This document shows, piece by piece, positions 1 through 64,000 of a stretch of 64,000 nucleotides of DNA. The notes under the pieces are model-generated. The model saw only the letters and a program-made list of their open reading frames with translations. It had not been told where the DNA came from and searched no databases. How positions within the stretch are numbered: the first letter of the stretch is position 1; each line of letters opens with the position of its first letter. The DNA is from Salminus brasiliensis (lineage: Eukaryota; Chordata; Actinopteri; Characiformes; Bryconidae), in contig NC_132878.1 in the NCBI RefSeq assembly GCF_030463535.1, forward strand, positions 35,466,261 to 35,530,260. Reading direction: 5' to 3'. Position numbers and translations under genes: made by a program.

Positions 1-1565
1 CTGTTTCTCTTTCATTAAGGAGTTCCAGTTTCAGCGTGACAGCTTTTCTTTAAGCAGCCTCCAGAGTGATTAAGAGAAATAACCCGAAGCTTTATTTTTA
101 ACTTCAGCTTCAAAAGATATGAGCTTGGATCTGATCTGAATTCCACCCCATACGCCAAATGTAGTGGAACAGCCAAGACGGTTTTGTACTGGAGCTATAA
201 GGCTAATGTCGCTAACAGTTAATGAGGGCTTATACCCCTTTATTTCTAAAACTTTATTTTCAGCACCTACTTTTCAGCAAACCAGTATAACTAACTCCAC
301 AGGTGGGGCTGATTGATTGACAGCTGGGCTGGTTGCTAAACTGTCTGGTATATCGACTCAAGTGCAGTTATGTCAAAGCATTTCGATCTTGTTTGAACCA
401 GACAAGCTTTCCAATCCAAATATTCTAAAAAAAAATTAATAAATAAACATGATTAGTGAAGAGAGACTGTCAAAAAGTTTCAAGCGTGGCAGATTTGTTT
501 TTGACCACCAAGTAGAACAGCAAATATTTGCCTTGTAAAATTATTCCCATGAACCTAATGATGAACCTTTCTGTATTTATTTAGAGGTATTTTGACCTCT
601 CTGATTGTTTCTCTAGTAATAACAGTATGTTACAACTAATCCCACAGTGAGGAGGCTGTACTTTATTATGACTAGTTCTAAATTATGCTTTTTCTGGGGG
701 AATTATGGGGGGAAATAGTCATAGCATAGTAAATCAGAGTGAGTTCTTTTGGCACAAGCAATCGTTCAACCTGCATGGCATTGTCCAAATTGGCTTTGGC
801 TCAATACACATCATCATCCTATATATACTATATACTTTTTTATGGGTTTTGACATTGTATGGCCCTCTTATCTATAGAAACGGACAAAGCTCACATAGTC
901 AAATAGCTGAAAAGAAGAGCAGCAGTCATCCTGAAGGCATAATGTTGTATGTATTTCTGGATGGATGTATCATCAGTGATCTTCAGTCAGCATATGAAGT
1001 GTCAGTGGCAGCTATTTAAAAAAAAGACACATTCCTGAATGTGTGAAGACTGAAAAGACTTTGAAATTGAAAACAGTGAAGAATGTGTGGGGAGAAATTG
1101 CAGAGGTTTGGGGTTTTTGGACCGTGTTTGATGTTTGCCCTCCTCAGAAGGTAACATATTCCACCGCAGTGGCTCAGGGTGTTTTTTGGGACTCGTTCCC
1201 AAGCCATGACATTTCATGAAAACTTTGCTTTCCCTTCATCTTTTGGCCGGGGAGATTGGGACAGGAGGAATGTTCAGCTCTTGCTCTATAAACAACGATG
1301 CCACTTAACAGGCCAGCTTATAGAGGATTTCTGTAGGCCTGTGCTTGCCAGAGTTCCACCTAATGCTGAGATTCTTTTCCGGAAGGCCTCCTAAAGCATA
1401 GCAGAGGAAATCTTGGCCACGAGAAAATGATTAGAAGGCTTCTGAAAAGGCCTAATGCGGATCATTCACTGCTGAAGAACAACTTAAAGAGCTGTGGGGA
1501 AACGCACAGAGCCAGAGCCTGGCGAAAGACTTATTTACACATACATACACACTTGCACAGGTACA

Positions 1566-1566
<1 letters not shown>
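1..1566. other. gene-free DNA
   Basis: AT-rich non-coding sequence. Open frames here are short, have no recognisable domain and no convincing splice context. I see no transposon ends or tandem repeats before the TA tract that follows. Confidence 0.5.
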
Positions 1567-1624
<58 letters not shown>

Positions 1625-1633
1625 CTAGCTAAG

Positions 1634-1680
<47 letters not shown>
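1567..1680. repeat. two (TA)n microsatellite tracts
   Basis: A (TA)n run fills 1567-1620 and a second fills about 1638-1680. They are separated by 17 bp of unique sequence containing CTAGCTAAGCTC. An open frame across this stretch only translates the dinucleotide and is not a gene. Confidence 0.95.
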
Positions 1681-1685
<5 letters not shown>

Positions 1686-4160
1686 AAGTATTAAAGCCAA
1701 ATCCTAAAAATAATCTTTATCTTTACCCCATTATCCCAAAAAGTACCCGTAGGTACCCAACAACAATAACAGGTAGCCCTGTTTATTTTCTGGTTTGTCC
1801 TATAAATGTACAAAAACAAACTAAAAAACACACACTCAATAACACAAATTCTCAAACAACTTTTCAATCTAAGCATTATAAAATCATTAGCAGACACACT
1901 TAAATACCCTTAGTTGAATTAAGGACCAAACCGTAATAGGAACACTGTTTGTTATATGACCATTTCCAAGGGGTGAGAGTATACTTAGGAATAGGACAGT
2001 GCATCCGGCTACACATTGTGATGGCTATTGATTCAGGTGGTGTGCAAAGCATTCCTGTGTTTCTGAGCTTCTGTGAAAGGCCGGCTGTCTGGTCGTGGGA
2101 TCATTTCTATTCTAGGTGGCTGAGATGGAGAAAAGCTGCTCGTGACGCAAATGCTTTTTTGGAGTGCGCTTATGATAAATGCGGCAGCGGCTACATACCT
2201 CTCGCGCTAAGCTCATCTTTGGCAGAACGTCCCAAACAATTACAATGACTTCACCCCCTCTTCAGCACTGCAGGAAGAACGTCTGCATGTGTGTGTGGTG
2301 GTGGTGGTGGTGGGGGGGAGTGATTATCTGTGTATGTGTTTGAGTGTGTGTGAAAGAGCTGCTGGAGGTTGTTTGTAGTATTTTGGCTAGAAGGATTTCT
2401 TGGACTCGAGAACTAAGTGATCCATGACGGAGGAATGCATGTCCTCTGCACTAATGCAGTGCCCAGCTAAGCTCATTCTCTGGCCTACGCATTCGTCTTG
2501 TTTCTCGATTTTAATTCTGGACACCACGCCAAATACGTGTGCAGCAGCACGTCCGCACCATGAAGGGAAAAACGACGGCAATTAATCAGCCGCACACCCG
2601 AAAAGAAGAAAAAAGGAAGTGATTAGGAAAGCTTGTGGTGAATGAAATCTCCTGATTAACCAAAATAATCCCAAACATGAGCTAATGCAGTCCCATGTCC
2701 TTTTCAGTAGTCGGATATTTGTCCACTACATGGGCCAGTAGGTCATATATGGTCATATGTATTATTGACCACTATTTATCACATCCTCTCAGAAGTTCAT
2801 TTGAGATTACTTAAAAACTGTAAACACAGCTTGTGTGATGCCAAGTGATGAGGTGTAGGTGTCCATTACTTCTTAGCTATATTAGCCTTGAGCATTAGCA
2901 CTGAAGAAGGAAACCTCTGACAGCAAATACGTCTTAGCTAATTAACTACATTTCCCGACAAGTTGATTTTTTTCACTGAACCATTGCCATAAGGGCTGAA
3001 GATGTGTTTTTTAAAGAGCTAAAGGCTTGTTTTTCTCCTCCTGGTGCGTTGGAGCGACCCGAGGTAAACCTAAGGAAATCACACACTCCGAAACGGTATG
3101 TCCGTCTTCAGCTCAAACAGTGTCAAGCTCAGTGCAAACACTTTTCAGCCCTTTAGCAAGGCAGATCCCACCCCTTCTCCCCATGATCTGCCTAAACATC
3201 CAAAAAAGAGGAATTTATCATGGTGAAAACACATCCTCCAGCTCCGGAGCTGCTGTTTGCTTAGCAAAGACCTCCGTCAGGCCCTGCAGAACGCCTGACA
3301 GGGCTAGAACTGGCAGCTCCAACACTAGAGCATTTCTCCCAAAACCCAAAACCCCAGATGCCCCCTTCCCCACCCTGAACCTCAGCCAAGCAGAATGGCT
3401 CAAAGTCTTGCTCTGACCAAAACATGCAGTGTGCATTTAAGAGTTCTAGCTTGAGAAGGAATACTAATTGTGAATAAATCCCTAAGGGTCCATTTATGGG
3501 CCCACACTTTGGTTCCTCACACTCATAACTGCATGCCTTACAGATTAGTTTCAATAGTGACTGTTTATTTTGCAGAACTTGCTGTATAATGAGTCTTAAG
3601 AATAATACCTGAATAATAGGCCTGCAGTTCGAAGGGTTGACCAAGAGTATTCACTAACTTGCAGAGGAAGTTATTTTGAAACATTTATAATAGTCCACTC
3701 ATCATGAATATGTATGCTGCAGATTTGTTTTCTGCTCACCATGGTGATTTTTCATCTTGGATTTTTTTTAAATAAAATATGTAAACATTTAAATTTCTTC
3801 TCAGTGGGGCAGCCACCCAAGAGTTGGAGGCCTAATTATCAGGAGATCACAGGCTTAATCCCCAGGGATGCCATTGCCATCCATTTCCAGGATGTCCAAA
3901 AAAACACAGCCTGTCTCCCTGGGTGTGAGGAACAGCTCTTCCACTCATTTCATCACTCATGCAATGCTAGTTGATGTGTCTGTAAGGAACATGTCTCATG
4001 TTGTGATGAATCTGGGCACATACACTATGTCTGCTACGACACCTCATCCAAATAAAGGTGATGACACTGAAGAACCCATTTTCTATATGTTTGTAAGAGT
4101 GATGTGCGAGTGTGGAGAACCATTTAAAGGGCATCCATGCAGTGAACACACACATACCTA
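1681..4160. other. gene-free DNA, minor simple repeats
   Basis: Non-coding. Contains a GGT/G-rich run near 2298-2320 flanked by TGTG tracts, and a somewhat GC-richer block at about 3020-3420. Overlapping open frames on both strands in that block have no recognisable domain and look like chance. Confidence 0.45.
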
Positions 4161-4162
4161 GA

Positions 4163-4300
4163 GCAGTGGGCAGCAATCACTGTGGCACCCAGAGAGCAGA
4201 GAGGGTTAAAGGCCTTGCTCAAGGACCCAACAGTAGAAACTTGCCAAGCCCAGGTATCAAACCCACAACCCTGTCATCAACACCACCACTACTGCCCACC
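4163..4300. repeat. dispersed fish repeat fragment
   Basis: Contains the phrase TTGCTCAAGGACCCAACAG followed by a TATCAAACCCACAACCCTG-like segment. This wording is very common in fish genomes as part of interspersed repeats. A related but diverged piece is at 62,755-62,870. The parent element class cannot be assigned by eye. Confidence 0.5.
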
Positions 4301-4954
4301 TGATAAAAAAGGCTCTTCACCAAATTAAAGGTTCTCCACACTCACATATCAACATTACAACATGGTTCTTTATAGAACCAAAAGTGACAAACAAGTGTAG
4401 AAGTAATCCTTAACGCTGTAATACAATACGCAAAATGAGCTTGTGTCCATTGGGACAATCGGGACTTGCTCATGTGAAGACCTGGCTAGGTGTATGTATG
4501 CTCTAAAGCTGACCCTAGACCACAGAACACTTATATATGTGTATGACCGTGACTTTAACCGTGAGTGTCTCTTTATCTCAAACAAAATCATACTCAGGTC
4601 CACCCTAAATAATTGCACTCAGAGAAATTTGCCCGCAGGTCTGAGTGAACAGATCTGTTACACAGAACACATTTAACTGTAAGATTTCATAGCGTGCCTG
4701 CCATGGGGAGTTGCTGTGTGCAGCCAACAGACAGTCTCTGACGGAGGTAAACCAGGTGAACCAGGTCTGCCTCCCTCTGTATGTGTTTGTGTGTACTGTA
4801 TGTAATTTTCCATATAACTAGTGAGAAATGCTGATAAACTACAACATAAGGACCAACAGAACATGTCATTGTGTAGATTTTGTAAAAATGCACTGGCCAA
4901 AGCTATTTGATAAGGTTAAGGTAAGGATTATATTAACATATATATTATTATTAT

Positions 4955-4958
<4 letters not shown>

Positions 4959-5004
<46 letters not shown>
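4959..5004. repeat. (TA)n microsatellite
   Basis: An uninterrupted TA run ends in a short CA run (CACACAC). It directly precedes the inverted-repeat element at 5025. Confidence 0.95.
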
Positions 5005-5011
<7 letters not shown>

Positions 5012-5024
5012 CCGGTTGTAGATA

Positions 5025-5359
5025 TACAGGGTGGGTCATTTCTATGGATACAACTAAATAAAATGGGAATGGTTGGTGATATTAACTTCCTGTTTGTGGA
5101 AGTTAAAAAGTTAGAATAAAGTTACATTAAAACCAAGCACACGATTGTTTTTCTTGTGAAATTCTCAATACGTTTGATGTGTCACATGACCCTCTTCACA
5201 TTGAAAAAACTAAAGTTGGATCCAAAATGACCGACTTCAAAATGGCCACCATGGTCACCACCCATCTTGAAAAGTTTCCCCCCTCCAATATACTAATGTG
5301 CCATAAACAGGAAGTTAATATCACCAACCATTCCCATTTTATTTAGGTGTATCCATATA
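5025..5359. mobile_element. non-autonomous inverted-repeat transposon (MITE-like)
   Basis: The left arm begins CAGGGTGGGTCATTTCTATG at 5027. Its reverse complement reappears at the right (about 5297-5357), sharing the AATGGTTGGTGATATTAACT block and the TTCCTGTTTGTGG/CCATAAACAGGAA ends. The arms are about 60-75 bp and the core contains ATGGCCACCATGGTCACCACC. There is no coding capacity. The right arm loses its outermost bases where a Tc1-like relic begins, so the element is truncated there. A deletion derivative of a larger fish DNA transposon is likely, from memory of similar ends. Confidence 0.75.
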
Positions 5360-6025
5360 AACACTTCACCAAGTTTCTGGTAGATTTCTTGTTGGGTATT
5401 TGACCGTTCCTCTTGACATAATTGGTAGAGTTCTAATACATGTGTTGGCTTTCTGGCATTGGACCTCTCTTCTCAGCACAGTCAACATACTATTCATAGG
5501 GTTGAGGTCAGGACTTTGAGAAGGCCATTCCAAAAGCTTAATGTTGGTCTGCTTTAAGATAAGATAAGATAAGATAAGATAATCCTTTATTAGTCCCGCA
5601 GTGGGGAAATTCTCAGTGTCAGCAGAAAGGGATAGCAAGACACTCAGTTACAAAAATGTAGATAAATAATTGACACTATATACACAATATAAATAAGAAG
5701 TAAAAAAGCAATGACAATATTATTTAAAGCAAATGACTCTTGATTGCACATGTGTGTGTGGGGGGGGGGGGGTATTGCACATAGTATATTTGCATTGAGG
5801 GATCTCTGTTCCCTGAGCATGTGTGTGTAGTTAAGTGTGTGTGTATGTGGTCCACTGGGAGCAGTGCTGGTTGTGCTGCTTTATCCATTCCACAACCACT
5901 ATTGACGTGTGCTTGGGGTCAATGTCTTGCCGAAACTCCCAATTGAGTCCAAGTTTCAACCGCCTAGCTGATAGTTTGAGGTAGTCCTACTTCTTCATCA
6001 TTGCATCTACTTTTTAAACTGCTGA
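5360..6025 (-). mobile_element. Tc1-like transposon relic, interrupted
   Basis: Read on the - strand, the sequence just left of the insertion translates to LEWPSQSPDLNP, the conserved segment before the third catalytic residue of Tc1 transposases. The expected Glu is replaced (NPMNSML instead of NPIENLW). The relic continues after 5876 with sequence matching the internal part of the same transposase type (a stretch with TGCTTGGGGTCAATGTC). It is broken by the retroelement at 5557-5875 and by stops, so it is inactive. Confidence 0.7.
5557..5875 (-). mobile_element. short retroelement with pentanucleotide tail and 8-bp TSD
   Basis: On the - strand the insert ends in GGACTAATAAAGGATTATC followed by a (TTATC)n tail, seen on the + strand as repeated AAGAT at 5554-5580. 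Perfect 8-bp direct repeats CTGCTTTA flank it at 5549-5556 and 5876-5883, and they lie inside a Tc1 relic. A repeated 3' tail plus a target-site duplication is the mark of target-primed reverse transcription, so this is a 5'-truncated LINE or a SINE. It carries a T/G-rich patch and a G13 run near 5760. The family is uncertain. Confidence 0.75.
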
Positions 6026-7790
6026 ATTGAAATTCTCAGAGGTCCTTGTACTGTGTGTTGGTCAATCCAGTGAGTGCTGTCAAATAAATCCTTTTTAGGT
6101 GGGCACGGAGAAGCTACAAGCTGCTGTCAATCATTATCACAGTCAGGAAGGACATTTTGGCTCTTGGATCAGCACCACTGACATATTACATGTATATTTT
6201 TTAATCTGTATATATAATATTGACCCTGTGTTGATTTCAGAAAGCCAAGTTCTTATTTTTTTCTTTATTAAAGATGTATGTTGTACACTCCGTCACACTG
6301 TCCATGATGACGTAAACGTCTGACCACAAATGTATATACCCAATGTGCTGACACTGTTTAAAAACAAGCCTATGTGTATATCCATAAGTGAGTGTGTGTT
6401 TAGAAAAGACTGGGTTCCTGCCGAGGTGTATTCTGAAGTATTCCATGAGGTGAGATTTTATAAGCTCTAGTGTTACATTGTGTTTTGGTACTGCTCAGTT
6501 AAAAGCACTGACAGAACAATTCTGCTGTTTTCACTCTTGTGTTGACCTTTTAAAGGCTCCAACTACTAAACCAGCAAAAATACATGTACACATGAGAGCC
6601 AGGCTCAAGAATTTTTCCAGTTCTCTTCAGGGCCCTGCGGTATTTAGATATAAATCTGAAATGTACAAACCACAGCAGAAAGCGAGAGGGTATTTCCCTG
6701 CTTTCCTGCTGACCTCAAATCAAGGTGCCCACCTATGGGTCAGTGACATCACCACAGAGGTGTGCACATGTACACACAAGTACACACACATCATAGTGTG
6801 CAAGTGAGAACGATCCCTAGAGTCAGCCTTACCATGCAGTGCCTGCGAGAGGGCAGAAAACATTAGCTTTGCAGATTTGCAGGCCGATTACCACCCACAC
6901 CAGCCAGACTAATGAGATGTGGGATTTCAGACCCAGCTGCAAGAACACACCTAAATGACTCACACTTTCCACGCAAACAAAGGGAATTACGTTATCACAA
7001 GTGTTTTTGCAGCTACTCTCCCTGATAGAGTTGAATTAGCCCTGACCCAATCCTGTTAGCCTCTGCTACAGCTACTTTAGCTGATTCCCGGGCACGTCTT
7101 TGCTCATCCAGGCTAACAAAACAGAAACAGGCTAGATTATCGACTCACACAATTATGTTGAATGATTCGCTAGCTTCACAAGGTTCACAATGTTACTTTG
7201 GAAGCAAGAAGGGTGCAAAATAAGAAGGTTGATTGTGTATTGATAATGAGCTGTCCTTTAACTTCTACTGCAAGAACAAAAGAGCAAAATAGCATAATAA
7301 AAAATTGACAGCTTATATATATATTATGATATAGTGTTTATAGATATTTATAGATATTTATAGATATTCACTTTTTGGAAGGGGGGAGGGGTCTTCAAGG
7401 GTCCTTCAATGGTTGTTTGCTTGGTTCAAAGGTTGCTTGGTGGAAAACCTTCAGTAGATTATTCAGATATTCAGATATTTATATAACAGTGCAGTGTCCT
7501 TGAGGTAATCTATGTGGTAATAGTATGAATATTAAAAATCCTGTCTTTAAAAAAACTTTTTTTCTAAAAAAAACTGTCTTTCTAAAGGCTTCACTTTAAT
7601 ACAGTCATATGGGCATCCTTGGCTATTTTTTTTTATTATTATTATTACTATTATTAATAAGAAGTAGTAAAACAAGGCTTCTGTACCTAATGAAACATAA
7701 AATACAAAATACCATCAAATATTAATACACAGATAACTCTTTCATAACATAAAAAATAACAACAATCACAGTTATCAGTGTGGCCTGTGC
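6026..7790. other. gene-free DNA
   Basis: Non-coding AT-rich sequence. A tandem TATAGATATT-type motif occurs three times near 7338-7368 and a (TTA)n patch lies at about 7630-7660. No domain-bearing frame was found. Confidence 0.45.
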
Positions 7791-7791
7791 A

Positions 7792-8345
7792 AAAGTTTGG
7801 GCACCTTTAAGTATTACAAAGGCTCAGCTTTTTTTCATTAGCAAATTAGGCCTGAGCAATTGCAATTAGGAACTGTCAGCTGAATCAAACTTCAAAGCTG
7901 GACTAAAGTTGGACTAACACCCATCAGACACTGACTCCTCTGAGAAACTGTCTAAAGATCTGAAAACAATAGTAATTGATGCCACAAGGAAGGGAAATGC
8001 TGTAAGCTAATAAGGCAAATCAAGAACCCTATATAACTGCCAAAAGCTTCAGAGGTTGCAGTGCTGCACCATTCCAGTATGCGTATAATAACATAATCTC
8101 CATGAAAGAGTGATAAGAAGAAAACCTTACCTGCGACATTGTCACAAAACCCAACGGTTGAAGTATGCAACAGAACCTCTAGAGAAGCCAGATGTGTTTT
8201 GGCTGTGCTGTTAACTGATGAAGTCAAAAAAAGAATATTTGGCCACAATCCACAAAGGTACATTCGGAGACACACACAAAAAAGAACGCAGAAAAGAACA
8301 CCTGACAGCTGTAAAGCAGGGGGTGTCATGCTTTGGGCATGTGTT
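7792..8345 (+). mobile_element. Tc1-like transposon relic
   Basis: It starts with a typical terminal phrase, TGTGCAAAAGTTTGGGCACC. Near 8209-8340 the + strand translates to LTDEVKKRIFGHNPQRYIRR and then GGVMLWACV, which align with the Tc1 transposase signatures around the first catalytic Asp (TDE) and the GGGSVMVWGC block. The upstream reading frame is broken and no right inverted repeat is evident. It is a decayed copy. Confidence 0.7.
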
Positions 8346-10290
8346 TTGAGTAAAATAATGACTTATTATTTCAAAATAATAGGATATTATCTTAAAATAA
8401 TGACAACATTTCAATATAAAGGCGTAGATTCTCAAAATAATGATTTTACATCTTTGCAAAAGGAGATCTCAAATACAGAACCCTGTTTTTAATAGAAATA
8501 GCAAGTGTGAAAAACCTTCTCTTATTGTAAATGTACTTTACCAAGTTAAAGGTTCTTCACACACACACACACGTCTCAAGTTTTTTAACTGATCCAAAAG
8601 TATTTAGTTCTTGGAGCTATTTGAAACACCTTTGTTTTTAGCAGTGTAGTATAATAATGCCTTAGAATCTCAAAATAATTACTTAATATAATACATTTAC
8701 ATAATTTATTAACTACAATAAAATAAAATCCCTCTTGGCTTAGTAACTAACTATGTATATTGATTACATAACTACTTACATAGTTTGTTACATAATTCAT
8801 TTCTTTTACACTCAGTTTACATTCTGCATCAGTGGGCTTTGGTGTAAAGAATTGGTAAAAACCTAAAGAACATTTAAACCAATTGCAACAAAAGGATTGT
8901 TTCAACATGTACACAATGTAGCACCTATGAATAGTTAAAAGTTTGCCCTACATTTGAATCCATTTCAAAACACGAATGTTTATCACTCAAAAAATGTAGA
9001 TAGGAAGTGCCAGGCCTAGGCCGATGCCAAAGATGACTGGCGCAAAGCAAGTGAATGACATCACAGTCTCATAATTCTCAGGCGGCCACAAGGTCAGACT
9101 GGGATCCTATCAGCTGCTCCTTCTCAATTTGACCTAGATGAGTTCATATAAATGCCTGCGCTGTTGCATCACAAGGAGCTAAATTGGAATGACCCAGAGG
9201 CCTGATTTGAACCCCTGACCCCCTGAGCGCCATTAGCTGAAAGCATTTCTTTCTTGGTTTGTGTTACAAGCATCAGGTAGCGTGCTACGCTAGACTAGCG
9301 TGGAGGAACTAGCATCAATCTTGCAGCCTTGTGTCCTTGTGTCTGTCTGGATCAGAGAGCGGCTTAGCGTTGTGGCTATTTCCGACTCTCACCACAATCG
9401 TGTGTGGCCCAGCGGCCTCTGGACCTCCGGGGCTTTTGTTGGAACTGTTGCTTAGCTACCACAGCATGGCATGGGCAAATAAGCCATAGAAAGGTAAGTT
9501 AGCTAGCGGTGGTATTCATGGTTGTTGGGCGCTGTTAAGCAAAGTTCATTTCTTGTGCTTAACGTAACCTTTTCTATTCTCATGCTTTATGGTTTGGTTT
9601 GGTGTTGTCAATAAACTGTGGAGACCCCCAACAGAATATTATACATATCACACACATACACACAAACACATCTTCATGCTGCCTCCCTGAACACACTTTA
9701 CTTCTTTCTTTACGTCATCATACCACACACAAAGTCACCAAACCTCAAGCCTCACCAAAGCAGTGTTGTTATTGAGCGTAACAACCACCATATACACATA
9801 CACGCCCACAAACTCATCTGGCAAATGAAGCAGCACACAGACTCGGACCCTCCCTCATAAACCATAACAGGCACAAAAAAGTACATCCATGTGGTTACTC
9901 CAGTGGCAATTCTACTAGAACACATAAACCAGCTATGGGGAAAGCAGGCCAACTTTAACAGGTCTATGTGTATAACCTCTGGCAATGCATGCATACAACA
10001 TGTATGAGCTGAATTGCACAGGTTTCTAAAAATAATATGTATTAAAATGTTTACATTAGAAATGTTATAATATATTTACAGTTCTTTTCACTTGTGAGTT
10101 CTATGAAGTTCTATCATTTCTACCTATATCTGTGGAGTATGGACTAGACTATGACCTATAGACTATGGAAAAGACAATCAGAAAATTACAGTTTTAAACC
10201 CAAGACATGTACACCTAGTGTTGCGAAGGTAGGAGGTGGGTAAGAATATGCTACAATCACTGGATTACATAACATAATAACAAATTATAC
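8346..10290. other. gene-free DNA
   Basis: The left part is AT-rich with several TCAAAATAAT-type phrases (8340-8450, 8665). Sequence at about 9010-9500 is GC-richer and could be regulatory, but nothing in it is recognised. No genes are supported. Confidence 0.4.
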
Positions 10291-10294
10291 TATT

Positions 10295-10550
10295 AAGAGT
10301 TTGAGCTGTGGAGCAGTGGAACTGTGTTCTCTGGAATGGTGGTGCTCCATCCAATACTTTTGGGATGAGTTGGGGAGTTGGTGAGGTGGAGGTGAGAATC
10401 AGCCAACATCCTGACCTCACTGCAATCTAATCCTCACAGCAATGGTCCAAAATCTAGTAAAAAGTCCTTTCCTGGACAGTAGAGCAGAGTGAACTCCTAT
10501 GAACAGGTGAATGAACAGGTGTCCCAATACTTTTGTCTATATAGCATAGG
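10295..10550. repeat. DNA-transposon-derived repeat fragment
   Basis: The block ends in TGTCCCAATACTTTTGTCTA, the reverse complement of the inverted-repeat type seen at about 40,109-40,140 (GGGACAAATGTATTGGGACA). Inside are phrases frequent in fish non-autonomous elements (CCAATACTTTTGGGATGAGT). A Tc1-type non-autonomous element is the likely source. Confidence 0.5.
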
Positions 10551-11225
10551 TTAGCTTGCCTCTTGAGCTAGGTTTGTTATTAGTACTATTTAGATTAGTA
10601 CTATTTAAGTTTAATTAGTCTTATTTACATTTTATTACAATTCATTTGAAGAGTAAGTATGTTATGGAGTGCTAAGGCAATGTTGTCGAAATATTTTACA
10701 GTTCTATTTTGATTATTAAATGAGATCTGATGATCTGTTGTTTTACTACATGCTTTCTTACTTTTACTTTCTTACTTTTACTAATAAATATAAGTTTTAG
10801 TAAGTATTTTACTAATAACAGTAAGTAATAATTGAAATGGCTACCCTACCCACCCCTGTACTCCAGTGTATGCTTTCTGCTGTTAAAGTTACTAAGTATT
10901 AAAATATCAGGTCAGCTGTTTTTACATTTTTTTTCTCTGTTGTTATGGAAGCCACAGTGTAGTAGGCAAGTCGGCATCAACACACAGCAATGATTTAATA
11001 ACATATAGACATTTAAACGCCACAATCCAATTGGATGGACATTTCTTCCTGACAGGTTTAGTATAGTCCTTTTGTAGTCCTTCTGGTGTATATGTGTTTC
11101 TGGTGTATCTGGTGTTATGTGTGTGCTGATGCATGCATCCATGTGCTCCAGTCAGGTGTTTGTAGATGCCAAGAGGGTGTCCACATCTGATCCCTGATCC
11201 AGTATGAAAGGCGAAAAAGACTAAA
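10551..11225. other. gene-free DNA
   Basis: AT-rich non-coding sequence. Repeated TTTTACTAATAA/AGTAAGTA phrases lie at 10,740-10,830. No gene is supported. Confidence 0.4.
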
Positions 11226-11227
11226 CG

Positions 11228-11560
11228 TTGCGTAGAGTCCACAGCCTCATAAGCTATGCGTGTTGGAGAGGGGGGGATTTGGGGTGGTGTTGTGGGGTTT
11301 GCAAGGGGTGTAGGGTCGGGCGAGCGTGGCCCGCAGCTCTGCGGTTGCCATTAGAGAGGAAATTCCTCCTGTGGGCCGTCCCACACCTGCACAAACATAC
11401 CGTGCCATTCACAGAGCGACACTCGCTAACGCCCTGCTCTCAGCCGCCTGCCGCTCGGCCCCAAAGATCACCAAGCTGTCTGCCCAAATTCACTAACACT
11501 TTCTCCTTTTCTCACGGAAACACACGCACATGCACACACACACGCAAGGCTGGGTGTCTG
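11228..11560. other. GC-rich island with G-run cluster
   Basis: This block is GC-rich compared with its AT-rich surroundings. G-runs of 7, 4, 4, 4, 3 and 3 lie within 11,270-11,320, followed by a C-rich half and a CACACA run. Overlapping frames on both strands lack domains. It may be regulatory or able to form a quadruplex; no coding evidence. Confidence 0.45.
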
Positions 11561-11824
11561 ACCAGGGTGTAATTCTACTGAGGAAACTCGAACTGAGTTT
11601 TCTGTAAGGGTGTTTATCTTGGAGGGCTTTTACCTTTGCCTGTGTGTTCCTTACCTGCCAGTCAACCATATGGAAAAACAATGTATCTAGACATTTCTGG
11701 ATATTTCTAACATATGCACATATTTGAAACTTTTATATATGTTAAACCTTTCCTTTCCCTCACTTTGTGTCTGTTTATTCTCATCTGTAGGTTAGGATGT
11801 CCCCTATCACATTCTGCCCTATTT

Positions 11825-12080
11825 TCAGACTCCTGACCATGTGGGGCTGTGATGTTAATGGGATTAAAACTCATGATCTTCCATCTCTTGACAAGCAGGC
11901 AGTTGCACCACTCTAAAGCTGTACAAATCTACATATCTGTGTCCAAGAAAGAACGAGAGGGTAAAGTTAGAATTGTATTTTTATATATTGTAACTCGTGC
12001 TTCTGGGTGGCACAACAGTCTAACTGCCTGCTCATCAACTTTAATGAGATCATACGTTCTAATACCAGCAAGGGCTTACA
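11825..12080. repeat. possible tRNA-derived SINE fragment(s)
   Basis: At about 12,005-12,075 the + strand has GGGTGGCACAACAGTCTAA, resembling a polymerase III A box, and 35-40 bp later ACGTTCTAATACCAG, resembling a B box. A second B-box-like stretch (GAGTTTTAATCCC on the - strand) lies near 11,860. The whole does not fold as a credible tRNA gene, so a decayed SINE is more likely. Confidence 0.35.
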
Positions 12081-12408
12081 ACTCCATTTTCTAAAGCTTC
12101 ACAGTCTGGGTATATCATATTATAGGGTGATTCCTATCTATCAAACTACAAATTTAGAGGGAGAAACATAGAAATAGTAATAGTAATATTAATAATAAAA
12201 ATAGTACCAAATATGTATTTATTCATTCAACTTAAAAAAAAATGCATCAGCATATTTACTAATGCTAGTTGAGTTGAGCAGTCTCAATATGTATTGTTGG
12301 CTAAATTGAAGTACAGAATTAAAAATGGTATAAGAAATTTTGGAGTTAGAAAATGGTAGTTTTGAATCTCTTGAGAATATACTGCATTTAGACACGAATC
12401 TCTATATA

Positions 12409-12910
12409 CAGATCAGCTATTACAAGGTTATGACAGGTGAAGTGAACTGCATTGATTACCTTCATCTACAATGGTATCTGTCAAGGGGTGAATATATTAG
12501 ACAGTAAGTAAACAGTCAGTTCTTGAAGGTGATGTGTGTTAAAAGTAGGAAAAATGGGCAAGCATAAGAATCTGAGCCACTTTGACAAGGGCCAAATTGT
12601 AATGGCAAGAAGACTGGGTCAGAACATCAGGCAGGTATTGTGGGTTTTTGTGGGGTCTGGTATGCAGTGGTTAGTACCTACCAAAAGTGCTCCAAGAAAA
12701 GGCAACTAGTGACCCAGCGAAAGGGTCAGGGCCACCTAAGGTACAATAATGCGATCCATGGAGGCCCAATCCTCCCAACTTACAGGATTTAAAGGATCTG
12801 CTGCTAAGGTTCCAGATACCACAGGATGCCTTCAGATCATGCCTCGAATGGCCAAAAGGAGGACCTACTCAATATTAAGCAGGTGGTGCTAAAGTTGTGT
12901 TGTCCGAAAT
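12409..12910 (+). mobile_element. internally deleted Tc1-like transposon
   Basis: The left end reads CAGATCAGCTATTACAAGG, then GACAGGTGAAGTGAA and AAAAATGGGCAAGCATAAG. This matches my memory of the start of a Tc1-like transposase (Met-Gly-Lys, then a helix-turn-helix). After a jump at about 12,745 the sequence resumes with the transposase 3' portion (GCGATCCATGGAGGCCC, CTTACAGGATTTAAAGGATC) and ends with AATATTAAGCAGGTGGT. The catalytic centre is absent, so this is a non-autonomous deletion derivative. Confidence 0.75.
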
Positions 12911-13157
12911 ATTTGAAACACCATTATATTGCCATATTATTTCTATATGTTCACTTCTAATTTGTCCACTTATCCACTAATATGAACCTCTGAGACTGAA
13001 ACCATGTTAGATGAACGCAAAAACAGCAGATGAAGCACATAAGCTTGCAATTAAAAGGATTTGGGTCAAACGTGCTTTTTACATCAGAAGCCTTGGCATG
13101 AAATGAAATGCTTTGTTGCTTCTTTTCATTGACTCGATCATGGATCTGCAAACCTCT

Positions 13158-13158
13158 T

Positions 13159-13202
<44 letters not shown>
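13158..13202. repeat. (TC)n microsatellite
   Basis: A near-perfect CT dinucleotide run. The open frames across it owe their length to the repeat. Confidence 0.95.
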
Positions 13203-13204
<2 letters not shown>

Positions 13205-13490
13205 CTATTATGTCTTTCTCTGCAAGGTCTGCTGTGACCAATTAAGGCACTCTGCTCCGTCTGCTTTTATTTCCAAAGGCTCGTTTTTCTCGCTGGCCCA
13301 GCGTCTGGAGAGTCTCGCAGACCCTGGCTCCCCTGGTTTAGTTTTCTCCTGGCAGAGCAGAAGGCCGTGGCACGGCAGATGTTGGAAGAGTGCGAATGCA
13401 CCGGCAGACGGGAGGGACATGGGAAACTTCAGTCTTCTGTTCGAAGAGACCTGTTTGCACCAGCTGTACATGAGTTCAAGCAAAGGCTAG
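13203..13490. other. GC-richer non-coding block
   Basis: A GC-richer stretch after the TC tract, with long overlapping frames on both strands but no recognised domain. It may be a conserved regulatory element or chance; sequence comparison between fish species would decide. Confidence 0.3.
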
Positions 13491-13574
13491 TTCTAACTTC
13501 ATGCTGCATTTGCAACAAAAAATTAGTGTACATGTTTTAATTGTTGGAGGGTTACACATAGTCCATGATTCATG

Positions 13575-14190
13575 ATGCAGTTCCATAATGCCTTTGTTAA
13601 GGCCTCTGGCTGTTAAAGATCTTGACTGATTACAGCTGGTAGCTTTTCTGTGCCCACATAAAAAGGGATTGCTTCACAGCACTCATTGGATTGACCAACA
13701 CAGCACAAAAGAAGTTCAGTGCAGATCTGAGATGGTTGACTGTAGATTTATTGGATCCATTTCTAAACAATTACAGATTTAGGATTAAACACAAGACCAA
13801 TTTATTAAAAGGTTTAGCCACTTTGCCAAGTGGCATGGTCAGGAACAACCCAAGAACCACCAAGGCAAAGGCCTGCCATGAACTGGAATCTGCTGGAACA
13901 CCAGTGTTGCTGTCAAGAGTCAAGCCAGTTTTCCAACACTATAAGGACAATGAATAAGGATGATTAGCATATTAGCATATGCTAGTATTAGAATAATTCT
14001 TTAGCATAATTATTTAGCATAATCTCAAAACATCTGCTACATAATTGAAACTTAGCCAAAAAGGGACATTCCAACAGGACAGTGACCAGCTGTGGACACT
14101 GGAACCATCTTCCCAAAGTCCTGACTCCAAATACATGTGTCTTAGCCAGGATCTTAGCCAGGAAACCAGCAAATGTGAACTTTTTCAATT
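13575..14190 (+). mobile_element. Tc1-like transposon relic
   Basis: On the + strand the translation around 13,850-13,960 contains TTKAKACHELESAGTPV followed by LLSRVKPVFQH. This resembles the second helix-turn-helix region of Tc1 transposases (KACHELxxAGxxVSxxTVKRxLH). At about 14,065-14,120 come QQDSDQ and SSQSPDS, eroded versions of the second Asp block and the SQSPDLNP motif. An intervening deletion (13,960-14,045) and frame breaks show it is dead. Confidence 0.7.
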
Positions 14191-14890
14191 CTGTGTGTTA
14201 ATGGCTACAACTGTTAAGGTAAAGCACAAAATGCTTTATTCACTGTAGTTACTGCTTAATAATGCAACTAATCATGATCAGTTAGTCATGTAACTACCAA
14301 CTACTGGCTTGTTATGTCTTAATAAGTGCAAAGGCATTCTGATGCACCCCATACTCAAGTGTTACTCAAGCAAAATGCTCATTTTAAATGAATTAGTGTT
14401 TTAATTAGATTATTTAGATGCACAAAAGTTATTTAAACCTTTATGTATAGCTGCACAGATGAAATACTGTCAAATCAACTCTCAACTACAGTCTGGATCT
14501 CTGGATCTCTGGTTCTCTGTCTCTTTCTCTCTTGGGCCTTCTCTTTCTAAGCCTGTGGGTTTATGGTGAGATAAGTCAACAAGGTGTCTGGAGTATGGAG
14601 GGAAGGCAAACATGTGCAAGCTGCACTGGCGTCACTGCACTCGTCATCAGGACTAAATTAGAGCCAGCGGGACCCCCTGTGCAGCCTAACCTTTGAAACA
14701 ATTTTAATGGGAACAAGACATTGTGCAGAAAACCCAGTGTGCAACATTGTGACCAAACATGCAGAAATGATACTCCATGTCAAGGTTAATGCATAAGCCA
14801 GCACACTTAAACGTGACTGAGCGCAAACCATAGGCTTCACCTGCTTTATTCCAAGGTCACCGTATTTAGTGCATGTACAACGTCAGTCAG
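14191..14890. other. gene-free DNA
   Basis: Non-coding. CTCTGGATCTCTGGTTCTCTGTCTC-type imperfect TC-rich sequence lies at 14,490-14,535. Nothing else recognisable. Confidence 0.4.
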
Positions 14891-14894
14891 ACGT

Positions 14895-15130
14895 TTGAGA
14901 ATGATTTCTAACAGTCCTAAAGATATTGCCCTGTCTCTGTTTGCTGAGAAAAGGAACCATGACAAAATAGAAGCCCAACATTAAATCAAACTGCTAAAAC
15001 TGCTGGTTGTCTCAGAAGAATAGACGGATCACCCAAAATCCAAGCCTCAATATCGTTGAATGTGTTTGAGATGTCCTGGATAGCGAGAAGCAGAACATTT
15101 GACTGGATGCATTTGACAAGAAGTAAAATA
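14895..15130 (+). mobile_element. Tc1-like relic, C-terminal fragment
   Basis: Around 15,040-15,095 one + frame reads PSLNIVECV-stop-DVLDSE. This parallels the SPDLNIIEAVWDxLDRE block holding the third catalytic residue of one Tc1 lineage, with the Trp codon turned into a stop. The remainder is too decayed to align by eye. Confidence 0.5.
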
Positions 15131-15264
15131 AATGAGGGGGTCAGGGATCTCTGAATTGTCTTCACACATTCAAAATGTCACTGGTGCATATCAGAAAAGA
15201 AGCCTGGTGTATCCAAACCACTGATCCTGTAAATCTGTAAATATTTACAGGAGATATTATTTGA

Positions 15265-15560
15265 GAACATGAGCATTTGGGTGAGAGTTTTTCCTGACTT
15301 TGCTGCCCGGGTCACGCTAAACAGCCCGCTCGGAATCTCTGAGTTTCCAGCCGTTACAGAGAGGGCCTATGAGCTGCTTTCCCAGCACGTCACAAACTTC
15401 AAACGCCAGAGGTGTTGGAATGTCCGTCAGACGGCCAGGATACTGCGTGTCTTTCTGGGCCCAGAGCCAGCAAACAGACCCCTCAGTGTGCAGTGCGACC
15501 GGTACTACAATCTGGCTACAGAAGAGCAGAGGTCTCCCACCTCCACCACTGTACACTAGC
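15265..15560. other. GC-richer non-coding block
   Basis: A GC-richer island between repeats, with overlapping frames on both strands and no domain. It contains a GGAATGTCC phrase near 15,417 like the TEAD site of the ccn2 promoter. It is a candidate regulatory element only. Confidence 0.3.
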
Positions 15561-15639
15561 ACAATGCAGCCGTTATGCACAGCGATGCATAGACAGCCTG
15601 TTATTAGTACATACCAATACAGAGACTAGCCATTACCAC

Positions 15640-15870
15640 ACTCCAATACCTTGCATCACTGCATACCAACACATATTACCACTCTATTTACTACATGTCA
15701 ATGTCCGCAGTGTCTGCTATAACCAGTACCTTGCATCACTGCATACCAGCAAATCAGTCCATTAGTACACACATTAGGTATGAATACACATTTGCCTCAA
15801 CCATTACTGCATGCCAGGTCAGTTAGGCTGCAAACCAACATGGAAAACCAAAGCCTTGCATCACTGCATG
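15640..15870. repeat. degenerate repeat of a TTGCATCACTGCATACCA motif
   Basis: CCTTGCATCACTGCAT occurs three times, near 15,649, 15,729 and 15,853, the first two followed by ACCA. Spacing is irregular (about 80 and 125 bp), so this is a decayed minisatellite rather than a clean array. Confidence 0.6.
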
Positions 15871-16010
15871 ATCATATGTGGCTTCATGCAAGTCTGAGTC
15901 AAGCCTCAAGTCACAGCGGTGGGAGTCTGAGTCACATCCCAAGTCTCAAATCTGATGCAAATCTGAGTCATATCTCAACTCTTTCATAGATTCTAGGGAA
16001 TTTTAGTTTT

Positions 16011-16041
16011 GTGGGTTTGTATGCTAGCCATACAAACCCAC
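16011..16041. repeat. perfect 13-bp inverted repeat
   Basis: GTGGGTTTGTATG (16,011-16,023) is followed by a 5-nt spacer and its exact complement CATACAAACCCAC (16,029-16,041). No coding sequence or transposon end is recognised around it. Confidence 0.9.
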
Positions 16042-16312
16042 TAACCTAGCTAACTACAACAGCCTTAGCTAGATTACACAACTTCAGACAATCTAGCTAC
16101 TCAACCGGCTAGCATGCTTGCTATCCGGACATGCTAGCCAACCATTCCAAGATGATTGGCCTCACTTTTTTAAACACTGCATCTTTTGTAGCCTTCTGTC
16201 CTGTTCATCAGACTGAACACTAAAACAGTAGCAAAACTCTCAAACATCCATCCATACATTTATGGTTGGGAACAAAATGGATTATTTATGTACCACACGT
16301 TAAAATATACCA

Positions 16313-16630
16313 CTCATTTGCTGTAGTAACAGCTTCTACACAACTGGGATTGCATCCAATTATATGGGTTAAAAATCTGGAAGTGTGAGATAGCATGTCA
16401 GATACTAGGGAAAGGTAATATGGGATGCTATGTTAGTTATGGGCTGTGTGTTAGGTAGCATGTTACAGCATGCTGTGTACTGTGGGAAAGGTCATATAGG
16501 ACAGTGCAGTAGATGGGACAGTGTGTTAGGCAGAATTGGACAGTTGGTCATATGTGACATTGTGTTAGTATTATAAGTCAGTGCTTTAGGTAAAATAGGA
16601 TATCACGTTGGGTATCACAGGGACAGGTGT
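16313..16630 (+). repeat. local duplication, copy A
   Basis: It shares a series of blocks in the same order with 17,582-17,980: CTCATTTGCTG, TTGCATCCAATTATATGGG, GAGATAGCATGTCAGATACT, TTAGGTAGCATGTTACAGCA and GGACAGTTGGTCATATGTGA. The orientation is direct and the copies are about 1.27 kb apart. Both have an internal degenerate GGACAGTGTGTTAGG-type repeat. Confidence 0.85.
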
Positions 16631-17581
16631 TCATTTAGTCTATTTTGTTTTTCTGTTTTGGAATTTCACACCTTGACTCATGAGTCAGTTAAGAGCGAGT
16701 CCATGTCCAGTTGCAAAGTCAGTCAACATTCCACGTCAGTGTGACTGAATGAGTCTGAGTCACTGACCAACACTTTGAATCATCGGTCCATTACAGCACA
16801 CTATTCGTCCCACAGCGCTGCTATTTAGACCTTACCCTCTCTAAAGTGAGGGCCAAGGGCACAATCAGGAGTACTCAGTCAGTCCTAGGATTTAATTGCA
16901 CAACATTCCTGTTACTCATGTACATCTATAGTCACTTTTCTACTCGCTGTCTGTAACAGTACAGCCTTTATTAGGTAGAGTGGAGTAGAGCCTGTAAGGT
17001 AGACGGAGGTCATAAAGTGAACAGTGAGTGGAAGTGCATGGCAGGGGTTCTCAATAAAGTAATTAGTGAGCACCCTCTACTACACAGTTGGTAGCAGGTA
17101 ATTCATACACACTAAATCACAACGCAACTTAATTTCCATAACAGACAAATGATGTCAAAGTCCGTCAGACTTTGTAGAGTTTGTATTTCCAGGGCACAGT
17201 GTTCGCTAAACTACATTGCCTGGTCTAGCATGTGTTTATCACATTAGCAGATTGACTGGAGGTGCCTTGAGCTCTTGCTTTGAACTGAGCTGCTGTTCCC
17301 GACAGGAGATCATTGCGCCATCACACAGGAGGGATTTGTTCTATTATAACCGCAACCTGGAATCGCTGCAAGCAGCAGACTGGGGTTTCTTCCTGGCAGC
17401 ACAGCTACCAACTCACAGACTATAATAATGTATGCTGGTAGCATTCATGACATTGATTATGCTTGACGAAGAGTACTAAGGATGCATGGGCTTAAAGCTC
17501 CAATAGGTTCAGTTATTGTTTGTAGGCACCCACTCATTCAAAGTTCCTCTGAAATCAAGGGTGTTAATTGGGATTTTGCCT

Positions 17582-17980
17582 CTCATTTGCTGCAGCAACA
17601 GCCTCTACACAACCGGGAAGAACTTTGAATGACAAAAAATAAGACAACACTGTATTTGATTGCATCCAATTATATGGGCTACAGCCAGGAGTTATGGGAT
17701 GGTATGTTAAATATTCTGAGATAGCATGTCAGATACTATGGGAAAAGTAATATGGGATGGTATGTTAGTCATGTGCTGTGTGTTAGGTAGCATGTTACAG
17801 CATGCTGTGCACTGTCAGAGAGTGTGTTATGTGGTATGAGACAGTGTGTATGGTCATACAGGACAGCGTGTTTGGCAGAATGGGACAGTTGGTCATATGT
17901 GACATTGAGTTGGGTATTATAAGGTTGTTTTTTAGGTCAAATGGGGCACTGTGTTGGGTATTATAAGGGGCAGTGCTTTA
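17582..17980 (+). repeat. local duplication, copy B
   Basis: Partner of 16,313-16,630. It differs by an extra stretch of about 45 bp after ACACAACCGGGA and by extra internal repeat units. Neither copy encodes anything recognisable. Confidence 0.85.
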
Positions 17981-18750
17981 AGTCATATTGAATGTGTTTT
18001 GGTAGTATGGTAGTTACATATTATCTTATGTCTATTATTTTAATAAATTTCCTACCTAAATTGGCTTATAAACAGCATTTTCTGGCTGTGGTCAATTTAA
18101 ACAGTAAAAACACCAAAGTTAGAGCAAGACCTTAAACTGTCATATGTAAAGTCTTGATAGACCACAGCATGCGATCTATGGGGGGATCTATGAATAAATT
18201 TGCCATATGAAATAGTAACTGACTGTGATGATTTTTGTTTTTTTTTACTTTGTACTCTCTCTTTCTTATGGCATTTATTGCCTGAAACTGCGGGGAATTA
18301 GCTCAGGTTCTGGCATGTTTGGAGTTGGAATGGGGTTGGGTTGGGAACCTCAGCTTGCCATGATAAATTAGGGGTCAAATTGAGAGCAAGTGCACTAAAT
18401 TTACATGATTAAATGGCAGTGGCACACCTTAACACTTTAATCAAATTGACAGGATCCAGTTTCCCTGACAATAAGAACAAGCTTAATGATAGCAACAATT
18501 TAAGATCTTTAACTTATGCGCAAGCACTTAACACTTTTATTGCGTAATTTCAAAGCAACACTTTTTGTTATGTGCACTCATACACATGCACACACATATA
18601 CTTTGGTTTAGCCTGCTGGGACAGAGCCATATACAGTGTTGGCAGTGTTATGTAACTGTCACCTGGGTGTCATAGATTTAAACCTAAACACACTAGGGTT
18701 TTACTGGTTGTTTTGTACACTGGGGCACAGAGGCTGTTCTATCTGTTCAC

Positions 18751-18780
18751 TTTTAGCCCTAAAGCTCAGCAGGGCTAAAA
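18751..18780. repeat. perfect 10-bp inverted repeat
   Basis: TTTTAGCCCT (18,751-18,760) and AGGGCTAAAA (18,771-18,780) are exact complements around a 10-nt loop. Confidence 0.85.
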
Positions 18781-19054
18781 TTCAAAGAATGGAACTGTAC
18801 TGTGGCTAGTTTTAATCATTTCTCGCCAGGCAAACCGAACGTAGATCTCTTGCCAACTCTGAGAAAGTAAAAGCTCACCTAGCATTTGCAGCCTACTGTG
18901 ATAATTCAGTCATCACCGTCCATGAATGCAGAATGTCTTGTGGAACCGAAAATCAGTATCTGTGGGTCCGAAGAGATGCAGCTGAACAATCTCCATTCTT
19001 TTTGCTTGTGTAAAACTTTGCTTGAGAGGGTACAGTATGCTGTGATTTGAGCAT

Positions 19055-19240
19055 AGTTAGATGTTTAATGCATTATGTTAAAAAGTAGACACTTGCTTAA
19101 CTATCTTGTCTTTCGAAATCAAGTGTGAAAGATGGTCCACTAGTCAAACCAAAAAGTGCTTTGTTGTCTACTCAGAAAATCTCTCTAGTGGATGGTATGA
19201 CAAGAACGCCAATTGGTCATCTAAGGCTAGAACAACAAGG
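19055..19240 (+). repeat. diverged duplication, copy 1
   Basis: It shares GTTAGATGTTTAAT, TTGCTTAACTA, ATGGTCCA and AGTCAAACCAAAAA, then similar GTTGTCTACT/GTTGTCCACC and TAGTGGATGGTA/TTGGTGGATAGTA stretches, with 20,553-20,725, in the same orientation. Similarity is partial and gapped. It is an old duplication or two copies of an unnamed interspersed repeat. Confidence 0.65.
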
Positions 19241-20552
19241 CTACTATACCAAGTGCATATTAGTGAATATTATGTTTCAGAATCAGTAGTTTGGTACAAT
19301 TCCCCACATTCACTGACCCGTTTTAATTCTACTACTATGTGAAAAAAGAAGCAATTCCATGAACATTCCCTCCTCTCTGGGCTACTGGGTTTCAGACAGA
19401 GAAAGAAGGAGGCCTCAGTGCTGATAGTCTGGATCCCAGGCATAGTACAGAAGAGGCTTTGTTGAGCCAAGCCAGTGGTGTGTGGGGGGGCTCTCAAGGG
19501 GCTTGACTCCCACAGACAGGTGACTAGCCTGAGCCAATGGATTGGCCAGGTTTTCTGCGCCTGCTATTCTGGATGACTCATCTCCAGACAGACAGTGCTG
19601 AGGCGCTCTCTCACAGACAGTCAGATTCTGGGGGCCACGCACCGGAACGTCAGACCCGTCGGGCAGATTCCAACCACAACATGTAATGCAGACCACTTAC
19701 ATAATCTATTATCACTTATCACTCAGCTCTGCTGGGCACAAAACATAAATGACAGGGCCGTTCAAAGTCAAAGTTCGGAGTTTACCACTACTTAAAACCT
19801 CTGTGTAGGGTTTAAAATCTATAGATTTCAAGTAAAATATTGCATTTTTATTCTATATTAGAATATTTGACTGAGAATACAAGATATTTTTCCTTAATTA
19901 GAAATTCAAGGCTTAATTGTTTTAATGACCCCTAAATTAAATAACAATTAAACAACAATAGCATAAATAGCTATTGACTAATACTTATATATTCTAATGC
20001 ACACTTTTTGCAACACTATTAATGTGTCTTTGTTATGAGATTGCATCAAAACAATTACTGTGGGGCTTACAAGTGGCACGACCATCGAAGCATTGGGTCT
20101 GTCACCAAGAAATCACCAGTACAATCTCTCACCACACTTGCCACAGCCATCTGTGGCTGGGAGTCCCAGAGAGCAGAGCTGGTCTCACTTTCTGAGTGAA
20201 TAGGATAGCCTCCCTCAGCATGATGCCAGTCAGAACAGACATAACTGTTAGCTGACAGCATTGTCAGTTAGGGCTCTCCTCCAAATGTGTTCTGCTGACC
20301 AATTATGTTGCATTAGCAGTGTTTTTTAAAAAAAGCAGTTGCCCAGATTCATATGTCTCAAAAGAAGCATATGCTTAGATTGGTAGCACTGTGTAATAGA
20401 GGGGGTTCCAGTTAGTGGGTGGGAATTGGAGATGCGGTCATTCATCTGCATTTGCAGATTTATACAGATACAGGTGTCTTTATGCTTACACCACAGTGTA
20501 TACGTCTGCTTGGGGGGTTTGTGAGTTGGAAGTTATAGGTAGAGAGACACCT

Positions 20553-20725
20553 TGTTAGATGTTTAATACATTTGCTTAACTAACTCTTTATGGAACTCAA
20601 GATTAATAACATGGTCCAACAGTCAAACCAAAAAAGACTTCGTTGTCCACCGATAAACTATCCCTAGTTGGTGGATAGTATAATTTGGATTTGCAACATC
20701 AACCAAGAAATATAACTGGTCATCC
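20553..20725 (+). repeat. diverged duplication, copy 2
   Basis: Partner of 19,055-19,240, about 1.5 kb downstream in direct orientation. Confidence 0.65.
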
Positions 20726-20869
20726 AAGAAGCAATGGTTTCCAAGGTTCAATGCTGCATCTGTAATACCCAGGTAATTTTCTAAGGGGATGACAAGGTTA
20801 TGTTGAGAACCTGTAATTTCAGGTTCCAAAATATCACTTTAACAAAAGAACCAAAAAGCCTTTTCAGAT

Positions 20870-21500
20870 TGCAGATGATTCTGAGCCAAATGCAGCCCAG
20901 CTAAGGTGCTTATGGGTCAGGTATAGCAGATATAGCAATGGCAGATGTACTGTGGGCCAAAACTGGTCCAGCTGTAGCAGCAACATTTAAGGTTTGTGAT
21001 GGCATTTGAACTCCTACCATGAACAGCCTACCATATGTCCTATGTGTGCAGCATTGCTATTTTGGGAAACTTTAGCCAGCTGTGGATGTTTGCTGGCATT
21101 CAACTTTAGATGGAGTCATCACAGTCATCCCATGGTGGTGTGTGGGCTGGGTATAGGGAGTAAGTGTGGGCCAGAACTGGGCTGTGACTTATTTGCTATC
21201 TGGGTTGTAGGATACTGTTGGAGGGTCTGGAGAGTCCATGTTACCTGATAAAAGCATCCCTCCAAATAGGACATGAACCACTGCTATGCATGACTGGTGA
21301 TTCCAAGATTGGCGAGGATGGACAAGAGAATGTTGTGGTTGACAGTGTTGAAGGTTGCAGGCAGGTCTTTTAGACCTCTTTCTGTTCTAGACCTCCTCAG
21401 TTTCCTACAGTTTCCAAGAGACAAGAAACTGTAGCCATGACACTCTGTCTTTATCTGTAGTTTCTCTAAAGGAAAGACCCACTTTCAAGAGTTAAAAGAG
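20870..21500. repeat. degenerate repeat fragments
   Basis: GTGGGCCAAAACTGG and GTGGGCCAGAACTGG occur near 20,953 and 21,167, a minisatellite phrase frequent in fish. The following 21,295-21,375 (GTTGTGGTTGACAGTGTTGA) resembles another common interspersed fish repeat. Assignment is from memory. Confidence 0.35.
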
Positions 21501-23110
21501 TCCTCCATTGTTGTGTATTTTTCTAGACATGAAGACAGCACTTTGAACATGCAATGTTGTCTAAATACTAGAGAGTGCTACTGGAAAGTGGCACAGTCTC
21601 TTCCAACACTGATTTTGTTTAAAAAAAAAAAAAAAGAATTTGTCAATTTTGTGAATTCAGACCGAATTCAGAGCCAATTTCTAAACAATTGATTTTGTAA
21701 GTTTTTAGGGTTTTTTTCTCTCTCAAAAGCCCTGGCAGTTTACCGCTGTCCTTTGTACCATTTGATGTTATTCACTGGACTTTACTGGCAAAAAAAAAGA
21801 AAAGAATGGGGGTGTTCTAAAACTTTTGCCCAGTAGTGTAATAAAAAGGGAAGTGTTAGTACTAAAATAGCATCACATCTTTGCTATTCAAGTAAATCAA
21901 CATCCATTTTGACTAGATGGATTAATGACTGTCTAGAAGATTCTTCCTAGTCTGTTCTACTGCTATTTGTTTTTTATAAGTGTGGGCTAGAGCCCACCAC
22001 CACTCATCCTCAGGGCATTTTTACAATGTGTGGCACACACTCAGCAGAGTGTCCATATTCTCCATCTGCTTTGTTTTTTTAGCGAGGAAGTAAGCACCTG
22101 GAACCAGACACATGTGCCCCACGCAAATGGCTCATCGTTCATTCACATCCTTGTCTGTGTGGGTTTCTGTGTGGGTGTCTGTGTGTGTTTGAGTGTCAGC
22201 TTGGCTGCGCCTCATCAGTCAGCAGGTGAAAAAATCTCATTCCCATGGGACCACACAGTTGGGAAAATTCCATTATGAAACATTCTGCTTTCTGTACACC
22301 CCCTACTTGTGTTTTTACGGAGGGTGATTTGGTTGTTTTGAACGTATTTAACATTCATTATTTACTTTTGATAACATCTTTAGCACTGATTGTGTAGTGT
22401 AGAGGTATTCTTGTTGTTATGTTTGCTATAGTACTTAAATGCAATTATGTAAATAAATCATTAGTTACAGAGGTTGACTTCATTAACATAGCCTTCATGA
22501 TCTATTGACATTTCACATTGACTTTTTCCATTAGTTTTAATGTTCAAAAACAACAAAGATGTGGCAAAAAATATGCAAAAGACTTCACACGCAATATTAA
22601 AGGGACATTGTTTTTTGTATAATGCAGTATTCAGTAGTACAGCATTATATCCCTCAGTAGAATTCACATTTCTTTTTTGTTTATGTCATTTTGTTCACCT
22701 GTGTCCTCTCACTACAATACCCAGCATGCTTGACACACATACATCCCTGCAGTATTCAGTCAATCCTGACTGCTAGCCTAGTTACTGAGCTGTAGGCCTA
22801 CCCAAGCTAGCGTTATCATTTCAGACAGCCACCGATAATCCATCTCAAAGCAGTTGTAATCCTTCAGGTTCTATCCACCTTCAAGATATGTCATTAAAAA
22901 AGTTTTTGTTCCACTTTACAAACAAAAAATCCCACTCTAGAGGCTACTGTGGTACTGCTGTAGGAGGTCAGTACCCATGTTTACAACAAGGATTACATCT
23001 AACATTTTGGTCTGAGTGTTACTTGAACTTTTTAGCTGTATTCCTCAACTTGTTTCAAAAAGTTACAAGTAAGAAGTAACCGTGCCAATAGTCTCCAACT
23101 GTGTTCAGCA
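21501..23110. other. gene-free DNA
   Basis: AT-rich non-coding sequence with a poly(A) run at about 21,622-21,636 and a TGTG-rich patch at 22,155-22,200. No gene evidence. Confidence 0.4.
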
Positions 23111-23119
23111 CAAACTTTC

Positions 23120-23262
23120 TTAACCCCTAAAACAGCCTATGACCCCCCCAGTGGACTAAAAGTGTTGTTACAAACTTCTATTACCAAAGAATAGCCCCAC
23201 AGATATCCCTGTAGTTCTCAAATTACTGTGTAATAAGCCACACTCACTTGTTCTTGGAAAAT
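23120..23262 (-). mobile_element. TTAACCCC-ended inverted-repeat element, copy 1
   Basis: Its reverse complement shares TTATTACACA, AACTACAGGGA, GGGGCTATTCTTTG and TAATAGAAGTTTGTAACAAC with the copy at 34,928-35,045. The end CTTAACCCCTAAAACAGCCTA pairs with the ends of the other copies. It is a small non-coding element present at least four times here; the superfamily is unknown. Confidence 0.65.
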
Positions 23263-26200
23263 CAGACGCACATCAAGAAATTATGAGATATGCGTTCGGG
23301 AAGACAACTTCAGTCTTTTTTTTCATTGATAGATATTAAAGTATTGTCTAACACAGGCAGGAAAATTGGTTGAATTTTATGATGTTGAAGCTACAGAATG
23401 TCTTATTCATCTGGCCCACTAATAAATCACTTACAGTAATAACAGCCCTAAATGGAAAATATAATTTTATGGCTCTATCCTCTGCAAAAATCAATTACAC
23501 TTCCATGCTGGGCCTGCTTTTTCAATTGCATCTGAGAAGTTGTATTTAAGAAGGAAGAAGGACATAGCCAATCGTCAGCCACAAATTCAATTTTATTATA
23601 GAAACAAAGGTGTTAAAAAGTCATTTTTACACACCATTTCCAACCGGTCCTTATTATGTAGAATTTAGTTCTTGTTGTAGCTGTTGTAGCTGACTTTTCT
23701 TTGTATTGGACTTTTAGGACTGTGTCATTTACATATATGAGCCTAATTGCTTACGTCAAAAAACTCTTGGAGCTGAAATACTCCTTATTACTTTAGCATG
23801 AATGGATGACACTAAACTGACAAAAGCTGAATAGATACATATATGTACTTGTATTTGGTTTGTTTTTTGTGACATTGAAAACAGTCACAAAAAACATATT
23901 TGGACAGTATGGGCTAAGGCTAAGGACTGACATATAATAAAGATGTGAATATAATTATATAAAACTGTGGTTCTCCATGACATGGGCGTTTAAATAGACA
24001 TTGCATTTGTAATTAAGGGAATAAATATAGCCCACACTTTTTATTTTGGTCATCCAACACCGCCTCCAGAGCTAAGTTAAGCAAGACACCAATTGCAGAC
24101 ACCTTCCTGTTAAATGGCCTCAAAATGAATTGTGAAAACACTCATGAGAGTTACAAGGTACAAGATATCAAATTTCACACTCATACAAACACAAACACCT
24201 TGTCCTTTTCTGAAATCTATTTTTTTTGCTTGTTACTTTTGAGAATTATTTGAAAGTTCCCATTTCCAAACTATAATTAATGGAAATTTTGTCCTTTTTT
24301 TCAAAATGCATGCATGATTAAATGGGTAAACTCAACTCAACAAGGTTTTGGGTGCATTGTAGACATTCAGAGGGTTAAGACTGGTGGAGGCCGATTATCC
24401 ACACCTGCCCCTACTCTGAAGAAGAGAAAAGCATAGGGAATACTAAGTCCAACAGCAACTGAATGGATCTCTGGGGCAGTAGATCCCATCTACCCTACCT
24501 CAACTAACATCCCCTGTGCAACCTTCTTCACCTTGCAGCAGTCGTAGGTCATCTCCTGGATCTTCCTGTGCACAGCCCAATCAAATGGCTCCACCTTGAA
24601 GGAATGTTTCCAATTGCATAAAAACTATTTTGGTTTCATGCAATGCATTTCTAGTGTGTAAAGGTGTTAAATATGTTGGTGCACGATGCTGCAGTGAGAG
24701 CATGCACACATTTAGATTTAGCAGCTTTGGGCATCACTAAGAAATCCACCAGCGGCATAAAATCAAAGAGTTGTCAGTAGCTGCATGGTGAGGCTAAGGG
24801 TAAAGTTTCTCCTGGTTCATCTTATCAACTCTTCCTGCACTAGGCCAAGGAGAGCCATGATCTCCCCTCTAGGCAGCCAGTACCCGTCACACAGCACATC
24901 ATCAGGAAGATCAATGGGGGTTCATATTTATCACCGTCATCACACAGTACCAGTGCGTCAGAAAGGATTTTTTTTAAGGCAAATAAGAAGCATCTGTCAT
25001 TTTTGAGGAAGAACTGCATGTAAAAAAAAAGTGAGTTACAAATGGGTCAGAATACTCAAACAATGTATGAGCAAGATACTACATACCACTTTAGTTATGA
25101 ACCTTTCAGGAACCCACCCCTGATTTGTATTCCAAACATTTCCAAGAATTAGGTGTTCCCAAGCATTTGAAAAACAGTGTATGCAGTACATATCAAATCC
25201 CAGCTGTGGTGTCTGTATTGGGTCTGAATTGATATGGTTTGACGTGTTTTTGACAATAACTTAAACAGCTAAAATCCATTTTGCTGCTGTCCAATGAAAA
25301 ACATGTATATCCATTTTGTCCATTATTAGGTTTCCTCATCATTTAAACCCTATAGCTGCTCCATACACTCTGTAAATAAGTCTGGATGAATGGACCAATA
25401 GAAATGCTCCAAATTGACCATTGACTTCTGTTGAAAATGAAGAAGGTTTCTTTCTTCCTTCTGTAAAGTTGCTATTTTGAAGATATACAATATACTATAG
25501 CCTCCATGGTATTATCAGGACATCAGCAGCAGCACAGGCTGCTGTCTCCTTCTTCACTTCAGCTGCCTTTAAGGCCTGGACACATTAGCTGATTTAAGTG
25601 ATATGATTGTTAGTGTTGGTTTTCAGACAGGATACATGGGTTTCACAAAAGCACTGAGCTGTAGGAGGTATACGTACACCTGCTCATTCGTTGTTTCCAC
25701 AGAAATTAAGAGTATTAAAAAATGTTGATCCTGCATTAGTTGGAGTAACTGTGTCTACTTTACTAATAAAGGCATCTTTATTACTATTCAGTAGTTTGGT
25801 TTGATCGAATGTTCTTCTTTTTGTCTGATTTTGTTCAGGTGCCAGATATAAATCAGATCATATAAAGCAAAAACATTTTAATACAACACTGACTGAGTAC
25901 ACATATCACCATCATGTAACATTTTTAATGACAAGGCTAATTTCACATTAGAACTAGTGTCAACGCAACGCAAAAGACTGAGAAAAACATACATGGTATA
26001 TGTAATACATCCACCAAGATAGCGATACAACCAATCCTAAATCTCAGATTCAGACTGCAGGCCTGTGTGAACTACCCATAAGATGAGAGACCACTGTTAA
26101 GCGGTTCTCAAGACCAATAATGGTGTCCCTTAACTCACTGTGAGGAAATGTATTTTATTTAATTACCTTTAGCATAACTGGGACAAAGTCAGCCCAGTGA

Positions 26201-26985
26201 AGCTCTTTCTACAGCCAAATCAAAAGCCTCTGGCAGGTTCTTCACATATAGACCACTTTACTGAGATTTAAAATTTCTTTTGAGATGACTGACCTTCAAC
26301 ACAGTGTCGATATGCATAAATCACAGTTAGCAAATATGTGAAATGGTTTTCCAGCAGACTTGGACAAATCTTTTGGAAGAGTCAACAGACAGAAAGGGTC
26401 ATGGCTGGTTTTCGGAGCGTTTGATATTTTTCAAAAACTCCATGCTGTGCACTGCCATTTCCCAAAAACCTTCATGATTAGCCAAGGCTAAGTGACCGCA
26501 TCACAGGTTCACATTAAGACTTTTTCCCGGCAACACCCTCAAGGAACACAATCCAGTCTGTCTTCTTGATTCACAGGGCTGGGCCTGGGCCTATCACGTC
26601 TCCACTGACTCAGCGCCTGCTAGCTGGAGCCGAGATTAGAGCTGAAAGTGTGGAACAGGCCCACATGGATTATATTAAACTGTGGAGTTTGTTAGCTACA
26701 GCACATAAAACTGTCTAGGCCATGCCGAGTCACTGGGTGTATCTGGCATTTTTTCAACTAAGACTGCTGATTCTAAAGACTCCCTGTTACAGAAACAGTG
26801 TGCTATGTAGCGTGTCATCTATGTTGTAGCGTTTCAGTTCTACAGTAAAGCTTGGCCTTTCCATGGTCAATCTTTAGTCAGTTCACTATAATGTGAACAG
26901 TGTATTGGGAAAAGGTACAGTATTGGTACAGTGTGTTGTCTTTGTGATTCCAATGTTTTTAGGACATCATATCTGAAGTTGCGCA
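23263..26985. other. gene-free DNA
   Basis: Mostly AT-rich. A block at about 24,360-25,020 has wording that may derive from a transposon, but no frame translates to a protein I recognise. A GC-richer block lies at about 26,480-26,660. No gene can be supported. Confidence 0.35.
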
Positions 26986-26986
26986 T

Positions 26987-27310
26987 AAGGCACAATGTCA
27001 TTATGACATTGTAATTGAAATCATTTGAGTCATGTTACACGTAAGGCACAATGTCATTATGACATCGTAATAGAAATCATTTGAGTCATGTTACACATAA
27101 GGCGCAATGTCATTATGACATCGTAATAGAAATCATTTGAGTTATGTTACACGTAAGGCACAATGTCATTATGACATCATAACTGAAATCATTTGAGTCA
27201 TGTTACACATAAGGCGCAATGCCATTATGACATCGTAATAGAAATCATTTGAGTCATGTTACATGTGAGGCACAATGTCATTATGGCATCATTATTGAAA
27301 AAACACATGA
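26987..27310. repeat. 56-bp tandem repeat, about 6 copies
   Basis: Units start at 26,987, 27,043, 27,099, 27,155, 27,211 and 27,267, exactly 56 bp apart, each opening with (A/G)AGGC(A/G)CAATG. A shortened, degraded end follows. Each unit has a near-palindrome of AATGTCAT and ATGACAT(T/C). Units alternate between CGTAAGGCACA and CATAAGGCGCA versions, so dimers of 112 bp were amplified. Confidence 0.9.
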
Positions 27311-29015
27311 AGCACAATGCAATCCACTGTCACAATAAACTGGCAAACTGAATATTGACAGCATCTTAAAGCTAGTCGATATTTATGATAATTGTTATTA
27401 TGAGATTATTCAACACATTTCTGAACATTTGCACAAATTGCAAAAATACCATTTACACAATTTCCACTTACTCAAGAGGTAGTCAATCAACAATGACATG
27501 TTTAATCAGCAATGACAAATTTAGTTTATCTAGTTTAGCATTACAATAATGCTAATGTAGTTGCAAACACTTGAAGGTCAATCTAAATATTTCTGTATTT
27601 CTGTATATTACAGTAAGTTATACTGTGAACTAAACCACATCAATAAGTCTGAGCCTGACCCTAATGAAAAATTAGTTGTGTCTTGTTTTTTTCGGAAAGG
27701 AGATATGGGACAATTAACTTTAAGTGCTTGTTAGCTACATTAGCCTTCTAGCTCAATTGCACAAATAAACATCAAATGTCTTCACAGAAGCATAAGTGGA
27801 AAACTGTGTAAATTAGATTTTAAATTAATTTGTTTTAGGAATATTTAGTTTTTATATGCTGGTTATTTCTACTATGTGTGACCCCTATCATTGTGTTACA
27901 TTGAAAATTATATCTACAGTGTTTACATATCTACAGGGTCATTTGCAGTGTCATGGTGAATGCTAACTTTTATGTAAGTGACAGTATCTCTGCCCCAGAC
28001 TGACCAGGCATGTTCATTTCCCCACAAAGCAAAACCACACCAGCTCAACAACACAGTGCTGATGCCTGATAAGCCCCCAAACATCCAAAACAAAGCTTAT
28101 CTTCTGGTCACAGTTTATGTTGAACTTTTCAGCATTTGATTAAAGATAATGTGTAGCCACACATAAGTTATTATTATGACCATAATAACTTTTCAGACAA
28201 CAAGCTGGAGCTCATATCTGTTAAATGAGTAAGAATCTAGAAGCTTTGTTTTTGTGTGAGCTTCAGGGTGTAAAACCATATTGGAGTCTGTGGTAGAGCA
28301 CTATGACTAATTCAGAGCTGGAATACACAGTGCAGTCCACAAGTACATTTAAAGGGTATGTCTGACAAAATTCAATATATGATATGAATATACTCTCGAT
28401 GAGACAATGAGGCATTGAATGTTGCACTTTGTATATACAGGTTAGTGAACAGGTCTACTTTAAGGTAGTCACTGACGACAGAGGTGTAAAATCAAGGCCA
28501 CATTTTTTGAATAACTGGAAACAGAATGGGATGCTCTGACGAATATCACCAGGCTCGAGGGCAAGCGTCAGCAACCTTGCACTCTACATATGATGATAGA
28601 ATGGGAGAAGAATGTATGACTGTAGGAGGGAAAGAACTCTGAGAACTCAGAGATAAAGTTCAGGCGGCTTCTTTGAACAAGAAGGCCAGACAGCCTTGAT
28701 AAATGGAACTATAGCTGAGAGCTATAACTCAGAAATAGGGAGAGTTGGTGGAGGGGTGCAGAAACTTTGTCATGAGACATGGAAAATAGAGGTGAAAATG
28801 TATAGTACATTCTATTGAGAGAAGGGTCTTTAGGCAGGTTCCTCCTCCCAAGTATTTCATGACTCTAATACCTTTAATTCAGAAGATATCCTTTAATTTA
28901 AACGATAAGCAAGTGTCTGCAACCATTTGGACATGCAACCATCTCTTTTGTGAAACCCACACTTAAGATGCTTCTGTATTTTTCATCCTGCTGTTAAAGA
29001 ATGTATCTTCTTTCT
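27311..29015. other. gene-free DNA
   Basis: AT-rich non-coding sequence. No repeats, transposon ends or coding frames are recognised. Confidence 0.4.
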
Positions 29016-29019
29016 GTCC

Positions 29020-29370
29020 GCAGTCACATCAGCTCCATTGGCAGCCGTATATACCCATGACACCACGTTTCACAGATGAAGTGGTTTGATTTGAAGCATG
29101 AGCCATTGCTATTTTTCTCCATGCTTTCCTTTTCCCAGTACTCTGTTATGACTTTGTCTTCATCTTATCTATCACTAAGTCATTTCAACACAGACACTTA
29201 GCTTGTTAGTGCACATTTTGGCAAACTTGTCTTTTCGGACTGTTGGCTTGCATCTTCTGGTAAACCCTCATACATTGGTGAATTGCTCACTGCCTTTGCA
29301 TTTGCATCTATCACATACAATCTGGAGAGTCTCTATAATCTGTTCAAAAATTAAAAATGGATGTTTCTTC
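29020..29370 (-). mobile_element. Tc1-like transposon relic
   Basis: The + strand run GCAGTCACATCAGCTCCATT and the following TTCACAGATGAAGTGGTTTG, CTTCATCTTATCTATC and TGGCTTGCATCTTCTGGTAA segments appear in the same order as in the reverse complement of a Tc1-like transposase gene I remember from fish. No uninterrupted frame survives. Confidence 0.5.
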
Positions 29371-30680
29371 ATGACTTTAGGGAATTATATTTGTCCAACT
29401 AAAATATAAAGGATGAACTTCGTAATTCCTGCATTATTCATGTGAATATAACATTTTAAAACAACACAATTTGCAGCACTGTTCAACTACTTGTGGAGGC
29501 TGCAGCATCTCCAGAGGCATCTTGTTTCACTAACTATTGAGAACCAGTACTCAACTTCCTTCCCATGGTCCTCATAAGCCAGCTTTCTGGTGTTTGTGGA
29601 TTTTTGGCTTGGTATTTTTTGAGAAATTTCCAGAATTATACTTTACAAAACGTTTGACCAGTTGTATTAAAAATGTCAAGAAGACAACCTTTATGAACCA
29701 AGTGGTCCTTCTCAGAAGGTGCTGTGCTCCTCAGGGTTTGTGCCCAGCCACCTGTCTTGTGCCCAGGACTGGGGGATTGTTTTATAAGAGCATGCCATGA
29801 TGGTTAGCCCTCCCAGCCTCGAGATGACTGAACATTGTGTTCTAGGACTCTATAGAAGAAAAAAGACTAACCAAGAACAACTCATTTAGATGATGCACAA
29901 GCATCCGGCAAAGGAATGGATTTATAATGTTGTCCAGGTAATAATACTTTAAGATGCAAAGCTATGCAAATCACACAGGACATTTTGTTCAAATAGCACC
30001 AGAACATCCAGTTCTAAAGAATTCTGCAAGGGAGAATTAATGGGAATTTAGTAGACGAAGGCAAAGCAAGAGGATGTGGATTGAAAACGGAGCCAAAGCA
30101 AAATGCACTGGGCTAAAATTAGGTCAAAGCAAAAAAAAAAGTCAAAGCAGTGGACAACAAACCTGAAAACTCTTTTAATTTGACATCAAAACAAAATTCC
30201 TTTTAATGTTCAGCACCTGTACACATTAAAGTGTGTGTGTTGGGGGGGGGGGGGGGGTTGCCTGCGATTGCTCAGTAAATAAACCAGAACACCTGAAAGT
30301 CTTTCAGGCCACTCAGAAATTCTGACAGCTCTCTCGGGAAAAGCAAAGCCACGTGTGTTTACCGGACGGAGGTGAAGTTTCACATTAATGATTCAGGGCG
30401 GGAAACGGCATAGCAGACTCTCTTTGATATTGCTGAAGCAGAACCAGTCAAATTGGACAGGATGGTAACCTAGCACGCAATGCAACACCTGCCCGGGAAG
30501 GGAAGAAAAAGTAGGAAAAGAAAAACAGCAAAGTCACATTTTAGTGGTCTGTCTATGAGTTTAAGTAACATTTGCTTTGGCAAATGATGAAATAAACAAC
30601 ATATATTTGGCCAACACCGATCTCAGTATTCAAAGGAGTTTCAGGAAACCAATTAGGAGAGGAATGCAAGTGGTTAGAGC
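29371..30680. other. gene-free DNA
   Basis: Non-coding. A G16 run occupies 30,242-30,257 after a GTGTGT stretch. A GC-richer patch follows to about 30,420. Confidence 0.4.
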
Positions 30681-30685
30681 GAAAG

Positions 30686-30741
<56 letters not shown>
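30686..30741. repeat. (GA)n microsatellite
   Basis: Long GAGA run. The frame crossing it is repeat-driven and not a gene. Confidence 0.95.
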
Positions 30742-30742
<1 letters not shown>

Positions 30743-33700
30743 CTATCAATCCTGCTTTAATTGCCTCAGAGAGAAAGTGGGCTCTTACTGTCGGCTTATG
30801 ATAGATGGTTAATTGCAGTTTGGGTACAAGGTTTCCTATGCTTTCAAGAATGGAGTGAATTTGTTAAATAAATCGAAGGAAATGAACTTTCTGTCACTCT
30901 TTCTCTACCTCTGTCTATGCCTTCACCTCTCAAATTGAAATTAACACCTAGACCTTTGAAAAAACAATACTTATAAAAAGAAAGGTTTGAGGGGGGCGTG
31001 ACAAATAACCGCAGACTCTGGAGGACAAAGGTACGAAGCCAGCTTGAAGTTACTGACTTCTGGCAGGCTGGCGTGCAGAGCTGGACATGCTGTTAGTAGG
31101 TCACTGCTCCATGGTGGTGGTCTGGCTAATGTCTTGCTTTTTGACAGTACTAGGATAGGACTCAGCTGGGAAATGGCTTTAGGTGATGCTATATGCAAAG
31201 AAGGCCAGAATCATGGAGATCATTCGGATTGCTTCAGCTGATAAGGTTCCTCTGCACTTCAGAGACAGCCTACATCCACTCTGATCATGCTAACTTCTCA
31301 ATCTATAGTTAACTTGACCTCTTGAACAATTGCATCTATTCACATCACAGGACTGGTCATAACCAGATTAAGTGGTGGTGGTGTGCCATATTCCAGTGGT
31401 GGACATCAACATGGTCATGGCACCTGGCAGAGAAATCCTTCCTTTGTAGCTCTGCCATGCTACATGGTGTGCATTTAGAGACTGCGTCCCGTTCATTGAT
31501 CATTGATAGTTTGTATCGCCATCCTCTAGCCTAGTGGTTCCAATCCTGATTGTAGAGTATGACCAAATAGTGTGAGGTGGTCATGAAAGCTAGAGGAGGT
31601 TTAGTAGCGCTTATTAGTTCATCAAAAAAATCCTTTTTTTTCTGCTGCAGTGCATTGATAGTATACAGCCACCATGCTCTTTGGTTTGGTATGTCTGATA
31701 ATCATGCAGTAATAGTATTATGTGGTGTTTACAATTCTCTAGTTGCCATGGAGGCAGGTTTCTCAAGTGCCACTTTAAGCTGCCTTTTAAGGCAATGCTA
31801 AACACTGGCTGAAAAAAGATGCCTTTCCAGTGAGGGATTCACCACAAGCAATGATGAAAAAACAATGGAGACGGCCCTCAAAACTTTCCCTGGCAAATGC
31901 CTTCATTAGATTCCAGTGCCTCCAAATTTAGTCAACTGAAAGGCATTTAGTTATGTGATCTAGTGTGTGTTTCTGGTATGCAATATTCAAAACGGTGGTG
32001 TAACTGAGTTCAACCACCTATTCACCACAACAAGCTTGTTGGATTTTGCATAAATCCAAATGACCTTGGAAGGACTTTTCATTCCTGATCCTTCAAAGGA
32101 AAGATGGCCTTAGAGACACCTGTGTATGGAGCTCTTGCCCAGCGTTTGCCCAGTTGTTGTATTTGTGCAGGAGAACAGAGATCCAAACCCAGCACACTAG
32201 TGTTGTTTGATAGGTGAGTCACAGTCTTATGTAGTAGAACTGTTGTGTTTGCACACTATTGGTTGTGTGTCATCTGAGAGGTGAACTGTTGTAGATTGGT
32301 CTGGTTTGCGCACCTGACCACGGGTTAGCGTACAGTTGAGCGTCAATGTGCGAGGGAACCTGAGGCTAGACACTGAGTCAGCAGTGATAGATTCCTCACA
32401 GTGTAAGCAGACGCCTCCCTGTGCACTGTGCTCGTCTCATTGTACTGCCCTATAGTGTACTGACTCACTACCTGTTTGCAAGTGTTTACACTTTATGTAG
32501 GAAAACTAAATTTGAACAGATAAGAGAGATATATGATTCATTTAGCAAATCATCCTAGAACCTGTCTATATAATATTCATGGTAGCACCTATCTGTATAC
32601 CACTAATTGTAGTCTTAGCATGGTGCTGGCACCTGTCTATATACAGTGCCTATAATAAGTATTATATTATTATTATTCACCCTCTTTGCCTCCCTCACTA
32701 GTCTCCTTCTTGCACGGCCACTCAGTTTGTGAGGATGGCCTGCTCTAGGCAGATTTGCCATATTCTGATAATGAATTTTTTAACTCCAGGGGATGTTCAG
32801 GGATTGGTGTTGATTTCCTGACTTAATTGACCAACCTCCTTAGAAGCTCTCGAACACAGCATTGGCAAGTCATCCTAGCACCTGTCTATTTAGGTCTAAT
32901 GTCATGTTAGCTTTAGTCTATGTAGCATTAGTTATTACTTTTTTTTATTAACTATTAAAGTGATTACTTTGCCTTTATATATACAATGATGTATAATCCA
33001 TTATTCCTTCATCTTGATTCATGAAGATTGCTGTTGTTGTTGACCATTTGCTAAGGCTAGTTTGCTTGAGTTTGCTTGACAGCAATGGTAATGTTTCAGT
33101 GGGGGAATTTACTAGTTGTGAGTTGTGTACTCTTGGTCATCCGGGATTTTGAAGTGTCCCTAAGCAAACAAGTGTCTGTGTACAGTGTAGATGTGTCTGT
33201 GTCTGAGTATTTGTGTAGTTAGTGAGTTGCATCTGCCCTGTCTGCTGGTTTCTTTGCCCTGTTTTTTGGAGCATTCCAACAGTGCTTATATTGGCTCTGA
33301 GGCTCAGTGCCGCAGTGGTGAAATGAATCAGAGCTTTTCATGGCTACTGCCACAGACATCCACCTTCGTCTCTCTGAGACGTTGCAGGAATGCTTTTGAT
33401 AAAAATCTCAACAAAATCCCCACAAAGAGCAATTATATAACAAGTGATGACTGAGGGAGGAGAAAATGGAATGGAATGTATTAGTTCCATGTCCCCTGGC
33501 GTACGGAAGTAACTGGACAGTGGTATAAATATTGTAGTTCTTTAACCTATGCTTTAGCATATTGACTATAAATGCTTATAAGAAATTCACATTCATTTTA
33601 TACTATGTGCAATACTCTGAACCAATATACACAACAAGGTCAAACAGTGAGTGAAGTGTTATTCAAAGTATATGTTGTATACTAGGCTACTATTGGTTCG

Positions 33701-34684
33701 CTAGACTTTTATTATACATAATTTCCCAGGAATGTTGTCCCACTGTTATCATACAAGTACTATGTCTTTAATGCCATGCTGGCATAGATGGACACTATGT
33801 TTTTTAAGCACTGTTATTGCTGAAATGTAATACATGTGTACTCATTTGAGGTCAAATGATCGTTCAATTACATATGTGCAAACGTATGGGATTTCTGTAT
33901 AATTCACCCAGTAAAGCCGGGCCCTTGAGTCAGCTGACATTCTATATTTTGACAACATAGTTACTGTTATTCCCAATTGTATTTACTGAATTATAAAGAA
34001 TGTGTATGTCCCATACCTTACCATTTTTATTTTTATATTTTTTACATGTATTTAGGTAATTCCTCTTGTTCATAAACAGACCATTCCTACATTCACCAGC
34101 TAGCCAGTATTCAGGAGCGTTTTCTCAGCATCCACAGCCTGAATGCATGGATTAAGCTCAATAGTGCAAGTCCAGTTTGCTGCCAGCGCTTTTCCAAGTC
34201 GCAGCCATCTCAGACTGTGATGCCCTTTTCAGCCTCATTATGACTTTCCAAACACACGCAGCTTCAGACGGTGCATAGGGAGCTTTATAGACAAAGCCAT
34301 CCTATTTGCATGAGGTTTGGCTAAGCTTCTGCAAACAGTAGATCTCTCTGGGAGAGTAGAAAATATCGAGTCACACCCGTGGAATGTTCTAGCTGCTGCT
34401 CAGTCAGAGGTAGAAGGGTGCATACTTTGGCGTTGTCTGGTAAAACAGTAAAAAATTGGGGTGGAGGGCTGGAGTCTGCAGTTAAATCGTTTAGTTCTAG
34501 TTGTGAAATGGTTCAAACCGCTGGTCAAGTCCCATAAAAACAGAAGGTCGGAAAAATGTGGAGTAGACAGACATACATCCATGTGGAATTGGAGAGTCTC
34601 AGAGGCTTGTGTTGGTTTGGAGAGTTTCTGTTCTGTATATCTCACTGGAGGCCAGCTTGCTTGTTTTCTCTTTTCTCTTTCCAG
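30742..34684. other. gene-free DNA
   Basis: Non-coding. A GC-richer block at about 34,090-34,380 contains an ATTTGCAT octamer and a GGAATGT site. It is a candidate regulatory element without direct proof. Short frames elsewhere show no domains. Confidence 0.35.
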
Positions 34685-34825
34685 TTTAACCCCTCAACAC
34701 ACAAGTCTTCTTACACACTAAGGTGTTCCGTACAAACTGGTGCAGCTATTCTCTGATAATAGTTTGTAAGTTTATAATAACACTTTATGTCCTCCGGCAG
34801 CCCACAGGGTGTTTAAATGAGCTAA
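34685..34825 (+). mobile_element. TTAACCCC-ended inverted-repeat element, copy 2
   Basis: It begins TTTAACCCCTCAACACAC, contains TTACACACTAAGGTGT, GTACAAACTGGTG and TAATAGTTTGTAA, and ends CCGGCAGCCCACAGGGTGTT. Size is about 140 bp and it is non-coding. It shares its blocks in order with 34,928-35,045. Confidence 0.65.
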
Positions 34826-34927
34826 TAATTCTTTCACATGTAGTATCTGAATATTTTAAAAACAGTCTGGAATCAAAACAAATCTTTGTTACCTTATTAG
34901 TTCATGTCCCTGTCATATTAACACAAC

Positions 34928-35045
34928 TTAACCCCTTAACACAGCAAGGGTTATTACACACTAAGGTGTATTGTAGAATAACTACAGGGACTTCTGTACA
35001 AACTGGTGGGGCTATTCTTTGCTAATAGAAGTTTGTAACAACATT
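34928..35045 (+). mobile_element. TTAACCCC-ended inverted-repeat element, copy 3
   Basis: It starts TTAACCCCTTAACACAGC and includes TTACACACTAAGGTGTAT, ACAAACTGGTGGGGCTATTC and TAATAGAAGTTTGTAACAAC. The far end is not clear, so this copy may be truncated. It lies about 240 bp from copy 2 in the same orientation. Confidence 0.65.
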
Positions 35046-37425
35046 TCTAGCGTACTGTAAGAGAATTACATAAGGTTGCCATCCATATCATATTAGCATT
35101 TTAATTGTATTCAGGTTTTAAACCATTTAAAAGCAGATTTTCTGTCTTCATGTATATCCACAATAGGGACTTTTTAGTTAAAGGTAAAAGTGTTTTACAT
35201 TTTGTGTGTAGATTAATGTTAATTTATGATAAAGTACCGTCACAATTTAGAAAACAATTACATCTGCCAAACATAGAAAAGTAATAATGGGAAAATGGAG
35301 TCTGAAGACTTTCTTTGAGATAAGAAATTAAACCTGAGCAACAGATAAAACACTGGCTATATGAGTGCAGCTGGTTAACATGTTTCCAGTAGCTACATAA
35401 AGCATCCACTCAGTCAGGTATCCATTTAGGTGGTCATATAGGTTGTGTTCACAAAACCACAGCAAGGATAGCACATTTTTCTTAAAATGATGACTAGCTC
35501 TGTGTTTTCAAACAACAGAGGCAAAAAACAGTGTTAGCATGTTAACAGGGTATGTTGCTGTACTGGTAATGCAGTTGTACTGTAGTACACGGTAACACAG
35601 GTACTCACAAATCCACAGCACCGATAGGCTGAGTGCCTGTTTTAGTAGGTAGCTATAAAAAAAACCCTACCTGTTCAGCAGAAACGCCAACTCAGCATCA
35701 CTTTTGAAGGCTTTCAGGTTGCAAAGCTTGCGGCTCCTAACAAAAGCCAGGCCAGTGTTTATCAGGATAATCCTGGAATGACAGAATACTGAGCACACAG
35801 ATGCCATTTATGAGAATATTTTGACCCCTCTTCACTCAGGAATACTACTGCTTTCCATTTAAACAAATCAATCGTAAGGACTTTTTTTATGTTCCACATA
35901 AGACATACATGCCACAGACAACATTGTGCAAGTACTTCATTAAACTTTCCTTACTTCTACTCAAAGTCCCAAGCTCAGACTGCTATGAACATCCCATTCC
36001 ACAAAATAGGCCCTTAGCGCTCTGCTCTCATCTTTCTATCATGGCCTTCACTCTTCGTGTAAGCTAGCCAACACTCCATCGCTCCAGTTCTTTCTAATAC
36101 CTCAATTACCACATTTTTGTCTGTATGGCAAGGTCCAGCCTGTTCTAAATTATCTAATGATTGCTGCGGGCTCTTTTCGGGACATGTGATGCAAGGCGGT
36201 GGGCCAGGGCTAGTCTGGAGTTTGAATCAGTTCAGTCAGAGGCAGCCAGGTTGTTTCAAAGGCCCCCAAACTGCAGCTCGTAACCACCATTAACTCTGCC
36301 CTCCCGTGTCTGTCGCAACACAGCACACAAACAGAGGCCGAAGGATGGTCAGTTTGAAGTTTCAAGGCAGACGGACATTCTTTTTGCTGTCAGACGGCTT
36401 CCAGTTATAGAGACTGCAGCTCTGGACAGTATGGCGGATCAGATGGGGGAAAAGAACCCTTCTTTGTGTTTATTTTATGGCTACTAGCGCCTTTGATGAC
36501 GAGGCACTTTCAGCAAAAATAGCTCAGTTATGCAGACTGTCTGATTTCCACTATTATGTGTCTTTCAGACACTGTATAGTCTCACTGAGTAGATGAAAGT
36601 GCTTGGAGTTTTTTATAAACAGGAACGCAGATCAGATTTTCAGTCTGGACGAACTATGCAGACATCAGAAGCCAGTCATTTAATATGAGTTGTACTACAC
36701 TGTTTAAAAATGCTTGATGAGCATTATATGCTACAAGAATGACAAATGGTATAACATTAATGACTCATAATCACATGTGAATTGCTGTTATTAGGGCCAC
36801 ATAAATAATATATATTCAAATCCGGTCTAGGCCACTTTCAAGTGGTCTTAGATTAGATATAAAGCTAATTTGTGGCCATGCAACTTCAATCAGATGTTCA
36901 GATCGGAATTCCACTGCACATACACAAGCTTACGGTGATAACATGGCAGGAGTGCCTGTGTCTACCTTTTGTGCTTTTCTCTCCTGATGGCTGTTCAGAG
37001 CAAATTGTCTTTGTGACATAAGGTGTTTGACATTGTTCATGACACACTTGGTTAATCACAACAACATATACATGCATGTCATGGTTCATTCCTAATAAAG
37101 ACAGCTACAAATCACAAATATGAATGTGATGATTCTGTCATTTTTTAAGTCTAAGTACCAGGACATTTCCAGTACTTTCTATCAGCTAAAGTTGTAGCTG
37201 AAGAGAATGTAGCGTAAACGTACAGCTAAACATTTTTTTTTTTATCTACAAATATTTTTACAAACATAACATGCATAAAGTTATTTGTCCAACAGTGGTT
37301 ATTTTATGCCTATACATGGCTCTTTTGCCTGATAGAACCCTGGCTAGTTTGCACCCAAGAGCTTGAACATTCAGTTCTGCTGCCTTTATAACTTCAAGTG
37401 TCTGCTAAGTTGATTGCTAGGATTT
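35046..37425. other. gene-free DNA with a GC-richer block
   Basis: Non-coding. The block 36,090-36,420 is GC-richer, repeat-free to the eye and contains homeodomain-like TAATGATTG. It is one of the better candidates here for a conserved enhancer, but only comparison can show it. Confidence 0.35.
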
Positions 37426-37429
37426 TGTT

Positions 37430-37690
37430 AGTTGTTTCACTTTATTGCACTGGGTGCTGCTAAGCCATTCTATATTCATATTGTCCCAGGCATTTGCTAG
37501 TACGTTGCTATGGTATTTGTGGTGGATGCTCAGATGTTAAGTGGTTACTATAAAATCTCTTAGGGCTACAAGAGGATTGCTAGGTGGTGTCTATTGTGTT
37601 CTAGGTGGTTAATAGGGTATTGCTATGTGGTTTCTGAGGTATCATAGATGGATGCTATGTTTTCCCAGGTGATTTCTTGGATGTGTGCAT
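37430..37690 (-). repeat. degenerate GCAACA-type minisatellite
   Basis: Repeated TTGCTAGG, TGGTTACT, TTGCTATG(G/T) and GGTGGTT phrases. On the other strand this reads as variants of the TAGCAACACCTTAGCAACC unit seen at 58,865-59,195. Confidence 0.6.
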
Positions 37691-37984
37691 GTATCGCGGT
37701 GAAATAAGAAAGATGTACAAACTTTTGCACAGCAATTTGTGAACATTCTTTTTTATGTGGAAAAAATTTTAGACTTTGAGCAGTTTGTGGAAATGATATG
37801 TGAGAGCACAGAGCTGTATATTAGCACACCTCTCATAATCAGATCAAACATTTTAGTTTGGTTTGGTGTTAAAATGGCAGAATCATTTTATTCATATACA
37901 GAATTTAATTTACTTGGCTCACCATATTTACAACAGGTTTGTCTCAGTCAGTGATAAAATATGACATCCTTAAAATTACTTGAA

Positions 37985-38075
37985 TAAACACTTAACAGCT
38001 TATTAAACACTAAGGTGTATTATTTAGTAACTGCATGGACACCGGCAGGCCATAGGCTGTTTAAGGGGTTATGCC
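37985..38075 (+). mobile_element. TTAACCCC-ended inverted-repeat element, copy 4
   Basis: It contains TTAAACACTAAGGTGTATTA, then GACACCGGCAGGCCATAGGC and TGTTTAAGGGGTTA. The centre present in copies 1-3 is deleted, leaving about 90 bp. Confidence 0.6.
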
Positions 38076-41000
38076 ACAGCACCAGCATATAGTATAGACC
38101 TGTCATATATGCATTACCACCCAACAAGCAGAATGTAGAACTGAACCAGACTACCACTTGGGTAGGATCCAGACATAAGCACTGTATGGATTTAATGTCC
38201 TCCATATGGTGTGGCTCTTAAATCATCCATCAGAGCATATGCCACGCACCAGACTGGAAAACTCGCAACAATTTAGCGTTTCCTTAAACATAAGACAAAA
38301 ATACCCCACATAACAGCATAAACCTCAAACACCCATAACCTGGCTGACCTTCAGTCATCTCTCCAACGTGTCTCTCCCTGTAATTGGTGACGAGGTCGGC
38401 AGACATGCGTCTCTGATTTGATTTTAATGTAAAAGAAGTGCACTGGGTGATGAAAAAAAAAATGGTCAATGTTATTCAAACAACTTAAAGAACAACCACA
38501 AAGCCTGAGCTACTGTAATGACATAATGCCAAACATAGATGGGAAAGGAGAGAGAGCGAGAGAATGCTGGGGTGAATCCTATGAGGAATGTTGTGCTGAA
38601 TACCGCAGGAATGCAGCCACAAAAAGTTCAACTGCACAACAACGGAACAGCAGGGGTATCCCTCGTCCTCGCCCCAGAACTGCCCTGTCCCGTCCGAGGC
38701 TGAGGAAACCTACACGAGGAAAAGAGGAAAGAGCAAAAAAATGACACTTTAATGACATTTAGGTTTCTCCATAAAGGTGTACGACAGTGTTATTCAATCT
38801 AATCTCTGTATTTGTAACATATGCTCAAACGATCACTATACTTACAGAACCTATTGACCTACACACTTGAAATGAAATGAAATGACCTACACAATGGACA
38901 GATGCCAAAGATGCCATGAGTGTAAATTGAGTGAATAGGTTTTACTATTATATGAAGTATCAACTGCAAGTGCAGTAAGCAAATGCCAATGACAGAACCA
39001 GAACACCTCCATTATAATCAATCAGTTGGTGTATATTAGACACAAGTGTCAAAAAGCAATGCAGAAATCTTTCCTGATGAATGTCTTGTTTTTTTGGGGG
39101 GTTGTTTTTTTTGATGTCTTGGTGTTCCAAAATGGCTTTAAAAAGTGGCATAAAAATAATAATAGCATAATAATACAAGTAATAGGAATAGTATGTTTAA
39201 TAAAAGACAGAGACTTTAAAAATCTCAGATTGTTTTTCATTTAAATCTGTAAATAAGCAGAACTTTTTAGAATTGTGAGAAAATACATGAGGAAACACGA
39301 TTCTGCCCTATTTCTGATAAATATTTTTATTTGTTTTCATTTTTAATATTTTACATTTTTGGCAATGACCATGTTTAGGTATTTGTACAAGAATATTTTG
39401 GAAATTCTTCTCTTCCACTAAAGTTAATTTTCAGGTGACTTTTAGGTGGATCTTATCTCCTCATATGAGGATTTTACACAAAATTGAGGAGTTTATACAG
39501 ATCGAGCACATGCTTTCATTAAAGCAAAACGAGGCATACAGCACCAAATATTACAAAAAAAATAATAATTTCATGTTAAAGATTTTAATATAATTAGATA
39601 ATAAATTAATAGATTAAATTAGAAAAGAAAACAGAAGAAGCATTTTCACTACCTGCCATGCAAACACTACTTAAACCTACAGTTAAGATAGGGAATGCTA
39701 GCCCGCTGTACATACCCATTTTGCAGTTGGGTCCTTGAGCTACAAGAAGCCTGCAGTTGTTTATGTTTAGACTTGACATTTCCACTCTATACACTTACCA
39801 AAAGAAAATGCACATAAACTTAAGAAAAACTCTCTGCAAGGTATGATAGGGTAAAAAAGAAAAAGCATTGTTAAACTACCATATATTATTGTGATGTACA
39901 CATTTCATATTCTGCATTTTCCATTCCTCATTTTTCCCTTCAGGTCCACTTATGACATTTGTGTGGTTTATGTACCAAAGCAGTCCAGTCCACAGCAGTT
40001 TCACAGGGCCATTTCCCAACCTATCTGTAGCCCGTTGAATTAAACTGGTGTTTTTTGTTGCAATGCTTTTAAGACATACACATACAGGGCAGCCAATCAA
40101 AACACAATATATGTTGGGACAAATGTATTGGGACACCTGATCATTTATTGTTTTTTCCCAAATGAAGAGTTTTAAAAAGGTAAATAAAAATATATAGCCA
40201 CAAATTTGACAACTATCAGTCAGGGCTATTTATCTAATATCCGTGCCAACATCATGAATTCAGATCAAGAAGAGTTATGACACGAAAGGCAAGCTTGTCT
40301 TTGTTATTAGACTCTGGGTAGGACATGTCATAGGTAGCATGTAATTATGCTGGCTTTTTATGTCCTAGAGAGCTACACAGAGGCTGAACAGAGGCTGGTT
40401 GTGTGATTGGACTAAGTAAGTGAAAGCAGATTAGCATGTGTCTTAAAATGCAAATTCAAGAACATCTGTTGATGGTTAAACGATTCTGCTGGCCTAGAGC
40501 AGTCAAGTGTAGAAAGAGCCTTTAACCGAGGGCTATTTGTCTGCTCTTTTGAACAGAGCGTATTCCCATGTACTTGTCTAGATTTTCACATATGGAACTA
40601 ATAGCTTGCAGAGGTATTTTTAGGTCTACTACAAGAAATGGACAGCTCTGCTAGACAGCTTTTGGCTGTTCGTTTCTTCAGTTAACATTGTGCATATTTG
40701 GCATCTAACGGAATGAAAGCTCTTTGACAGTCAAGAAAAACATCCAAAAGCACTTCATAATAATAAGTAGCACCTTTTAAACTGAAAGTGCTGTTTCTGA
40801 TTATTTTTGTATTTGGCTTAATTATTTTGTCTTGCTGTTCGTCCTCACTCAGCAGACGAGTTTTAGTCAGTGTGATCCGCATCTCCATGACATGAATTGA
40901 TTTTGATCTGATTAAAATATCAACCTGTATCATGTAGATGGCATGTTTTGGTTTATCCATCAGCTAATGGATGGACAAAAGTGGGAGCAGGCGAGACGGA

Positions 41001-42655
41001 GCGAAAATTGCGATCCTGGAACTAAACAGCAGTGGAAAATTGCCCCCTGGCAGCCGTGCTGCTCGCCCCAAGAATTTGGGATCTGTTATTTTTGTACAGA
41101 GAACAATAAACCACCTACAAATTATGTCCAAAAAAGCCCCACTGGACTCCCTTATGCCCCCCTCCCTTATTCCAGCTCAAAAGGAATGGGATATGTGGTC
41201 ACATGACCACATCCCCGAAAGTATAATTATATCTGCAGGCCCTCGTTTTGTCTGCGGATGGAATTCCTTTCCGTTACATCATCTGAGTGTGACCTTTGAC
41301 TTGTCTCTGGGGCTGATGCTCTTCTGCTGTCTCCATTTGCCAAATTTAGTTTCAATCACAGAGTGCGTCACTCTTCTCTTCTGAAGATTGTGGTAATCCC
41401 GTGGGCTTCAGGGGCTCCAGTCCTGGCCACTAGGGGTCTGCAGAAGTATGTCTGTAAATGGATTAGTAGAAATAGCAACTGGGAAATTTGCTAACAATGT
41501 ATTTATCATTTTTTATTGCTTTGTTAGTGCAGCTCATTAGAACAAGAGAGCATGATGCCGTTGCAACCCTAATGCACACTAAATGAGTGGGCCAAGACAC
41601 CCTAAAAGGGTTGGCCTTGGTCTGCCTTTAAATTTCAAGCCCTGGTGCAGTAACTTTGAAGCATTAACACAATAGACATCCCACACAGAGTTTCTAATGG
41701 CAGACTGCGTTAGTCAGAAACTCTCATTTTGAACAAGGAAACGCATGAATAGCAATGTAAGTCACATATTCAACATGTTTTGTTGTTCCTATGATTGAAA
41801 AACAATAACAAGCACCTACTGATCCAAACTGCTCTCTGAATGACCTTACTCATTTCCCTTTCCCTTGCTCAGGAAAAAAAAACATCCAACAAGCAAGCTA
41901 GAACATGCAGCATAAGTCTTGGTGTGGCTGATTTTAAAAATTAAATCAAATTAAAAAGGGATTTAGATTCGGCCAGTGGAATGGATACTAGTAGGCCTAA
42001 GCAAAGAGGCTATTGCATTTATTGTCTCCAAATATTTGTCATAAATGTTCCTTAACAGTGACTCTTCAACAATGTATCATTTATGCAGATATATATAAAT
42101 AAAAACAAACTTTAGATCATACATAATCACTCATGTGACAGCCTATATTTAGTTGACTTAGCCCAACTAAGCAAGTCATGTGTTGATGTGACTGTTTCTT
42201 GGCTGTGATATTTTGATGTATATCAATGGTCTTATATACCCTGGGAATAAATATTTTCCTTTCATGAGGAATGTATTGGTGCAATGGCAAGGATGTGGTA
42301 TAAATCCCAAGATAGAGTTAGTCCAGGGCCTCAGAATGCCTTAATGTGGCCCTCTTTCTTCTACTTGTTTTAGGAGCTGCTCGTCATCATTTCCAGGTTA
42401 AGCCTGTGGTTAACCTCTCCATGTCCTCTTCATGCCTTTTAAAACCCATTTCCCACCCACCTTTTTTCACAGGGCTCTTGTGAAGTTCTGTAGAGCGGGT
42501 GGCACTTAAATAAACTCAGTGTGGTGGGTATAGTTGAACTATTGTTTAAAGCTCTGGAATGCTGATTCGGCAATAACTGCCTTGTAGGAGGTAAAGTATC
42601 AGTCTTTTTTTGCCCTCAAAGAGGGGCACCGAGCATGACATTAAAGTTTAACAGA
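38076..42655. other. gene-free DNA
   Basis: Mostly AT-rich. A frame at 38,469-38,744 is open and basic but has no domain, no splice context and no partner exons, so I do not call it a gene. A transposon inverted-repeat end lies at about 40,105-40,145. The block 40,970-41,390 is GC-richer. Confidence 0.35.
40105..40145. repeat. DNA-transposon terminal repeat fragment
   Basis: GGGACAAATGTATTGGGACA followed by CCTGATCATT resembles the terminus of a common fish Tc1-type element. It is the mirror of the end seen at 10,520-10,545. The rest of the element is not recognisable. Confidence 0.45.
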
Positions 42656-42659
42656 GCTG

Positions 42660-43480
42660 AACATATTTATTCCTGTGCTATTGAGGTTGGAATGCGGCCG
42701 CAGGCGCTTCAGGGGCTTAGCGTCCAGCACTAGCGCTGCCGCAAGAAGACAACGTTACCTAGCGCACCTGAAGCATGCCACACACGGAGCCGGGTTTATT
42801 TTGCCGCTGGCCATCGCATCCTGCCGGGCCTACCGCAGAGGTGGACAGTTACACCACATCGTTAATGATTGGCAGGGCGCAACACTGAGTCACACACAGG
42901 CGGCGCGATGAGCCCAGGAATACTGTAACTTACTCGAGTGTGTGAGTGAATGTTTTCGTGTAGGGGGTAGGTTAGTGGAGGGTAAGAACTGGCAGCCTTG
43001 AGCTGGGCTGGAATGAGAGGTTGTTGACAGACAGGGTACATTACCATGCCATGCTTCCAGCGGCCAGAGCTGGAGCTCCTACTGTACTCCAGCCCCAGAC
43101 CACAAGGAGAAAGCTAGAGAGAACAAGGGAGGAAGAAAGAGGGAGGGAAAGGGAAAAATGAGAAACAGAGAGACAGGGAGACAGAAGGCCCAGAGTGAAG
43201 ATTCCCTTATAAGGAGAGTCTTCCTCCGAGACGGTGCGCATGTAGTAACAGCATGTCTGCTGGCATGGCCGGCGCATTCCTCCAGCTCTCACTCGCCCCT
43301 CGCCCAGAGCTTTTCATTTCCGATTGGCTGCCACTCGAAAGCCAGCGCTGCCTTTCCTAAGGAGGAGGGGGGACCAGGTTTTTTCTCTTTTTTTTTTTTT
43401 TAAATACACAAACGGATAAGTCTAGCCGCTTTCCTGCATCTTACTGTCTGCTCTCCGTCTAGTAGCCGCTGGAGCAAAAC
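42660..43480 (+). promoter_or_regulatory. candidate ccn2 upstream regulatory region
   Basis: A GC-rich region 0.9-1.8 kb upstream of the ccn2 TATA box, distinct from its AT-rich surroundings. It contains GGAATGC (42,689-42,695), a perfect AP-1 element TGAGTCA (42,886-42,892), GGAATGA near 43,010, a reverse TEAD core GCATTCC near 43,265 and a CCAAT core (ATTGG, near 43,325). TEAD plus AP-1 sites are typical of YAP/TAZ-driven enhancers, and ccn2 is the classic YAP target. Function is inferred. Open frames in the block overlap on both strands and show no domain. Confidence 0.4.
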
Positions 43481-44257
43481 AAGACCCCGCCACACACCTG
43501 CACTGTGAAGCATACAGACTAAACCTTATTAGCAAGGTGAAAGCCCTGGGTGAAAAAAGAAAAACATACATAGTGATTAAAGGACTGGGTCAAACTGAAT
43601 GTAGCTAACATGAGTCAGAGTTGGAGCTTTGAAGCAATACTTCTATAGCCAACATGATAAACACAATGTACAAATAAACCCATATGTCTGTATTTTTCTG
43701 GCCTGACCATGCGACCGTGTAAAATCTCATTCCCATGAACTTACACCTGTTCATGGTATTATGAGAGCATTAAGTGTACTCTACATTTTAAATGGAGGTT
43801 TTCCATTAAAAGGAAAATACAGTCTACAACTATGCTTAATTCTTGTCCTATCGGCCTGTATGTAGGCCCACACACCAACCTATAGATTAGCTATAGTAAT
43901 TGCAGTAGTATAGTAGTTAAATAAATAGTAGGTCCATGGTTCAAGGGGTTAAAAGACTTTTGTAATTCCATGTTAAGCCTTCTGTTCCATTCACAAAGCA
44001 ATAAATGTGTTTTTTTATTCCAAGCCAGTGTTACAGTAAACCATAACCATGCAGTAAATTCGAAAACAAGTGCTCTAAGCTCTGAGAGTAGCTTGCCTTT
44101 ACCAACCCAGACAAACATGTAGCCATACGGCCATTAGATGAACTGCTATTAGTGAAAAAAATAGGAAAAAAAAAACCACATGAACAGAGAAGGTGGATAT
44201 TGCCAAGACTGCAGTTTTATTTTGATATGTGACAGCCGCTCTCTGCCTCAGACAGCT
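43481..44257. other. gene-free DNA upstream of ccn2 promoter
   Basis: AT-rich non-coding sequence. No repeat family or site is recognised. Confidence 0.4.
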
Positions 44258-44440
44258 GGAATGCAGAATGGCAGGGGGTGTGAGTCTAGAGGTTGGGGAG
44301 GGGGGGTAGGGAAGCAGAGGGGGCAGGAAACTAGGAAAGAATGCCAGGAATGTCCATGTTTATCCAGAGCTCCATTCAGCCAGAGGCGGCCCACCAAAGC
44401 TCGACGGGTATAAAGGGTGGGCCGCCGCTGCCTTCCAGCT
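44258..44440 (+). promoter_or_regulatory. ccn2: ccn2 proximal promoter (TEAD sites, TATA box)
   Basis: TATAAA lies at 44,409-44,414, which puts the transcription start near 44,440 and gives a 5' UTR of about 260 bp. Upstream are GGAATGC (44,258-44,264), AGAATGCC (44,338-44,345), GGAATGT (44,347-44,353) and a reverse CCATTC (44,372-44,377). GGAATG is the TEAD consensus, and YAP/TAZ-TEAD drive of ccn2 through clustered sites near the TATA box is well established in mammals. The order GAATGC, AGGAATGTCC, TGTTT, TCCATTCAG, TATA matches my memory of the human promoter, suggesting deep conservation. Confidence 0.75.
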
Positions 44441-44699
44441 CAGAACACTCCGACTCCTCCTGAGAGAGAAGCAACAAGGGTTGAGCTTGAAGCAGCCCAG
44501 CACAGCCTTACCGAAGCTACACTCTAGCTTTCCACTCGACGAGACCAGGAGGGAACGGCCTGACCCCAACGGGATCGACTTGATCATACACAAGAGAGAA
44601 GACAACAGCTCTGCAGAAGCTGAGCAAGACTTTGGAAAAGCCCAAAAGAGAGATTTTTAAACCAGAGATTTTTGAAACAGAAAAATAGAAGACGCCAAG
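44441..44699 (+). other. ccn2: ccn2 5' untranslated region (predicted)
   Basis: Sequence between the expected start of transcription and the ATG at 44,700. No intron signal is apparent. The exact 5' end is inferred from the TATA position. Confidence 0.6.
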
Positions 44700-46559
44700 A
44701 TGTTTTCTGGAATGAGCCTGAGACTAGTTTCTGTGCTCTGCTTCACCTTCTTCAGCTGGGTAAGTTTGTTTTATGCTCTCTGCCATGTCTCAGTAAAGTG
44801 TAATAATAAGAACATGACCAGCCTGCTGCTGTAAGGCTATGTACATCTGGAACTACAGTAATCACATGGACTACACTAAGAATACTGATGTCCTGTAGGC
44901 AGCATCTAAATGAATGAATGAAGGTAGAAGCTGTTAAACTTACTAAGAAGTTTCCTTTCCTGATTCCTTTCTCAGGTGGTAGCTCAGGAGTGCAATGGCC
45001 AGTGCCAGTGCCCCGATGTGCCCCCACAGTGTGCTCCGGGTGTAAGCCTAGTGCCGGATGCCTGTGGATGCTGCAGGGTGTGTGCCAAGCAGCTGGGAGA
45101 GCTGTGCACGGAGAGAGATGTTTGCGACCCTCACAAAGGCCTCTTCTGTGACTACGGTTCCCCGAGCAACCGTCGCATTGGTGTCTGCACTGGTAAGCTT
45201 GAGAGGCCTCAGTCACACATAATATAGCTGATGATCCTCAGAACCGTTAGACAACATGCTTCCACTGCATAACACAGTTCCTCAGAGGTAACCTGTCTAC
45301 TTGCTCTGTTCCCTATAGCCAGAGATGGTGCCACCTGTGTGTTTGGAGGAATGGTGTACCGCAGTGGCGAGTCATTCCAGAGCAGCTGCAAATACCAGTG
45401 CACTTGTCTGGATGGAGCAGTTGGCTGCGTCCCCCTCTGTGGGATGGATGTCCGGCTGCCCAGCCCAGACTGCCCTGCTCCCCGAAGGGTCAAGGTGCCA
45501 GGAAAGTGCTGCGAGGAGTGGGTCTGCGACTCGCCACAAACCACAAACACCTTTGTGGGCTCTGCTCTTGCAGGTAAGAAGCAAAACAGTGCTCATTGAC
45601 AAGCAATTCATCTCAGTGCTCATTGTCAAGTAACTTTAATGAATTATTAAGAAGCCACTAATAGGTCAGGTACAGTTTTTCTGTATCTGCCAATGGTGAT
45701 GCATCAGTGACGTCACTGCACTACACTGACTAATGTCTTGCTCTGTTTTGGTTTCAGCTTACAGAGAGGAAGAGACCTATGGCCCAGATCTTTCCATGAT
45801 GCGTGAGAACTGCCTGGTCCAGACCACAGAGTGGAGCGCCTGCTCAAAGACCTGTGGCCTGGGAATCTCCACTCGTGTCACCAATGACAACCGAGAGTGC
45901 CGTCTGGAGAAGCAGTCTCGTCTCTGCATGGTGCGCCCCTGCGAGTCCCACCTGGAAGAGAGAATCAGGGTAAGCATCAACCATGTCATGTCATTTTTAT
46001 CTGCTGCATCAGTGGTCACCAACCTTCCTTTCGGAGTTCTACCTTAAGTTTGACCTCTGGTCCAAAATCTCACACACCTGATCCACCTAATCCAACACTT
46101 CCGATGACCATGTTAAGTTAGATCAAATGTAGTAGAGGTAAACTCTACAAGATGGTATATCTCCAGGAATTGAGTTGATGACCACAGCACTGCACTGCCC
46201 AGTCCCTTCAGCCACATTAAAAGGAACATGTTGTCTAAACCCATGTCTGTTTTCTTTTACAGAAAGGAAAGAAGTGCATCCGCACCCCAAGAGTCTCCAA
46301 GCCCATGAAGTTCGAGATCTCGGGCTGCACCACCACCAAGGCCTACCGGCCCAAGTTTTGCGGCGTTTGCACAGATGGCCGCTGCTGCACCCCCCACCGG
46401 ACCGCCACTCTGCCCATGGAGTTCAAGTGCCCCGATGGCCAGGTTATGAAGAAGCAGATGATGTTCATCAAGACCTGCGCATGCCACTACAACTGCCCCG
46501 GTGAGAATGACATCTTCGAGTCTATGTACTACAAGAAGATGCTCGGCGACATGGCATGA
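44700..46559 (+). CDS. ccn2: CCN2 / connective tissue growth factor, 5 coding exons
   Basis: Secreted matricellular protein that binds integrins, heparan sulfate and growth factors in the extracellular matrix. Coding exons: 44700-44759, 44976-45192, 45319-45573, 45758-45969, 46263-46559; all introns are GT-AG (216, 126, 184 and 293 bp) and the frame closes to 346 residues (mammalian CCN2 has 349). Exon 1 is the signal peptide (cleavage likely after VVA, residue 23). Exon 2 is the IGFBP domain with CGCCRVC. Exon 3 is VWC, residues about 93-177. Exon 4 is TSP1 with WSACSKTCG, residues 178-248. Exon 5 is the C-terminal cystine knot, ending [10 protein letters not shown], which separates CCN2 from CCN1. 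One domain per exon is the CCN family pattern. No defect is seen. Teleosts can have two ccn2 copies; I cannot tell a from b. Confidence 0.97.
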
Positions 46560-47052
46560 GGGGGAGGATCGGAGGAATAGAAGGAAAATCTGTCCAATGA
46601 CTGTCCATTTCAAACAGATATCCATCTCATATCTCAGCACAGTACTCTGTCTATTTCCTTTTGGTTTTGTTCTTTTCAATTTACACATCTTCTTTTGTGT
46701 TGTATATGTGTTTTGTATCACTCAGAACTGTTTTAATGTACGCTTGGTGGATATCTGGGGCTCTTTTTTGCCCTAAAGTAAGTGAGTGAGTGTGGGTTGC
46801 GGGTGGGCAGGAGGGAGGGAGGGTGGGATTAAACGACAGGGCGTTTAATGCTGATGCCCCTAAAATAATACTGCACTATAGCCTGACTTGGTGGCGCCCC
46901 TTGTCACTGATTGGCCTGACAACGCTGAGGCCCCTTCCCTAAACTGTGGTGGGCAAATCCAGACTTGGAGAGCAAGAGTGGTGAAAGGTGAGGAGGGCGG
47001 CGGCTTTTTAACCTTGGAACGGAGGCCAAAACGCCTCACCCAACTGAGAGAA

Positions 47053-47054
<2 letters not shown>

Positions 47055-47084
<30 letters not shown>
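47055..47084. repeat. (GA)n microsatellite in ccn2 3' UTR
   Basis: About 15 GA units within the predicted 3' UTR of ccn2. Confidence 0.9.
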
Positions 47085-47452
47085 CAAGAATGTGCTCTTG
47101 TATGTAGTTAACTGTGTGTCTCAATGCTGAGCAGGAGGCCAAATCCTAGGCTTCAGATGTTAGGGCACTGAGAGTACCAACTGACTGACACCTTTGTCCA
47201 AAAAAAAAAAAAGACTGGATGATTTGCAGCTCATTCCTTTGTGTGTGTTTTTGTAACACTGTAGATAATGTACATATTTTGTACAGTTTAAGTTAATTTA
47301 AGTTTAAGTCTGTTAAGTCTGTTATGTCTGTTTTTTACTACGTGTTATGATGATAGCCCGTTTTGCTGACTTGACTGTTCTTGTTACAGTTTGTGTACTA
47401 TTTTATTGAGAAGTGTGACCAAAAAGTTACGTTTTGAACTTTTGTAGTTTGG

Positions 47453-47458
47453 AATAAA
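47453..47458 (+). terminator. ccn2: ccn2 polyadenylation signal
   Basis: AATAAA, followed by AT-rich sequence and then a T/GT-rich stretch (TTGTAAGTTCTG, then TTTTTTTATTTTG) suited to cleavage-factor binding. It is the first good signal after the stop codon. Confidence 0.8.
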
Positions 47459-47480
47459 ATATTATATTTTTTATATAAAT

Positions 47481-47696
47481 CTTGTAAGTTCTGATTCCTT
47501 TTTTTATTTTGCTCCTTGTGGCAGCGTTCCACATAGGAAATACATACCAATTATAGCTCCGTGTTTTTCACCACACAGTTTTATACCTCCTTGGTGGACC
47601 ACACAGCTGCATTGTGCTCTGCATTGCTTCCGAGACCACACACATTCAAATCATTCATGGCAGACATTCATAAGCCATATTCATTTGTAGAATAGA

Positions 47697-47727
<31 letters not shown>

Positions 47728-49808
47728 TGTACAGCCACTGTATAACACACTCATTGCACACTCACTGCAAACCCACACACGTGTGTGTATTAACAGAAAC
47801 ACTGATACACATACACATGCTATATTAAATAGTGGTCTGACACTGAAAGTGCTAAGAAAAGGCCCAGGCCAGCAATACATTTGCACAGGAGCCAGACAGA
47901 CAGCAGACAAACATTCACACACCAGTCATGTTTGTGAGGAAGCAAAGGCATAGACTTCAGGTTTGTGTGTGGATGTGTGTGGCAGAAATAGTACAAAGCA
48001 ATTTTATGATGCATCCAGTCAGTAAAGAGGAAAGAAAGAAGCTGCACACTCAGGTTTTTATTAGACATGGGAAGCATGCATTTATTGACCAGCTAATGTA
48101 ACACATTTTCACATTCTCATTTCGCAGCACCAAACACAGGCCAGTTTTGTGGCCTACAATGTGGGGTCCCTTGTAACATTTGGGGACATTTCACCAAAGG
48201 CTCTGCTCCAAAACTTTTCTGCAATGATTTGTATTACAGTTATTAATTTATTAGAGCCCCTCTCATCTGTAGGGCCAGAAGAACCATAGAAAGTCACTGC
48301 TAATTCAAATTAGTGTGAACTTTTAACTATTGTGAAACAAAATAATACAAACCCACATATCAAGCTTTAGGCACACTTTTAAAGAAGGATTGTATGCACT
48401 TAGTGACGATCCTTATATTAAGATTAAAGGTCTTCTATGAGTGCTGTTAGAAGTGTGCTTATTTGTCAGTGAAACTACATACAAGCCATTATGACTGATA
48501 TTTATGTTACAACTGATGTGAAACCTGTTCCTCAAGTCATTAAATATTGCTTTTCCATTTCAGTTAGTGAATCCAGGGCACATTACCTGAAGCCCAAAGT
48601 GTTCCACTCAAGCGCAACATATTGCCTGAGACATGACTACCCTCTGGTGTACACTTATGCCATTAGTCATTATTCCAGTATATTTCAGCTTCAGAAATGT
48701 GTATGAGCAAAGATGACGTTGTTTTGATCTGAATATATCTTCTCAGAGGTGCTGGCAGACTGGCTGATCACAAAGCAGTATAAAAAGTGATGTAAAGTTA
48801 GCAGCTAAGGGTCATTTTTAGTGTCAAGAGCAAAATTAGTTTGGGAATTTTTTTGTAATATAAAATAATAATAAAGACATTTTATTAATAAAATCCATTT
48901 AAAGGATTATAACAATATAAATATGAATGGTATAATCTTACCACATTATTACAGGAGTGATATCAAGCTGTTAGGCAAGAATGTCCTGTTAAGCTGACAA
49001 AGATGGACATTAATGGTTTCTAAGCTTGCTTTTGAGCTTTATATTACCCTCCCATGTTCCCTTGCTTTGGTATAGACTGTGCCTGTCTAGTCTCCTTCTC
49101 ATGGATCAATCAGGTTTAGCACATGGCCAAACCTTTTACATTTGTGTTTACTAACACAGGTCAAACCACTGCCATGTCACTCATCTCAATGCACTTTTCA
49201 GACTCAGCTCATGCCAAACTAACTGGCTTTAGTGTTGTTAGCAAAGTCTCTGTGATATTTCAGTTCTTAATGTGTGTTTGGCTTGCCTTTCTAGGTTTTG
49301 ATATGCCCATTGTTTTCTTGAGTTATGAATGTTCCTTGTGTTTATTCGCCTTTACGACCCTGCCTGTCTTGTTCATGTGCCTTGGAGATGCCACAAAAAA
49401 GTTACTTCGTGATTGCATTTCCCCTTACAGACAAATTTGATACAGAAGACTTCGCTGTCCAAGGTTGCAGTGAGTGACAAGGACCACAAGCCTGTCTCCA
49501 CACCACCGGTGCTTCCTCTGTAGGGACCGTGAGGAGGGTACTAAAAGTAACCTTCATAATAATGTTAGCATGTGGGCCAGTCTTAAACTGAAGAAGTTAG
49601 ACAGCGGAGCTCTGAACTCTTTCATTGAGTTCTCACTCCTCCTTCATCCCCATGGAGAAAAAATAAGGATCCCCAAGAGAAAATTGGGGAAAGGCTGTTT
49701 CATTTTCTATCAACAGTCAGAGAGCCAGCAGGAGTGTACACAGCTCCTCTTAGTACCTAGGAGAACTCTGTGGAGACAGACATTGTTGCCCTTACCAGAG
49801 CTGAAAAG
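47481..49808. other. intergenic DNA downstream of ccn2
   Basis: Non-coding. A (CA)n microsatellite lies at about 47,700-47,728. Open frames at 49,123-49,440 and 49,474-49,863 have no recognised domain and no splice partners; I treat them as chance. Confidence 0.4.
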
Positions 49809-49810
49809 TA

Positions 49811-51308
49811 CACTGCTCAAAAAAATAACACTCAAATATCACATCCTAGATCTGAATGAATGAAATAGTCTCATTGAATACTTTGTTCTGTACAAAGTTG
49901 AATGTGCTGACAACAAAATCACACAAAAATCATCAATGGAAATCAAATTTATTAACCAATGGAGGCCTGGATTTGGAGTCACACACAAAATTAAAGTGGA
50001 AAAACACACTACAGGCTGATCCAACTTTGATGTAATGTCCTTAAAACAAGTCAAAATGAGGCTCAGTATTGTGTGTGGCCTCCACATGCCTGTATGACCT
50101 CCCTACAATGTCTGGGCATGCTCCTGATGAGGATCTCCTCTCAGACCTGGACTAAAGCATCTGCAAAACTCCTGGACAGTCTGTGGTGCAACGTGACGTT
50201 GGTGGTTGGAGTGAGACATGATGTCCCAGATGTGCTCAATCGGATTCAGGTCTGGGGAACGGGCGGGCCAGTCCACAGCTTCAATGCCTTCATCTTGCAG
50301 GAACTGCTGACACACTCCAGCCACATGAGGTCTAGCATTGTCCTGCATTAGGAGGAACCCAGGGCCAACTGCACCAGCATATGGTCTCACAAGGGGTCTG
50401 AGGATCTCATCTTGGTACCTAATAGCAGGCAGGCTACCTCTGGCGAGCACATGGAGGGCTGTGCGGCCCTCCAAAGAAATGCCACCCCACACCATTACTG
50501 ACCCACTGTCAAACCGGTCATGCTGAAGGATGTTGCAGGCAGCAGATTGCTCTCCACAGCATCTCCAGACTCTGTCACGTTTGTCACATGTGCTCAGTGT
50601 GAACCTGCTTTCATCTGTGAAGAGCACAGGGCACCAGTGGCAAATTTGCCAATCCTGGTGTTCTCTGGCAAATGCCAAGCGTCCTGCACAGTGTTGAGCT
50701 GTAAGCACAACCCCCATCTGTGGACGTCGGGCCCTCATACCATCCAACATGGAGTTTCTAACCGTTTGTGCAGACACCTGCTGGAGGTCATTTTGCAGGG
50801 CTCTGGCAGTGCTCCTCCTGTTCCTCTCTTTGCACAAAGGCAGAGATAGCGGTCTTGCTGCTGAGTTGTTGCCCTCCTATGGCCTCCTCCACGTCTCCTG
50901 GTGTACTGACAGACACAGCAAACCTTCTTGCCACAGCTCGCATTGATGTGCCATCCTGGATGAGCTGCACTACCTGAGACACAGAGTTTGGGTTGTAGAG
51001 TCCGTCTCATGCTACCACGAGTGTGAAAGCACCACCAACATTCAAAAGTGATCAAAACATCAGCCAGAAGGCATAGGTACTGAGAAGTGGTCTGTGGTCC
51101 CCACCTGCAGAACCACTCCTTTATTGAGTGTGTCTTGCTAATTGCCAATAATTTCCACCTGTTGTCTATTCCATTTGCCCAACAGCATGTGAAATTTATT
51201 GCCAATCAGTGTTGCTTCCTAAGTGGACAGTTTGATTTCACAGAAGTTTGATTTACTTGGAGTTATATTATGTTGTTTAAGTGTTCCCTTTATTTTTTTT
51301 GAGCTGTG
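49811..51308 (-). mobile_element. Tc1-like (DD34E) transposon, nearly full length, inactive
   Basis: Flanked by the TA target duplication (49,809-49,810 and 51,309-51,310). The right end, read inward, is CACAGCTCAAAAAAAATAAA followed by GGGAACAC. The left end is CACTGCTCAAAAAAATAA and lacks the GGGAACAC part. The transposase is on the - strand and is broken in several places. Length is about 1.5 kb, standard for the family. It sits between ccn2 and the - strand gene, about 0.5 kb beyond that gene's stop codon. Confidence 0.92.
50058..51002 (-). pseudogene. Tc1-like transposase, frameshifted
   Basis: The helix-turn-helix part ([20 protein letters not shown]) is in one frame at about 50,890-50,982. 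The [20 protein letters not shown] linker is in a second frame, and a third frame (50,103-50,837) carries the catalytic core: Asp in LFTDESRF, Asp in LMQDNARPHVA and Glu in SPDLNPIEHIWD, with 34 residues between the last two (DD34E). A deletion removed the end of the first DNA-binding domain, and another change near 50,170 shifts the C-terminus. The catalytic triad is intact, but no single frame encodes the enzyme. Confidence 0.88.
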
Positions 51309-51824
51309 TATATCTATGGCAATAGCCATAGATGCTTTAATATGCCTATTAAATGTGACACACTCTATTCTTAATTACAAATTAACAGATTTCTCATTTT
51401 CAGTATGTTTTATTCAAGAAATATTACAGAACTTTTACAGGCGTATTACAATCAAACATGCATCATGCATAGTATCTGAACTTAATTATTATTATTTTTT
51501 ATTTAAAATGTATATTTTCTAAATATTTAACATTTGTAAAAAAAAATAAATAATAATAAAATAAAATAAAATTGGTATGTAAAATATTTCCTGCAGTATA
51601 AAAAGTATTATGTCTTTACTATACTGCAAAAAACACATTAAAATATTTTTAAACAAAAGGTTGTATTACATCAGCCTATTAATTTTAAAATACCATTTTA
51701 AAAGAACATTTAAAAGGTAAGAAGGAAAAAATAATAAGCATAATAAAAAAAAAATCAACAACAAAACAAATACAAAATAGTTAAGATGTCTCCAAGAGAT
51801 ATATGCATGGATTGTAATTTGCCT

Positions 51825-54800
51825 TTAATCATTTTTAACTCTCATTGGCACTTGATGAACCCTCCTTATGGGGCTGTTAAAAGGCCTTGTTCCAGGAACA
51901 GAACTTCCTTCCTCAGGAACTCCAAAAGGTACTGATATGAAAAATAATTACAATAAAAAACATTAATATTAAACATAGCAGAGTAACATCAGAAAATGAT
52001 GATACTGTTTCACTTTCTAGAGATTTCTAATTGTACATACCTTCCTCATTAACATATTCATGCTTGGTTATGTTGACATATCCCGCCAAATAGATCACAT
52101 ATTCATTTGTGAAATCTGCATGCTCAATGGGGAAGACAACAAAAGGTGGCTTCTCTGGGTTGTTGTCATACAGGTACCATCTACCCTCTAGTTGGAAGCA
52201 TCCAACCATATGGTTTACTGACTCATTCTTCTTACACAGCAGCAAGAACTGAAGCTCGAAGGTCCTGAGAAAGCAGCAGGGAAAAGGAGACCAACATCTT
52301 CATAGCTTTATAAAACATGTTGGCAACACTTAAACACTACCTGCTAATTTTGTCTGCAGTACTTACCTATCATATTTGTCTGTAATAGAAAGTGGAGGAG
52401 CTGTGTCTTTACGGCCATCAACATTCACAAGGGCACAGCAGGGATCTACATAGTTCAGCCCTAGCAGCTTCACATCACCCAAGCATTCCAATTCACTACA
52501 AAAAAAGATACAAAAAGATAAAAAAAATAATAGCCAACAACCCATTCCGTAATTAAAGTCTACATGGTGCTGCATGGTCCATCATGATAGATTCATTCCA
52601 TGCACTCTACAGCACAAGGAAAAGCATTTGTTAAGGCTGTTAAGAAAGTCTAAAAGTGATAATAATGCCTGCACTATGCCACCAGAGGTCCTCCTTTCCA
52701 AAGTTCCACACCTCATCATGAGTAAACTCTCCTGCTCCTCATTGCAGGCTACTGCACCCTATCAGAGGACTGTGAAACCCCTTACTTATTGAGAAATCAG
52801 GCCTATGACTTTGTCACTTGCATTTCTGAGCCCATGTTTTGTGCCTTATGATGTTCAGGTTTTTTAGCTTTGCAGCCTTTGTGTTTTGATTAATTACTCT
52901 TAGACTTCTCTATAATACACAGCACACAAGAAAATTAATCATTGTAGGTGACTTCTATCATTACACAAGTTAAGTCTGGAAGTTCTAACCGGTGGGTGAG
53001 CCTGCCTTTGTATTTTAACACATTTAATGTAACTGCAGAAAGGTCTTACAATAAATAAATGTAAAATGTCAGTTATAGAGATGTTACAATTTAAGAAATA
53101 GTATTTTTAGTAATATTAGTAGTATTTAATAGGAATGTTCTCATGTATCATGCTAACATCTACATTGAATTTAAGATTAGGAAAAATACACTTTAGCACA
53201 TGTTTTGTGCTTAATGCATCAAATACTGTAGATGAAAATATCATGGTTGATATTTCATGGTGCTCAGAGGAAAACAGTTAGCTAGGTACCAAAACTTAAA
53301 TTTTCTTGAGCTGGTGTTTCCCTTTTTTGTCTGAAATAATTTCAATTACATGTTTCCTTTAATGGAATGTTTTGGGTCATTATCATGTTGCATGGTCCAC
53401 CTCTGCCATATTGTCTAGGTGTTCTCAAACTCATACAGTCTTTCTGTTTGTAGAAGTAGTACTTTAACATGAACTTTAGCAAGAGCTACCCATACATCAT
53501 ATGATGACCTGATCATGTTGGCAGATGTATTACTCATAAATTACTAGACTAGACAGTGGCTAAATTGTTCTGACATTTTTTTAAATCTATAATCTAAATC
53601 AAACTAAATGTCTGAGGTTTAAATAAGTCAGGCTCCTCCAGAATTCCCTTTAATGATGCTCTAATCATCTGTAGCTGATGTGCTGAACCTGATTCTAATT
53701 TTAGGCATTTTAACTAGTAAATGTGGGCACGTCCTCACAAGAACTGTATTCATATTAATAATATTTGACAAATGATTTCTCAGTTTTGTGTGTTTAGTCA
53801 CATTACCTCTATCTCTCAATACTGTTAAAATGAATAGCACATGTTTAAATAAGATTAAATACTTTAAAAAAAGAAAAATTGTCACTTCTCATTAATATTT
53901 ACTTTATACTATTTACTTTATTGCTATAAAACATACTTTATTTTAGCAATCAGGACACGACAACTGTAAATATGGAAGATACATTGGGAAACATTTACCT
54001 TATTGTGCTTTGGTGCAGTTCATCAAAGATTTGAGGGCTCAGTCTGTCTTCATCAAAATGGTAATTGGCACATACCAGATCATTAAATATAGGTAAGTGA
54101 TCTCCTACTTCACTCCAGACATTGACCTCATCAACCATATTAAATCTACAACTATCTGATAACAAGTTTAACTGAATTAGCCAGAGAGCTTTAGCTTTGT
54201 TATACTGTCCTGTACAGAGAAAGGTCATAACTGCAATGATTGTACGGTCACTTCTAAAAATTTGCACAATCAAATAATTTTGAATGTAACAGTTAAGAAG
54301 AACAACTAGAAAAGAATCAAGGACACATGTGTTTATAAACTGATATTGGCCATAGTAGCCACCAGCTTTCACAGAGCTTCTGCAAACATCAGGGATCAAC
54401 ATCTGTAGCTCATCATGGCTGCAAGAGAGTTAAAAAAAAGTGTTAAGCATTTAACATTAAAAGTGTTGAATACAATTACATGTTGTCACAAAGCAGCTTT
54501 TCAAAATCAGTAATTTAGTTAAAAAGCAAGAAAACAACAACATAAGACATAAATGCCTAAGACCCCCGGTGAGCAAGCCAAATGCAAACTATTACCAATA
54601 AACTCCAAAACGTCCTGGCACACATATCAGCAGTTATCTGTTCTATTGTGTTGGTCCTTACAATGCTACAATTTCTTTAATAAATAGCTGACTATGAACC
54701 ACTGACAGGCTAGTAGTGGCGGCCTAAATGTTACTGATTATTAATTAATTTAATGTTAGAGCTGGATACAGGTACTAGGCTGAGAGACAAAAGGTTCCAA

Positions 54801-56933
54801 CTGTGGCTGAACTAACTTGGCAGTGATGGCAACTAATACTAGTGTTAATCAAAACTGAGATTTCATTCTGCCCAGAAATACTAACTGATCAATACCAGAG
54901 ACCTACTCAAGATTTTAACAATCAAGCCACAACCATGATGGTTCTTTTTTAACTGTAGTGAGAACTCCACAAGGTCAGTAAATATTGTACTTTGATTTTG
55001 AGTCAATCCTCTTTGAATGGCGCCCTGAGGCTCAGGTTTGCCAGGGGACGTAAAATCCACCCCTGCGTCTCCTACACCCCAGATACAGTAAAAGATTTTT
55101 ACTTCTTTGATTTGTGTATTAGGATTAGATGTGTCTGTTATATGTATCTATATCTATATGAAGGATTCACATTAATAAAAACATGCAACAGGTATGATTG
55201 AATAAGGAGGCACCTACAGTTTTAACTGAACATATGTAACTCCCATTGCAAATTAGGTTTAGTAGTTAGCAACATTTGCAAGCTCCCAGCTGTTTACATT
55301 AAACCAATCAAACCCCCAGCGGCCACCAGATTCTTGAGAAAAAAGACTGCAGAAGACCTGCAGCAAGATTTGGTGGCCACAGGCAATGAGGTTTCGGTTA
55401 AGGTGCATACTAAACGCTGAACACCAAGAGATGTATCTCTACTGACCCAAAGATTCTGGAGTGGCGATCACAGTCACCTGAATTGAACTACATAAAAAAT
55501 CTTTGGTGGGAAGAAGGCTGTTGCAGCTTGCAAACCCAAGGATATTAGTAAACTGAAGACCACCGAATAAGAGAAATGGGTTAAGAATCTACAGGAACAC
55601 TGCCAGGAGCTGATGTCAGGCTGTGAATCACTTTTACAGCAGGTCAGAACAGCAAAAGGGTGCTCTACTAAGTACCAAGTAAATACTAAAGTAAGTACTA
55701 AAGACACTTGTCATGAAGGGGTTAAATAGTTGTTCTATTAGTTGTGTTCAACTATTTAAACTTGTCTTGTTTGATTGGTTTATTGCAAATAAAAAGGCCC
55801 ACAAAAAGGTCCATATGCAGTAAAAGGCCCATATCAAAAATACTGCAAAGTTCACCACAGATTAAAAACACGCAAAGCTTTACCACAAGCTGACAAGCTG
55901 GCTCACTGGCCAATATTCTCACTCTAACCACATTCAGACTTTCCATATAATACTGTAATATATATTTAAATAAAGTCAGACCTGGTATCATTAACAGAGA
56001 TGGCTTCACCAGTACTTAAAAACACTCATTAACAGAATATAATGCATAAGTAAATATAATGCACAAGTAAATATAATGGATCAAAATCATACCTTTCAAT
56101 ATAAGCAGCCTCTGTGTGAAAAAGAAATGGAAGAAATTGTTTCAGATGATAAGTTTGAAGTAAAAACCTAAAATGTCTTAAAACTTAAAAACAGGTATAT
56201 ACCTTCCATTAGTTTCTCATATTCCTGCTTTAGTCTAGAGATGTACCCTGGTTCGTGACTGCAAGAAAAATAAATCTGTCACCAGTCATTTTATTTGATT
56301 TGATTCAGCAACAATCCCACCCACAATCAACACTAAGCAACACATTTCTAGAAATGCTACGCTCAAAAGTGCTAACATGGCTATGATGGCTAAGGCTAGC
56401 ATGAGTTAGCATAGCATGAGTTAGCATAATTCAGGTTTCAAAATCCAGAAATCATGAAAAAGACATTTTGTCCATGCAGCATAGGTTGGAACTGCTAAAC
56501 AACACTTTTGGATTTGTCCTTTGTGGAAAAAATCAACAGAATTTTAGATTTTGGATTATATCCTGAGTGCATCCTCAGTGTAAACGGTGATAAATGACAA
56601 AAATTAAAAGAAGTTTCATTACCTTGCTCTTATCTGACAGCTACTCAATGTGAAACTACATTCTTACTTATACTTTCATTACCATAACTTGGCGAACAGG
56701 TGGGATGCTTTGTTGTTCATGTTAGAATGCTTTGATCTTTATTGCAGATTGGATCAAGTTTCTGTTGACTCTTCTAGTCACCAGAAACTAAAACACTTAA
56801 AACAGTTAAAACACTTAATTAAAACACTTAAAACACTTAAAATACTTAACTAAAACACGATTCCAAGCTATTTTTTTTTTTTACTTTTAGTCAAGAACAT
56901 GGGGTTGACTTACCTTGCCATTGTACGTGCCAT
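51825..56933 (-). CDS. uncharacterised USP-like (papain-fold) cysteine peptidase candidate, 7 exons
   Basis: Not recognised as a named gene. Coding exons on the - strand: 56933-56914, 56258-56203, 56111-56093, 54418-53999, 52495-52367, 52264-52041, 51931-51825. Every intron is GT-AG, phases match throughout and the frame runs 324 residues to TAA. An in-frame TAG lies upstream and no earlier in-frame ATG follows it, so ATG 56,933 is the start. Residues 60-69 (INTCVLDSFL) resemble the Cys box of ubiquitin-specific proteases. Residues 217-250 (TFELQFLLL, then H233, then GRWYLYDN) resemble their YELxAVxxH-GHY-WYxFDD region. The candidate triad is Cys63-His233-Asp248/Asn249. The Cys-His distance (170) is shorter than in most USPs and no CxxC zinc-finger pairs are seen. 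There is no signal peptide or membrane segment, so it is probably intracellular. Family assignment is by motif only. Confidence 0.72.
53270..53700. repeat. decayed transposon fragment in an intron
   Basis: In the intron between exons 4 and 5 of the - strand gene. GGGTCATTATCATGTTGCATGG-type wording and TAATTTCAATTACATGTTTC match common fish DNA-transposon internal sequence as I remember it. No intact frame. Confidence 0.35.
54480..54620. repeat. dispersed fish repeat (GTGAGCAAGCCA type)
   Basis: Contains CACAAAGCAGCTTTTCAAAA followed by CCCCCGGTGAGCAAGCCAAA, the wording of an abundant fish interspersed repeat. A second copy is at 59,990-60,125. It lies inside the intron between exons 3 and 4 of the - strand gene. 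Confidence 0.55.
55310..55725 (+). mobile_element. Tc1-like relic in an intron
   Basis: One + frame near 55,455-55,510 reads LEWRSQSPELNYIKNLWWE, a decayed form of the LxWPSQSPDLNPIENLWW block containing the third catalytic residue. It is followed by stops. The end ACTTGTCATGAAGGGGTTAA is typical of the same elements. Orientation is opposite to the host gene. Confidence 0.7.
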
Positions 56934-57010
56934 CAGTGTCTTTCTCAAAATGGCGACTGTCTCTTTCTTCTAGATGTTTCCATGACGTTTACATGGCGGT
57001 TAATGGGCGT
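56934..57010 (-). promoter_or_regulatory. likely promoter/5' UTR of the - strand gene
   Basis: AAAATGGCGAC (56,947-56,957) and ACATGGCGGT (56,991-57,000) fit the YY1 consensus AANATGGCGG, a hallmark of TATA-less housekeeping promoters near the start site. The segment is locally richer in CpG than the surrounding AT-rich DNA. The start of transcription is inferred. Confidence 0.45.
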
Positions 57011-57895
57011 TGTGTTTTGTGCATGATTTAAACAGCAGGTAATTACACAAATGTGGATGTTCGTACAGCCGCCCACACTTGCAGGACGTTAATAGGGGAT
57101 TTTCTCTGCAACTTCAAAACACAAAGCCATCCTGTTTATTCACCTCCACTTGTTGCACAGTTTACTGTTAGTTTAGGTGAATGTCTTTTCACAGAGCAGT
57201 ACCATTTTTTCTCTCTTTCTCTTCTCTACACAGAAAACAATGAATGAAATAGCAGAAATTATAATGTAATCTACTAAACTCAACAGGAAACCTCAGAAAC
57301 CTAACATGGTATCATTGGTTTCACCGCTGCTTGGCACTACTGCAAGATCTATACACGTCACTGCAACCACATGCAAGTCTGGCGAGCTACTACATCTCAG
57401 CTATAGCACAATCAGGATATCTCAAGCTCCTTTCTGTTGAGTGAAATCCCTGATTGAGTGGGAAATCATTTTCTTCACACCAGTCAAAGTGACGCTCAGA
57501 TTTCTTCACTTTTGTTAAAATTTTTCACTATACCCATCTTGGGCCTTATAGTATTTGACAACATTTGACAACAGTGATATTGAGTTTAAATCTACAGGAC
57601 CTACATCTGTAAACAGGGCTGGGCACTGCAGCTGAAGAAGCACATTTAATTATCATCAGACTTTTGATTGAAATTCCTGTCCATATATGTGGTGTTTGTA
57701 ACATGGCAGACCTACATGTGCCATGTATGTCTTCATTTGACCCCATAGTCCACTGAAAGTGTCAGTAAACAAATCCACACTGATCTGTTGTCAGTGTCCA
57801 ATCACAGGTACAGTCTCTTCCATTTTGATTGGCCTAAATCGGCTTTAGCTCCACCTTGTCTCAGGTGACTTATAACCTTTACCTTTAACATGCTT
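57011..57895. other. gene-free DNA
   Basis: Non-coding. No repeats or frames of note are recognised. Confidence 0.4.
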
Positions 57896-58255
57896 GTCTA
57901 TAATTTTCTTTCCAATCTCCTGAGACAACTCTTTCCTTCGCTTTCTCTGGTCCATGTTGAGTGTGGTACACACCATGTCACCAAGCAGCACAGTGACCTG
58001 TAGCCCTATATATAGGCCCACTGACTGATTACAAGATTGTAGACACCTGTGATTCTAATTAGTGGACACACCTTGATTTAACATGTCCCTTTAGTCACAT
58101 TAGTTTCATATGGTTCAAAATCAATGTCATATTTTTATTTGTTCATTATTATAGCATTATTACTTTTGTCAGATTCAAGTTATTTCTGTGGCCATTGTGG
58201 GCTTTTCTTTCATTAATTGAGGGTTACCAACAATTTTGGTCTAACAGTGTTTCAA
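57895..58255. mobile_element. DNA-transposon relic
   Basis: GTAGACACCTGTGATTCTAA, ATTAGTGGACACACCTTGAT and the end GAGGGTTACCAACAATTTTG follow the order of a fish DNA transposon I remember, with a terminus of GTACCAACAATTTTGTCC type. It is non-coding here. Confidence 0.5.
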
Positions 58256-58654
58256 TCTATTGTTTTGACCACTTCCCATTCATTCCCATTCACTCCTAGT
58301 CATTTAATTGAGTTGAGCCACTTAATTAAAAGAATGAAACTGCACTGACACTGATATATAGGCATGAAGAGGAAGAGAGTCAAACTCTGCAGCAGAACCG
58401 ATGCGTATCTCTATTTCAGCTAGAGGTATGACAACAGAGAGGCAAACAAGTGGCACTCTGTTTACTCATCTGCCATCTTTGCAATGCCTATCTTGCAGTC
58501 ATTTCTGACCAGAAGCCACCTCTATGAATGGAGAGAGACCAAAATACTAAAAACAGAAGGTCAGATTTAAATCACGTATACAATCTGACAGAGAACTCAT
58601 GAATAGTTTTGAGCGGTTGGCTCACAAATGCACAAAAAATATATATTTATTTGG

Positions 58655-58745
58655 CTTAAGATCACGTCACGTGACTTTTATTGTCACTCCATCTGAGTAC
58701 AAGTACACAGTGGAGTGAAATTCTGTTCCTTCAGGACTATGTACA
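58655..58745. repeat. dispersed repeat fragment (TTTTATTGTCAC type)
   Basis: CACGTGACTTTTATTGTCAC followed by ACAGTGGAGTGAAATTCTG is common fish interspersed wording, probably the end of a non-LTR element. It includes the palindrome GTCACGTGAC (58,666-58,675). Confidence 0.45.
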
Positions 58746-58864
58746 TTCTCTGAGAATTCTACCGGGTATTCTATCCTGGGGCTTTTTGTGGGTATGTAAG
58801 GTGCTATGACATAGCTATATGCAGTCAGCTTAGACATAAAGCAGAAAACAGGCCTAATGTATCA

Positions 58865-59195
58865 AGCCCTTAGCAACACTTTAACTACCTATCACTATTA
58901 CCTAAGTAACCAACAGCTATTCCATTTCCCAGCAACACCTTAATAAGAACTCAACAACACTTAAGTAACCCATACTTCTACCATAAAGACATTTTAGCAA
59001 CCACAGAGCAACACCTTAGCAACCACCTAGCAACACTTTAGCAACAAACACCAATACCATAGCAAGCACTTAGCAACACTTTAGCAACTGCCTAGCAACA
59101 CCTAAGCAACCAACAGCTATTCCATTCCCTAGCATCCACTTAGTGACACCTTAGCAACCAACTCCTATACCATAACAGCACTTTAGCAATCTACA
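58865..59195 (+). repeat. degenerate GCAACA minisatellite
   Basis: About 15 imperfect repeats of TTAGCAACACYTTAGCAACC-like units, interleaved with ACCAACAGCTATTCCATT and TACCATA variants. It is the same motif family, on the other strand, as 37,430-37,690. Confidence 0.8.
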
Positions 59196-59985
59196 CCTAC
59201 TACTATCTACTTATAGTAGATAGTACTGATAGTAGATCTAGTGTTTTCAATCTGTTTTAATGAACAGCAGTACCAGAAGAACTGGTGGAATTGCCCAAGC
59301 GTATAGAAGTCATGGTAATCTCTGATTTAAATTTTGTATGTCCAAGTGTTAAATTGTACATCTGACATTCTGTATAAGCAATTCAGACTAAGACTAAGAT
59401 TTATTGTCACTGATTTTATAGCTGATATTTCACATAATTTACAGACTTCCAAAAATGTGTTACATACAATAATTGTCTTTTATAGATTTATATATAAGAC
59501 AAAGCATAAAAAGCTGGAATTACTAGACAAAGCTGGAATTACTTTCCAGATTAAAAGAACAGACAGGTGAATACTCAGGCAAAAACCTGTATGGTACTTT
59601 CTGCTGTACAGAAGAAGAAAAAAGGAAAGGAAAATCTTAAGGAAGTCAATGTGAAAATCATTTATTCCAAGTTGTTTTGAAATATTCTTATTGGTCTAAT
59701 AATCACAACCAAAAATCACAGTGCTGTCATCGCTATCACAGATTACAGATATCACACATATCTTAATCACAGAAAATTGTGACTACATTACAAGGCATTA
59801 CTGCATTTATTTTAATACAGTAAATTACAAATGGTAAAATAATTGAATACTGTAAAATGACAAAACTGTTTTGTCACAAAAAAATCATTAGGCACTTGTT
59901 TGTTGAAAAAGCATTTGTTTGTTGAAAAAGCACTTGTTTGTTCATTTATTTTTCATATTTACAATAAAAAACACAAAGCATGAAT
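59196..59985. other. gene-free DNA
   Basis: AT-rich. A short imperfect inverted repeat TACTATCTAC...GTAGATAGTA lies at 59,209-59,227, and a repeated ACTTGTTTGTTGAAAAAGCA phrase at about 59,895-59,940. Confidence 0.45.
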
Positions 59986-59989
59986 AAAC

Positions 59990-60125
59990 ACTTCACACCT
60001 TCTGATATGGGCCCCATTGAGCAAGCCAAAGGCAACAGTGGCAAGGAAAAACTCCCCCACACTGAATGAGGAAGAAACCTTGAGAGGAACCAAGACTCGA
60101 GTGGGGCAACCCATCCTCCTCTGGT
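59990..60125. repeat. dispersed fish repeat (GGCAAGGAAAAACTCC type)
   Basis: GAGCAAGCCAAAGGCAACAG, GTGGCAAGGAAAAACTCCC and CCTTGAGAGGAACCAAGACT form the core of a very abundant fish interspersed repeat. Same family as 54,480-54,620. Confidence 0.6.
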
Positions 60126-60177
60126 TAAATCTAATCACAGTTTATTTGTACACAGTACAACTATTAGTGAAATGTTT

Positions 60178-60295
60178 TCCAAAATAAATAAATACATAAA
60201 TACATAAATAAATAATAAATACACAAATAAATAATAAATACATAGACAATAAATAAATACACAAACAATAAATAAATAAATAGAATACAATAACA
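60178..60295. repeat. (AAATA)n-rich simple repeat
   Basis: Imperfect AAATAAATA/CATA array. The - strand frame across it (YLFIVYVFIIYL-like) is a repeat translation. Confidence 0.85.
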
Positions 60296-60470
60296 GAAGT
60301 ACAAATATAGAGAAAGGAATAACAGTATATTTATATCAAATGTTACAAATAACAAGAGTTCTTCTCCAGTCAGCACCTCTACGTCAGGAAGGCACGGTGG
60401 CAGATTCATGTAGTCAACTCTGGGGCAGTGACAGAAAAAACAAAACATTCTTTAACATGGAACATACAGC

Positions 60471-61144
60471 CAGGTGAAAACATCAGGACACCCTACTTTT
60501 ATTTCACATTATATTTACACATATGAACATTTTATCGTTACTTGAACAATATTGAGAGATGGAGGTAATACAACTAAACAACTACACATAAATCTGAAAA
60601 AACATTTGTAAAATCATATGTAAAATATAATGAATAGATTTAATTGAATTATCTATTATATCATGTTTTATGAGAAAAACATTAAGACACCACCACATTT
60701 ATTAATATTTCAAAGGCCTAAAATTAGAATCAGCTGCAGATGAGTAGAACATCATAGCTGGTTTGCTCTTGATTGGTAAAGTGAGTGTTATTACCATGAC
60801 GAGGTCCACAGAGCTCTCTAAGCACTTCAGAAAGAACGTGGAAGAAGATGAATATGAGTCTGGAAAAGTATTTAAAAAGGTCTCAGAACCCTAGGATGGC
60901 CTGACCTGGCCATGTTGCCAGTTCCATGTTCCACTTGTAAATTGGGAGTGGGACACCAGTGGGAGACCACACTCGACTCCCAGCAACCATCAGCCTAATT
61001 GAGGTCAGCTGGGTAGCGCCGGGTAATGACTAATGACACAGCTCATTCATCACAGAGTCTTGTGTTTTGTCCTCAGAAACCAGACCTTGCCAGTAACCGG
61101 TATTATTTGAAGCAGTAATAAAAGTGGGGGTGTCTTAATGTTTT
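60471..61144 (+). mobile_element. non-autonomous Tc1-like transposon
   Basis: Inverted ends: GGTGAAAACATCAGGACACC...ACTTTTATT on the left and the complement of GGAAAACATTAAGACACCCC...ACTTTTATT on the right. Near 60,797-60,890 the + strand encodes MTRSTELSKHFRKN...YESGKVFKKVS, the first helix-turn-helix of a Tc1-type transposase. The catalytic part is replaced by about 190 bp of unrelated sequence (60,892-61,080). It cannot make transposase. Confidence 0.75.
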
Positions 61145-61184
61145 CCTTTCGGTCATTTATATTTTGTCAAACATGCTTGGAGGA

Positions 61185-61985
61185 AAGTGCCGGGTTTCTA
61201 GCTCCACTGCAACAGCTAACAGACATCTGTGCCAGCCTCCATAGCTTCAACATTGTACAACATCGGGAGAGTAACTTGGTCCTGCAGATTTCTCCTGTAC
61301 AACATCCAAAGAATTCGACCCTTCCTCTCCAGAGAGGCTGCCCAGATGCTCATTCAGTCTCTCGTCACTTCAAGACTTGACTACTGCAACTCTCTTCTGG
61401 CTGGTCTCTCTTTACGCACCATCAGGCCCCTGCAACTCATCCAGAATGCAGCGGCATTCGTCGTCTTCAACTTTCCTAAATTCAGCCATGTCACTCCACT
61501 GCTGTGTTCTCTCCACTGGCTTCCTGTAGCTGCCCGCATCAGATTCAAAACCCTGACTCTGGCCTACAAAGCCCAGAAAGGACCAGCCCCTACGTACTTG
61601 ATGGCAATGGTCAAAAGCCGATCCGCACCAAGAGCCCTTCGAGCTTCAATTACAGCTCGGCTCGACCCGCCATCCCTCAAAATCCACGGAAGACAAGTGT
61701 CCAAACTTTTTTCTGTCCTGGCACCAAAGTGGTGGAATGAACTTCCCCTGGGTGTAGCAGACTGAAGACCCACCACTTAAGAGAATACTTGGGCAAATAG
61801 CAAAATGGTCTCCTTATTGACTTGTGTTTAGTAGTGTCTAAACTTAGAGGTATCTTTAAATTATTAGCCTATTCAAACTAGCTGAGGTTTTACTTTTACT
61901 GAGGTAAATAGCAAAGCACTTTTGTAGGTCGCTGGTAAAAGGAAAAGAGCGTCTGCTAAATGCCGTAAATGTAAATGTAAATGTA
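61185..61985 (+). mobile_element. 5'-truncated L2-like LINE
   Basis: The 3' portion of a non-LTR retrotransposon. It ends GCGTCTGCTAAATGCCGTAA followed by repeated ATGTAA, the characteristic tail of fish L2-type LINEs. Only the end of the reverse transcriptase frame remains, so the copy was truncated at insertion. Its left end lies just after the non-autonomous transposon at 61,144. Confidence 0.85.
61229..61800 (+). pseudogene. L2-like reverse transcriptase, C-terminal fragment
   Basis: The frame to 61,765 contains SRLDYCNSLLAGL, IRPLQLIQNAAA and SLHWLPVAARIRFKTL, then PKWWNELP, all C-terminal landmarks of L2/CR1-type polyproteins after the catalytic core. The catalytic FADD region is absent (5' truncation). 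A stop at 61,763 comes just before the usual RRLKTHHL end, which continues in another frame. Confidence 0.85.
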
Positions 61986-63070
61986 AGTACACCCTCTACC
62001 TACCCAGGCCAATTGTCATCTCTCAGGGGCATGTTATCACATGACTGTAAATATAGTGCATTGTCACTCAATGTGGAATACTAATATAGAATGAATCTCT
62101 CAAATAAAGCCATACCTCAAAGTTACAGCCAGTTAAATGGCACATTCCCCTCCAACACATTTGAAATGTCATCACTGGTTACTTGACACAGACACAAAGG
62201 GTGTAGTGGGCACCAACTGCATGTAGGGAAGTCAGAGAATGGCTGTGATAGGGCAGAGATAAAGAGAAAATGTTGTTTAATAAATTAACAGACTGCTGAA
62301 CAGGTCTTCCTGTTGTATGGTCTGTTATATAGTGTTTTGCATTGTCTATTGTAGTGTTTTATATAGTGTTTTTTAATCTATTGACTGTATTTATTATATT
62401 TAATATCTGATTGTCTGTCTGCTCCTCTTTCATGTTAAATGTAGCACTATGTCCTGGAGTAACTACACCACTGCTTGTAGGGACATCACTGGCATGCTAG
62501 GGATAGGGCAGAAAAAGAGAAACAAAAAGTATATTAGGCAAAGGTATAAGTCATGCATAATCACAAAATATTTATTCTTAATTGCTGAGAGAATTTTGAG
62601 AGAATCTAATATGCTAATATTGAATCTGACAAGTTTATCACATCACAGTCATATTTGTCACAAAAGCAGGCTACCGGCTAATGCTGAACATGAGAAGATA
62701 AGCACCAAGCCTGACGCGTGAGAAATAAAATGAAATACAGTATTAATACACTTATTAATACTGTGGCTGCCACCTCAGAACCAATTGGGGGTTAGGTGCC
62801 TTGCTCAAGGGCCATGAGAAAACACTACTCTTTCACTTTCTGTCAGTCCTGGGAATTGAACCAATTTCTTTAACCTTTAGTTAATTTCTAATATGACAGT
62901 ACTGATCTCAGCTCTGGAAAAAGCCTAAACACAATCACTGGAGGACTGCATCAAGCCCAGTGACAAAAACACAAAACACAGTGTGAGTTTATTTTACTTT
63001 ATTTAAAAAGCCAGAGGAGGCAATCAACTGCAGTTGTCTGTCCTCCGCCTTTAACCCATGTGTGAAACAT
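61986..63070. other. gene-free DNA with dispersed repeat fragments
   Basis: 62,755-62,870 contains GTGCCTTGCTCAAGGGCCAT and GGGAATTGAACCAATT, the same wording as 4163-4300. 62,990-63,070 (CTCCGCCTTTAACCCATGTG) resembles another common fish repeat and leads directly into the 50-bp satellite. No gene evidence. Confidence 0.45.
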
Positions 63071-64000
63071 GGTTTTTACCATGGTGCAGTTCTGTGCTGC
63101 AAACACGGCGCTCTAGTGGAGGTTTTTACCGTGGTGCCGTTCTGTGCTGCAAACACGGCACTCTAGTGGAGGTTTTTACCATGGTGCCGTTCTGTGCTGC
63201 AAACATGGCGCTCTAGTGGAGGTTTTTACCGTGGTGCCGTTCTGTGCTGCAAACACGGCACTCTAGTGGAGGTTTTTACCGTGGTGCCGTTCTGTGCTGC
63301 AAACACGGCGCTCTAGTGGAGGTTTTTACCGTGGTGCCGTTCTGTGCTGCAAACACGGCACTCTAGTGGAGGTTTTTACCATGGTGCCGTTCTGTGCTGC
63401 AAACATGGCGCTCTAGTGGAGGTTTTTACCGTGGTGCCGTTCTGTGCTGCAAACACGGCACTCTAGTGGAGGTTTTTACCGTGGTGCCGTTCTGTGCTGC
63501 AAACACGGCGCTCTAGTGGAGGTTTTTACCGTGGTGCCGTTCTGTGCTGCAAACACGGCGCTCTAGTGGAGGTTTTTACCGTGGTGCCGTTCTGTGCTGC
63601 AAACACGGCACTCTAGTGGAGGTTTTTACCATGGTGCCGTTCTGTGCTGCAAACATGGCGCTCTAGTGGAGGTTTTTACCGTGGTGCCGTTCTGTGCTGC
63701 AAACACGGCACTCTAGTGGAGGTTTTTACCGTGGTGCCGTTCTGTGCTGCAAACACGGCGCTCTAGTGGAGGTTTTTACCGTGGTGCCGTTCTGTGCTGC
63801 AAACACGGCACTCTAGTGGAGGTTTTTACCGTGGTGCCGTTCTGTGCTGCAAACACGGCGCTCTAGTGGAGGTTTTTACCGTGGTGCCGTTCTGTGCTGC
63901 AAACACGGCGATCTAGTGGAGGTTTTCGTCGTGGTGCCGTTCTGTGCTGCAAACACGGCGCTCTAGTGGAGGTTTTTACCATGGTGCCGTTCTGTGCTGC
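63071..64000. repeat. 50-bp satellite array, at least 18.6 copies, open at right edge
   Basis: Units begin GGTTTTTACC at 63,071 and every 50 bp after that with no indels; the last is cut by the window end. Variation is limited to a few positions: ACCGTGG/ACCATGG, AACACGG/AACATGG and GGCG/GGCA. The variants recur in order (GGCA, ATGG-type, GGCA, GGCG), giving a 200-bp higher-order unit visible at 63,121-63,320, 63,321-63,520 and 63,571-63,770. There are no unique spacers, so it is not CRISPR-like. Confidence 0.97.

Follow-up and report, generated by a model that had tools for sequence, protein, structure and literature searches.

The minus strand of the Salminus brasiliensis DNA analysed here (the window, 64,000 nucleotides long) carries a seven-exon gene whose predicted product most probably belongs to the C14orf28/DRIP1 family as a diverged and more compact member. 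That the locus is a real gene is close to certain, and kinship of its product with C14orf28 appears very probable from the alignments. The joint reading, in which a host gene encodes a C14orf28-family protein with a papain-type fold, seems fairly likely. The least certain step, that the product would be an active peptidase on a ubiquitin-like modifier, is about evenly balanced. C14orf28 (DRIP1; UniProt Q4W4Y0; Gm527 in the mouse) is a little-studied human protein of unknown function, which the accessible parts of its literature tie to dopamine D1 receptor trafficking and place with the deubiquitinases by computation alone.

Gene model and its statistical support

Joining the seven exons gave 975 nt with an unbroken frame of 324 residues ending in TAA, as the preliminary description of this DNA had proposed. 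That description had also counted seven GT-AG boundaries; all boundaries are indeed GT-AG, but seven exons leave six introns. The putative catalytic residues lie where they had been placed: NTCVLDSFL begins at residue 61 and supplies Cys63, VNHMVG holds His233, and GRWYLYDN holds Asp248 and Asn249. Skipping of exon 2, 3 or 6 leads to a premature stop at codon 12, 33 or 221, respectively, while skipping of exon 4 or 5 leaves the frame intact with the loss of 140 residues (including Cys63) or 43 residues. Without exon 7, the frame terminates shortly past the exon 6 donor. Translation from an alternative start, Met5, would yield 320 residues, and by the Kozak rule its context is better than that of the first ATG.

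Table 1. Exons of the gene and candidate flanking signals, with positions in the window and the number of optimiser penalties at which each exon was kept.
Feature	Position	Strand	Penalties	Remarks
YY1-like motif AAAATGGCGAC	56947..56957	+		adjoins first exon; possible transcription start region
Exon 1, coding part	56914..56933	-	4/4	ATG to donor AAG/GTAAGT, strong (7.6 bits)
Exon 2, residues ~7-25	56203..56258	-	2/4	acceptor 3.7 bits, donor GTATAT ~0; tentative
Exon 3, 19-nt micro-exon	56093..56111	-	2/4	required for frame; tentative
Exon 4, Cys63 (NTCVLDSFL) and thumb-like region	53999..54418	-	whole at 2/4	early end at 2/4
Exon 5, stretch preceding His box	52367..52495	-	4/4
Exon 6, His box, His233 and Asp248 (VNHMVGCFQLEGRWYLYDNN)	52041..52264	-	4/4
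Exon 7, C-terminal tail and stop	51825..51931	-	0/4	weak acceptor; tentative
Possible AATAAA polyadenylation signal	51498..51503	-		~320 bases beyond stop

The longest single stop-free frame, the 144 codons of exon 4, is by itself unremarkable, and a frame of this length was reached by 17 of 500 shuffles of 51300-57500. For spliced frames, the control was a set of 200 dinucleotide shuffles of the same interval, with the best value of both strands taken from each. The best spliced minus-strand frame scored 35.4 and exceeded all 200 shuffles (maximum 29.3); the exact seven-exon model scored 25.7 and was matched by one shuffle, beating the other 199. As a yardstick we used ten 6200-base tiles covering 1-62000, with 62001-64000 lying outside, which gave 20 values. 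Eighteen of these were at most 25.0, the tile with a CCN gene reached 41.1, and the tile with exons 4-7 reached 44.5, a value inflated because its chain continues into a Tc1 transposase frame. Taken alone, 51300-55800 (exons 4-6) scored 29.7.

The spliced-frame optimiser retained exons 1, 5 and 6 throughout the four penalties. At penalties 4 and 4.5 it kept exon 4 whole and used 55477-55588 in place of exons 2 and 3; at penalties 2 and 3 it kept exons 2 and 3, added others and ended exon 4 early. Exon 7 was never picked, 51499-51590 being preferred. In a generic splice-site position matrix, the weak sites were the acceptors of exon 5 (1.5 bits) and exon 7 (-0.8 bits) and the donor of exon 2 (-0.01 bits). 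Exons 4-6, which bear the catalytic part, are thus the best supported, with exons 2, 3 and 7 depending on weak splice signals. The GC content of the gene at the three codon positions (0.51/0.32/0.38) fits coding DNA.

Resemblance to C14orf28 and proposed catalysis

The C14orf28 reference is a provisional sequence set down when the query was already known, and the end-to-end similarity reported here is conditional on its correctness. In an end-free global alignment of residues 1-252 with this reference, the score was 77 against a shuffle mean of 32.1 (z 4.45), and none of 1000 shuffles did as well; for residues 40-252, z was 4.81 and a single shuffle in 1000 was as good. The cut at residue 252 was chosen after whole-protein alignments had followed a PPFVV piece and missed the His box. 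The global alignment pairs (query/provisional C14orf28) Cys63/Cys57, His233/His265, Trp244/Trp276, Tyr247/Tyr279 and Asp248/Asp280, and MAFFT, run from Met5 to residue 278, paired the same triad at 24% identity. The local alignment of residues 1-252 stops short of the His box. By BLASTP, the Cys box (E 0.002) and the His box (E 0.012) were matched in order; the best piece, PPFVV (E 3e-4), did not fit the order of the boxes and must be a chance match that illustrates the weakness of single BLASTP pieces. The two box patterns, which were written after the protein had been seen, co-occurred in 2 of 300000 shuffled versions of it.

The two proteins share a Cys box of the form NTCxxD[SG]FL, a His box of the form HxxxxFQxxGxWxxYD, a co-linear alignment, a His-Asp spacing of 15 and a similar length (324 residues against 310 in the provisional reference). 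They differ in the Cys-His spacing, which at 170 residues is 38 shorter than the 208 of the provisional C14orf28 sequence, with the loss mainly preceding the His box, and in exon number, the accessible part of the mouse source giving five for Gm527 against the seven found here. With identity of only about 24%, the query is not a close C14orf28 orthologue. A separate, unnamed subfamily beside C14orf28, with its own modifier specificity and with most of the insertion ahead of the His box gone, is a tentative possibility; if true, its members would be among the smallest USP-type isopeptidases in vertebrates.

If the product is a papain-fold (clan CA, USP-like) cysteine isopeptidase of the C14orf28/DRIP1 type, divergent and compact, then the nucleophile would be Cys63, sited on the first helix of the core and activated by His233, with Asp248 (or Asn249) orienting the histidine and Gln58 or nearby main-chain groups possibly forming the oxyanion hole. 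The predicted substrate is ubiquitin or a ubiquitin-like modifier, whose C-terminal peptide or isopeptide bond would be hydrolysed. Since the insertion that forms the fingers of USPs is shortened and has no CxxC, the modifier would be gripped by palm and thumb only, or via a partner. Structure models were made of single exons: the low-confidence model of exon 4 (pLDDT 45.5) has strands at the expected active-site helix, and that of exon 6 (pLDDT 53.2), also of low confidence, has four strands; neither model is counted here as evidence for the fold.

Published comparisons bear on this assignment as far as their accessible parts extend. C14orf28 is placed in deubiquitinase cluster IV, with a papain-like core, fingers and, in addition, a second domain resembling the fingers (PMC10318531), and its AlphaFold model is paired with USP18 in a figure legend (PMC9992864). 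A best match to a protein given as papain-like and deubiquitinase-type in these two 2023 papers speaks against the undescribed family suggested at the outset. A less likely alternative is that the product has the papain-like fold of the C14orf28 family but in vivo serves in binding or trafficking, not as a peptidase, which is the role suggested for C14orf28/Gm527 at the D1 receptor. In the accessible part of the mouse study, Gm527 co-precipitates with that receptor, its loss raises surface D1R, and no enzymatic activity is mentioned (PMC10580352); moreover, the query Cys box deviates from that of USPs, with V and D for the F and N of USP2 and no Gly before NTC. Against this stand the full Cys-His-Asp triad with the His-Asp spacing of the provisional C14orf28 sequence, and the fact that, in the accessible part of the cluster analysis, C14orf28 is not one of the three new human members named as lacking a potential catalytic site (PMC10318531). 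No search made here tied the protein with confidence to any known family of non-peptidases. Retention of this triad in a diverged relative would point to conservation of catalysis, beyond binding, in the C14orf28 family, and a compact relative would offer a smaller construct for testing it. Should the link to C14orf28 fail, the locus would be an ordinary uncharacterised host gene.

Comparison with other peptidases and mobile elements

USPL1 was the initial candidate for closest relative on account of its C-x-L-D motif, and was rejected on pairwise alignments. It would be improbable that the query belongs to a USPL1-like (C98) or USP-like (C19) lineage and resembles C14orf28 in active-site motifs only. 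USPL1, a SUMO isopeptidase (MEROPS C98), does share with the query the Cys-His-Asp order, C-x-L-D-[CS]-x-L and NH[MF][VI], and has a His-Asp spacing of 16 against 15; USP2 (MEROPS C19) has NTC in the Cys box and W..[FY][DN] in the His box in common with the query, and its local alignment score of 42 is slightly raised (65 of 1000 shuffles as good). However, global alignments with residues 1-252 under the settings used for C14orf28 were not above shuffles (z 0.24 for USPL1 and 0.01 for USP2). The Cys-His spacings are also longer, 220 in USPL1 and 281 in USP2, in accord with the unusually close spacing noted at first. USPs, USP2 included, carry GNTC[YF].N and GHY; neither was found in the query, which has INTCVLDS and NHM. 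The preliminary description had recognised a USP-type layout of both boxes, which is supported here, and had noted no zinc-finger insertion. Unlike USP2, the query has no CxxC pair; it likewise has no four-cysteine zinc site of the type carried by the USPL1 fingers (PMC8983731). Pfam gave no family at E ≤10, including UCH (PF00443), UCH_1 (PF13423) and Peptidase_C98 (PF15499), although the HMMER filters drop most weak matches.

Under the same filters there was no match among PDB sequences even at E 10, and there was no usable match in PHROGs; 74 phage records matched at chance level (best E 3). In IMG/VR, the pattern matches for the whole protein (1), exon 4 (10), the two-row alignment (64) and C14orf28 (5) included none that could be confirmed, nor did the 13 in GTDB genomes. 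Rfam and tRNA searches of the window gave no usable match. In the titles and abstracts listed by literature searches on transposon-borne, fish and ubiquitin-related peptidases and on synteny, the gene is not described.

The suggestion of a domesticated protease, meaning a genomic copy of a protease borne by a transposon or virus, or the recent remnant of such a protease, is very improbable, and nothing found here points to transposon domestication. Tc1-type sequence does occur in the region, where a frame for a Tc1-like transposase is open at 50106-50876, and zebrafish Helitrons carry active deubiquitinase domains with an invariant Asp-x-His motif, according to the accessible part of PMC9741609. 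Such tegument-like deubiquitinases (VTD; herpesviruses and zebrafish Helitrons) are papain-fold proteins found in fish genomes, as far as that part goes, but their His and Asp form this motif, whereas the query Asp follows its His by 15 residues and D-x-H was absent by eye from all 324 residues. In addition, a tblastn search of the window with the protein found its own exons only (next best E 0.30), so that the second copies proposed nearby, at 49416 and 59996, on the strength of short inverted matches were rejected. Of the ten inverted pairs listed for 46800-64000, none flanks the gene. The ordinary multi-exon structure with spliceosomal introns, the local CpG peak at the gene start and the lack of a confirmed IMG/VR relative also count against a mobile origin. 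The idea of a KDZ/Zisupton transposon found no support.

Flanking signals

The CpG observed/expected ratio is 0.89 at 56800-56999 (5 CpGs), compared with 0.29 for the whole window. The motif next to the first exon, which we take to be YY1-like, has this one match in the window against 0.14 expected, and at least one match arose in 13 of 100 shuffles. Hexamers of the AATAAA type are frequent in AT-rich DNA.

Gene model and chance expectations

On the minus strand, seven exons joined through six introns, all GT-AG, give an intact 324-residue frame. The preliminary description had proposed this frame, which stands, with seven splice boundaries, a count now corrected to six introns. The longest single open stretch (144 codons) was reached in 17 of 500 shuffles and is not unusual, so that the evidence for a gene lies in the exon chain. 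Spliced frames were scored by a simple optimiser with generic splice matrices. The best spliced frame within 51300-57500 (minus strand) scored 35.4, whereas the highest of 200 dinucleotide shuffles scored 29.3; under stricter splice-site thresholds the score was 30.7 and the best of 60 shuffles came to 18.7. The exact seven-exon model scored 25.7, which was reached by 1 of 200 shuffles. As a within-window yardstick, we used ten tiles of positions 1-62000 on both strands (20 values). The 6200-base tile holding a CCN-family gene scored 41.1 and the minus strand of 49601-55800 scored 44.5, a value inflated by the chaining of exons 4-6 to a Tc1-type transposase frame; without that frame, 51300-55800 scored 29.7, above the 18 other values (all at most 25.0). 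Composition by codon position agrees with a gene, as does a local CpG peak (5 CpGs per 200 bases); a YY1-like motif adjoins the gene's start, with at least one such motif found somewhere in 13 of 100 window shuffles. The locus is very probably an intact, real gene.

Support varied among exons. When the penalty was 4 or 4.5, the optimiser retained exons 1, 4, 5 and 6 and chose 55477-55588 over exons 2 and 3. A penalty of 2 or 3 led it to retain exons 2 and 3, to add further exons and to use an earlier donor inside exon 4. At all four penalties, 51499-51590 replaced exon 7 as the last exon. Skipping exon 4 or 5 leaves the frame intact, whereas exons 2, 3 and 6 are required for it. By eye, the alternative exon 55477-55588 sits within a Tc1-like stretch.

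Probable relationship to C14orf28

The predicted protein matched nothing in profile libraries (Pfam, PHROGs) or PDB sequences. No relative was confirmed in viral and prokaryotic collections (IMG/VR, GTDB), a result of small consequence for a gene from an animal; the window is vertebrate DNA and probably comes from a fish. The candidate relative, human C14orf28, came from PMC10318531, on papain-like families, which reports it as a newly recognised papain-like deubiquitinase-type domain that carries a second fingers-like domain; a figure legend sets its AlphaFold model beside USP18 (PMC9992864). The C14orf28 reference in all comparisons was a provisional sequence rather than a database entry. 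This provisional sequence likewise matched no Pfam model, which would explain the silence of Pfam on our protein.

BLASTP against the provisional C14orf28 sequence recovered both boxes in their proper order, at E 0.002 for the Cys box (NTCVLDSFL) and E 0.012 for the His box. A PPFVV match to the same sequence (E 3e-4) was out of order relative to the boxes and was counted as chance. Whole-protein alignments with the provisional C14orf28 sequence reached z 8.0 in local and 6.8 in global mode, with none of 1000 shuffles as good in either; these values overstate the likeness, because the alignments tracked the PPFVV match and left the His boxes unpaired. After these alignments, a second test was made with the protein cut at residue 252. 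End-free global alignment of residues 1-252 with the provisional C14orf28 sequence paired both boxes residue by residue and scored 77, where shuffles averaged 32.1 (z 4.45) and none of 1000 did as well; MAFFT paired the same residues. Residues 40-252 gave z 4.81 (1 of 1000) against the provisional sequence. Under the same settings, residues 1-252 gave z 0.24 with USPL1 and 0.01 with USP2. Local alignment of residues 1-252 with the provisional C14orf28 sequence covered the Cys-box half only (score 53, 4 of 1000 shuffles as good), compared to 34 for either sequence reversed and 42 for USP2 (65 of 1000).

Most probably, the gene adds a divergent, shortened member to the C14orf28 family. The proposal of an undescribed deubiquitinase-like family is supported as to the deubiquitinase-type likeness; the closest family found, by way of the provisional sequence, is already described, if poorly understood. 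A domesticated protease of mobile-element origin was not borne out.

Predicted fold and function

Both the order of Cys63, His233 and Asp248 and the residue pattern at H233 and W244-D248 are in keeping with a papain fold of the USP type, in which the catalytic cysteine would lie on the first core helix. The Cys-His distance is 170 residues, compared to 208 in the provisional C14orf28 sequence, 220 in USPL1 and 281 in USP2, in agreement with the closer spacing first noted relative to most ubiquitin-specific proteases; the His-Asp distances are 15, 15 (provisional sequence), 16 and 17, respectively. The USPL1 values agree with its triad (Cys236, His456, Asp472) as given in PMC8983731. The reported lack of a zinc-finger insertion was also confirmed, the protein having no CxxC pair, like the provisional C14orf28 sequence.

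Structure models were limited to single exons of low pLDDT, so we infer a putative peptidase from the triad. The exon 6 model (pLDDT 53.2, hence of little weight) has four strands, as the core sheet would; that of exon 4 (pLDDT 45.5) has strands where the active-site helix is expected. A non-enzymatic binding protein is a real alternative: the function that PMC10580352 reports for the C14orf28 family is to bind the dopamine D1 receptor and to reduce its surface level in mice.

Surroundings of the gene

Features of the window around the gene
Feature	Position	Strand	Description
CCN-family gene	45273-46556	+	VWC, TSP1_CCN and cystine-knot domains across three ORFs (Pfam)
Tc1-like element	~49813-51299		extent judged by eye
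Tc1-type transposase frame	50103-50876	-	257 codons open; HTH and DDE_3 domains (Pfam)
C14orf28-like gene (candidate)	51825-56933	-	follows the Tc1 frame along the window
Degenerate array	58840-59180		AGCAACACCTTAGCAACCA-like units of ~11 and 22 bases
Open frame	61220-61765	+	181 codons; no Pfam match
50-base tandem repeat array	62971-64000		most copies 95-99% alike; continues past window end

The 181-codon frame resembles a C-terminal portion of a LINE reverse transcriptase. The CCN-family gene, which we take to be CCN2/CTGF-like, is usable as a synteny anchor.
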